In this document: positions 1-42,804 of the stretch, one piece after another | Layout of the letters: each line of letters opens with the position of its first letter | Position numbering within the stretch: the first letter of the stretch is position 1 | From: Muribaculum sp. | GTDB lineage: Bacteria > Bacteroidota > Bacteroidia > Bacteroidales > Muribaculaceae | DNA length: 42,804 nucleotides | NCBI GenBank assembly: GCA_023666965.1 | Contig: JAMPAZ010000010.1 | Location: 1 to 42,804 of the forward strand | Reading direction: 5' to 3' | Notes under the pieces: model-generated | Told to the model about the DNA's origin: nothing | The model's database searches: none | The model's input: only the letters and a program-made list of their open reading frames with translations | Program-made: the position numbers and the translations under genes

Positions 1-47
1 CAATCCCCGGCTAATCAGTTTTGTGCATCTTTCAGATGCGATAATTG

Positions 48-103
48 CATTTTGAGACACCGTCATTTTGATACGGCCTCCTCATTTTAATACGGCCTCA
101 TTT
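48..103. repeat. short imperfect direct repeats at left edge
   Basis: Three related modules of 14-15 bases follow each other: cattttgagacacc at 48-61, cattttgatacggcc at 64-78 and cattttaatacggcc at 83-97, with a truncated fourth copy (cattt) at 99-103. The last two differ at one base and lie 19 bases apart. A small hairpin (gcatct-ttc-agatgc, 25-39) lies beside them. The modules fill the space downstream of the TonB-dependent receptor, read on the minus strand. They could be stacked remnants of insertion-sequence ends or part of a 3' untranslated region. No transposase is visible. Confidence 0.5.
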
Positions 104-114
104 GGTGCGCGTAA

Positions 115-1992
115 TTAGAATTTCAGATTAAATCCGGCCATGAAAGTGACTCCGGGCATTGGGAACCCGTAGTTAATCTGATATTTTGCATCGGTTATGT
201 TGTCGACTTTCGCAAAGAGTGTGACGGGGATGAATCCTCTGATATCGAGATCATACGAGGCACGGAGGTTTAGCAGCGAGTAGTTTTCTTCGGTCTCCTC
301 GGTCAGCATTCCCCAGATACTGAGCGATTCGAGAGTAAACGACCATTTTCCTGGCCGATAGGTTAACTCTCCGAACAGCTTGTTTTTCGGTGCGGCTACG
401 ATGCGGGTGTCGGTGTGCAGATATGCGTAGTTTGCGGTGACAGCCCACTGGCTGTTGATGTCAAACGATGCGTCGATTTCGAAGCCCTTGTTGATGAATT
501 TGCCCGTGTTTACGTTCAGCGGGCGGCCGTCGGTGCGCACTGTCTGAATCAAGTTCTCGCCGTTGATATAATAAAGTGCAAGTCCCACGTTTAGGCGCGA
601 ATCGAGGAGGTATTGACGGAGTTCGACCTCAAAGTTATTCATTCGCTCAGGCTTCAAGTCTGGGTTATGGGGCGGATACATATACAGCTCACGGATATTT
701 GGGCTGCGGAATCCCTTGCCGTAGGAGAATTTAATTTTGGATGCAGGAAGTGGATTGAAGATAAAGCCGGCCTGCGGTACCCATTCGTTGCCGAACTGAG
801 AAGAATGCTCGAGTCTGACACCTGCATTCACCGAAAGCATGTCGTTAAGGAGTGCTTGCTGAGTCATAACGTATGCACCGATTTCATCCACGTGTTTGTC
901 GGGAGTCCAAGTGTTCGGGTCGCCGTTCTTCATTTCGTTCCAAGTCTTGCCTCCCCACTGTTTGTAGTCGATGCCGAGCGAAAGGTCGTTGCCCTCCCAT
1001 GGATTTACAGTTTGATAGGCCGTGATTCCGGCATTATAGTCCTTCGAGTTGAACAGGTAGTCTTTTGGCTGTTCGGCGGCTGTGTGTCCGTCGTCGAGGT
1101 GGTGTCGTCCGTAATTATAGTAAGCTTGGATTCCACCTGAGCTTTTTTCATAATGATCTTTCACGTATATTGAGGCTGTTGTGCGGAACACCTTGGTCCA
1201 CATGTCGTAAAGTGGCTCATAGACCGATCCAGGATTATGGGCCTTGGTTTCGGTCAAGGTGACATTTCCGCCGACTTGCCAATTCGTGTTGATGTCGTAG
1301 CTTAATGATGCGAATTGGTTGGCGAGCCAGTAGCTCATTCTTGAGCGGTGTCCGTCGGAACGTTCGTAATTGGCGGCTACGAATGCATTAAACCGATTGT
1401 GTTTGTAGCCGACTTTAGCCGCATATTTCTGCGTGCCGTATGAGCCCCACATTAAATTGGCTGATCCGCTGAATCCGTCCTGAGTGGCATGTTTTGTGAT
1501 GATGTTTACCGAGCCACCCATTGCTCCGGATCCGTAGAGCAACGACGACGGACCGCTAACGACTTCGACGCGCTCAACGTCGTTGGTTACGTATGTGTCC
1601 GGCAGGGAGTGCCCAAACACTCCGGCCCATTGCGGTTGGCCGTCGATTAAGAACAGCACTTTGTTGCCCTGACCTACACCACGGATATTTACTGTACCAG
1701 CGGCTCCTCCTGAAACTCCGAATCCGCTCATGCCTCGTTCAGTGACAAACATGCCCGGAACGTGGTTGCGCAACACCGGGAGCAGATTGGTTTGTGCCGA
1801 TTTTTGGATTGTCTGTTCGCTTACCACCTTGACATCCAGAGGCAACAATGCCACCGGAGCTTTCATTGTTTCGATTACTTGGACTTCCTTAAGTCCGACG
1901 GTGTCAGCAACGTACTGTGCGTCAGAGTCTGAGGCCATGGCCGGCAGTCCTGTCAGCAACATGGCGGGAATGATGAATTTTGGTGTAATCAT
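115..1992 (-). CDS. TonB-dependent outer-membrane receptor
   Basis: This 625-residue protein is an outer-membrane gated porin that imports a scarce ligand using energy from TonB/ExbBD. A signal peptide (residues 1-20, ending AMA-SD) is followed directly by a plug domain at about 45-155, with NIRGVGQ, FLIDG, VERVEVVSGPSSLLYGSGAMGG and NIIT motifs. A 22-strand barrel follows, ending in a terminal Phe (AGFNLKF). It lacks the N-terminal carboxypeptidase-regulatory domain of SusC proteins and has no SusD partner. Size and architecture therefore match the BtuB/haem/siderophore class rather than a glycan importer. The substrate cannot be read from sequence, and no cobalamin riboswitch is visible in the 108-base divergent region it shares with the methyltransferase. 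Confidence 0.93.
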   Translation of the reverse strand: MITPKFIIPAMLLTGLPAMASDSDAQYVADTVGLKEVQVIETMKAPVALLPLDVKVVSEQTIQKSAQTNLLPVLRNHVPGMFVTERGMSGFGVSGGAAGTVNIRGVGQGNKVLFLIDGQPQWAGVFGHSLPDTYVTNDVERVEVVSGPSSLLYGSGAMGGSVNIITKHATQDGFSGSANLMWGSYGTQKYAAKVGYKHNRFNAFVAANYERSDGHRSRMSYWLANQFASLSYDINTNWQVGGNVTLTETKAHNPGSVYEPLYDMWTKVFRTTASIYVKDHYEKSSGGIQAYYNYGRHHLDDGHTAAEQPKDYLFNSKDYNAGITAYQTVNPWEGNDLSLGIDYKQWGGKTWNEMKNGDPNTWTPDKHVDEIGAYVMTQQALLNDMLSVNAGVRLEHSSQFGNEWVPQAGFIFNPLPASKIKFSYGKGFRSPNIRELYMYPPHNPDLKPERMNNFEVELRQYLLDSRLNVGLALYYINGENLIQTVRTDGRPLNVNTGKFINKGFEIDASFDINSQWAVTANYAYLHTDTRIVAAPKNKLFGELTYRPGKWSFTLESLSIWGMLTEETEENYSLLNLRASYDLDIRGFIPVTLFAKVDNITDAKYQINYGFPMPGVTFMAGFNLKF

Positions 1993-2100
1993 TACTTTAA
2001 TAGATGTGATAGATTCGAATGATGTATTAAGTTTTAATGAATTTTAAACAATGGTCGAATGGAAAATGTTTTTAAGAAGAACCATTAGTATGATTAGTCG

Positions 2101-2688
2101 ATGAACAACGTAGAATTTTTTGATACGATTGCCCCTCGCTGGGACAAGACGAATATAATAAACGAGCGTAAGATTGCACATATACTCGATGTGGCCGAAG
2201 TGGGGCGTGGCGATTCGATACTTGATGTCGGTACCGGTACGGGTGTCTTAATTCCATTTCTTGAGAACCGCATCGGCCACGATGGCCTGATTGAGGCTGT
2301 CGATTTGTCTGACGGGATGTTAAAGATAGCCAGAAGCAAGTTCCCGGATTATCGCAATCTTGAATTTGTGAAGCTGGATGTTGAAGCCGACACGATAGAG
2401 CGGCAGTTCGACAGGATAATGATGTACTGCATGTTCCCTCATTTGCAACAGCCGATGGACACTCTCCGATGGCTCGTGAATGTAAATCTGCGCCCCGGTG
2501 GCACTCTCGTGATTGCACATGCTCAGAGCCGTCATGCGATAAATCACATACACGACAGGCATTCTCCAGAGGGAACCGATGATTTGGTGGCGATAGATTA
2601 CTTTGTCTCATTAATTAGGGAACATGGAATGAATGTTGACTATTCGGAGGACAGCGACGAGTACTATATTGTGCGCATACGCGCTTGA
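2101..2688 (+). CDS. class I SAM-dependent methyltransferase
   Basis: A 195-residue cytosolic protein with a Rossmann-type methyltransferase fold (Methyltransf_11/25 type). Motif I is LDVGTGTG at about 41-48, followed by the acidic ribose-binding strand AVDLSDGML at about 66-74 and a motif IV region (FDRIMMYCMFPHL). The N-terminus (FFDTIAPRWD) resembles UbiE/COQ5-like enzymes, but the protein is shorter than those and this is not a confident MenG/UbiE. It is transcribed divergently from the TonB receptor gene with 108 bases between them. The two may share control, and the enzyme may modify the imported ligand; both are inferences. The methyl acceptor is unknown. Confidence 0.85.
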   Translation: MNNVEFFDTIAPRWDKTNIINERKIAHILDVAEVGRGDSILDVGTGTGVLIPFLENRIGHDGLIEAVDLSDGMLKIARSKFPDYRNLEFVKLDVEADTIERQFDRIMMYCMFPHLQQPMDTLRWLVNVNLRPGGTLVIAHAQSRHAINHIHDRHSPEGTDDLVAIDYFVSLIREHGMNVDYSEDSDEYYIVRIRA

Positions 2689-2718
2689 TTATAGAGAAGA
2701 GACTGTTATTGCAAATAT

Positions 2719-2752
2719 ATTCCCGGAGCATTTACCCAAGTGCTCCGGGAAT
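2719..2752. terminator. bidirectional hairpin between convergent genes
   Basis: A perfect 12-base inverted repeat (attcccggagca / tgctccgggaat) with a 10-base loop lies between the convergent methyltransferase and esterase genes. Neither side has a long T-run, so it may act as a shared terminator or 3'-end stabiliser. Confidence 0.65.
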
Positions 2753-2773
2753 AATGTATATTTATGAAGTCAG

Positions 2774-3988
<1,215 letters not shown>

Positions 3989-4107
3989 TTATTAAAAACA
4001 ATTCGTTGCTGCGCGATTATTTTTCTCTTTGAAACTTATGTGGTAAGCAGTATGTTATTTTTAATTAAATAATCGATTTGAGTGCCGTGTAATGGTGAAA
4101 TTAGATG

Positions 4108-4115
4108 TAAATTTG
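4108..4115 (+). promoter_or_regulatory. -7 promoter box for hppA
   Basis: TAAATTTG matches the Bacteroidota -7 consensus and lies 31 bases before the hppA start. The -33 element is weak. Confidence 0.5.
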
Positions 4116-4146
4116 TATTGACTTTTTAACCAAAATTACATTATCA

Positions 4147-6351
4147 ATGGAAACAGCGCTTTTCTGGGTAGTGCCCGTAGCTTCGATTTTGGCATTGTTG
4201 CTTGCGGGATTTTTCTACCGTCAGATGATGCGGGAAAGTGAGGGAACCCCGCTGATGGAAAAAATAGCGTCCCATGTGCGAAAGGGCGCTATGTCTTACC
4301 TCAAACAACAGTACAAGATTGTAGGAATCGTATTCCTCTGCTTGGTAATCCTATTTTCTATTATGGCCTACGGATTTCAGCTTCAGAACTCCTGGGTGCC
4401 CATTGCATTCTTGACGGGAGGTTTCTTCTCCGGACTGTCGGGCTATCTGGGTATGAAGACGGCCACAAACGCTTCGGCCCGTACAGCCAATGCCGCCCGC
4501 ACGTCGCTTAACGGCGGTCTGCGTGTGGCTTTCCGTTCGGGAGCCGTGATGGGTCTAGTAGTTGTCGGACTCGGTCTCTTTGACATTTCGTTCTGGTATT
4601 TGGTGCTTGATTGGTGCGTTCCGGTCGACTATGCTACACCTACGGCCAAGCTATGCATGATTACCACTACGATGCTTACTTTCGGTATGGGTGCAAGTAC
4701 GCAAGCGCTTTTTGCTCGCGTAGGCGGAGGTATATATACGAAGGCGGCTGATGTCGGTGCCGACCTCGTGGGAAAGGTTGAGGCCGGTATTCCCGAGGAC
4801 GACCCCCGTAATCCTGCCACTATTGCAGATAATGTCGGCGACAATGTCGGCGACGTAGCAGGTATGGGTGCCGACTTATACGAGTCATACTGTGGCTCGA
4901 TTTTGGCGACTGCCGCACTCGGCGCCGCCGCGTTTATGTCGAGCGGAAATGTCGATATGCAGTTCAAGGCTGTGCTCGCTCCGATGCTTATCGCGGCCGT
5001 GGGTATAATACTGTCTATCGTAGGTATATTCTCGGTACGCACTAAAGAGAACGCCACCATGAAGGATCTTCTCAATGCTCTCTCTGTAGGTACTAATCTG
5101 AGCTCGGTGCTTATTGTGGGCGCTACTTTCTTGATTCTTTGGGCGCTTCAGCTTGAAAACTGGGTCAACATTTCGTTGGCTGTTGTAATCGGTCTGCTCG
5201 TCGGTATAGTTATAGGACGTTCTACGGAGTATTATACTTCGCAGTCATACAAGCCCACAAAAAAACTTGCTGAAAGCGGTCAGACCGGACCGGCTACGGT
5301 TATCATTTCCGGTATAGGACTTGGTATGGTGTCGACTGCCGTGCCCGTTCTTGCAGTGGTAGTAGGTATCATACTTTCTTACTGGCTTGCTTCCGGTTTT
5401 GATTTTACCAATGTAAGCATGGGACTTTATGGTATAGGTATCGCGGCTGTCGGTATGCTTTCGACTCTTGGCATCACCCTTGCCACCGACGCCTACGGAC
5501 CTATTGCCGACAATGCCGGAGGTAATGCCGAAATGAGCGGACTTGGTCAGGAAGTGCGCCGTCGTACCGACGCTCTCGACTCGCTCGGCAACACCACTGC
5601 CGCTACAGGTAAGGGATTTGCCATTGGCTCGGCCGCACTGACCGGTCTTGCCCTCCTCGCTTCATATATCGAAGAGATTCGTATCGGTATGGATCGTCTT
5701 GGTCGCACGGCCATAGACCTTGGCAACAACATTCAGATTCCTATCCACGAAGCTTCGTTTACCGACTTTATGACATATTATGATGTCAACTTGATGAATC
5801 CGAAAGTGCTTTCCGGTATGTTCATCGGTAGTATGATGGCTTTCTTATTCTGCGGTTTGACTATGAACGCAGTAGGTCGCGCCGCCGGACACATGGTTGA
5901 AGAAGTTCGCCGCCAGTTCCGCGAAATAAAGGGTATTCTGACCGGAAACGCCGAACCTGATTATGCTCGTTGTGTGCAGATTTCTACCAAGGGTGCTCAG
6001 CGTGAGATGGTATTCCCGTCGCTTCTCGCTATCGTCGCCCCGATTCTTGTAGGACTCATCTTTGGTGTCCCGGGCGTAATCGGTCTGCTTGTGGGCGGTC
6101 TTTCAGCGGGATTCGTGCTCGCAATCTTCATGGCCAATGCAGGCGGTGCTTGGGATAATGCCAAGAAGTATGTTGAAGAAGGAAACTTCGGCGGTAAGGG
6201 CAGCGAAGTGCATAAGGCTACTGTGACCGGCGATACTGTCGGCGACCCCTTCAAAGACACATCAGGTCCGAGCTTGAATATTTTGATCAAGCTTATGTCG
6301 ATGGTGGCTATTGTGATGGCCGGATTGACCGTCTCTTGGAGTCTGTTTTAA
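4147..6351 (+). CDS. hppA: membrane-bound ion-pumping pyrophosphatase, Na+-type, K+-dependent
   Basis: A 734-residue integral membrane protein with about 16 transmembrane helices. It couples PPi hydrolysis to cation export. Substrate-site motifs are present: [11 protein letters not shown], the Asp-rich [12 protein letters not shown], and a late [17 protein letters not shown]. Two family rules allow a finer call. The gate glutamate lies in DLYESY (Glu246), the position known for Na+-pumping enzymes; H+-only enzymes carry it one helical turn later. The [10 protein letters not shown] motif has Ala485 and Gly488 where K+-independent enzymes have Lys and Thr, so K+ dependence is expected. Na+-only and dual Na+/H+ pumping cannot be told apart here. 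It is monocistronic, with its own promoter and a strong terminator. Confidence 0.96.
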
Positions 6352-6375
6352 TCGGCTGTAAGCATTATAGATTTG

Positions 6376-6411
6376 TGGGCGGAGCCTCGTGGAGGTTGCC
6401 GCCCATTTTTT
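6376..6411 (+). terminator. rho-independent terminator of hppA
   Basis: TGGGCGG at 6376-6382 pairs with CCGCCCA at 6399-6405, with an inner CCTC-GTG-GAGG stem, followed by six T residues. It lies just downstream of the hppA stop. Confidence 0.85.
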
Positions 6412-6452
6412 ACGTTTAAGTAGATGATTTTGCGGAATCAAGTCTAAAGTCT

Positions 6453-6465
6453 GTGCATTATGCAC
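6453..6465. promoter_or_regulatory. perfect palindrome upstream of the receiver/ATP-grasp gene
   Basis: GTGCAT-T-ATGCAC is a perfect 13-base palindrome that overlaps the expected -33 region of the promoter at 6486-6493. It could be an operator; a chance occurrence is possible. Confidence 0.3.
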
Positions 6466-6485
6466 GAATACCCGCCGATAATTCG

Positions 6486-6493
6486 TAACTTTG
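6486..6493 (+). promoter_or_regulatory. -7 promoter box for the six-gene run starting at 6522
   Basis: TAACTTTG matches the Bacteroidota -7 consensus and lies 28 bases before the start codon at 6522. No consensus -33 is present; a palindrome occupies that place instead. Confidence 0.55.
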
Positions 6494-6521
6494 TAGTATA
6501 GCAACAACTTATATTGACCAC

Positions 6522-9482
6522 ATGAACGAAGAGAGTGTAAGCCAACTATATCTTAAAGACACCGCTTTTAGAAATTTGATGCAGAAGCGTGTGTTCAATG
6601 TGCTGCTTGTCGCATCGCCTTACGACGCCTTTATGATGGAAGAGGACGGTCGCGTTGAAGAGCAACTTTATTTTGAATACGTCGCTTTAAATCTTAGTTC
6701 GCCTCCTCGCGTCATTCGAGTTTCGCATCCGTCAGAAGCGCTCGACCTACTGGAAAACAAACGATTTGACATAGTGATTATGATGCCGGGTGTGGATTTG
6801 AGTGAGACTTTTGAGGGTGCCAAACTAATCAAGGCATCTGCGCCGGATATACCTATCGTGGTCCTTACGCCGTTCTCCAAGGAGGTCTCAAGGCGTATCT
6901 CCAACGAAGACCTTACCGGTGTCGACTATGTGTTCAGTTGGCTCGGGAATGTCGACCTGCTTCTCGCAATCATCAAACTGATTGAGGATAAGATGAATGC
7001 CGACAACGACATTAACGAGGTTGGTGTCCAGATGATTCTTTTGGTGGAGGATTCTGTGCGGTTTTATTCGTCAGTGCTCCCTACGTTGTATAAGTTCCTC
7101 CTTAAGCAGTCGCAGATATTCTCAACGGAGGCCCTCAACGAGCATGAAAGTATGCTGCGTATGAGGGGCCGCCCGAAGGTTATGCTCGCGCGCGACTATG
7201 AAGAAGCTGTCGAACTCTATGAGAGGTACGGCAAGAATATGCTCGGAGTGATTTCCGACGTATCCTTTAAGCATGAAGGCGAAAAGGATGCCCAGGCAGG
7301 ACTTAAGTTGGCCAAATACCTCCGGGAGAAAGATCCCTACTTGCCTATCATAATTGAGTCGTCGGAGACCGAAAACGCCGAAAAAGTGCAGGACTTTGAC
7401 GGCCAGTTCCTTGATAAAAATTCCAAAAAATTTCCTGTCGACCTCGGTTCAGCCATAATGCGTGACTTTGGATTCGGCGACTTTATCGTGCGTAATCCTA
7501 AAACCGGTGAAGAGATTCTCCGAATCCATGACTTGAAGGGGCTGCAGAAGCACATATTCGACATTCCGGCTGATTCGTTGCTATATCATGCTTCATACAA
7601 CGACATTTCCCGCTGGCTCTACTCGCGAGCCTTGTTCCCGATAGCCGAGGTGATTAAGAACCACCGGTTTAGAAATATCGAGGAGGCCGACACCGTGCGG
7701 CAACTTTTCTTCGACTTGATAGTTAAGTACCGCAAGATGAAGAATCGGGGAGTCGTGGCCATTTTCCGTAAGGACCGGTTTGACTACTACTCTAATTTTG
7801 CGCGTATAGGGCAGGGGTCGTTGGGGGGTAAAGGACGTGGTTTGGCATTTATAGATTCCATTATTAAGAAAAATCCGATATGTGACAATTTTGACGGAGT
7901 GACGGTGACGATTCCACGGACTGTGGTGATCTGTACCGACATTTTCGACGAATTTATGGAGACCAACAATCTCTATCCGTTGGCTCTTTCGGATCAACCT
8001 GACGAAGTAATACTGAAAGCTTTCCTCCACGGGCGGTTACCTGAGCGGTTGATAGAAGATCTGTTTGCCTTGTTTGAAGTGGTCGACCGTCCGCTTGCGG
8101 TCAGAAGCTCGAGCTTGCTTGAAGATTCCCACTACCAGCCTTTTGCCGGCATCTATTCAACATACATGATCCCTCATGTCGAGGATAAATACGAGATGTT
8201 GAAGATGCTCAGCGATGCCATTAAGGGTGTGTATGCATCTGTGTTTTATGCCGATAGTAAGGCATATATGACCGCGACGAGCAATGTCATCGATCAGGAA
8301 AAAATGGCGGTGATTATTCAAGAGGTTGTCGGGAAAGAGGTTGGCGATAAATATTTCCCGTCGTTTGCCGGAGTTGGAAGGTCGCTTAACTATTACCCGA
8401 TAAACGACGAGGTCCCGGAGGACGGTGTGGTTGAAGTGGCAGTCGGTTTAGGCAAGTATATCGTCGATGGCGGATTAAGTCTGCGGTTTTCGCCGCGCCA
8501 CCCCGACCATGTTCTCCAAACATCCACGTTGGATCTTGCCTTGCGCGACACGCAGACTCAGTTCTACGCCCTCGATTCGAAAAGAATGCTGGACGGCGAT
8601 TTTAAGGTCGATGACGGATTTAACATCTCCAAGATGCGCATTCAAGACGTGGCCTCTACGGGTGCATTGCGCTATATGGTGTCTACTTACGATTTTCGCG
8701 ACCAGATGCTTCGCGACTGTGACGAAGGTACGGGGCGAAGGGTGGTGACATTTGCCAATATACTTCAGCACAAAGTGTTCCCGTTGGCCGAAATTACCGA
8801 CTTTATGCTCTCGACTGGACAAAGGGAGATGGTGCGTCCGGTTGAGATTGAGTTTGCCGGGGTCATTGATATTAAAAATGGTTCCAAAGGCACGTTGTAT
8901 TGGCTCCAGATACGCCCCATCGTCGAGCGAAAGGATCTTGTCGATGAATCAACAATGGCGCTTCCCGACGAGAAAATTCTACTCAGAAGCAACACTGCAT
9001 TGGGACATGGAAACATTGAAAATGTCAATACGATAGTATATGTGCGCCCCGACAACTTCTCTTCGTCAAATAATTCATTGATAGCGCGTGAAATTGAAAA
9101 AATAAATCGTAACTTTACAGAGCGTAATGAAGGCTACATTTTGGTAGGTCCCGGAAGGTGGGGGTCGAGCGACACCGCTTTGGGTATTCCGGTCAAGTGG
9201 CCCCATATTTCTTCGGCAAGGTTGATAGTCGAATCTTCGCTTTCAAACTATCGGATTGAGCCGAGCCAGGGTACCCACTTTTTCCAAAACCTGACATCTT
9301 TCGGCGTGGGATATTTCACGATAAATCCCGGTCTTAACGGTGGAATTTATGACGTGGAATATCTTGATTCGTTTCCTGCCGAATATGAGAGCGACTTTGT
9401 GCGTATTGTCAGGTTCGCTGCCCCGTTAACCATCGGCATAAATGGCCGTAAAGGTGTAGGAGTGGTAGTTAAGCCTGACTGA
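6522..9482 (+). CDS. receiver-receiver-PEP-synthase-type ATP-grasp protein without phosphohistidine domain
   Basis: A 986-residue cytosolic protein. Residues ~17-155 form a degenerate response-regulator receiver: the phospho-Asp position in FDIVIMMPG is Met88. Residues ~168-315 form a second receiver with key residues intact: acidic pocket Glu176/Asp177, phospho-acceptor Asp246 in VISDVS, and Lys299 in LDKNS. After a linker, residues ~415-825 resemble the PPDK/PEP-synthase ATP-binding domain, with GQGSLGGKGRG near 430-440, VRSSSLLED near 527 and LYWLQIRPI near 805. The swivelling phosphohistidine domain and the PEP-binding barrel of PpsA are absent. Instead a ~155-residue C-terminal domain carries GPGRWGSSD and SQGTHFFQN, whose role I do not recognise. 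It is therefore not a standard PEP synthase; nucleotide-dependent signalling or phosphotransfer is possible. It heads a six-gene run. Confidence 0.88.
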   Translation: MNEESVSQLYLKDTAFRNLMQKRVFNVLLVASPYDAFMMEEDGRVEEQLYFEYVALNLSSPPRVIRVSHPSEALDLLENKRFDIVIMMPGVDLSETFEGAKLIKASAPDIPIVVLTPFSKEVSRRISNEDLTGVDYVFSWLGNVDLLLAIIKLIEDKMNADNDINEVGVQMILLVEDSVRFYSSVLPTLYKFLLKQSQIFSTEALNEHESMLRMRGRPKVMLARDYEEAVELYERYGKNMLGVISDVSFKHEGEKDAQAGLKLAKYLREKDPYLPIIIESSETENAEKVQDFDGQFLDKNSKKFPVDLGSAIMRDFGFGDFIVRNPKTGEEILRIHDLKGLQKHIFDIPADSLLYHASYNDISRWLYSRALFPIAEVIKNHRFRNIEEADTVRQLFFDLIVKYRKMKNRGVVAIFRKDRFDYYSNFARIGQGSLGGKGRGLAFIDSIIKKNPICDNFDGVTVTIPRTVVICTDIFDEFMETNNLYPLALSDQPDEVILKAFLHGRLPERLIEDLFALFEVVDRPLAVRSSSLLEDSHYQPFAGIYSTYMIPHVEDKYEMLKMLSDAIKGVYASVFYADSKAYMTATSNVIDQEKMAVIIQEVVGKEVGDKYFPSFAGVGRSLNYYPINDEVPEDGVVEVAVGLGKYIVDGGLSLRFSPRHPDHVLQTSTLDLALRDTQTQFYALDSKRMLDGDFKVDDGFNISKMRIQDVASTGALRYMVSTYDFRDQMLRDCDEGTGRRVVTFANILQHKVFPLAEITDFMLSTGQREMVRPVEIEFAGVIDIKNGSKGTLYWLQIRPIVERKDLVDESTMALPDEKILLRSNTALGHGNIENVNTIVYVRPDNFSSSNNSLIAREIEKINRNFTERNEGYILVGPGRWGSSDTALGIPVKWPHISSARLIVESSLSNYRIEPSQGTHFFQNLTSFGVGYFTINPGLNGGIYDVEYLDSFPAEYESDFVRIVRFAAPLTIGINGRKGVGVVVKPD

Positions 9483-9515
9483 ATAAATAACCGATTAGAA
9501 CCATTTTTTTGCATT

Positions 9516-10781
9516 ATGGCATTCAATAAACTAATGCGTGCGCTGGGATTCCGAAATGACGACGACTACGATGATACCGTCGACTATCCGTCCGCATTGC
9601 CTTTGCAACAGGTTGCCGCTCAGACTTCTGAACCGGTGCATCACGAAGAGGATGCTCCTGACCGGCTGACAGCATCATCCGAGCAAGCTGAATCGACGGA
9701 ATCGGCGCAACAGATCGGAGAACTTGACTTCCCGCTCACCATTTTCGACAGTTTGTTGCAGGTGTTTAACGATGCGCAGCCCGACTTCATCCGTAAGTGC
9801 CTCGATGTCGATGCGCAAAGACGCTATCTCTACGACAGTATCGACTCTTCATTTAAAGAATATATAGCTCGATATCAGGCTTCGGCTCGCGAAATGGCAA
9901 AGGCTGAGGCTGAAAACTCATTGCTTAAACTGCGTCAGGAAGTGGAGCAACTTCATGAAAGCGCTAAAGATGCCGGTAAACTTGAAGAAGACTTAAAGCA
10001 TCTGAAGATAAGCTCCGACCGCCAAAAACGCACGTTTAACGAGCGCATACGCGACCTCGAAGCCAAGTTGGGTTCTGCTGATGCTGAGAAGGAGCAACTT
10101 CAGCTTGAAATTAAAAGTCTGCTGAATAAGGTCAAGGTCGCTGCTGTCCACGAGAAAGATGCCAAGGCATATAAGGAGGATCTTGACAATCTACGCAAGC
10201 AACTTAAAGACGGTGTAAAGGAAGAGACCGCGCAACTCCGCGAGAGCCTCGAGAATGCCAATCAGCGGGTGACGGCAATGAACGCGCAGAATATGGCGCG
10301 GGAAGCCGAAGCTGAGCGTCTGCGCAAGGAGACCGAATCGCTCAAAAAGCAGATTGACTCGCTTAACAAAGTGATTGAAGATCAAAAGAAGGCCATAGCC
10401 GATACTGAAGCAACGATTGAGTCGTTAAAAGCAGAAAGGGTGGCTCCAGAATCGATGGATGCTCCAACCACGCCTGAACCCGGTATTCAATCCGCGGAAC
10501 TACCGACAGCGGATGGAGCGGACGTGGCTGAGCAACAGTCGGTATCTGATGTTCCCGCCGAGCCGAAGCCCAAACGTAGGAAGCGTAAACCGAGAAAGCC
10601 GTCAACGGCAAAAATTTCGGCGATTGACGAGACTCTTGACGAGACAGAATGGCTTATAGCAACTCCTCCGGAAGGTGTCGTCTCCAAAGCTGTTTCGATG
10701 GTGTCGGATTCCGATTTTGGTTATCAGGAACCTCCACGCAAACAGCCCCCCGTTAACGATGCTCAAATGTCGCTATTTTAA
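9516..10781 (+). CDS. coiled-coil protein with basic tail and C-terminal QMSLF
   Basis: A 421-residue soluble protein of unknown function. An acidic, low-complexity N-terminus (1-65) leads to a short ordered segment (~68-125, LDFPLTIFDSLLQVF). A long heptad-patterned coiled coil follows (~115-305, rich in Lys/Glu/Leu/Gln), then a disordered Pro/Ala-rich stretch and a strongly basic patch (KPKRRKRKPRKPS). The last five residues are QMSLF (417-421), which fit the bacterial sliding-clamp-binding pentapeptide (QL[SD]LF type). DNA-associated work is therefore possible, though unproven. It starts 33 bases after the receiver/ATP-grasp gene, and its stop overlaps an ATG (taATG) of the peptidase frame, so co-expression is likely. 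Confidence 0.85.
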   Translation: MAFNKLMRALGFRNDDDYDDTVDYPSALPLQQVAAQTSEPVHHEEDAPDRLTASSEQAESTESAQQIGELDFPLTIFDSLLQVFNDAQPDFIRKCLDVDAQRRYLYDSIDSSFKEYIARYQASAREMAKAEAENSLLKLRQEVEQLHESAKDAGKLEEDLKHLKISSDRQKRTFNERIRDLEAKLGSADAEKEQLQLEIKSLLNKVKVAAVHEKDAKAYKEDLDNLRKQLKDGVKEETAQLRESLENANQRVTAMNAQNMAREAEAERLRKETESLKKQIDSLNKVIEDQKKAIADTEATIESLKAERVAPESMDAPTTPEPGIQSAELPTADGADVAEQQSVSDVPAEPKPKRRKRKPRKPSTAKISAIDETLDETEWLIATPPEGVVSKAVSMVSDSDFGYQEPPRKQPPVNDAQMSLF

Positions 10782-10849
10782 TGCGGAAATACCCGACTCT
10801 TCCTCATAAAAAACGAATAACAGATAATAATCCAATCACACAAAATATA

Positions 10850-13033
10850 ATGAATATGTTAAAGGCTGTTTTGCTATCCGCCGCCCTTGTTCCAGCCGCT
10901 TTCGGCTTGTCGGCGATGCCTTCGGACAATATTGCTGACTATGTTTATCCTGCTAATGCTGTAAAGTCGCCGGTCGGAATGACTTACATGGCCAACGGCA
11001 AGAGCTATGTGGCTCTTAATGACGATAAGACTAAGATTGTAAGCTACGACATCAAGTCGGGAAAAGAACTTGGTGTGGTCCTCGATGTTACCAATACGCG
11101 AGATTGCCAGATAGATAAAATCGCCGGCTTTAAATTCAGCCCGGATGAATCACATATCCTTGTCTATCCCGAAGCTGAATATGTCTATCGCAGGTCGTTT
11201 GTGGCGGAGTATTATATCTACGAAGTACGCCACAACGTGCTTAAGCCGTTGAGTTTGGAGTTTAAGAAGCAGCAGTCGCCCATTTGGTCGCCCGACGGAC
11301 GCATGGTGGCCTTTGTTGCCCAAAATAATATCTACATTCGAAAATTGGACTATAATACCGAAGTGGCAGTCACTACCGACGGTGAGTTTAATAAGGTCAT
11401 AAACGGTATACCCGACTGGGCTTACGAGGAGGAGTTCACTACTTCTTGCTCGATGACATGGGCTCCCGACAACATGACTTTGTGCTTTCTTAAATATAAC
11501 GAGGCGGATGTTCCTCTTTACTCGTTTACTCTGTATGAGGGCTCGTGTGATCCTAAAAAGCAGTATGCACTCTATCCTGGATCTTATACGTATAAATACC
11601 CCGTATCGGGCGAACCTAATTCAATAGTGTCGCTTCATAGCTACAATATAGATAATCGGTCGACTAAAGAGATTAAGTTCAGCGATCCTAATATCGAATA
11701 TATCCCTCGTATAGAATATGCCTCTACCCCTGAACGGCTGATGGCAATCACTCTTAACCGCGCTCAAAATCGTATTGAAGTATATGCCGTAAATCCTAAG
11801 TCGACAGTCGCCAAGTCGGTATATGTCGATGAAGTGGAAAACGGTTGGGTTGATCCTTCGGCGTGGGAGATGATAAAGCTGTATCCCGACTTTTTCGTAA
11901 TCACTTCGGAACGCAGTGGCTACAATCACCTTTACCAATACAGTTATTCGGGCGCAATGATGAAGCAGTTGACTTCGGGTGATTTTGATGTCACCGACTA
12001 TTACGGTTACGACAAGGCTTCCGCCGCTCACTACTATCAGTCGACAGCCAATCCTCTGAACCGTACGATCAATAAGATTGATGCTAAAGGCCGAATTCAA
12101 GTTTTAGGCGAAAAGGAGGGTACGTCCGTCGCCTCATTCTCTGCCGACATGGCATACTACACGCTAAACTACAGCAATATATCGACTCCTAACGTGTATA
12201 CACTTTGCACTTCTGCCGGAAAAACGGTTAGAGTTTTGGAAGACAATTCGGCGTATGCCTCTAAGTTTACCGGACTCCCGGAAAAGGAATTCTTCACGAT
12301 GCAGTCTGACGGCAACATGCTTAACGGAACCATCCTTAAGCCCGCTGATTTCAACCCGTCGAAGAAATATCCGGTTATAATGTCGCAATACAGCGGACCC
12401 GGGTCGCAGGAGGTTCTCAACAAGTGGAAGATGGATTGGGATTATTACTATGTGCAGAAAGGTTATATTGTCATCTGTGTCGACGGTCGGGGAACAGGTG
12501 GACGCGGCAGTGCGTTTAAACATTCCGTTTATCGCCGTTTAGGACACTTTGAGACTATCGACCAAGTGGCCGCCGCACGTTATGCCGGTACGCTCCCGTA
12601 TGTTGATGCCGACAAAATAGGCATATATGGTTGGAGCTACGGCGGATATGAGACTCTGATGGCTGCATCCGCGACATCGTCGCCCTACAGGGCCGCTGTT
12701 GCTGTTGCACCGGTGACAAGCTGGCGTTATTACGACTCGATTTATACAGAACGCTTCATGCTGACTCCGCGCGAAAACGAAGACGGTTATGAAGAGGGTT
12801 CGCCGATTAATTTCGTCGATCGGATGAATGTCAATCTGCTGATCATGCACGGAACGGCCGATGACAATGTTCATCTCTCCAATACGATGGAATACGTGTC
12901 GGCTCTTCAGATGTCGGGCCGTCTGTGCGACATGTTGCTCTTCCCGAATATGAATCATTCCATTTACGGATGCAATGCAAGAGCTTTGGTTTACACCAAA
13001 ATGCTTGACTTTTTCGATAGAAACCTGAAATAA
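10850..13033 (+). CDS. dipeptidyl peptidase IV (S9 family)
   Basis: A 727-residue secreted or periplasmic serine exopeptidase that removes X-Pro dipeptides from peptide N-termini. A signal peptide (MNMLKAVLLSAALVPAAFGLSA) precedes an eight-bladed beta-propeller (~40-470). The propeller contains DWAYEEEF, the double-Glu motif that anchors the substrate amino terminus. The C-terminal alpha/beta-hydrolase domain has the nucleophile Ser596 in GWSYGGY, Asp in GTADDNVH and His in MNHSIYG. An in-frame ATG at 10781 overlaps the previous stop codon and would add 23 polar residues ahead of the signal peptide. I prefer 10850, but coupling from 10781 is possible. In gut Bacteroidales this class degrades dietary and host Pro-rich peptides. 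Confidence 0.93.
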   Translation: MNMLKAVLLSAALVPAAFGLSAMPSDNIADYVYPANAVKSPVGMTYMANGKSYVALNDDKTKIVSYDIKSGKELGVVLDVTNTRDCQIDKIAGFKFSPDESHILVYPEAEYVYRRSFVAEYYIYEVRHNVLKPLSLEFKKQQSPIWSPDGRMVAFVAQNNIYIRKLDYNTEVAVTTDGEFNKVINGIPDWAYEEEFTTSCSMTWAPDNMTLCFLKYNEADVPLYSFTLYEGSCDPKKQYALYPGSYTYKYPVSGEPNSIVSLHSYNIDNRSTKEIKFSDPNIEYIPRIEYASTPERLMAITLNRAQNRIEVYAVNPKSTVAKSVYVDEVENGWVDPSAWEMIKLYPDFFVITSERSGYNHLYQYSYSGAMMKQLTSGDFDVTDYYGYDKASAAHYYQSTANPLNRTINKIDAKGRIQVLGEKEGTSVASFSADMAYYTLNYSNISTPNVYTLCTSAGKTVRVLEDNSAYASKFTGLPEKEFFTMQSDGNMLNGTILKPADFNPSKKYPVIMSQYSGPGSQEVLNKWKMDWDYYYVQKGYIVICVDGRGTGGRGSAFKHSVYRRLGHFETIDQVAAARYAGTLPYVDADKIGIYGWSYGGYETLMAASATSSPYRAAVAVAPVTSWRYYDSIYTERFMLTPRENEDGYEEGSPINFVDRMNVNLLIMHGTADDNVHLSNTMEYVSALQMSGRLCDMLLFPNMNHSIYGCNARALVYTKMLDFFDRNLK

Positions 13034-13034
13034 C

Positions 13035-14345
13035 ATGGATAGCAGGAGACGTATAGGTGCCAATTCTAACGGAATAAATAGTCTGTGGGTTAACTGGGCG
13101 GAGTCAGTAGGTTCATTGACTTTGGTCATATTTTGCGGATTTTTTTTCAGCAAACTCTGGCTTCCCGCTTTGGTGATTGCGCTGCATCTGCTTATGGTCA
13201 GGCGTAGCCACCGAGTGGCCGCCGACCGCCAAGGCACGTGCAACCTGTTGCCGTTCTTAGTCTCGCGTATTCTGTTTTTCTCTGCTGTGATAATGGTTGG
13301 TATCAATCTTTATTACATGGAGTTTATCAATCCGCAGGAATATGTCGTTGGCACGGCTAACCGGCGTATACCATACGTCACAGTTCTCGTCGTCTCGTCC
13401 GTGTCGGTAGCTGTACTGGGAATTGCGTATCTCCGGAAATACGATTTTGAGTTTTGCTACGACTGTAAAGTCCGCTATGGACTGTCGTCTGAAAGAGGTT
13501 TTCTCGGAAAGCTTTACTCGCAAGAGAGCGGTTATCAAGTACGCCTGTTGCTGATATTTTCAATTTTGGTGGCGTTGTACTCATGGATATACTATGCCTT
13601 GCGCTATTCAAATGTCAACCTTAACAGTTCCGATAAGTTTTTCTACAACTGGTTGCCGGTATGTCTTTATGGACTATCCTTGATACACATGTCGCTCCGT
13701 TACTTCGGCATTTACGCATTTTATCGCCAAAACATAGAGGGAGAGACCGGTTCGAAAGAGTCTATGACATGGCTCCGTTACATAATCATAAGTGGGAACA
13801 ATATCTTTTTGTCACTCGATGACAAGTCCGGCAAATATGATACGCCGGCATCCATGCATATCCCTTACCGCGAACGAGTGATGGCTTACGATGCGGAGGC
13901 TAATTTTGAAAAGTTGATAGGCCGGAAGATGAAGTCGGAAGTGAAGTTTCTGTATGAGAACTACAATTTTCATGCCGACAGCAATATATTTCACTATGCG
14001 ATAATCCTCGACGGCATGGCTATGCTGAACGATACGGAGCTCAAGGGCGAGTGGTTTTCGCTCCACTCTGTAGAAAAGATGATGCGTACAGGACAGGTGA
14101 TGCCGTTGCTCGGTAGTGAGATATACCGAATATATACGGTGACGATGGCATATAAGACGTATGACCGTAATGGGATGCGACTCTACGACATACGCCATTA
14201 CAAGCCCTCATTTCGACTTGATGAGATTAAGAATCTGCTCGTTGACTACAACGATCCGGTTTGGCTCTATGTGGCCAAGGAGAATGAAGACCGACCCTTC
14301 TACCATTTTAGACGTGCTTGGCGGAAATATGTGCGAGGACTTTAA
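13035..14345 (+). CDS. multi-pass membrane protein of unknown function
   Basis: A 436-residue protein that I do not recognise. The first ~235 residues hold five or six hydrophobic segments (about 20-57, 74-97, 113-134, 165-186, 203-225). A CxxC pair (Cys141, Cys144 in CYDCKVRYG) lies in the loop after the third segment. The remaining ~200 residues are a soluble, probably cytoplasmic domain with aromatic-rich motifs (FLYENYNFHADSNIFHY, PLLGSEIYRIY). It starts one base after the dpp4 stop, and its end overlaps miaA by 17 bases, which suggests translational coupling. The architecture resembles a membrane sensor or regulator with a cytosolic output domain, but that is only inference. Confidence 0.8.
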   Translation: MDSRRRIGANSNGINSLWVNWAESVGSLTLVIFCGFFFSKLWLPALVIALHLLMVRRSHRVAADRQGTCNLLPFLVSRILFFSAVIMVGINLYYMEFINPQEYVVGTANRRIPYVTVLVVSSVSVAVLGIAYLRKYDFEFCYDCKVRYGLSSERGFLGKLYSQESGYQVRLLLIFSILVALYSWIYYALRYSNVNLNSSDKFFYNWLPVCLYGLSLIHMSLRYFGIYAFYRQNIEGETGSKESMTWLRYIIISGNNIFLSLDDKSGKYDTPASMHIPYRERVMAYDAEANFEKLIGRKMKSEVKFLYENYNFHADSNIFHYAIILDGMAMLNDTELKGEWFSLHSVEKMMRTGQVMPLLGSEIYRIYTVTMAYKTYDRNGMRLYDIRHYKPSFRLDEIKNLLVDYNDPVWLYVAKENEDRPFYHFRRAWRKYVRGL

Positions 14346-15255
14346 CTGTAATCTTCTTGTCGTGACCGGCCCTACGGCTTCCGGTAAAACCGGAAGGGCG
14401 GTCGACCTTGCACGGCATCTTGGGGGAGAAATACTGAGTGCGGATTCGCGTCAGGTGTATCGCGCGATGGATCTCGGTACCGGGAAGGACTTGGACGAAT
14501 ACGGCGATGTCCCTTATCACTTAATCGACATTTGTCCTCCCGGGTATAAGTATAATCTTTATGAATACCTCAGAGATTTCGACCGTGAATATTCTATGGT
14601 CGTGGAAAGAGGAAAATTCCCTATACTTTGCGGAGGAACAGGTCTGTACGTCGAGTCGGTTGTAAACGGATTGCGTTTGCCGGAGGTGCCAGAAAATGCA
14701 GAGTTAAGGCGGTCGCTTGCCGGAAAGTCGCTTGAGGAGCTTACCGCTATATTGGCTAATATTAAAGTGCTCCATAATGTAACGGATGTCGACACGTGTC
14801 AGCGTGCTATCCGTGCCATAGAGATACAGACGTATTATCGACGGCATCCGGAAGCGTCGGTCGGGGCCTTGCCAAATCCGATGGACAATGTGGTCATAAT
14901 TGGAGTGGATATCGACAGGGACAATCGCCGCGACCGCATTTCCCGGCGGTTAAGGACTCGACTTGACAGTGGTATGGTCGATGAAGTCAAGAGATTGCTT
15001 GACAACGGAGTTGATGCGGAAAGTCTGATTTATTACGGGCTTGAATATAAATATCTGACGAATTATTTAATAGGGCGGCTTTCATACGAACAGATGGTAC
15101 GCCAGCTCGAAATCGCGATACATCAATTTGCAAAGCGCCAGATGACTTGGTTCCGTGGCATGGAACGCCGTGGCTTCCATATCAACTGGATTCCGTGGGA
15201 TTTGCCTAAAGGCGAATTTGTTGACAAAGTAATCGATTTAATACCTCATAAATAA
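14329..15255 (+). CDS. miaA: tRNA dimethylallyltransferase
   Basis: A 308-residue cytosolic enzyme that transfers dimethylallyl from DMAPP to N6 of A37 in tRNAs reading UNN codons. The P-loop GPTASGKT lies at 14-21. DSRQVYRAMDLGTGKD is the conserved substrate loop, GGTGLYVESVVNG follows, and the family's RAIEI and YEYLT-type motifs (here GLEYKYL) are present. Length matches the family (~300). An in-frame ATG at 14284 would add 15 unconserved residues, and the open frame extends to 14161 inside the previous gene. I chose 14329 because the conserved domain begins immediately after it. The gene overlaps the membrane-protein gene by 17 bases and is followed 4 bases later by the next gene. Confidence 0.95.
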   Translation: MCEDFNCNLLVVTGPTASGKTGRAVDLARHLGGEILSADSRQVYRAMDLGTGKDLDEYGDVPYHLIDICPPGYKYNLYEYLRDFDREYSMVVERGKFPILCGGTGLYVESVVNGLRLPEVPENAELRRSLAGKSLEELTAILANIKVLHNVTDVDTCQRAIRAIEIQTYYRRHPEASVGALPNPMDNVVIIGVDIDRDNRRDRISRRLRTRLDSGMVDEVKRLLDNGVDAESLIYYGLEYKYLTNYLIGRLSYEQMVRQLEIAIHQFAKRQMTWFRGMERRGFHINWIPWDLPKGEFVDKVIDLIPHK

Positions 15256-15259
15256 CCAA

Positions 15260-16249
15260 ATGAAAAGTCTCCTCTCTCTCATTCTCCTTCTCTCGCTTTC
15301 GGTTACAGGTGTATACTGCCAAAGGCGCGTTTATTACGACTATGAGTCTTTAGGTTCTAATATGAAATTCAGTCTCGACTCGACGGCGTTGGCCATTGTT
15401 GTAGAAGCTCGGTGTGCTATCGTCGACGAAAAGAATGGGCGTGGAGATAAATATTGGTGGAAGATTGCTTGGGATTATGTGGATAGTGCCAACTTTAAAT
15501 ATGCGAAAATCACCTCGAAAAACAGCGACTTTGGAGACATTTTAGACAAAAGGCAGGTTGTCATTACGGCTGGCAGTGTCACTGGCGGAAAGGATGTCGA
15601 AGCGCATTCGACAACTGTCAGTGAAGATGTCGGGGAAGTACGGCAATTTAATTCCGTTGCTTTAGAGTGGAGAGACGGCCGTCTGAATCTGTTTTTCGGT
15701 GCAAAAACTTTAAACAAGGTGATGTCGATTGTGGAATCTCGTCCTGTTGGGTCGGAGGGGCGTATCTTGTCGTCGTCTCCGGTTGACGTAGAATTTGTTG
15801 TGGTTGAGAGCTTTGCCGATCCGGCAAAGGAGTTGGCTTCCGGATGGACTCTTGACAAGCTTCGTGACAGACTGACGGCTACGATGGATGCAAAGGAGGG
15901 CATTTGGCGCTTCTTTGACCGCGAAACTGATGACCATCGGGCACGCCTTGGCGGTAAATACGCACTTGCTTGCGTCTCTGACGGTGCGGGAGGATATCTC
16001 TTGCTTTATTGCGACGGCGCGGAAGTTAATTCGTCATCATGGATTCCCTTAATGATAAAGGGCCGCCTTAAAGCGACCCAATATGAAAACAATTATGACT
16101 TGATATGGTACGACAGTATGATGGAGCCTTTAAGTGACGAAGATTTCGTCTATTTCAATCTTGAGTCGGCAATGATGACGCTCAATTTTCCAATACATAA
16201 AAGCAAAATTCGGCTTTCTAAGACTCCTGTTTCTCAATATATGTTTTGA
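15260..16249 (+). CDS. secreted protein of unknown function
   Basis: A 329-residue protein with a clear signal peptide (about 1-20, ending VYC-Q) and no lipobox. The mature part is mixed charged/aromatic with beta-rich patterning (WWKIAWDYV, VALEWRDGRLNLFFG, YALACVSDGAGGYLLLYCDG). I recognise no domain or catalytic motif. It begins 4 bases after miaA and ends the six-gene run. Its last 32 bases overlap the 3' end of the convergent PepSY-like lipoprotein gene. A periplasmic or surface role is inferred only from the signal peptide. Confidence 0.75.
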   Translation: MKSLLSLILLLSLSVTGVYCQRRVYYDYESLGSNMKFSLDSTALAIVVEARCAIVDEKNGRGDKYWWKIAWDYVDSANFKYAKITSKNSDFGDILDKRQVVITAGSVTGGKDVEAHSTTVSEDVGEVRQFNSVALEWRDGRLNLFFGAKTLNKVMSIVESRPVGSEGRILSSSPVDVEFVVVESFADPAKELASGWTLDKLRDRLTATMDAKEGIWRFFDRETDDHRARLGGKYALACVSDGAGGYLLLYCDGAEVNSSSWIPLMIKGRLKATQYENNYDLIWYDSMMEPLSDEDFVYFNLESAMMTLNFPIHKSKIRLSKTPVSQYMF

Positions 16250-16652
16250 TTTCTCCCGTTTCTTTAATGTATTCCAGACGGAAGTCAGTGAAGGTGAGTA
16301 TTATGGTTCTCGGCTCGTTGACTGCTTCCATCAAGTCTGAGGTCAGTTCGCGGGCTTCAAGATACTGAAATATTTTGGGCATTTCGTTGAAAATAAATAT
16401 TTGAGGGATGGGAACTCCGTTGCCGTTAATTTCAATCCAGTCATAGTTGCTGTTGAACACCAAGGACGCACCGTTCTTGATGGTGACGTAGTATTCGTCG
16501 TTCTTTTCGTCGTAGCTGCTTATACTTGAGTTTGGATAATAAGTAGTGATGAAAGTGGATATGGGCGATGGCAGCTCGTTCCATAGCGAATCGCTACATG
16601 CAAAGAACATTAAGACGCAGAGTATGGCTGTTAGATATCTTTTCTTAAGCAT
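16218..16652 (-). CDS. PepSY-like (DUF2874-type) lipoprotein
   Basis: A 144-residue predicted lipoprotein. The signal sequence ends in a lipobox-like FFAC with Cys19. The mature part has two short repeats typical of Bacteroidota PepSY-like proteins: a helix, then ISSYDEKNDEYYVTIKNGASLVFNSNYDWIEI-type strands (the stretch at about 44-73), then FTDFRLEYIKETGEIKTYIE near the end. Such proteins are periplasmic and are often linked to envelope stress or sensor kinases. The function here is unknown. The gene is monocistronic and convergent with the secreted protein gene (32-base overlap). A 9-base inverted repeat lies just upstream of its start. Confidence 0.78.
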   Translation of the reverse strand: MLKKRYLTAILCVLMFFACSDSLWNELPSPISTFITTYYPNSSISSYDEKNDEYYVTIKNGASLVFNSNYDWIEINGNGVPIPQIFIFNEMPKIFQYLEARELTSDLMEAVNEPRTIILTFTDFRLEYIKETGEIKTYIEKQES

Positions 16653-16656
16653 AGGA

Positions 16657-16688
16657 GTTATTTAGTGGAGTTTATACGTCTAAATAAC
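16657..16688. promoter_or_regulatory. inverted repeat upstream of the PepSY-like gene
   Basis: GTTATTTAG (16657-16665) and CTAAATAAC (16680-16688) are perfect inverted 9-base arms separated by 14 bases. They begin 5 bases upstream of the start codon. The spacing between arm centres (23 bases) is about two helical turns, which would suit a dimeric regulator; an mRNA leader hairpin is the alternative. Confidence 0.4.
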
Positions 16689-16753
16689 ACTTTTATAACT
16701 CGATTTGTTGAATCGTTAACCAAAAAACGATTGAATAATATTAAAATAGACGA

Positions 16754-16793
16754 AAAAATGGCCTGCTTAATCAATCGTAAGCAGACCATTTTT
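16754..16793 (-). terminator. rho-independent terminator of glgP
   Basis: On the minus strand AAAAATGGTCTGCTTA pairs with TAAGCAGGCCATTTTT, with one G-T type mismatch and a short A/T loop. The stem ends in a T-run, 22 bases after the glgP stop. Confidence 0.85.
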
Positions 16794-16815
16794 GTAATCA
16801 GAGTTTAGTTCGGGA

Positions 16816-19371
16816 TTAAATCCAGCGAACGTAAGCAAAGTCTTGTCTGTGAGGTAGGTTCTTGTTGACCGGATATATTCTGTATGAATAACGGAACACA
16901 CCTGCTTCACGTAAGGTAGTCTTAAGTTCGTAAGTTAAGACGTTTCCATCCTCTGCCACAACCTTAAACGGTTCGGTAGCTACAAACTTTTCTTCGCCGT
17001 TTTCTACGCGGAAGAGCACACCTTCAACGCCAATGCTGTTACCGAGGCCGTTGGTGTCTACCTTTATGGTAATCTTTGCAGAATCGCCGGTTTTTCCAGC
17101 CGAAGCATATTCGTCATCTATCGACACGGCATGTACGCCGTCCCAAGCTGCGTCTACTTTCTCCTTCCATGCCACAATCTCCTTCGCAAGAGCGTAATCG
17201 TGGGCTGCAAGTGCTTTAGAGCGTTTGGCCTCTTTGTCATAGAAGCGATCTATGTAATCGTCGATCATGCGCTTCATGGTGAAGTGAGGAGCAATCTTAG
17301 CCACTGAGTTCTTGATATACTGAATCCATTCGGGTGAATATCCCTTTGAGTTCTTTGCAAAGTAGAGAGGGATGATTTCGTTTTCGAGCATCGAATAGAT
17401 GGTAGCTGCGTCGAGCTGGTCCTGCTGGGCTTGGTCGGTGAATGTACGCTTGTCTGTAAGCGCCCATCCGGCTTGTTCGCAGAAACGATAGCCTTCATAC
17501 CACCATCCGTCGAGTACTGAGAAGTTAAGTACGCCGTTCATTTCGGCCTTTTCTCCGGAGGTTCCTGATGCTTCAAGCGGGCGTGTCGGGGTGTTAAGCC
17601 AGATGTCAACGCCTGATACAAGGCGCTTTGCGAGAATCATGTCGTAGTTTTCGAGGAAAATAATCTTGCCGAGGAACTGCGGCATACGTGAAATCTCCAT
17701 GATTCGACGGATTAGACCCTGTCCGGCTCCGTCGGCGGGATGGGCTTTGCCGGCAAATACGAACTGCACGGGGAACTGCGTATTGTTCACGATGGCCGAC
17801 AGACGGTCAAGGTCGCTGAACAATAAGTGTGCGCGCTTGTATGTAGCAAAACGACGTGCAAATCCGATTATGAGAGCATTCGGGTTTATTTTGTCTACGA
17901 TAGACATGATGCGCGAAGGATCGCCTTGGTTCTTGATCCACTTCTCGCGGAAGTCACGACGAACGAAGTTGATGAATTTGTTCTTCATCGTCATGCGAAG
18001 ATTCCATATTTCTTCGTCGCTTACGCTGTAAATCTTATCCCATACTTTCGGATCGCTCTGATGAGAGTGGAAGTCCTCGCCGAAAGTCTTGGCATAAAGT
18101 TCTTTCCATTCCGATGCGGCCCATGTCGGCATGTGCACACCGTTGGTGACGTAGCCTACGTGTGATTCAGCCCAGTTGTATCCCTTCCAGATTCCGGCAA
18201 ACATCTTCTTCGACACCTCTCCGTGGAGCCAGCTTACGCCGTTGGCTTCCTGGCATGTGTTAAGAGCAAATACACTCATGGAGAAGCGCTCGTTCGAGTC
18301 GGGATTCTCGCGGCCCATGTTCATAAGGTCGGCCCAAGAAATGCCTAATTTTGCGGGGAACTCGCCCATATATTTGCCGAACAAACCTTCGTCGAAATAG
18401 TCGTGACCGGCGGGTACAGGTGTGTGTACGGTATAAAGGCTCGAGGCGCGTACCATTTCGAGAGCAGTGTTAAAATCGAGACCTTTTTCCTGTACGAAGT
18501 CTACCAGGCGTTGCAGGTTGAGAAGTGCGGCATGGCCTTCGTTGCAGTGGTAAAGCTGGTTGTTGATACCGAGTTTCTTAAGCATCAGTATACCTCCGAT
18601 ACCGAGCATATATTCCTGCTTAATACGGTTTTCCCAGTCGCCTCCGTAAAGTTGATGGGTGATCTGACGGTCAAACTCGCTGTTCATGTCGAAGTCGGTG
18701 TCCATCAGATAGAGGCACATGCGGCCTACGTTTACTCGCCAGATATGTGAATATACTGTACGGCCGGGGAACGGTACTTCAAGAATCATGGGAGTGCCGT
18801 CCTCGTTCATCACCTGATCGATAGGAAGCTGGTTGAAATTCTGTGGCTCGTAGTTAGCAATCTGCTGGCCGTCGACCGACAGTGTCTGGGTGAAGTAGCC
18901 ATATCGGTAAAGGAATCCTACGGCGGTCATATTGACGCAGCTGTCAGATGCTTCTTTTATGTAGTCGCCGGCAAGCACTCCGAGACCACCCGAATATATT
19001 TTCAATGCATTGCACAGACCGTATTCCATCGAAAAATATGACACCGAAGGGATGTCTTTGCGCATCGGCACCTTCATGTAAGCCTTAAAGTCGGCATATA
19101 CTTTTTCGATACGTGCCATAAGGACTTCGTCCTTAATTATCTCCTGCAGGCGATCAAATCCGATGTTTTGCAGAAGCATAACCGGGTTTTCGCCAAGTGA
19201 ACGCCAAAGGTCAGGATTAAGATCACGGAAGAGGGATTTGCCCTCGCTGTTCCACACCCACCAAAGGTTGCGTGACATCACTTCGAGGGGCTTCAATTTA
19301 GCTGGTAAGTCAGCTTTCACCATAATGTCGCGCCATACGGGGGCATTAGTGTTGCTTACTTGTAGTTTCAT
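16816..19371 (-). CDS. glgP: alpha-glucan (glycogen) phosphorylase, GT35
   Basis: An 851-residue cytosolic PLP enzyme that releases glucose-1-phosphate from glycogen or maltodextrin. The N-terminal ~100 residues are the DUF3417 region of the short bacterial phosphorylase family (TIGR02094 type; SRNLWWVWN). The catalytic core has [16 protein letters not shown], the acceptor region NEGHAALL, and the PLP motif [14 protein letters not shown], with Lys608 as the probable Schiff-base lysine. About 130 extra C-terminal residues form a beta-rich domain common in this subfamily. It lies 39 bases downstream of the glycogen synthase gene on the same strand, so one transcript should encode both synthesis and breakdown of glycogen. 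Confidence 0.95.
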
Positions 19372-19410
19372 AGATAATATATAGTAATAGAACTTATTTT
19401 AGTTGTTGAT

Positions 19411-21063
19411 TCAGTTGCCGGTGCGTTCGTGCGCTGAAGTGAGCGCGAGTTCAAATGCCTCGACATAATATTTTATGAAATAGCTCCATGCTGCTTTATC
19501 GGCCGTCGTCATGGCGCGGTCATGAATTTCATCCAGACTTGCAGTGTCGGAATTTACCAGGAAAGTCAGCGACTTTGCAATGCGGTCGGCAACTTCGTCA
19601 AAGTTAAAGTCGCCTCGGGCTATTACGTTGACTCCGCTTTCTGCGAAAGTGTTGTCTTCGGTTGCAAGCACCCATTGTCCGAATCCTGACAAAGTGGTGG
19701 TGATGGTCGGCACGCCGAATGCAATGCTTTCAAGCGGAGTGTAGCCCCATGGCTCGTAGTAGGACGGGAACACAGTGGCATCCATTCCGATAAGCAGGTC
19801 GTAATACGACATGTCGAATATGCCGTCGGTGCCGTTCAGATAGCAGGGCACGTAGATTACTTTTACTTTGTCTGCCTTGCCATTGCTGAAGCCGATTTGG
19901 TGTATACGGCAGTTTATCGGATCCTGATTATAGTTGTGGAGCGTGTGGGTTATCACCGGGTCGGGCAATTGCTTCTTGCGTTTTGCTTTAAGTCCTTGCC
20001 GGATGTCTTCGCGTGGAACGTCGACCCAAGCAGGAACCATTACAAATGCAAGAACGGTCTTGTTTAAATTTTGTTCACGCAGTCGGGCGATTGATTCAAG
20101 ATATAAGTCAATGCCTTTGTTGCGGTATTCGCATCGTCCGGACGTGGCGATAATAAATGTGTCGTCGGGCAGATTATACCCAACCGTAGTCGAGGCCACG
20201 TTCAACAGAGTTTCGCGCGCGGCCTGACGCGACTTTTGAAATTTGCTTTTTGCGGGAACGAAATTTTTCTCAAATCCATTCGGTGTCACCACCGGACGGC
20301 GTTGCAGAAGTTGTTCGCATTCGATGGCTGTTATTTCGCTCACGGTGGTGAAGCAGTCGGCGTTTAATGCGGCGGCTTTTTCAAGTGAATGCTTCGACTC
20401 CATGTTCAGTTCGCGTGCCATCTGGTCGCCGTCATACCCTTTCAAATAGTCATAAAGCGGTTTGCCGTTGCCGCAGATGCTTCGTCCTATGCATGTGGCG
20501 TGAGTGGTAAATATTGTGGCTACAGAGGGCATACGGTCCTTTACGTAAAGAAGTCCAATTGCCGTAGTCCATTCATCGAAGTGTGCTATTACGTTTTTGT
20601 CGCGGATGCCTACATAGTCGCAGATGCTTTCGATGACTACTCCCGCCGCGTGGGCGAATGCGCATCCTTCGTCGTAGTCGCCGTAAGCATGTAGGGAATC
20701 GACTTTATATAAATCCCACATGCGGGCGTAGAGTTCGTTTTTGACGGCGTACATTCCTTCAAATTTGACAAGCACCACTATCGGTTTGCCGGGAACATTC
20801 CAGCGTCCGGTGCGGATGCTTACACCTTCTGGCAGATTTGCCTGGGTTTTCCATTCTTTGAGAATGGTCTTGGACGGTGTGAAATAAGGCGACGGATTAT
20901 CATCCGACCAAACGTCCGGGCCGATGAATATTGTCTTGTCCTTATATAAATCTTGAAGTGTTTTGGCTTTGGTTGATAAAACGGTGTAAATTCCACCTAT
21001 TTTATTACAGACCTCCCAACTGGTTTCAAACAGCAAGTCAACCTTTTCAGGAGTTTTATTCAT
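19411..21063 (-). CDS. glycogen synthase, eukaryotic-type GT3 family
   Basis: A 550-residue cytosolic glycosyltransferase. The N-terminal signature FETSWEVCNKIGGIYTVL matches GT3 enzymes of fungi and animals, not the KxGGL start of bacterial GlgA (GT5). The C-terminal active-site signature FPSYYEPWGYTPLESIAFG supplies the catalytic Glu pair of GT3, and YNQDPINCRIHQIGFSN is also GT3-like. UDP-glucose is the expected donor by family. It lacks the long regulatory N- and C-terminal phosphorylation tails of eukaryotic enzymes, so length is shorter (550 versus ~700). It is first in the operon with glgP. A Bacteroidota -7 box lies 25 bases upstream of the start. Confidence 0.92.
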   Translation of the reverse strand: MNKTPEKVDLLFETSWEVCNKIGGIYTVLSTKAKTLQDLYKDKTIFIGPDVWSDDNPSPYFTPSKTILKEWKTQANLPEGVSIRTGRWNVPGKPIVVLVKFEGMYAVKNELYARMWDLYKVDSLHAYGDYDEGCAFAHAAGVVIESICDYVGIRDKNVIAHFDEWTTAIGLLYVKDRMPSVATIFTTHATCIGRSICGNGKPLYDYLKGYDGDQMARELNMESKHSLEKAAALNADCFTTVSEITAIECEQLLQRRPVVTPNGFEKNFVPAKSKFQKSRQAARETLLNVASTTVGYNLPDDTFIIATSGRCEYRNKGIDLYLESIARLREQNLNKTVLAFVMVPAWVDVPREDIRQGLKAKRKKQLPDPVITHTLHNYNQDPINCRIHQIGFSNGKADKVKVIYVPCYLNGTDGIFDMSYYDLLIGMDATVFPSYYEPWGYTPLESIAFGVPTITTTLSGFGQWVLATEDNTFAESGVNVIARGDFNFDEVADRIAKSLTFLVNSDTASLDEIHDRAMTTADKAAWSYFIKYYVEAFELALTSAHERTGN

Positions 21064-21088
21064 ACCTAATTGCGTTTAAATTCGGGCG

Positions 21089-21096
21089 CAAAGATA
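21089..21096 (-). promoter_or_regulatory. -7 promoter box for the glycogen operon
   Basis: TATCTTTG on the minus strand matches TAnnTTTG, 25 bases upstream of the synthase start, giving a leader of about 20 bases. Confidence 0.55.
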
Positions 21097-21279
21097 GTAA
21101 AAAAAAATGTAACGACCTAAGCACCGTTCGTATAAATGCCATAAATCATTCACAAATAGCAACTTTTATGCTTTGTTATTGCTTTTTGAAGGACACGGAT
21201 GGGTGGTGTCGGAGAATAAAGTGTGGATTTTTTGGCGATTTGACATTGAATTTAGGCACGGTAATTCGTGATTTTTAGT

Positions 21280-21287
21280 TAATTTTG
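21280..21287 (+). promoter_or_regulatory. -7 promoter box for obgE
   Basis: TAATTTTG matches the Bacteroidota -7 consensus and lies 115 bases upstream of the obgE start. It predicts a leader of about 110 bases. No good -33 box is present. Confidence 0.4.
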
Positions 21288-21402
21288 CATATTCTGATTC
21301 TCTTCGAGGCTTGAACATTTGAGCCTTTAATGGCATTTTTAAATAAATGAGCAATCAGTTCTGTTTGACAGATTTCAATAAGTTTAAATCAGTTCAATAA
21401 TA

Positions 21403-22584
21403 ATGGCAGAATCCAACTTTATAGACTACGTGAAAATAATGTGCCGTTCGGGTAAGGGCGGTGCCGGTTCACGGCATTTTTACCGCGCAAAGTATATTCC
21501 CAAGGGAGGCCCGGATGGCGGCGACGGCGGTCGAGGCGGACATATAATCCTTCGTGGAAATAAAAATATGTGGACTTTGTTGCCTCTTAAATTCCAACGT
21601 CATATTTTTGCCGGAAACGGTCAGGCCGGATCCGCCAACAGAAGTTCCGGAAAAGACGGTGAGGACAAGGTCGTCGACGTACCTTGCGGAACAGTAGTGT
21701 TTGATGCAGAGACGGGCGACTTCCTTTGTGAAGTGACCGCCGACGGCGAAGAAGTAAAGTTGCTTCGTGGCGGTCGAGGAGGTTTGGGTAATTGGAACTT
21801 TAAAAGTGCCACGAATCAGACTCCGAGATATGCCCAGCCCGGCGAACCCGCCATAGAGAAGACTGTCATTTTGGAGCTTAAGCTTCTTGCTGATGTAGGG
21901 TTGGTCGGATTCCCTAATGCAGGCAAATCCACTCTGCTTTCATCCATTTCCGCCGCCAGACCAAAAATTGCCGACTATCCGTTTACGACTATGGAGCCTC
22001 AGCTGGGCATAGTGGGCTATCGCGACAACCGCTCGTTTGTCATGGCCGATATTCCCGGAATTATAGAGGGAGCAAGCGAAGGCAAGGGACTCGGACTTCG
22101 TTTTCTCCGGCATATTGAGCGCAACGCCGTGTTGCTGTTCCTGGTGCCGGCAGATGCCCATGACATCAAGCGCGAATATGAGATACTTTTGAACGAAGTG
22201 TCGCGGTTTAATCCTGAACTGATGGATAAACCTCGCCTTTTGGCAATCAGTAAGAGTGATATGCTCGATGATGAACTGATGGAAGAGATGGCTAAAGATC
22301 TTCCCGCCGATGTAAAGTGCGTGTTTATATCAGCCGTCACTGGATACGGTCTGACCGAGCTGAAAGATTTGCTCTGGGATGCCATCACTGACGAGTCTAA
22401 CCGCATCGAACAGTCGTCGATCACTCATCGCAGGCTCGACGGACACCATCGAGTGCGTGAAGAAGATGAGTTTATCTTTGAAAATGAAGCTCCGGAAGCT
22501 CCTGACGACGAAGAACTCGAAGAAGGTGATTGGGAAGGTGACTGGGACGAAGAGGCGTGGGAGTATGAGGATCCCGAACCATAA
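21403..22584 (+). CDS. obgE: Obg family GTPase, ribosome assembly
   Basis: A 393-residue GTPase that binds the large ribosomal subunit. The Gly-rich Obg fold occupies ~4-160 ([14 protein letters not shown]). The G domain follows, with G1 GFPNAGKST (169-177), G2 YPFTT, G3 DIPG, G4 SKSD (usually NKxD) and G5 ISA. There is no OCT domain; instead residues 353-393 form an extremely acidic, Trp-containing tail. Its last 20 bases overlap pgeF, so the two are probably co-translated. Confidence 0.96.
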
Positions 22585-23326
22585 AGTCACTGATTTTTTG
22601 ATTCCGCTTTTCCTTGGTGAAAAAGTCGATGTCTTTACGACTTCGCGCGGAGTTGAGTATAACGGCGAAAATCCGTATTCCGGGTTTTCGCTGTGTCATT
22701 ATACGGGCGATTCTCCGGCTCATTACCAGGAGTGCAGAAGGTTGCTGTCGATTTGTTTTGATGTAGCATCGGGCGAAATATTGGCCCCTCGGCAAACCCA
22801 CGGCTCGAAATGCATAGTTGTCAACGGCGCAGAAGTCGATGGAGATTTGCTTGAAGGTGTCGACGGACTTGTTACTGCTCGCCGAGGCCGTATCGTCGGT
22901 GTTAACACGGCAGATTGCCTGCCGGTGGTCATGGTCGACGACGAGCAGGGCATTGCGGGTGTCGCACATGCGGGATGGCGCGGTGCGCTGAACGGTATTG
23001 TGCAGTCGACTCTTGGAGAAATGCTCGAATGCGGTGCCTCGATTGGCCGGATCAAGGTGTTCATGGCTCCATGTATCTGCCCCGGATGCTTTGAAGTTGG
23101 TCCGGAGGTGGCGGCTCTGTTTCCGGCTAAGAATCAGTATATGGACGCAAAGCCTCATGTCGATCTCGCAGGATATGTCGGTGACTGTCTTGTCGAGATG
23201 GGTGTCCGGGAGTCAATGATTCATCTGCCGAAAGAGTGCACCAAATGCAATCCTGAAAAGTATTTTTCTGCGCGTGCATCGGGCATCGCTTCCGGACGAA
23301 ATTTCACGTTCGCGGTAATAAAATGA
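22565..23326 (+). CDS. pgeF: peptidoglycan editing factor PgeF (multicopper-like YfiH/DUF152 family)
   Basis: A 253-residue cytosolic protein of the YfiH family. Known members remove wrongly incorporated L-Ser from peptidoglycan precursors, and some act on purine nucleosides. Active-site and metal motifs are present: [22 protein letters not shown] and [12 protein letters not shown]. The open frame extends upstream to 22379 inside obgE, but conserved sequence begins at the ATG at 22565 ([11 protein letters not shown]), so I chose that. This start overlaps the obgE coding region by 20 bases. The 3' end lies 13 bases from the convergent lipoprotein gene, with no obvious terminator between them. 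Confidence 0.92.
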
Positions 23327-23339
23327 GCCTATTTTGGAC

Positions 23340-23795
23340 TCACCATTTCTTTAGCCGATAGCAGTAGACTGCCCCTTTTGAGGTGCGGTAAGTCAATGTC
23401 ATTTTTGAATTGGAGACATACAGGATGTCGAGGCGGTTGACTGTGGCCTCCAGACCCGTCAATGGAAGAGGGGAGTACATCGTCGAGCCGGTCTCATGGC
23501 TGTCGTCGTGGTGGGAGAAATTCAGAATGAGTATGTCGTCAGAGGCCTCCTCCCACGAACCCCACCGCACGTCGGTGTCGTGATGCGGAAGCACCCCTCT
23601 CATACAGAACACGTCGGACTGGAATTGCCAAAATATGTTTTCCTTGTATTCTTCTAAAGGAAGTCCGTCAACCTCTATGTCAAGTAGTTTCCATGTGCCG
23701 AAGTATGGGCCTATGTCGCCGTTGTTGTGCGTGCACCCTATAGTGAATATGGCCGTTATGGCTATGATTGTGCAGATTAATATGTGTCTAATCAT
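23340..23795 (-). CDS. small lipoprotein, lipocalin-like
   Basis: A 151-residue predicted lipoprotein. The hydrophobic leader ends at Cys21 in FTIGC. The mature part has the GTWKLLDIEVDG start and repeated amphipathic strands of the small lipocalin-like lipoproteins of Bacteroidota (family assignment is tentative). It is the last gene of the export/acyltransferase operon, and its ATG overlaps the wzi stop by 4 bases (ATGA). This coupling suggests a role with the outer-membrane barrel, for example binding a lipid or glycan, but no function is demonstrated. Confidence 0.75.
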   Translation of the reverse strand: MIRHILICTIIAITAIFTIGCTHNNGDIGPYFGTWKLLDIEVDGLPLEEYKENIFWQFQSDVFCMRGVLPHHDTDVRWGSWEEASDDILILNFSHHDDSHETGSTMYSPLPLTGLEATVNRLDILYVSNSKMTLTYRTSKGAVYCYRLKKW

Positions 23796-25315
23796 TTTTT
23801 CAAGATAAATAAGCCTTTATATGTGACCGATACTCCCACGCCGAAACTGTTTCCGTATAGATTGCCCCTGTCCATGGCCATTTGTGCCTTGACGGCCCAT
23901 CTGTCGTCTGACGGCACTAAGTACGTCGCTTCGACCATAAACGACGTTGAGTGGACTTTTTGCAGAGCCGGGATAAATGTGTCTCCCGAACTCTTACGAT
24001 AGGAAATCATTGCCCGATATTCGATTTGGCTGTTGATGGTGCCCGTGACGGCCGCATGGAATCCCTTGATTCGGGTATCGGTATAGCGTAGGTAGCCGTC
24101 GGTATTGTAAATGGGGGATTTTAGCATCGGTGTACCCTGCGACATTCCGTAATAGGCATAGCCGTTATAATAGTAGTTATTATAATAAGTGTCGGCGCCG
24201 GTAGCCTGTCCGGGAATAGTGGTCCCCGGATTGTCGCCGGGTGCCCAGTGGAGAGGTCCTGACTGATTGCTGAAGTCGAGATACTCTATGACTGCTCCGC
24301 GTATCAGTCCGTTTTTGCCTGAATCATATTCCAATCCCCACAGCCCGTCAAAGCCATTGAGCTTTCCTATGCCGGAGCCGTCTTCCCAGGGCCATTGGAA
24401 ATATGCCTTGATTCTTTCCCCTCCGGCTAATCGGTAATCAGCCATCATGTCCCAACTGCCAAGGTGGTTGCCGTCGTAAAAATTGTCGCCGCCGTGTGGA
24501 AACATCATATTGAAAAAGTCCTTTACTTTTAGTCGGCTGGTTTCTTCAAAAAGTAGATTTCCGTCGTAGTAGTATCTCTGGTGTCCCGCAAACTGCGCCG
24601 CTGCCTGCATCCCGACTGTAACGCTGAGCGGCTTCTGCGGGTTGGTGCGGAAATAACATCGCTTATAATTTATCCATCGCCCGGTGGTGATGAATGCGTT
24701 GTAGAAGTTGTAGTGGTTCTCGAGCCAATCGTTGTCGGTGGGCTTACCGAAGAAAAAGTTTCCGTTGATTTGGAGCCATCCTCCCGTGAAAGGTATGTCG
24801 ACAAAGTCAATAAACCCGATTCTTACTCCCGGCATCGGACGGGAATTGGCGCTCCATGTGAGGTCGCCGCTTGACAGTCTGTTGTTCAGGAGAGCCGACC
24901 CCACCTCCTTAAGCCCGGCAGTCAGAAACACCGACCGATGGCGCACTTCGCCGTAAAGTTGCTGTACCCACCCCCATGCCGGACCTTCTCGATGACCGTG
25001 CCAAGTGCTTGACTTTGCATCATACCGTGAGTAGTCGACACTGGATGCGGCGTCGATGATAATGTCGGCTCCGAAGCCGAACGACCATCTTCCCTCCGTA
25101 TCAAGTCCGTGGATGGCGCTGGTTCTTGAGTAGATGGTGCCTTTTTGAGTAACGGTGCCGAATCGGTTGGATGCCATGTAGTATGGAGCGAACTTGCCGG
25201 AGCCGTAGTTGGCCCAAATCTCTTCGCTGACTTCTATAGGCACCTCGGCTGATACCTGTCCGCAACAACTAAGTAGGCAGACTGTCGTGGCTACCGACAG
25301 CATCGGATTTTTCAT
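23792..25315 (-). CDS. Wzi-family capsule assembly outer-membrane barrel
   Basis: A 507-residue outer-membrane beta-barrel protein (Caps_assemb_Wzi, PF14052 type). A signal peptide (MKNPMLSVATTVCLLSCCGQVSA) precedes alternating aromatic strands throughout. Motifs usual for the Bacteroidota family are present: LYGEVRHRSVFLTAGLKE near 115 and PMPGVRIGF near 160, with a terminal strand ending YKGLFILKK. Proteobacterial Wzi is a surface lectin that anchors exported capsule. The start ATG overlaps the glsB stop (ATGA), and its own stop overlaps the lipoprotein start in the same way. This places it firmly in the wza-wzz-glsA-glsB operon. Confidence 0.88.
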   Translation of the reverse strand: MKNPMLSVATTVCLLSCCGQVSAEVPIEVSEEIWANYGSGKFAPYYMASNRFGTVTQKGTIYSRTSAIHGLDTEGRWSFGFGADIIIDAASSVDYSRYDAKSSTWHGHREGPAWGWVQQLYGEVRHRSVFLTAGLKEVGSALLNNRLSSGDLTWSANSRPMPGVRIGFIDFVDIPFTGGWLQINGNFFFGKPTDNDWLENHYNFYNAFITTGRWINYKRCYFRTNPQKPLSVTVGMQAAAQFAGHQRYYYDGNLLFEETSRLKVKDFFNMMFPHGGDNFYDGNHLGSWDMMADYRLAGGERIKAYFQWPWEDGSGIGKLNGFDGLWGLEYDSGKNGLIRGAVIEYLDFSNQSGPLHWAPGDNPGTTIPGQATGADTYYNNYYYNGYAYYGMSQGTPMLKSPIYNTDGYLRYTDTRIKGFHAAVTGTINSQIEYRAMISYRKSSGDTFIPALQKVHSTSFMVEATYLVPSDDRWAVKAQMAMDRGNLYGNSFGVGVSVTYKGLFILKK

Positions 25316-26262
25316 AAGTCAGGGTTTGAAGAGGGGAGAAACGTCCCGATATGTCGTCCTTTCTTTTCTTCAAAGATGTCTTCGATAGCGAAAAATATGC
25401 CACTTTCTTCGACATCGCCAAACTCGTCGTTAATGGCCGTGCCGAACATCCTCATCGAAGGAGAAAGGCTCATATAGGCATTGACAAGTGGCGGAATGTT
25501 GTAGCCTTGCTCGCGAATGGCCCTATTGAGTATCTTATAGTCATCCTTAAAAGTGTCGCTTGTGAAAATCTTCTCCATCGCGTTAATGTCAATGTCGGTG
25601 GGAAGCGGCGTAATCGGTTCAACCAAGTGTTCGTCGTCGGGAAAGTGCTTGGTAAGGAAGTATAATATCATGTCGCGGCAATTGCGGTTGTAGCTTGGAT
25701 ACATTGTGACTTTGCCGAACAGATATTTTATTTGAGGATATACGACGGTCAGCGCTCCGAGTCCGTCCCACAGATTATCGAGCGTGTAGAGCGCGGTGAC
25801 GCCGGCACGCGACGATTGATATTCGTATCTGACGAACGAACGACCTAACTCGAGTGTATAAGGCAGGTATTTTTCCAAGAATTCAGGCGAGAAGCGGAAC
25901 ATGTGCGATGTGGCGATTCGTGGTGAGCCGTCTGGATTATTCTTGATTTGATCACCGGTGATGAATCTATAGCCTCCGAGAATCAGTTTGTCGTTCGGAT
26001 CCCAGACTATCAGCTGTTGACACGGTGGCTCCATGACGTCGAAGTCGTCGATGTCGCAATCTTTCCCGGTGCCTCCTCCGGCAGTGCGGAATGCTATTTC
26101 GCGGAGCCGGCCTATCTCGCGCATCACGTTTGGCGAGTTAAATGCATTGACGATGTAGATTTTGTTGCCGCCTTTGTTCGTGTCGCGCAGAAACCGTTCG
26201 GGAACGAGTTCGCTCTCGATCTGTTCAACGGGTATAGGGTCGATAATCTTTTTATCCTTCAT
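25312..26262 (-). CDS. glsB: GNAT-like N-acyltransferase, glycine-lipid synthesis (GlsB type)
   Basis: A 316-residue cytosolic acyltransferase of the hemolysin/OlsB-like group (Acetyltransf_5). In Bacteroides thetaiotaomicron, GlsB of this type makes N-acyl-glycine, the first step to glycine lipids. Family landmarks are MREIGRLREIAFR, QLIVWDP, LGGYRFI, LELGRSFVRYEYQ, NLWDGLGAL and a C-terminal INDEFGDVEESGIF. The ATG at 26262 lies within the glsA stop region (ATGAAGGATAA, 11-base overlap); an alternative ATG at 26283 would add 7 residues. The gene lies between glsA and wzi, both overlapping, so the three should be translated from one mRNA. The glycine substrate is inferred from homology and pairing with glsA. 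Confidence 0.85.
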   Translation of the reverse strand: MKDKKIIDPIPVEQIESELVPERFLRDTNKGGNKIYIVNAFNSPNVMREIGRLREIAFRTAGGGTGKDCDIDDFDVMEPPCQQLIVWDPNDKLILGGYRFITGDQIKNNPDGSPRIATSHMFRFSPEFLEKYLPYTLELGRSFVRYEYQSSRAGVTALYTLDNLWDGLGALTVVYPQIKYLFGKVTMYPSYNRNCRDMILYFLTKHFPDDEHLVEPITPLPTDIDINAMEKIFTSDTFKDDYKILNRAIREQGYNIPPLVNAYMSLSPSMRMFGTAINDEFGDVEESGIFFAIEDIFEEKKGRHIGTFLPSSNPDL

Positions 26263-27133
26263 CGAAATTGTCCTGTTTGTCAAGTTCGTCTTTTAAATTA
26301 TAGACGATTTTTTTCACAGCCTTAGCCTCCAGAAGAGCCGAATGGCCTCCCTTAAGCTTATTCCAAGGAATAGGCTTCCCTGCAACGATGGTGAACTGTG
26401 AATCTCTGCTGCGGAATATTTCGCGGGGCAGATATACCATCTCAATATTAAATTTAAGACCTGTCCAAGTCCTAAACTTTGCAAAGTTATAAAAAAAGGA
26501 TGAATTTTCGCCGTCGAAATAGACCGGGATGATATTGCGCTTAAACTGGATGGCTTTATTGATGAACATTTTCTGCCATTTCAGGTCTTTAATGCCCTCT
26601 TTTTGCTTTCGTGAGACCATTCCGGCCGGGAACATTATGACGGGCTTGTCACCTGCCATGCATTCGTCGATGTCCAGAGTGGCTTTTCTGCTCTGCTTGC
26701 CATGTTTGTTTATCGGCAGGAATATGTCGCTCAGAGGCTTTACCGCCGACAGCAGGTCGTTGACCACAAAGTGCATCTCCGTGCCGTAGACTGTGCTCGC
26801 CCAATGGATCATGGCGATTCCGTCGAGTCCGCCAAGCGGATGATTGCAGACGATTAGTACTCGCTGATCGGTCGCATCCGGCCTTTGTCCCTTGAAGCTA
26901 TAACTGACATTCAGGTCTTTAAGTACGGCACCGCAAAATTCAGCTCCGGTTTTGCCGCGCGTTCGTTCAAGAATGCCGTTGAGATCGTCCTGACAGATGG
27001 TCGACTTAAGCCACTGAATCAGTGGCTTGGGAATGAACTTGGAGTAGGTCGGAAGCCGGTCGCTAATTACGGCTTCTACATCCACTTTAAGTGCGTCAAT
27101 TGTCTTTTCGTCTTTGTCAGGATTCATAATCAA
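26252..27133 (-). CDS. glsA: PlsC-like O-acyltransferase, glycine-lipid synthesis (GlsA type)
   Basis: A 293-residue lysophospholipid-acyltransferase-like protein. The catalytic block is NHPLGGLDG (His98, Asp104), an HX5D spacing that I take to be usual in this Bacteroidota subgroup rather than the textbook HX4D. Further motifs are INKHGKQSRK and MFPAGMVSRKQ (acyl-acceptor site) and IPVYFDG. In B. theta the paired GlsA adds a second acyl chain to the hydroxyl of N-acyl-glycine. An alternative start is Met3. The gene begins 58 bases after wzz and overlaps glsB by 11 bases. General phospholipid acylation remains an alternative function. Confidence 0.85.
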   Translation of the reverse strand: MIMNPDKDEKTIDALKVDVEAVISDRLPTYSKFIPKPLIQWLKSTICQDDLNGILERTRGKTGAEFCGAVLKDLNVSYSFKGQRPDATDQRVLIVCNHPLGGLDGIAMIHWASTVYGTEMHFVVNDLLSAVKPLSDIFLPINKHGKQSRKATLDIDECMAGDKPVIMFPAGMVSRKQKEGIKDLKWQKMFINKAIQFKRNIIPVYFDGENSSFFYNFAKFRTWTGLKFNIEMVYLPREIFRSRDSQFTIVAGKPIPWNKLKGGHSALLEAKAVKKIVYNLKDELDKQDNFDEG

Positions 27134-27191
27134 TTTTGTCTGGTCGCCATGGCTCTCTTGTGTAGGCTCTTAGGGGCGAAGTATGTCTGCG

Positions 27192-28304
27192 TCACGACTC
27201 TTTCCCGGCCGATGCTGTAAACGACTCTTTGAAGCCTCGCCCGAACAATATCCATGCGCTTGCGATACAAACTCCGACAAATGCAAAGCCTATGAGAATC
27301 AGCAACTTTCTCGGCTTAGACGGCTTGACGGGTACCGTGGCAGGTTCAATTACTGCATATACCGGCGTATTCTCCTGCACTTTAGCGCGAGCAAGTTGAA
27401 GTTGTTGGGCCGTTGAGTTGTATAGCGAGAATGCCAGTTGAGCCTCGTTGCGTAGACGTTCCTCTTCGGTGCGACGCGAATTTAGCGAAATTCCGTGGTT
27501 TTTGTCGACATATTCGGCATATTTCTGTTGAGCGGCATAGTAGTCGGCGCGGGCTTCTTCGTTGATTTGCCGTGCATACTCCATATCGTGGCGAGCTTTG
27601 TTGGTGCGGTACTCTGTCACATACTCTTTGAGGTTGTGTGCTACCGAGTCGGCCAACATTGCCGATACGAGCGGATCCTGCATCGTGACGGAGATGGTAA
27701 TTACCGAACTTTTGGAGTCAACCGACACGCTTATACGGTTGCCGAGAGCCTCCACGATGTTGTCTTCTTCCTTCGTCAATTTGAACGGATCGAGTCTGTC
27801 GCCTCCCTCCTCTTCGTCGTCTTTAAACAGCGACATGACACAGCCAATGGCTTTGCCGGGAAGACTCATTAGAGTTCCCCACCACGGTGATGAGGTGTAA
27901 TTTTCGAGGTAGTCGCATACTGTGATGGTCGTGTCGCCGTCGGACTCTTTTACATTGACGTCGAAGAGACCGACAGAGAACGGTATTGATTGGACTACAT
28001 CAGGGTACAAGTCGGGATAAACTGCATCCAACCCTCCCGAACCGAGATTGACACCTGCCATTGATGCCAGTGCTCCTAAGCCGCCTCCCATTTTGCTCTT
28101 GCCGTCGGTGATTTCCGGCGCCAATTTTACCGTGGTACTGTATTCTTTGGGAATGGAGAAGGCCACCACCAGCCCGATTACGGCCGCTATCGTGCCCCAC
28201 TTGATGATCAGTCGTCGCTCGGCCCAAAGCTTTTGAGCCAGCTCCATCAGGTCGATTTCCTGCTCTTCCGGCTCTCTGTATTCTTGTCTGTATTGATCTT
28301 CCAT
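27192..28304 (-). CDS. Wzz-type chain-length determinant / polysaccharide co-polymerase
   Basis: A 370-residue inner-membrane protein. The N-terminal cytosolic motif IDLMELAQKLWAERRLI leads to TM1 (~33-53). A large periplasmic domain with a coiled-coil segment (~240-305) ends in the PVKPSKPRK proline motif just before TM2 (~333-352). This is the Wzz/PCP architecture (PF02706). No fused tyrosine-kinase domain is present and no separate kinase gene is nearby. The gene starts 6 bases after wza; together they form the periplasm-spanning export pair. Confidence 0.92.
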   Translation of the reverse strand: MEDQYRQEYREPEEQEIDLMELAQKLWAERRLIIKWGTIAAVIGLVVAFSIPKEYSTTVKLAPEITDGKSKMGGGLGALASMAGVNLGSGGLDAVYPDLYPDVVQSIPFSVGLFDVNVKESDGDTTITVCDYLENYTSSPWWGTLMSLPGKAIGCVMSLFKDDEEEGGDRLDPFKLTKEEDNIVEALGNRISVSVDSKSSVITISVTMQDPLVSAMLADSVAHNLKEYVTEYRTNKARHDMEYARQINEEARADYYAAQQKYAEYVDKNHGISLNSRRTEEERLRNEAQLAFSLYNSTAQQLQLARAKVQENTPVYAVIEPATVPVKPSKPRKLLILIGFAFVGVCIASAWILFGRGFKESFTASAGKES

Positions 28305-28310
28305 CTTTGA

Positions 28311-30731
28311 TTATTTAAACAAGTTGGCGATTGTTGCTCCCATCAGACCGATGGATGCCGCTGCCGTGCTGATTGAGAGTATCTCTGACAGCTTAAGCGG
28401 ATTAGAGTGCTTAGAGGGGATGATTATGTGACATCCGGGTTCTATCGGCGTACTGCCTTTTGCGCGGGCTACCGTCCCGTTCATGTAGACGATGAAAGCC
28501 TTCGACTTTTTTGCCTTTGAACCGTATCCGCCGGCTTGGTCGATATAGTATTTGAGTTTCTTGCCGCTTTGGTAAACTACGGTGTTAGGGAACATGACAT
28601 CGCCTGAAATTTTAACCGTATTGGTCATTTCCGGAATGAAAAGTTCATCTCCTTCCTGCAAAACCAAGTCCATGCTCGACCCCGGATTTGCAAGGGCTTT
28701 GTCAAGCTCGATTCCTACGGTATAGCGGGTTGAGGTCAAAAGCTTTTCCATGGAGATGGAGTCGCTGTTTCCGGCCTGCGAGGAAGCTGCCAGACGGAGT
28801 GCCTCGTTGCGTGCCGCGATTTCGTCTTCCGTCATGCGTCGAGTCAGGTGTGCGCCTCTGACATAGGCTTGCGGAGTCAGTCCGCCGGCTCTTTTTACGA
28901 GGTCGCTCAGGCGTTCGTTCTTAACGGTGAGAGTATAGCCTCCGCCGAATTGGACTTCGCCGTCGATTACGACGCGCTTCTGCGTCTGATAGTTGGGCGA
29001 GCGTCTTACTTCAACTATGTCGTAGGGTTCAAGCAGGAATCCCCGGTCGCCTCTGACTACGAGTCCGTTTTCGAGGTCGAAAGTAAACAGTTGAGCCGTT
29101 TGGTTTCCGCTTCTCAGTGCCGACGGGTCATTAATTCGGCGCGATACGTCGAGACGTGCCGTGGAAGCCCCGCGGATAAGTCCCCCCGCCATAACGATAA
29201 GGTCCTCGATTGTCGTGTTGTCGGCATAGGGGAACGTGCCCGGGCGTGCCACCATGCCGCTGATGGTCAGCGTGCCTCGGTCTTCCATCTCCTGTACGCT
29301 CGGCACCACGATCATGTCGTTGCGTCGGAGTGCAATGTCGGGTGAGTCCCCGGCCATTATGGCTCCGAGGTCGAGCGGAATGACTTCGAGCTGCAGGTTT
29401 GCGCCCTCGCGGTAGAGAAGCACGCGAGTCGTATATGCGTCTTCCATCAGTCCCTCGGCGGCATTGACGAGGTCTTTGACGGTGTTGAGGTCGCTCGACA
29501 AGGCATACATTCCTGGACGGAAAACCGATCCTTTCAGCTCTACGCGGTTGGCGTAGCGGTCCAGGATGGTTCCGACGCTCACTATGTCGCCGTTGTTAAG
29601 CCGATATGTGTTGAAGTCTGCGTTGGCGATATTGAACAGCTCGTTTTCGCGTCCGGTCTGGCGGGCGAGTCTGATCTGGTCGGTATAGGCATCGCCTGTA
29701 AATCCTCCCGCATAGTCGATGAGATCCTGAATGGTCTCCTCCGGTGACATTTCGTAGTACATCGGGCGTTTCACGTTTCCGTCTATGGCTACAAGGCTGC
29801 TATATGGAGGAACGATTATGACGTCGCCCTCCTGCAGGCGGATGTTGCCGTCCTGCTTACCTTCAAAAAGATAGTCGTATATGTCGATATGCTTTATGAC
29901 TTTGTTGTTGCGCACCAACTGGATGTCGCGCAAGGTTCCGAGGTCGTTAATGCCGTTGGCTTTGTAAAGTGCGTGGAATACGGTGGAGAACGGCGACAAT
30001 CGATAAGTGCCGGGAACTGCCACTTCGCCCATGATGTTGATCTGGATCGTGCGGATTTGCCCTAAAGTGACATTGATGTCCGAGTCCGGGTCTTCGCCGC
30101 TGATGCCGGCATATTTGCTCGCAAATGCTTCGCGGATATGGTTGTTCGCCTCGGCGATTGTCATTCCGTTAAGGTAAATCGGGCCGATCTGTGAAATCAT
30201 TATTCTGCCTTCCGGTGAAATGGTCTGACGCAGATGGTCCTCGTTTGCGCCCCAAATGTCGATGACCACTTCGTCGCCGGGTCCGAGACGATAGTTCTGC
30301 GGTGTGGCGAGGTTTTCGTTGGGTTCAAAGGATAGTTGTGGGTTAGTGAACACCGAGTGTCCGTAGATTTGACGGGCAGAGACGGTGTTGTTATCGCCTT
30401 TATCAACTTCACGTCCGACATCGGTCAGCTCTTCGGCCGATATTTCAGTGGAAGCGTCGCGGAGCCTGTCGCGGTCATTTTGGCCTACGGTTTTATCTGC
30501 GACGTTTGCGTCACTTCCTTGCGACTCTTCAAACCGTGCCTTCAATCGCTCTACTTGCGCAGGTGTTACGCCTTTGGCTATCAGTTCGTTGCCGATTTGA
30601 CGATGCGACTTGCCCGCTGCGGTCTGTTGTTTGACGTACTCTAACACTTGGTCGTCGGTCATGGCGTATGTCGCTGAGACTGACGAGATTGCCATAATGA
30701 AGGCAAGTGCTAAAACAACTTTAACTTTCAT
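28311..30731 (-). CDS. Wza-like outer-membrane polysaccharide export protein with six SLBB domains
   Basis: An 806-residue secreted protein, over twice the length of E. coli Wza (379). A signal peptide (1-23) precedes an N-terminal helical segment (~25-70). Then follows the polysaccharide-export domain (YRLGPGDEVVIDIWGAN, ~147-163) and six SLBB-type repeats (starting near 230, 310, 400, 485, 580 and 705; pattern GxVxxPGxY...AGG). A short hydrophobic helix closes the protein (LSISTAAASIGLMGATIANLF), probably the membrane anchor or pore helix. No lipobox Cys is present. It heads the six-gene minus-strand operon and has a consensus promoter 90 bases upstream. Confidence 0.93.
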   Translation of the reverse strand: MKVKVVLALAFIMAISSVSATYAMTDDQVLEYVKQQTAAGKSHRQIGNELIAKGVTPAQVERLKARFEESQGSDANVADKTVGQNDRDRLRDASTEISAEELTDVGREVDKGDNNTVSARQIYGHSVFTNPQLSFEPNENLATPQNYRLGPGDEVVIDIWGANEDHLRQTISPEGRIMISQIGPIYLNGMTIAEANNHIREAFASKYAGISGEDPDSDINVTLGQIRTIQINIMGEVAVPGTYRLSPFSTVFHALYKANGINDLGTLRDIQLVRNNKVIKHIDIYDYLFEGKQDGNIRLQEGDVIIVPPYSSLVAIDGNVKRPMYYEMSPEETIQDLIDYAGGFTGDAYTDQIRLARQTGRENELFNIANADFNTYRLNNGDIVSVGTILDRYANRVELKGSVFRPGMYALSSDLNTVKDLVNAAEGLMEDAYTTRVLLYREGANLQLEVIPLDLGAIMAGDSPDIALRRNDMIVVPSVQEMEDRGTLTISGMVARPGTFPYADNTTIEDLIVMAGGLIRGASTARLDVSRRINDPSALRSGNQTAQLFTFDLENGLVVRGDRGFLLEPYDIVEVRRSPNYQTQKRVVIDGEVQFGGGYTLTVKNERLSDLVKRAGGLTPQAYVRGAHLTRRMTEDEIAARNEALRLAASSQAGNSDSISMEKLLTSTRYTVGIELDKALANPGSSMDLVLQEGDELFIPEMTNTVKISGDVMFPNTVVYQSGKKLKYYIDQAGGYGSKAKKSKAFIVYMNGTVARAKGSTPIEPGCHIIIPSKHSNPLKLSEILSISTAAASIGLMGATIANLFK

Positions 30732-30821
30732 CCTATTGTCGTTTGGAATTTTGAATTTATATGCGTTGTGAATGGTTGAAGGATAAAATAACCTCTTTTA
30801 ACTGTCCTCGTTTATCCGCTG

Positions 30822-30853
30822 CAAAATTAGTAATTAATTTATTTGCAAACAAA
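30822..30853 (-). promoter_or_regulatory. consensus promoter of the wza-wzz-glsAB-wzi operon
   Basis: On the minus strand TTTG (30853-30850), a 20-base spacer and TAATTTTG (30829-30822) match the Bacteroidota -33/-7 consensus exactly. The predicted leader before wza is about 85-90 bases. TTTGCAAA palindromic sequence overlaps the -33 box. Confidence 0.75.
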
Positions 30854-30875
30854 TGTGTTTTTATATTAATGCTAA

Positions 30876-30923
30876 TGAAAAAGGGACCGTCATTGAGCGA
30901 AATTGCTCCCCGAGACGGTCCCT
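30876..30923 (-). terminator. rho-independent terminator of the PPi-phosphofructokinase gene
   Basis: On the minus strand AGGGACCGTC pairs perfectly with GACGGTCCCT, with an inner GAGC/GCTC stem and a following TTTTTC run. It lies about 40 bases after the stop and just before the wza promoter. Confidence 0.85.
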
Positions 30924-30961
30924 GCAAGCTGTGATTCGGGATTATCGTTTAGTTCATTCGA

Positions 30962-32617
30962 TTATGAATGATGTTTTTGATACTCATATTGGAGTGTCAA
31001 AGAGGGTTGGTCGCACACTTCTGCCGGTCCGAAGTATTGGATGGGGCCCGGATAGATGAACGATGTGTTGAGTGCCCAGCTGTCGCGCATTGATGCGAAC
31101 TTCTGGAAGGGTGCGCCGTCGAGGGTGACGAGGGCCTTTTGTATTACGGGCTTCATCATGCCGTGGCGACGTTCCATGTTCATCATCATGGTGATGGGTA
31201 TACCGCCGCTAACCCACTGTACGGAGGGCTTGGTCAGACCGCGTACGCTTGACATATATCCGGTGACTCCGGCACGGATCAGACATGCGGCGTTGAATCC
31301 GAGCGCGTAGCAGTAGTCGGCATCGAAGTTCGACGGGTCGGCGCAACGGCCTTCATAGCCGAAGAAGTGGAACATGTTGGCGAACTTGCCTACATAGCGT
31401 CCTTCCGACTTCATCTGGTCGAGACGGCGTGCCACCATGTGTCCAAGTAGCTTCTCGGTCTCTATCAGCGATACCTGGACATTGCCGTGCGGGTCGCGGT
31501 CGAGGCAGAGCTGGTGTGCAACACCTTCGGGAAGGCTGGCGAAAATGGCTGAATTTTCTGCGCTCAGGCGGTCGATGATCCAGCTTATTTGGTTTGACTT
31601 CTCAACCTTTGCAAATTCGTCGGCATTCTGAGCCATGAGGTCGTTAAGCTCGGCGATGAGAGCCTTCATTGCGGGGATGAACTCGATAAGTCCTTCGGGA
31701 ATGAGCACGGTTCCGAAGTTCATGCCTTTGGCTGCTCTTGCGGCTACTACGTCGGCAATACCGTTCACGATGTCGTTGAGTGTCTGCTTCTTTGCTTCAA
31801 CCTCTTCCGATATGATGCAGACATTGGGCTGGCACTGAAGAGCGCATTCAAGGGCGATGTGGCTTGCCGAACGGCCCATGAGCTTGATGAAGTGCCAGTA
31901 TTTTTTCGACGAATTGCAGTCGCGCTGGATGTTGCCGATCACTTCGCTGTAGACTTTGGTGGCGGTGTCGAAGCCGAAGGATGTTTCGATTACTTCGTTC
32001 TTGAGGTCGCCGTCGATGGTTTTGGGGCAACCGATCACCTGCACTCCTGCGTTGATCGACTTGTAGTATTCAGCCAAAATGGCCGCATTGGTGTTTGAGT
32101 CGTCGCCGCCGATGATGACGAGTGCCGTAATATTGAGCTCTTTGAGGATTTCCAAGCCCTTGTCGAATTGTGCCTGGGTCTCAAGCTTGGTGCGTCCCGA
32201 GCCGATGATGTCGAATCCTCCGGTGTTGCGGTATTCGTCGATAATTTCGGAAGTGAGCTCTTTGTATTGGTGGTCAACGAATCCACCGGGTCCCATGAGG
32301 AATCCGTAAAGGCGGCTGTCGCGGTGTATCTTCTTGATTCCGTCAAACAGACCGCTTATGACGTTGTGTCCGCCGGGGGCCTGGCCTCCGGAAAGGATTA
32401 CGCCGACATTGATTGGCGTGCCTTTGACAGGCGCTCCGTCTTTCTCGAAATGAATTTCGGGCAAACCGTAGGTGTTGGGAAACAATGCCTTAATTTCTTC
32501 TTGGTCAGCAACGGACTGAGTAGCCTTTCCCTCGACGGCTTTCACAGCGCCGGTCAGAACGATGGGAAGCTTGGGCTGATAGGCCGCGCGGGCTTTTTGA
32601 AGTGCACTCTTCTTCAT
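30962..32617 (-). CDS. pfp: diphosphate-dependent 6-phosphofructokinase, long type
   Basis: A 551-residue glycolytic enzyme that phosphorylates fructose-6-phosphate using PPi, reversibly. GGQAPGGHN near 77-84 is the phosphate-donor loop. GGDDSN has Asp173 where ATP enzymes have Gly, and CPKTIDGD has Lys199, the pair of residues that marks PPi use. The length matches the long PFP group of plants, spirochaetes and Bacteroidota. It is monocistronic, with a promoter-like site upstream and a strong terminator downstream. Because the reaction is reversible it can work in glycolysis or gluconeogenesis, depending on the PPi level that the membrane pyrophosphatase helps set. Confidence 0.96.
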
Positions 32618-32664
32618 CTTGATGTAATTATGGTTTTTAATATTTTAGCAGTTATTTCAAGGCG

Positions 32665-32696
32665 CAAATTTCGTAAAAAAATATCAATATATCAAC
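32665..32696 (-). promoter_or_regulatory. probable promoter of pfp
   Basis: On the minus strand GTTG (32696-32693), 20 bases, then GAAATTTG (32672-32665) is a near match to the Bacteroidota consensus, lacking only the TA of the -7 box. It lies 47 bases upstream of the pfp start. Confidence 0.4.
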
Positions 32697-32736
32697 ATGT
32701 CGTCGAATTAATCTATGGACTTTCGGCTAAAATACG

Positions 32737-32744
32737 TATATTTG
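32737..32744 (+). promoter_or_regulatory. -7 promoter box for the nrnA operon
   Basis: TATATTTG matches the -7 consensus 32 bases before the nrnA start. The -33 box is not clear. Confidence 0.5.
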
Positions 32745-32776
32745 CACCTCCTATTTTAAAACATAGACTACCTCGA

Positions 32777-33817
32777 ATGCTAAAGCAGATAATATCTGAA
32801 TCAAATATAAAGCAGGTGCGGAAGTTGCTTGAGGAGAGCGAACGAATCGTCATCACCTGTCATAAATCGCCCGACGGTGATGCCATCGGCTCCGCATTGG
32901 GCTTGGCACATACGCTTTCCAATATCGGGAAAGAGGCGAAGGTGGTCACGCCTGACCGTCCTCCGCGTAATCTGCGCAGCCTGCCGGGAGTGAAAGACGT
33001 GGTTCCGTTCACTCAATACCCCGATTTCGCGCAGCAGTTGCTTTCCGATGCCGACCTCGTGTTTTGTCTTGATTTCAACGCGCTATATCGTGTCGACAGG
33101 ATGCGCGACGCTCTCGCGGCCGCTCCCTGTCCGAAGATTATGGTCGACCACCATGAAGGACCTGAGGCGTTTGCCGACGTGATTATATCGCATCCTGAAC
33201 AGTCGTCGACCTCGGTGCTGGTTTTTAGGCTTCTGTGCCGTCTTGAATTGTTTGATCGCATCGACCGGAAAGCCGCCTCTTGCATCTACACCGGCATGAT
33301 GACCGATACGGGCAATTTTACATATAATTCCAACGACCCCGACTTGTATATCATCATTGCCGAACTCCTCCGAAAGGGTGTCAACAAAGATGAGATATAT
33401 AAGAAGGTTATGAACACGAAGACTTCCGACGTGCTTAAGCTTCACGCTTATGCCATTGCGGAAAAGATGGAGCTGTTCCCCGAACTCCACACAGCCCTGA
33501 TTGTGTTGCGTCAGGCCGACTTGAAGCAGTTTGACTATCATCCCGGTGATGATGAAGGACTCGTCAACATGCCTCTCGGAATCGAAGACATGGTCTACTC
33601 CGTTTACCTTAGGGAGGACAGTAATCAGATAAAGGTGTCGACAAGAAGCATCGGTGATTTCCGAGCTGACCTTATATGTCAGGATTTTTACAACGGAGGG
33701 GGCCATATCAACGCCGCCGGTGGAGAGTTGCCTCCTGACCTTGATAAGGCATTGGAGACTTTCCGCTCGACCATGCCGGTCATTAAAAAATACTTGAAGA
33801 ATAGTAATCCACAATAA
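32777..33817 (+). CDS. nrnA: DHH-family oligoribonuclease / PAP phosphatase (NrnA type)
   Basis: A 346-residue cytosolic phosphoesterase that degrades very short RNAs and dephosphorylates pAp in characterised relatives. The DHH domain carries HKSPDGDAIGSALG, a metal-binding Asp in DFNALYR, the DHH signature in MVDHHEG, and MMTDTGNF. The C-terminal DHHA1 domain has GGGHINAAGGE. The frame stays open upstream to 32168, but that extension is antisense to pfp and unlike the family; the ATG at 32777 directly precedes conserved sequence and lies just after a promoter box. The gene is 16 bases upstream of the lipoprotein gene and leads a three-gene operon. Confidence 0.93.
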   Translation: MLKQIISESNIKQVRKLLEESERIVITCHKSPDGDAIGSALGLAHTLSNIGKEAKVVTPDRPPRNLRSLPGVKDVVPFTQYPDFAQQLLSDADLVFCLDFNALYRVDRMRDALAAAPCPKIMVDHHEGPEAFADVIISHPEQSSTSVLVFRLLCRLELFDRIDRKAASCIYTGMMTDTGNFTYNSNDPDLYIIIAELLRKGVNKDEIYKKVMNTKTSDVLKLHAYAIAEKMELFPELHTALIVLRQADLKQFDYHPGDDEGLVNMPLGIEDMVYSVYLREDSNQIKVSTRSIGDFRADLICQDFYNGGGHINAAGGELPPDLDKALETFRSTMPVIKKYLKNSNPQ

Positions 33818-33833
33818 GTAACTGATTTAGAAT

Positions 33834-34457
33834 ATGAAAAATTTCAGAAACATAATTACGTTGGCCATTTTGGCCGTCGCCGGGTGGGCGATGACTGCCT
33901 GCAACGACACAAAAAGCTATGCCGACCGTCTGGCCGACGAGACTAAATACATCAATGCTTATCTTGCCGATCAGCGCGTGGTTGGCTATGTCCCCGAAGA
34001 CAGCGTGTTTGAAGTTGGCCCCGATGCCCCTTACTACCGACTCGATGAAGACGGAAATGTATATATGCAGGTTATAAACACCGGCGACAAAGACAATCGT
34101 GCAAAGTATAACGACCTTGTATATGTGCGTTTCACCCGCTACAATCTTGAATACTACGACCTGGCTAAATACCCATACACCCCTGAAGAGATTAAGTTCG
34201 GCTATGTTCCCGGATTCCCCTCGGACATGGACGAAGGCAATGCTTCTGACGTGACCTACAGCGAGCAGTTCCGCTACCAGAATTTCTCGTCAAGCTCCTC
34301 CTATCAGTGGGGCGAGTGCATACAAGTGCCTCTGTCATTCCTCGGATATGGTTGCGAGGTCAACATGGTAGTCCGTTCGGCCAACAGTCGTACTGATGAG
34401 ATTGCCAATGTAATCCCGTATCTCTATAAAGTGCGCTACTATAAGAGCAATATCTAA
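33834..34457 (+). CDS. DUF4827-like lipoprotein
   Basis: A 207-residue predicted lipoprotein: a hydrophobic leader ends in the lipobox MTAC (Cys23). The mature part is Tyr/Asp-rich (SYADRLADETKYINAYLAD, YNDLVYVRFTRYNLEYYDL) and ends in a strand PYLYKVRYYKS. It resembles the DUF4827 family restricted to Bacteroidales, a match I make from memory. Function is unknown; the second half has a faint FKBP-like pattern (VPLSFLGYGCEV). It sits between nrnA and glmM, 15 bases before glmM. Confidence 0.8.
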   Translation: MKNFRNIITLAILAVAGWAMTACNDTKSYADRLADETKYINAYLADQRVVGYVPEDSVFEVGPDAPYYRLDEDGNVYMQVINTGDKDNRAKYNDLVYVRFTRYNLEYYDLAKYPYTPEEIKFGYVPGFPSDMDEGNASDVTYSEQFRYQNFSSSSSYQWGECIQVPLSFLGYGCEVNMVVRSANSRTDEIANVIPYLYKVRYYKSNI

Positions 34458-34472
34458 TATACATTATTATAT

Positions 34473-35858
34473 ATGTCGTTGATTAAATCTATCTCAGGTA
34501 TCCGCGGAACCATTGGCGGTGCCCCAGGAGAGGGGCTGAGTCCGCTCGATGTTGTGAAGTTTACCGCAGCATACGCGCGTTTCATAGGTGAGAACTCTTC
34601 ACGTAAGTCAAAGACCATAGTTGTCGGACGCGATGCCCGTCTGTCCGGGCAGATGGTTTTGGATTTAGTGGCCGGAACTTTGACAGGTATGGGATTCGAC
34701 GTTGTTAACATAGGCTTGGCCACCACTCCCACTACTGAATTGGCCGTGGTTATGGAGAAGGCATGCGGTGGCATCATCATTACCGCTTCGCATAACCCCA
34801 AGCAATGGAATGCGCTTAAGCTTCTTAACGAAAACGGCGAATTTCTGAACGACGCACAAGGTAAGGAAGTGCTTCGCATAGCCGCCGCAGACGAATACAC
34901 GTTTGCCGACGTGGATTCGCTTGGACACCTGTTTACCAACGACACTTATGTACAGAAGCATATCGATGCGGTGCTCGCACTCAAATTGGTCGATGTCGAT
35001 GCCGTTAAACGCGCCGACTTTACTGTGGCTGTCGATGCCGTCAACTCCGTAGGTGGAATTGTCATCCCGAAGTTGCTCCGTGCCCTCGGGGTCAATAAAG
35101 TCATTGAACTTAACTGCGAAGCTACCGGTAAATTTGCCCATACTCCTGAACCGATTCCTGAAAATCTCACTCAGATTTCCGACTTGATGCGCGGCGGCAA
35201 AGCCGATGTCGGGTTTGTGGTAGATCCGGATGTCGACCGTTTGGCCATCGTCATGGAGAACGGCGAAATGTTTGTGGAGGAATACACTCTCGTCGCCGTC
35301 GCTGACTATGTGCTTCAGCACACTCCAGGATCGACTGTCTCCAATCTCAGCTCTTCACGTGCGTTGCGCGATGTTACCGTCGGACACGGATGCTCGTATT
35401 CGGCCGCGGCTGTGGGTGAAGTCAACGTCGTTACGAAGATGAAGGAGACCGGAGCGGTTATTGGCGGTGAAGGCAACGGCGGTGTCATTTATCCCGAACT
35501 CCACTACGGTCGCGATGCTTTGGTGGGTGTTGCTCTCTTCTTGACTCTACTTGCAAAAAGCGGGAAGAAAGTGAGTGAGCTTAAAAAGACTTATCCGGCG
35601 TACGCTATTGCCAAAAACAAGATTGAGCTAACGCCTAACATCAACGTCGATGCCATACTCGACGCAGTTAAACAGAAATATGCATCGGAGACCATCACCG
35701 ATATTGACGGTGTAAAGATTGACTTCCCAGACTCTTGGGTGCATCTGCGTAAGTCAAACACTGAGCCAATCATACGAATTTATTCTGAAGCCGCCACAAT
35801 GGACGAAGCCAATGCCTTGGCTCTCGACATCAAAGCCGTCATCGCCTCATTGACATAA
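34473..35858 (+). CDS. glmM: phosphoglucosamine mutase
   Basis: A 461-residue cytosolic enzyme of the alpha-D-phosphohexomutase superfamily that converts glucosamine-6-P to glucosamine-1-P for UDP-GlcNAc, the precursor of peptidoglycan and lipid A. The phosphoserine is Ser106 in TASHNPKQWN, the metal loop is DPDVDRLAIV, the sugar-binding loop is GGEGNGGVIYPE, and the phosphate-binding loop is RKSNTEPIIRIY. TASHNP and the GEGNGG variant fit GlmM or a broad phosphomannomutase; I favour GlmM because this is the usual Bacteroidales call. It is third in the nrnA operon and ends at a strong hairpin. Confidence 0.88.
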   Translation: MSLIKSISGIRGTIGGAPGEGLSPLDVVKFTAAYARFIGENSSRKSKTIVVGRDARLSGQMVLDLVAGTLTGMGFDVVNIGLATTPTTELAVVMEKACGGIIITASHNPKQWNALKLLNENGEFLNDAQGKEVLRIAAADEYTFADVDSLGHLFTNDTYVQKHIDAVLALKLVDVDAVKRADFTVAVDAVNSVGGIVIPKLLRALGVNKVIELNCEATGKFAHTPEPIPENLTQISDLMRGGKADVGFVVDPDVDRLAIVMENGEMFVEEYTLVAVADYVLQHTPGSTVSNLSSSRALRDVTVGHGCSYSAAAVGEVNVVTKMKETGAVIGGEGNGGVIYPELHYGRDALVGVALFLTLLAKSGKKVSELKKTYPAYAIAKNKIELTPNINVDAILDAVKQKYASETITDIDGVKIDFPDSWVHLRKSNTEPIIRIYSEAATMDEANALALDIKAVIASLT

Positions 35859-35920
35859 ACAGTCTGGTGTGCTGTGTCAAAATGTAAATATAGCATCTGA
35901 AGGAAACTTGAAAATTGTAT

Positions 35921-35963
35921 AGCCGGGCAAATCGGTCGTGCGACCGATTTGCCCGGGCTTTTG
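35921..35963 (+). terminator. strong terminator hairpin after glmM
   Basis: agccgggcaaatcggtcg pairs with cgaccgatttgcccgggct, an 18-base stem with one bulged base and a very short loop. It is followed by a short T-run (tttt). The stem is unusually long for a terminator. Confidence 0.75.
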
Positions 35964-35984
35964 TTGGAACGATTTGCAAAACCT

Positions 35985-36090
35985 GGAAGATTTCCAATTC
36001 TCTATGTAGCCGGGGTGTGAGCGCATGCGAACCCCCGGACGAGTAATCATGTTCGGTTGCGCTCCGCTATGCGAGAGCGCCGCATAACTC
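35985..36090. repeat. GC-rich palindromic repeat-like block
   Basis: Successive small inverted repeats occur: tggaa/ttcca near 35981-35994, ccgggg/cccccgg near 36010-36038, and gcgctc/gagcgc near 36059-36081. Base composition and structure differ from the flanking AT-rich DNA. This is like the palindromic intergenic repeats common in Bacteroidales genomes; only one copy is in this window. Confidence 0.4.
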
Positions 36091-36291
36091 TGACATTTTG
36101 TCACGTCGGCATTCCTGTCGATATTCTACGTGCGGAAAATGTCCCCACGATAACGTAATAATTCCCGTAAATCGACCCCTTATATACTCATTTTTACATT
36201 TGTAATGTCAAATTCACTTAAAATTGTGGCGACTACCATTAAAATCATTTAAGTATACATTTTTTAATACTTCGGAATTAAATTATTGCAC

Positions 36292-36299
36292 TACTTTTG
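36292..36299 (+). promoter_or_regulatory. -7 promoter box for degP
   Basis: TACTTTTG matches TAnnTTTG and lies 89 bases before the start. No consensus -33 is visible, so an activator or alternative sigma factor could be involved. Confidence 0.5.
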
Positions 36300-36388
36300 C
36301 GTCATAATAAACAGTTAAAATTTAACAGTAGGGAATTTTTGATTTAACAATTGTACGATTTAAAATTAACAACCAATCTTCATACAAT

Positions 36389-37942
36389 ATGAATTTATAC
36401 AGCAAAATCGCATTATTGACCTGCGGAGTGGCTATAGCCAGTTCTGCCGTTACAGTAGTAGGATTGAATAAGTTGTCGGGCAAAGGTTATGAGCCGGAAC
36501 CATACGTGGAGGTAATTCATCAACCGTCGTCCACGAACGGGGGAGCACTTTACACGGTTGCTAACTCAGTGACTCCGCCCACCGACTTCACCCATGCCGC
36601 AGAAAGCACCATTAACGGTGTGGTCAGCATAAAGAATTATGTGTCGTCGCGTGGATATGGCAACGGCGGCAGTCGCGGCGGATATATTGACCCGTTTGAA
36701 TATTTCTTCGGATCGCCGTTCGGCGGTTCGAGTCCGCGCCGTCAGTCTCCTCGTCAGGGAGAAGGCCAGGACAATGAGCAACAGCAGGGGCTTGGGTCAG
36801 GTGTAATTATCAGCCAAGACGGATATATTGTGACCAACAATCATGTCATTGACGGAGCCGACCGTCTTGAAGTGACCCTTAACGATAACCGCATTTTCAA
36901 CGCCAAGGTCATCGGCACAGACCCTTCTACCGACGTTGCGTTGCTTAAGATTGAGGCCGAAGGCCTCCCCGTGATTCCCATGGGCGACAGCGACGCGCTT
37001 CGTGTCGGCGAATGGGTGCTTGCCGTAGGTAATCCGTTCGGTTTTACTTCGACCGTTACCACCGGCATCGTCAGCGCGAAGGCTCGTAGCGTAGGTGCTT
37101 CGGCTCAAGGCCGTTCGATGGGCATTGAGAGCTACATCCAGACGGATGCTGCTGTCAATCCCGGAAATTCAGGCGGAGCCTTGGTTAATATCAACGGTGA
37201 GCTTGTCGGAATTAATACGGCAATTTACTCGCAGACCGGTAACTATGTCGGATATTCGTTCGCGGTTCCGACCTCAATCGTGACCAAAGTGGTGACCGAT
37301 ATTAAGCAGTACGGAACTGTTCAGCGTGCAATCCTCGGAGTTTCGTATCGCGAGCTTACACCGCAGCTTGCTAAAGAGAAGGGCATAACGGCCGTTAACG
37401 ACGGTATCCTTGTCGAGGAAGTAATCGACCGCAGCGCGGCAATGGAAGGCGGCATCGAGAAGGGAGATGTCATAATCGCCATCAACGACGCTCCGACCCA
37501 CAGCACGGCGCAGCTCCAGGGCGAAATAAGCAAGTATCGTCCCGGCGACAAGATTTCGGTGAAGTTTGTACGCGACAATAAGACAAAGTCGGCCAATATA
37601 ACGCTTCGCAACAATCAGGGCGACACAAAGGTGACTAAAGCCGACGACTTTACCTCGCTTGGATGCGCCTTCAAGAAATTGTCCGATGAACAGCTCCGCG
37701 AATATCGCATATCCGGCGGTCTCCAGGTGACCGGACTTAAGGACGGAAAATTCAAGGAGGCAGGCATTAAGGACGGTTTCATTATACTCGACATTAATAA
37801 TGCGAGAGTGCGTACGCAAGACGATGTAGAGAAAATCTACAATGCGATAATGAAGAGCTCTGATTCCGACAAAGTGATGTTCATAACCGGAATCTATCCG
37901 ACAGGACGTAAAGTCTACTACGCAGTCGACCTTAGCGATTAA
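36389..37942 (+). CDS. degP: periplasmic serine protease/chaperone DegP (HtrA family, DegQ-like)
   Basis: A 517-residue periplasmic protease that degrades or refolds misfolded envelope proteins. An N-terminal hydrophobic segment (~6-25) serves as a signal or anchor. A Gly/Arg/Gln-rich LA-loop-like insert (~85-135) precedes the trypsin-like domain with the triad His152 (NNHVIDGA), Asp182 (STDVALLKI) and Ser261 (NPGNSGGAL). Two PDZ domains follow (~320-410 and ~425-510). It is monocistronic, with its own promoter, a ~85-base leader and a perfect 12-base terminator stem. Confidence 0.95.
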   Translation: MNLYSKIALLTCGVAIASSAVTVVGLNKLSGKGYEPEPYVEVIHQPSSTNGGALYTVANSVTPPTDFTHAAESTINGVVSIKNYVSSRGYGNGGSRGGYIDPFEYFFGSPFGGSSPRRQSPRQGEGQDNEQQQGLGSGVIISQDGYIVTNNHVIDGADRLEVTLNDNRIFNAKVIGTDPSTDVALLKIEAEGLPVIPMGDSDALRVGEWVLAVGNPFGFTSTVTTGIVSAKARSVGASAQGRSMGIESYIQTDAAVNPGNSGGALVNINGELVGINTAIYSQTGNYVGYSFAVPTSIVTKVVTDIKQYGTVQRAILGVSYRELTPQLAKEKGITAVNDGILVEEVIDRSAAMEGGIEKGDVIIAINDAPTHSTAQLQGEISKYRPGDKISVKFVRDNKTKSANITLRNNQGDTKVTKADDFTSLGCAFKKLSDEQLREYRISGGLQVTGLKDGKFKEAGIKDGFIILDINNARVRTQDDVEKIYNAIMKSSDSDKVMFITGIYPTGRKVYYAVDLSD

Positions 37943-37964
37943 TCGATCAATCAATAATGTAAAT

Positions 37965-38006
37965 ATAGAGGGTGTTGCAGAACCGACTGAAACACCCTCT
38001 ATTTTT
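37965..38006 (+). terminator. rho-independent terminator of degP
   Basis: ATAGAGGGTGTT and AACACCCTCTAT form a perfect 12-base stem with a 14-base loop, followed by TTTTT. It lies between degP and the convergent ettA and may serve both. Confidence 0.85.
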
Positions 38007-38048
38007 GTTTTGACTCACCACCCCTATGGTAGGAGATTGTTGCTTCGT

Positions 38049-39734
38049 TTACTCCATGAGTTTGCGGTAGCGTCGGCGAGGAAGCTCCTTGCCCCCGTTG
38101 TGGGCCTTCTTATATTCTTCGTAGTCGGAGTAGGAACCTTCGTAGAAAACTACGTTGCCCTCGCCTTCAAACGAAAGTATATGCGTACATATTCGGTCAA
38201 GGAACCAGCGGTCGTGGCTCACAACTACGGCACATCCGGCGAAATCGTCCAAGCCTTCTTCCAAGGCTCGGAGAGTGTTGACGTCGATGTCGTTGGTCGG
38301 TTCGTCGAGCAGAAGCACGTTGCCTTCCTCCTTCAACGCCATTGCCAGATGCAGGCGGTTGCGTTCACCGCCCGAAAGCACTCCGATTTTTTTCTCCTGG
38401 TCGGCTCCGGTGAAGTTGAACTTAGACAGATAGGCGCGGGCGTTTACGTCGCGTCCACCCATGCGGAACGTCTCGGTCCCTTGTGAAATCACCTCATAAA
38501 CCGTCTTTTCAGGGAGGAGGTCGTGGTGTGTTTGGTCTACGTATGCTATCTTGACTGTTTCTCCGACGTCGAAAGTGCCGTTGTCAGGAGTCTCCTGGCC
38601 CATGATCAGGCGGAAAAGGGTCGTCTTTCCGGCTCCGTTCGGACCGATGACACCCACTATGCCGTTCGGTGGAAGGGTGAAGTTGAGATTGTTAAACAGT
38701 TGCTTTTTGCCGAATGTTTTTGCCAATCCGGTTGCCTCAATGACCTTATTGCCGAGTCGAGGGCCGTTCGGTATGAATATTTCAAGCTTTTCTTCTCGTG
38801 CTTTTTGATCTTCGTTGAGCAGTCGGTCGTAGGAGTTAAGACGTGCTTTACCTTTTGCCTGACGTGCTTTGGGAGCCATGCGCACCCATTCAAGTTCTCG
38901 TTCGAGAGTCTTGCGGCGCTTGCTTGCCTGCTTCTCTTCTTGAGCCATTCGTTTGGTCTTCTGTTCAAGCCAAGAAGAGTAGTTGCCCTTCCATGGAATT
39001 CCTTCGCCTCTGTCCAGCTCGAGAATCCATCCGGCCACGTGGTCGAGGAAGTAACGGTCGTGGGTGATGGCGATTACCGTTCCCGGATACTGTTGCAGAT
39101 GTTGTTCGAGCCAGTCGATTGACTCTGCGTCGAGGTGGTTGGTAGGCTCGTCGAGGAGCAGTACGTCGGGTTGTTGGAGGAGCAACCGGCACAAAGCCAC
39201 ACGACGGCGCTCGCCTCCGGATAAAGTCGATATCTTTTGATTGTCGGGCGGACACTGGAGGGCATCCATGGCCCGTTCGAGTTTGCTGTCGATATTCCAG
39301 GCATCGGCTGCGTCAAGTTTATCCTGCAACTCTGCCTGCCGTGAGATGAGCGCATCCATCTTGTCGGGGTTCTCAAGTACGTCCGGATCACCGAAAGCCT
39401 CATTTACTTTGTCGAATTCTGCTAAAAGATCCATTATTGGCTGTACTCCCTCGCGCACAACCTCGATGACGGTCTTTTCCGGGTCGAGTTTTGGATCTTG
39501 TTCGAGGTAGCCGACTGAATATCCGGGCGAGAACACTACTTCGCCCTGATACTGCTTATCGATGCCGGCTATGATTTTCAGCAATGATGACTTTCCTGAG
39601 CCGTTCAGACCTATGATGCCGATTTTCGCACCGTAGAAGAATGACAGGTAGATGTTTTTTAGCACTTGTTTCTGCGGCGGGTAGATTTTGCTCACTCCCA
39701 CCATTGAGAATATTACTTTTTTGTCGTCGGCCAT
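38049..39734 (-). CDS. ettA: ABC-F energy-dependent translational throttle EttA
   Basis: A 561-residue cytosolic ABC-F protein that binds the ribosomal E site and gates the first elongation step according to ATP/ADP. There are two nucleotide-binding domains. The first has GLNGSGKSS (42-50), LSGGERRRVALCRLL and LLLDEPTNHLDA. The second has GPNGAGKTT, LSGGERNRLHLAMAL and LLLDEPTNDIDVNTLRALEE. The ~80-residue interdomain linker is basic (EWVRMAPKARQAKGKARL). There are no membrane segments. Length and the SGGERNRL/DIDVNTLRALEE signature match EttA rather than antibiotic-resistance ABC-Fs. It is 37 bases downstream of def on the same strand. Confidence 0.95.
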   Translation of the reverse strand: MADDKKVIFSMVGVSKIYPPQKQVLKNIYLSFFYGAKIGIIGLNGSGKSSLLKIIAGIDKQYQGEVVFSPGYSVGYLEQDPKLDPEKTVIEVVREGVQPIMDLLAEFDKVNEAFGDPDVLENPDKMDALISRQAELQDKLDAADAWNIDSKLERAMDALQCPPDNQKISTLSGGERRRVALCRLLLQQPDVLLLDEPTNHLDAESIDWLEQHLQQYPGTVIAITHDRYFLDHVAGWILELDRGEGIPWKGNYSSWLEQKTKRMAQEEKQASKRRKTLERELEWVRMAPKARQAKGKARLNSYDRLLNEDQKAREEKLEIFIPNGPRLGNKVIEATGLAKTFGKKQLFNNLNFTLPPNGIVGVIGPNGAGKTTLFRLIMGQETPDNGTFDVGETVKIAYVDQTHHDLLPEKTVYEVISQGTETFRMGGRDVNARAYLSKFNFTGADQEKKIGVLSGGERNRLHLAMALKEEGNVLLLDEPTNDIDVNTLRALEEGLDDFAGCAVVVSHDRWFLDRICTHILSFEGEGNVVFYEGSYSDYEEYKKAHNGGKELPRRRYRKLME

Positions 39735-39771
39735 TATATATAAAAAATATGTGAGTGGTTCTTCTGTCGTC

Positions 39772-40335
39772 TTATTTTCGCTTCGGAGCGTAGCGCACCG
39801 GATAGTCTACTCGTTTCTTGCCTGTCAAGATGTTGTTGAGCTTACCCTTGATGAGCTGTTTGCGTATGGGCGAAATGTGGTCGATATAGAGTTTGCCTTC
39901 GAGGTGGTCGCATTCATGCTGTACGATTCTTGACAGAAATCCTGCCAGCTCCTCTTCGTGTTCGTTAAATTCTTCGTCGACCCATTTTAGCCTTATGTGC
40001 TCAACTCGCGGTACTGACTCGCTCATGTCGGGCAGACTCAGACACCCTTCGTCGCGGCTGATTTTGTCCCCTTCAAGAATTTCTATCTCGGGATTGATGA
40101 GGGTAAACTTGCGGCCTTTACATTCCGGGTGTATATCGCCGACCGGATCTGCATCAATGACCACAATCCGGTCGTTTTTTCCGATTTGGGGAGCGGCCAG
40201 GCCTACTCCGTCGGAGTAATACATGGTCTCCCACATGTCGGCTATAAGAGTTTTGAGGTCAGGATAGTCGGGAGTAATCTCCGTCGCGATTTTGCGTAGC
40301 ACCGGATGTCCGTATAAATATATAGGTAACTTCAT
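39772..40335 (-). CDS. def: peptide deformylase
   Basis: A 187-residue metalloenzyme that removes the formyl group from nascent protein N-termini. Metal ligands are Cys98 (EGCLSLP) and His140/His144 with catalytic Glu141 (QHECDH), plus the S1 loop [10 protein letters not shown]. The N-terminus ([15 protein letters not shown]) is typical. The start overlaps the ruvX stop by 4 bases, so the two are translationally coupled. Confidence 0.96.
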
Positions 40336-40757
40336 AGTTTATAGGATTTACTTTGTAGATAGTCGTTAAGTATGATTGTGGCGGCCATCTCGTCTACAAT
40401 GGCCTTGTCTTGACGTTTTGACTTTTTCATTCCGCTGACGAGCATCGACCTGTGGGCAAGAGTCGAGGTAAACCGCTCGTCCCACATCTTCATTTCGATT
40501 TCAGCCGGTAGGATTTTTCTGAGCGACTTGATGCCCGGTTCGATGTAGCGCATCGATTCCGACGGCTCTCCGCTCATGGTCGTAGGCAACCCTACGATTA
40601 TGACATCAACGCTTTCCTTGGAAATGTATTCCTTGATAAAGGATTGCAGGTCGCATGTCCTGATCGTCGTCAGTCCTGTCGCCACAATACGCAGGGGATC
40701 GGTCACGGCTATGCCGCAACGCTTTTTGCCATAATCGATTGCCAAAAGTCGTCCCAT
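40332..40757 (-). CDS. ruvX: YqgF/RuvX-type RNase H-fold nuclease (pre-16S rRNA processing)
   Basis: A 141-residue protein of the YqgF family. Motifs are [15 protein letters not shown] (catalytic Asp8), [20 protein letters not shown] and [13 protein letters not shown], the acidic residues of the RNase H-like fold. Relatives process the 5' end of 16S rRNA and are also called putative Holliday junction resolvases. It is first in the ruvX-def-ettA operon. Its promoter -7 box ends only 7 bases before the ATG, which predicts a leaderless or nearly leaderless mRNA. Confidence 0.93.
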
Positions 40758-40764
40758 ACGGGTG

Positions 40765-40796
40765 CAAAGTTACTCATAATCCGTCGCTATCGCAAA
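40765..40796 (-). promoter_or_regulatory. consensus promoter of ruvX-def-ettA, abutting the start codon
   Basis: On the minus strand TTTG (40796-40793), 20 bases, then TAACTTTG (40772-40765) is a perfect consensus. Only 7 bases separate the box from the ruvX ATG (40757), so transcription should begin 0-4 bases from the start codon. Confidence 0.75.
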
Positions 40797-40959
40797 TTTC
40801 CCGCTTTTTAGTCGTTTTTGTCGGCGGTTTTCACCAATCAAATTTTCACAGTTTCGCGAAAAATTCTACCGAGGCCCTTCGACCGACACCCAGCCGAACG
40901 CATTTGCCGATTCATCGTAGAATGCTTTTATTGGCGGATTGTTCCCGATTTTTTGGGAT

Positions 40960-40991
40960 TTTGTTAATTTCGTGGATATTGGCTAATTTTG
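40960..40991 (+). promoter_or_regulatory. consensus promoter of menD, abutting the start codon
   Basis: TTTG (40960-40963), 20 bases, then TAATTTTG (40984-40991) is a perfect consensus. The menD ATG follows after 5 bases (40997), so the start of transcription should fall at or next to the A of ATG. Confidence 0.75.
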
Positions 40992-40996
40992 CGAGT

Positions 40997-42712
40997 ATGG
41001 AACCAATTGATTTGACAACCGACAAGGATGCGTGTCGGATTTTGGTGAGTGTGTTGTGTCGCCACGGGGTGCGTGAAGCTGTTTTGTCGCCGGGATCACG
41101 CAATGCTCCTATCGTAGTGGCGGTTTCGGCCTGTCGCGAGATAAAGACTACCGTGGTGGTTGACGAGCGCAGTGCGGCTTTCGTCGCGTTGGGAAAAGCC
41201 TCCGTTTCCGGCAGCCCTGTCATGCTTGTTTGCACTTCCGGCACGGCATTGCTCAATTATGCCCCCGCGGTTGCCGAAGCTTACTATCGGAATGTGCCTT
41301 TGGTGGTGGTGTCGGCCGATCGGCCTATGGAATGGATTGACCAGGACGATAGCCAGACACTTCGCCAGTTTGAAGCATTGTCGCATTATGTTAAGCGCAG
41401 CTACAATATTCCGTCGGCGTGTGGCGACTATACGAGTCAATGGTATGTCAACCGCGTGGCTAACGATGCCATGATTAACTGCATGACGGCTCGTCGCGCT
41501 CCCGTGCATATCAATGTCCAGATCGATACCCCGCTGGGAGGTCTTGTCGCTAAGCATGATGAATATTGGACGGGCAGGATAGTGAGCATGGCTGAGCCGA
41601 AGTCTATGCTGACAGATGAGCAGAAGCGTATGTTTGCCCGGATGTTCGGTCCCTCGCGCAAAGTGCTTGTCATTGCAGGATTCCTCGACCCCTCACCGCG
41701 GTTGTCGGAGACTCTTGCCGCATTGACTGAGTCAGGAAACGTCGCGGTTATGTGCGAGACGGTCTCCAATCTGCGCGGAGAGAATTTCGTATACGACATC
41801 GATGCCACTTTAAGTTCTTTGGATGAAAAAGACCTTGACTTAATGCGTCCAGATACGGTTGTGACCATCGGAGGTGCCATAGTGTCAAGATTCATCAAGT
41901 CGTATCTTCGCAAGAATGTCGTGACCGATCATATACACGTAGGCTTTACCGACAACACTATTGACTGTTTCCAGAGCCTGACTCTCAGAGTCCCGATGCA
42001 TCCTGCCGATTTTTTCGCCGCCATTCTGCCTTCGGTCGTCGGTACCGGCGGTGGCCGTGCATGTGATTATTGTTCGCGTTGGAATCTTGCTTCGCGGTCG
42101 GCTCGTTCAGTTCACTCAATATATACCGACGGAGTTGCGTGGTCCGATCTTAAGGCAATGAGATATGTGATGTCGAATTTGCCCAAAGGCTGTGCTTTGC
42201 AGCTGTCCAACGGCACCTCGGTGCGTTATGCTCAGCTTTTCCCGCCAAATCAAGTCGGACGGTGCGACTGCAATCGCGGTGTTAGCGGAATCGACGGATG
42301 TACCTCGACGGCTGTCGGAGCCTCGACTGCGTTTGACGGCACGACCATACTGATTACCGGTGATATGAGCGCACAGTACGACATGGGGGCATTCTCCTTG
42401 CCATGCGTGGCACCGTCGTTTAAGATGATTGTGCTTTGCAACGGCGGAGGGGGCATATTCCGCTTCATAGACTCCACGGCTGCATTGCCTCAACTTGAAG
42501 AATACTTCGTCGTGCCGAGGCATTTCCCTTTGGCCAAAATAGCTGATGCGTATGGATTTGCATGTTTCGAGGCATCCTCGATGGACACTCTTGCCGAGCA
42601 GTTTCCCCGCTTCATTGCCGAGTCTGGCCGACCCGCTGTCCTTGCCTTGCACACGCCTTCGGAAGAGAGCGCTGAAGTTCTGCGCGGATTTTTTAGGCTA
42701 AAGTCTACATAG
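40997..42712 (+). CDS. menD: SEPHCHC synthase, menaquinone synthesis
   Basis: A 571-residue thiamine-diphosphate enzyme that joins 2-oxoglutarate and isochorismate in menaquinone synthesis. The N-terminal Pyr domain has SPGSRNAP (31-38), DERSAAF and SGTALLNYAPAVAEAYY; the middle domain holds VVTIGGAIVSRF; the C-terminal PP domain has RGVSGIDG, the ThDP motif GDMSAQYDMGAF and NGGGGIFRF. The frame stays open upstream to 40739, but that part overlaps ruvX and lies before the promoter, so I chose 40997. There is no Shine-Dalgarno. In Bacteroidales menaquinone serves the anaerobic fumarate reductase chain. Other men genes probably follow beyond the window. Confidence 0.95.
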   Translation: MEPIDLTTDKDACRILVSVLCRHGVREAVLSPGSRNAPIVVAVSACREIKTTVVVDERSAAFVALGKASVSGSPVMLVCTSGTALLNYAPAVAEAYYRNVPLVVVSADRPMEWIDQDDSQTLRQFEALSHYVKRSYNIPSACGDYTSQWYVNRVANDAMINCMTARRAPVHINVQIDTPLGGLVAKHDEYWTGRIVSMAEPKSMLTDEQKRMFARMFGPSRKVLVIAGFLDPSPRLSETLAALTESGNVAVMCETVSNLRGENFVYDIDATLSSLDEKDLDLMRPDTVVTIGGAIVSRFIKSYLRKNVVTDHIHVGFTDNTIDCFQSLTLRVPMHPADFFAAILPSVVGTGGGRACDYCSRWNLASRSARSVHSIYTDGVAWSDLKAMRYVMSNLPKGCALQLSNGTSVRYAQLFPPNQVGRCDCNRGVSGIDGCTSTAVGASTAFDGTTILITGDMSAQYDMGAFSLPCVAPSFKMIVLCNGGGGIFRFIDSTAALPQLEEYFVVPRHFPLAKIADAYGFACFEASSMDTLAEQFPRFIAESGRPAVLALHTPSEESAEVLRGFFRLKST

Positions 42713-42804
42713 TGTCCAATATCCGCCTATAATCCGAGCCGGTACATGGCTAAGAGCCTGTCCCATAATATATGTTAACGCTGAGGCGGTCAGCCATTGA
42801 GCAG
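42713..42804. other. right edge, non-coding, possible insertion-sequence terminus
   Basis: No gene starts here. The sequence gagcctgtccca (42754-42765) resembles the terminal inverted repeats of some Bacteroidota insertion sequences, a comparison made from memory. No transposase fits in the remaining bases. Confidence 0.25.

Follow-up and report, generated by a model that had tools for sequence, protein, structure and literature searches.

The window, a stretch of 42,804 nucleotides, is one whole contig of a draft Muribaculum genome (83.35% complete, 4.17% contaminated), and its minus strand carries a wza-like OPX gene, a wzz-like co-polymerase gene, glsA, glsB, a wzi-like beta-barrel gene, and the gene of a small lipocalin-like lipoprotein, in this order (Table 1). 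Junctions are tight throughout: read from the sequence, wza and wzz are 6 bases apart, the wzz/glsA gap measures 58 bases to a TTG at 27133 or 64 to the ATG at 27127, glsA and glsB overlap by 11 bases (glsB ATG at 26262), and the glsB/wzi and wzi/lipoprotein pairs each overlap by 4. A sequence-only reading had claimed these six colinear genes, junctions of 6, 58, -11, -4, and -4 bases, a consensus promoter before wza, six SLBB repeats in its product, and GlsA/GlsB-type enzymes, all of which agree with our results. Its further claim that the unit holds no glycosyltransferase, flippase, or tyrosine kinase was likewise upheld by a Pfam domain search of the six genes, among which the glycosyltransferase, Wzx, Wzy, and priming enzyme of a Wzy-dependent capsule locus were all sought and not found.

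Table 1 Coordinates of the genes and candidate regulatory features of the unit in the window.
Feature	Position	Strand	Details
Terminator-like pfp-wza hairpin with T-run	30883..30923	-	intrinsic-terminator type; folding
Sigma-ABfr-type wza promoter	30822..30853	-	TTTG 30853-30850, 20 bases, TAATTTTG 30829-30822; motif scan
wza-like OPX gene	28311..30731	-	806 aa; PF02563 and SLBB
wzz-like polysaccharide co-polymerase gene	27192..28304	-	370 aa; PF02706, without kinase domain
Probable fusion point	27128..27191	-	lacks a terminator-like hairpin and the TAnnTTTG found upstream of glsA in most relatives
glsA, lyso-glycine-lipid O-acyltransferase	26252..27127	-	NF053697 equivalog; ATG start, in-frame TTG also at 27133
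TAnnTTTG inside glsA	26482..26489	-	motif scan; candidate internal promoter for glsB-wzi-lipocalin
glsB, glycine N-acyltransferase	25312..26262	-	NF053696 equivalog
wzi-like outer-membrane beta-barrel gene	23792..25315	-	507 aa; PF14052
Lipocalin-like lipoprotein gene	23340..23795	-	151 aa; PF16585
Weak hairpin over lipocalin stop	23322..23344	-	possible unit end; faces convergent pgeF, 13 bases away

The promoter before wza matches the Bacteroidales sigma-ABfr consensus, taken from PMC7366714, and its elements recur before wza in a sister species, G400. Upstream of it, the pfp-wza hairpin folds stably (-26.3 kcal/mol for 30870-30950, z -3.11), has a much similar counterpart in G400 (compared by eye), and is terminator-like, so that it may close the upstream unit. 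At the other end, the hairpin over the lipocalin stop is not significant (-7.5 kcal/mol, z -1.23). Besides the wza promoter, the minus strand from 22.9 to 31.5 kb contains a single TAnnTTTG, which lies within glsA; no TTG occurs in the 30 bases before it, which is no argument against this motif since only 27 of 102 glsA promoters have one. By our estimate, two TAnnTTTG per ~8.6 kb is near random expectation. Scans for sigma-70 promoters (10 found, 9.4 expected) and simple terminators were at, or for the latter at or below, chance, and Rfam at gathering scores and a tRNA scan gave no matches in the window. In the window species, a single transcription unit probably spans all six genes.

The first two products resemble a polysaccharide export pair. 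The wza product scores 62.6 bits against PF02563 (cut-off 28) and 174.2 bits against SLBB (cut-off 27), and aligns with Wza chains of known structure at E 4e-9; six SLBB-like repeats were counted by eye, and Pfam lists four SLBB and four SLBB_2 stretches. Its translation ends in a hydrophobic stretch and has no lipobox cysteine in the N-terminal region, and we therefore class it as an OPX protein rather than an E. coli-type Wza, which carries N-terminal acylation (PMC9601211). The wzz product passes PF02706 (33.9 bits, cut-off 25.5) and, with hydrophobic segments seen by eye near both termini, has the features of a Wzz/PCP protein. Across relatives, wzz lies directly 3′ of wza in 26/26 distinct loci, and a PF00953 gene lies directly 5′ in nine of these (Pfam-checked in three). 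From this domain, we take the latter gene to be a WecA-type priming enzyme, and its position points to an undecaprenyl-linked polymer rather than a glycine-lipid carrier. Both the window genome and G400 have a PF00953 gene (55-57% identical to the copy at locus L262) on a contig other than that of the six-gene unit. A search near it for an empty former wza-wzz site showed no clean site in either genome, and none of the flanking genes of L262, L217, and L220, used as queries, matched beside it. Both PF00953 stretches end within ~0.6 kb of a contig end.

The last two products required fold comparison, since the PDB sequence search was uninformative for them (one match at E 0.96 for the barrel, none for the lipoprotein). 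The wzi product scores 84.5 bits against PF14052 (cut-off 30.1), and its predicted 2ynk-like barrel is closest in fold to E. coli Wzi. An N-terminal periplasmic helical bundle was sought in this model and is absent: the signal-peptide helix leads directly into the first strand, which begins at residue 25, and the alignment to E. coli Wzi starts at Wzi residue 89. We therefore file the protein as a PF14052 barrel and not as an E. coli-type Wzi. The lipoprotein matches PF16585 (Lipocalin_8; 43.1 bits, cut-off 27.2), shows in a 12-sequence alignment a Cys21 without variation and a conserved G-[DN]-I-G behind it, and is modeled as an eight-stranded, lipocalin-like barrel (pLDDT 88.4), with the lipocalin-like protein 4qrl as best Foldseek match (TM 0.77 on the target, probability 1.00).

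Between these pairs, GlsA and GlsB pass curated equivalog cut-offs (344.6 bits against NF053697, cut-off 260, and 507.2 bits against NF053696, cut-off 300, the sole match in the window genome), and would be expected to make N-acyl and diacyl glycine. The two genes are adjacent on one strand, as is usual in relatives. The genome samples comprised 99 family (Muribaculaceae), 14 genus, and 296 phylum genomes, with relatives' ORFs taken by a longest-ORF rule and labeled with profiles built on sequences of this analysis; contig ends make all adjacency counts lower bounds. The wza-wzz pair adjoins glsA in only two of the 14 genus genomes, the window and G400 (12/14 have a wzz match), and in 2/26 distinct wza loci. 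Apart from the window, 24 family genomes carry wza, and 20 of them contributed a locus (those of G342, G372, G379, and G388 were left out). A tally of 3 for wzz/glsA pairs must contain loci that overlap within the window genome and G400. In 22 of these 24 genomes wza and glsB are on separate contigs; in the other two, G352 and G387, they share a contig and lie ~147 kb and >1 Mb apart. Judged by gene order, the placement of wza-wzz directly before the lipid genes is a rearrangement seen in one close relative only.

This distribution bears on the proposal of the sequence-only reading that a glycine lipid, made by GlsAB, may serve as carrier or anchor for a surface polymer that the operon exports or attaches. 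The proposal finds no support here, and we rejected it as the leading reading: glsAB is near-universal, with glsB in 94/99 family genomes vs. wza in 25/99, wza adjoins glsA at only the two loci above, PF00953 directly precedes wza in 9/26 loci and has a relative in the window genome, and the unit holds no ligase or glycosyltransferase. Even with glsB directly before a Wzi-family barrel in 57/99 family genomes, followed by a lipocalin gene and often by NeuB genes, and with B. thetaiotaomicron glycine lipids feeding larger lipids, whose assembly is described as unknown (PMC10191378), we consider such a carrier extremely unlikely.

Comparison with G400 suggests how the unit arose. G400 has the same six-gene order, with 61-91% protein identity across the six genes, and is sister to the window in the GlsB tree (SH-aLRT 99). 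An assembly chimera at wzz-glsA was rejected, as G400 shares the order and DNA identity is 76% and 74% on the two sides of the gap. Within this gap, G400 has a hairpin (-18.2 kcal/mol, z -4.67) and then TAAATTTG before glsA, and folding of the window gap revealed no comparable structure (-6.8 kcal/mol, z -0.29). In an alignment of the window with five genus relatives, which is one of diverged non-coding DNA, TAnnTTTGC precedes glsA in all five relatives and the window has CAAAATTG; missing from the window are ~45 nt that in G400 contain the hairpin and the -33 element. A promoter motif of its own is the usual state for glsA: among 105 distinct loci, each with 400 or more upstream bases, 77 have TAnnTTTG within -100..+50, compared to 10.1 expected and at most 20 in Markov samples. 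It precedes glsA in 74/86 loci without a co-directional gene within 60 bases and in 3/19 with one. A TTG at the tested distance accompanies it in only 27/102 glsA loci, so that the promoter argument rests on the -7 element. Two further genus members, G398 and G394, also lack TAnnTTTG before glsA, which in them lies behind a co-directional gene with gaps of 7 and 30 bases; motif loss is thus not unique to the wza fusion. Because hairpin and motif are both in G400 and neither is in the window, the window unit looks recently fused, a fusion known from one draft genome and one sister species.

Co-expression of the lipid-synthesis and export genes may have been selected so that envelope lipid keeps up with surface polymer, which is in line with the fused unit, its overlapping starts downstream of glsA, and the G400 hairpin and motif missing from the window. 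The fusion is however seen in a single species, neutral terminator loss would look identical, and genomes with and without wza do not differ in how often wzi follows glsB (15/25 vs. 42/74, Fisher p = 0.82), an association we accordingly rejected; we regard such matching as quite unlikely. Equally improbable in our judgment is a chance rearrangement of genes with no shared function, in which glsB-wzi-lipocalin would be read from the TAnnTTTG at 26489-26482. A co-directional gene lies 60 bases or less upstream of glsA in 19/105 loci, so glsAB often ends up behind other genes, but reliance on the internal motif would leave glsA without a promoter, and wzi is kept behind glsB in most family genomes.

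This latter link also figured in the sequence-only reading, which had offered conserved gene order as a test; the wza-wzz part fails it (2/14 genus genomes, 2/26 loci) and the glsB-wzi part passes: a Wzi-family barrel follows glsB in 57/99 family genomes (19 of 30 genera) and 13/14 genus genomes. A lipocalin gene accompanies wzi in 58 of the 59 distinct wzi loci, and the one unpaired wzi lies at a contig end; this set excludes second, ~34% identical barrels and drops near-identical copies. In the family, 40 genomes have a wzi that is not next to glsB, and 20 of them were used. Overlaps of start and stop by 4 bases occur in 10/39 glsB/wzi and 34/59 wzi/lipocalin pairs. On gene order, glsB followed by wzi and the lipocalin-like lipoprotein gene is the older and wider pattern.

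The wzi-lipocalin pair also appears tied to surface glycan, as indicated by NeuB (nonulosonic-acid synthase family) just downstream in 28 of 56 wzi loci with enough sequence. Counting only loci with >4 kb downstream of wzi, NeuB lies within 6 kb in 15/21 loci away from glsB and in 13/35 beside glsB; NeuB, an epimerase, and an ATP-grasp were named by Pfam, and 21 of the 35 glsB-linked loci, window included, have none of these three sugar genes nearby. NeuB was not found in the window's own genome, a weak absence given 83% completeness. Among the papers listed by literature searches, with subscription journals mostly outside reach, none links glsAB with Wza, Wzz, or Wzi, and none on the tie of the wzi-lipocalin pair to surface glycan came up.

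These data could be read as one Muribaculaceae system, glsA-glsB-wzi-lipocalin(-epimerase-ATP-grasp-NeuB), whose barrel and lipocalin would deal with either glycine lipid or a nonulosonic-acid glycan carrying a lipid anchor, with wza-wzz as a bystander. The breadth of the glsB-wzi link, the 4-base overlaps, and a lipocalin fold with solved Bacteroides relatives all favor this. We nonetheless hold it to be unlikely, as wzi is not behind glsB in 37 of the 94 glsB-bearing family genomes (contig breaks included), no glsB is followed by wzi among the 32 rows of a Bacteroides/Prevotella-type clade in the GlsB tree, genus g160 keeps wzi in all three sampled genomes with no glsB seen there, and this tree, in which 31/110 inner branches are unsupported, shows 13 or more changes of the link.

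We instead favor, as fairly probable, a recently fused transcription unit made from two older, separately conserved blocks. The first would be wza-wzz, an OPX and co-polymerase pair found elsewhere in relatives, directly after a PF00953 gene in a third of loci; the second would be glsA-glsB-wzi-lipocalin, i.e., the near-universal Bacteroidales glycine-lipid operon with the barrel and lipocalin that it has acquired in many Muribaculaceae. A single mRNA from the wza promoter would now span all six genes, with GlsB and GlsA supplying envelope glycine lipid as elsewhere, barrel and lipoprotein having as their outer-membrane target a surface glycan assembled on undecaprenyl phosphate, and Wza-Wzz exporting a polymer. 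Lipid and polymer would then be linked by shared regulation and membrane location, not by a lipid carrier; most likely, this is housekeeping glycine-lipid synthesis in a surface-glycan neighborhood, read here from the wza promoter. A more ambitious reading for Muribaculaceae, in which the PF14052 barrel and the lipoprotein, the latter shuttling bound lipid at the outer membrane, either insert GlsAB-supplied glycine lipid into the outer leaflet or use it to retain a nonulosonic-acid glycan made by NeuB, and the window lineage further joined the export pair to this system, seems to us very unlikely.

Most gut Bacteroidales have glycine lipids, which are immune-active, and we know of no route by which these lipids reach their envelope location. 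The glsB-barrel-lipocalin link, present in more than half of the sampled family, suggests two candidate genes for glycine-lipid placement. The window and G400 seem to show an operon in the process of forming, with gene order shared and hairpin and promoter motif kept in G400 and gone in the window. For the related dipeptide lipids, the gene responsible is stated as unknown in PMC12746155.

Several known systems share parts of this organization. The glsAB pair is described as a two-gene operon in Bacteroidales, including the gls cluster of B. dorei (PMC12746155), and glsB is BT3459 in B. thetaiotaomicron (PMC11878027). The window enzymes resemble this operon in equivalog scores and in adjacent, overlapping genes, and differ from it in the wzi and lipocalin genes that follow and in the wza-wzz pair that precedes, the latter shared with one sister species only. 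Similarly, a PF02563 and SLBB gene followed by a PF02706 gene recalls the Wza/Wzz pairs of Wzy-dependent pathways, from which the window departs by its 806-aa OPX protein, which has six SLBB-like repeats and lacks a lipobox, and by the lack of kinase and repeat-unit genes. The structure 2ynk is E. coli Wzi, the outer-membrane lectin of group 1 capsule, and a similar capsule-holding role of the window barrel is putative. A single unit that combines OPX, PCP, and a large barrel lacking a helical plug is also reminiscent of the Myxococcus EpsX/EpsY translocon, but the composite OPX/beta-barrel translocon uses a short OPX of 280 aa or less (both from PMC9601211), whereas that of the window has 806 aa and a hydrophobic end, and its pairing with this barrel is found in two species only. 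Finally, the lipoprotein shares its fold with the Bacteroides lipocalin-like proteins 4qrl, 5byp, and 4gzv (Foldseek E 3e-6 to 3e-4), whose titles name no function; unlike these, the window-type lipocalin gene is tied to wzi, in 58/59 loci.

Six minus-strand genes lie in the window with the junctions that the sequence-only reading had described, and both are borne out on the sequence. The window is one entire contig of an 83% complete draft genome, and the six proteins were assigned to the OPX/Wza-like, Wzz-like, GlsA, GlsB, PF14052 barrel (wzi) and PF16585 lipocalin-like lipoprotein families. A motif scan placed a sigma-ABfr-type promoter before wza (consensus from PMC7366714), a hairpin with a T-run lies between pfp and wza, and the 3' end of the unit falls 13 bases short of the convergent pgeF. 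The longest pgeF ORF begins within obg (22379-22584), and the true start is probably farther downstream. A 28-kb stretch of the window also carries a membrane H+-pyrophosphatase (4147-6351), a PPDK-type ATP-binding protein (6522-9482) and a pyrophosphate-dependent phosphofructokinase (30962-32617). Contig C11 of the same genome holds a second wzi-like barrel (34% identical, 549418-550848) and a second, short Wza-type gene (273142-273438, open frame 270 aa).

Position of the six-gene unit and of a candidate promoter inside it
Feature	Window position	Strand	Basis
wza-wzz-glsA-glsB-wzi-lipocalin unit	23340-30731	minus	six ORFs
TAnnTTTG inside glsA, candidate internal promoter serving glsB and those downstream of it	26482-26489	minus	motif scan

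The proposed linkage of glsAB to an outer-membrane barrel is borne out, represents the older block, and extends well beyond the window: match coordinates place a same-strand wzi after glsB in 57 of the 99 Muribaculaceae genomes sampled (19/30 genera) and in 13 of the 14 from the genus, the exception being G308. GlsB itself was matched in 94/99 family genomes, every one above the cut-off, and in 107/296 phylum genomes at E 0.001, 10 of these above the cut-off; a published survey reports the gls cluster in >96% of Bacteroidales representative strains (PMC12746155). Matches to wzi occurred in 97/99 family genomes. Of 59 distinct wzi loci, 58 have the lipocalin gene as partner, and the remaining one lies at a contig end. 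In a tree built from 113 GlsB proteins, the glsB-wzi label required 13 changes versus a shuffled mean of 31.9; the link is clustered, yet has been made or undone many times. The wzi-lipocalin pair is duplicated in tandem at one locus (L291:6271-10257). At two others (L098:6450-12576 and L148) the order is changed: the pair precedes glsB, epimerase, ATP-grasp and NeuB genes come immediately after glsB, and our profiles gave no glsA match at either. The three sampled genomes of genus g160 (G316, G337, G357; two at least 92% complete) retain wzi and have no GlsB match, a natural loss.

Sugar genes are frequent neighbors of the wzi-lipocalin pair. Away from glsB (21 loci: 20 fetched of the 40 genomes with wzi apart from glsB, plus the differently ordered L098), NeuB lay within 6 kb downstream in 15, ten of them with epimerase, ATP-grasp and NeuB together; two loci had the epimerase alone and four no sugar gene. 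Among 35 glsB-linked pairs with enough downstream sequence, NeuB was found within 6 kb in 13 (all three genes in 11), epimerase and ATP-grasp in one, and none in 21, including the window. These neighbors indicate that wzi-lipocalin often sits in a surface-glycan neighborhood, often with glsAB at its head, and glsA-glsB-wzi-lipocalin with the NDP-sugar epimerase, ATP-grasp and NeuB genes is possibly a nonulosonic-acid module (e.g., L068:11997-14458, L069:11982-14394 and L109:10969-13774). Close to wzi-lipocalin, a number of family genomes also share a recurring set of rpoN, purE and a gene that matches PAP2 weakly, under the Pfam cut-off (L293:99-6439, L261:12759-15875).

The export pair, which the sequence-only reading had placed in one operon with glsAB, did not hold up on this evidence as part of a conserved system with it. 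Wza-type proteins (E 1e-40 or better) were found in 25/99 family genomes, with wzz in the same 25 and adjoining wza in all 26 distinct loci examined. In this comparison wza-wzz stands beside glsA only in the window and in its sister species G400 (2/14 genus genomes, 2/26 wza loci). In other genus members, pfp (11/14 genomes), wza-wzz and glsAB, where found, occupy separate sites. A PF00953 gene lies immediately upstream of wza in 9/26 wza loci (by profile; 3 Pfam-confirmed). In two g148 genomes (L230:5047-10898, L232), a second PF14052-type barrel (34-35% identical) directly precedes a PF00953-type gene, wza and wzz, another arrangement in which a barrel and the export pair are neighbors.

How glsA came to follow wzz is suggested by the gap between them. 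In G400 this gap spans 107 bases and contains a hairpin (-18.2 kcal/mol, z -4.67) with a T-run, followed right before glsA by TTTG, 19 bases and TAAATTTG. In an alignment of diverged non-coding DNA, the window lacks the ~45 nt that in G400 bear the hairpin and -33 element, and has CAAAATTG where five aligned genus relatives keep TAnnTTTGC; the predicted fold of the window gap is no more stable than those of shuffled sequence (z -0.29). A TAnnTTTG stands close to the start of glsA in 77/105 distinct loci versus 10.1 expected, and in just 3 of the 19 loci, the window among them, with a co-directional gene within 60 bases upstream. Genus members G398 and G394, each with a close co-directional upstream gene, also lack it. 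The simplest reading is that wza-wzz and glsAB were juxtaposed in the common ancestor of the window species and G400, and that the window lineage then lost the terminator and the glsA promoter. Against this, a single TAnnTTTG within glsA could drive glsB and the downstream genes. We favor the fused unit, with all six genes probably transcribed from the wza promoter in the window species.

From family membership and gene neighbors we infer functional steps to accompany the demonstrated genomic ones. Wza and Wzz would form the export pair for a polymer begun on undecaprenyl phosphate, primed by a WecA-type enzyme encoded elsewhere, a role suggested by its family; the glycine-lipid carrier proposed earlier is not indicated on present evidence. 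The barrel and lipocalin-like lipoprotein would have their role at the outer membrane, where a surface glycan is their probable target. GlsA and GlsB would match the described pathway, in which GlsB links glycine with a hydroxy fatty acid and GlsA supplies the second acyl chain (PMC10191378).
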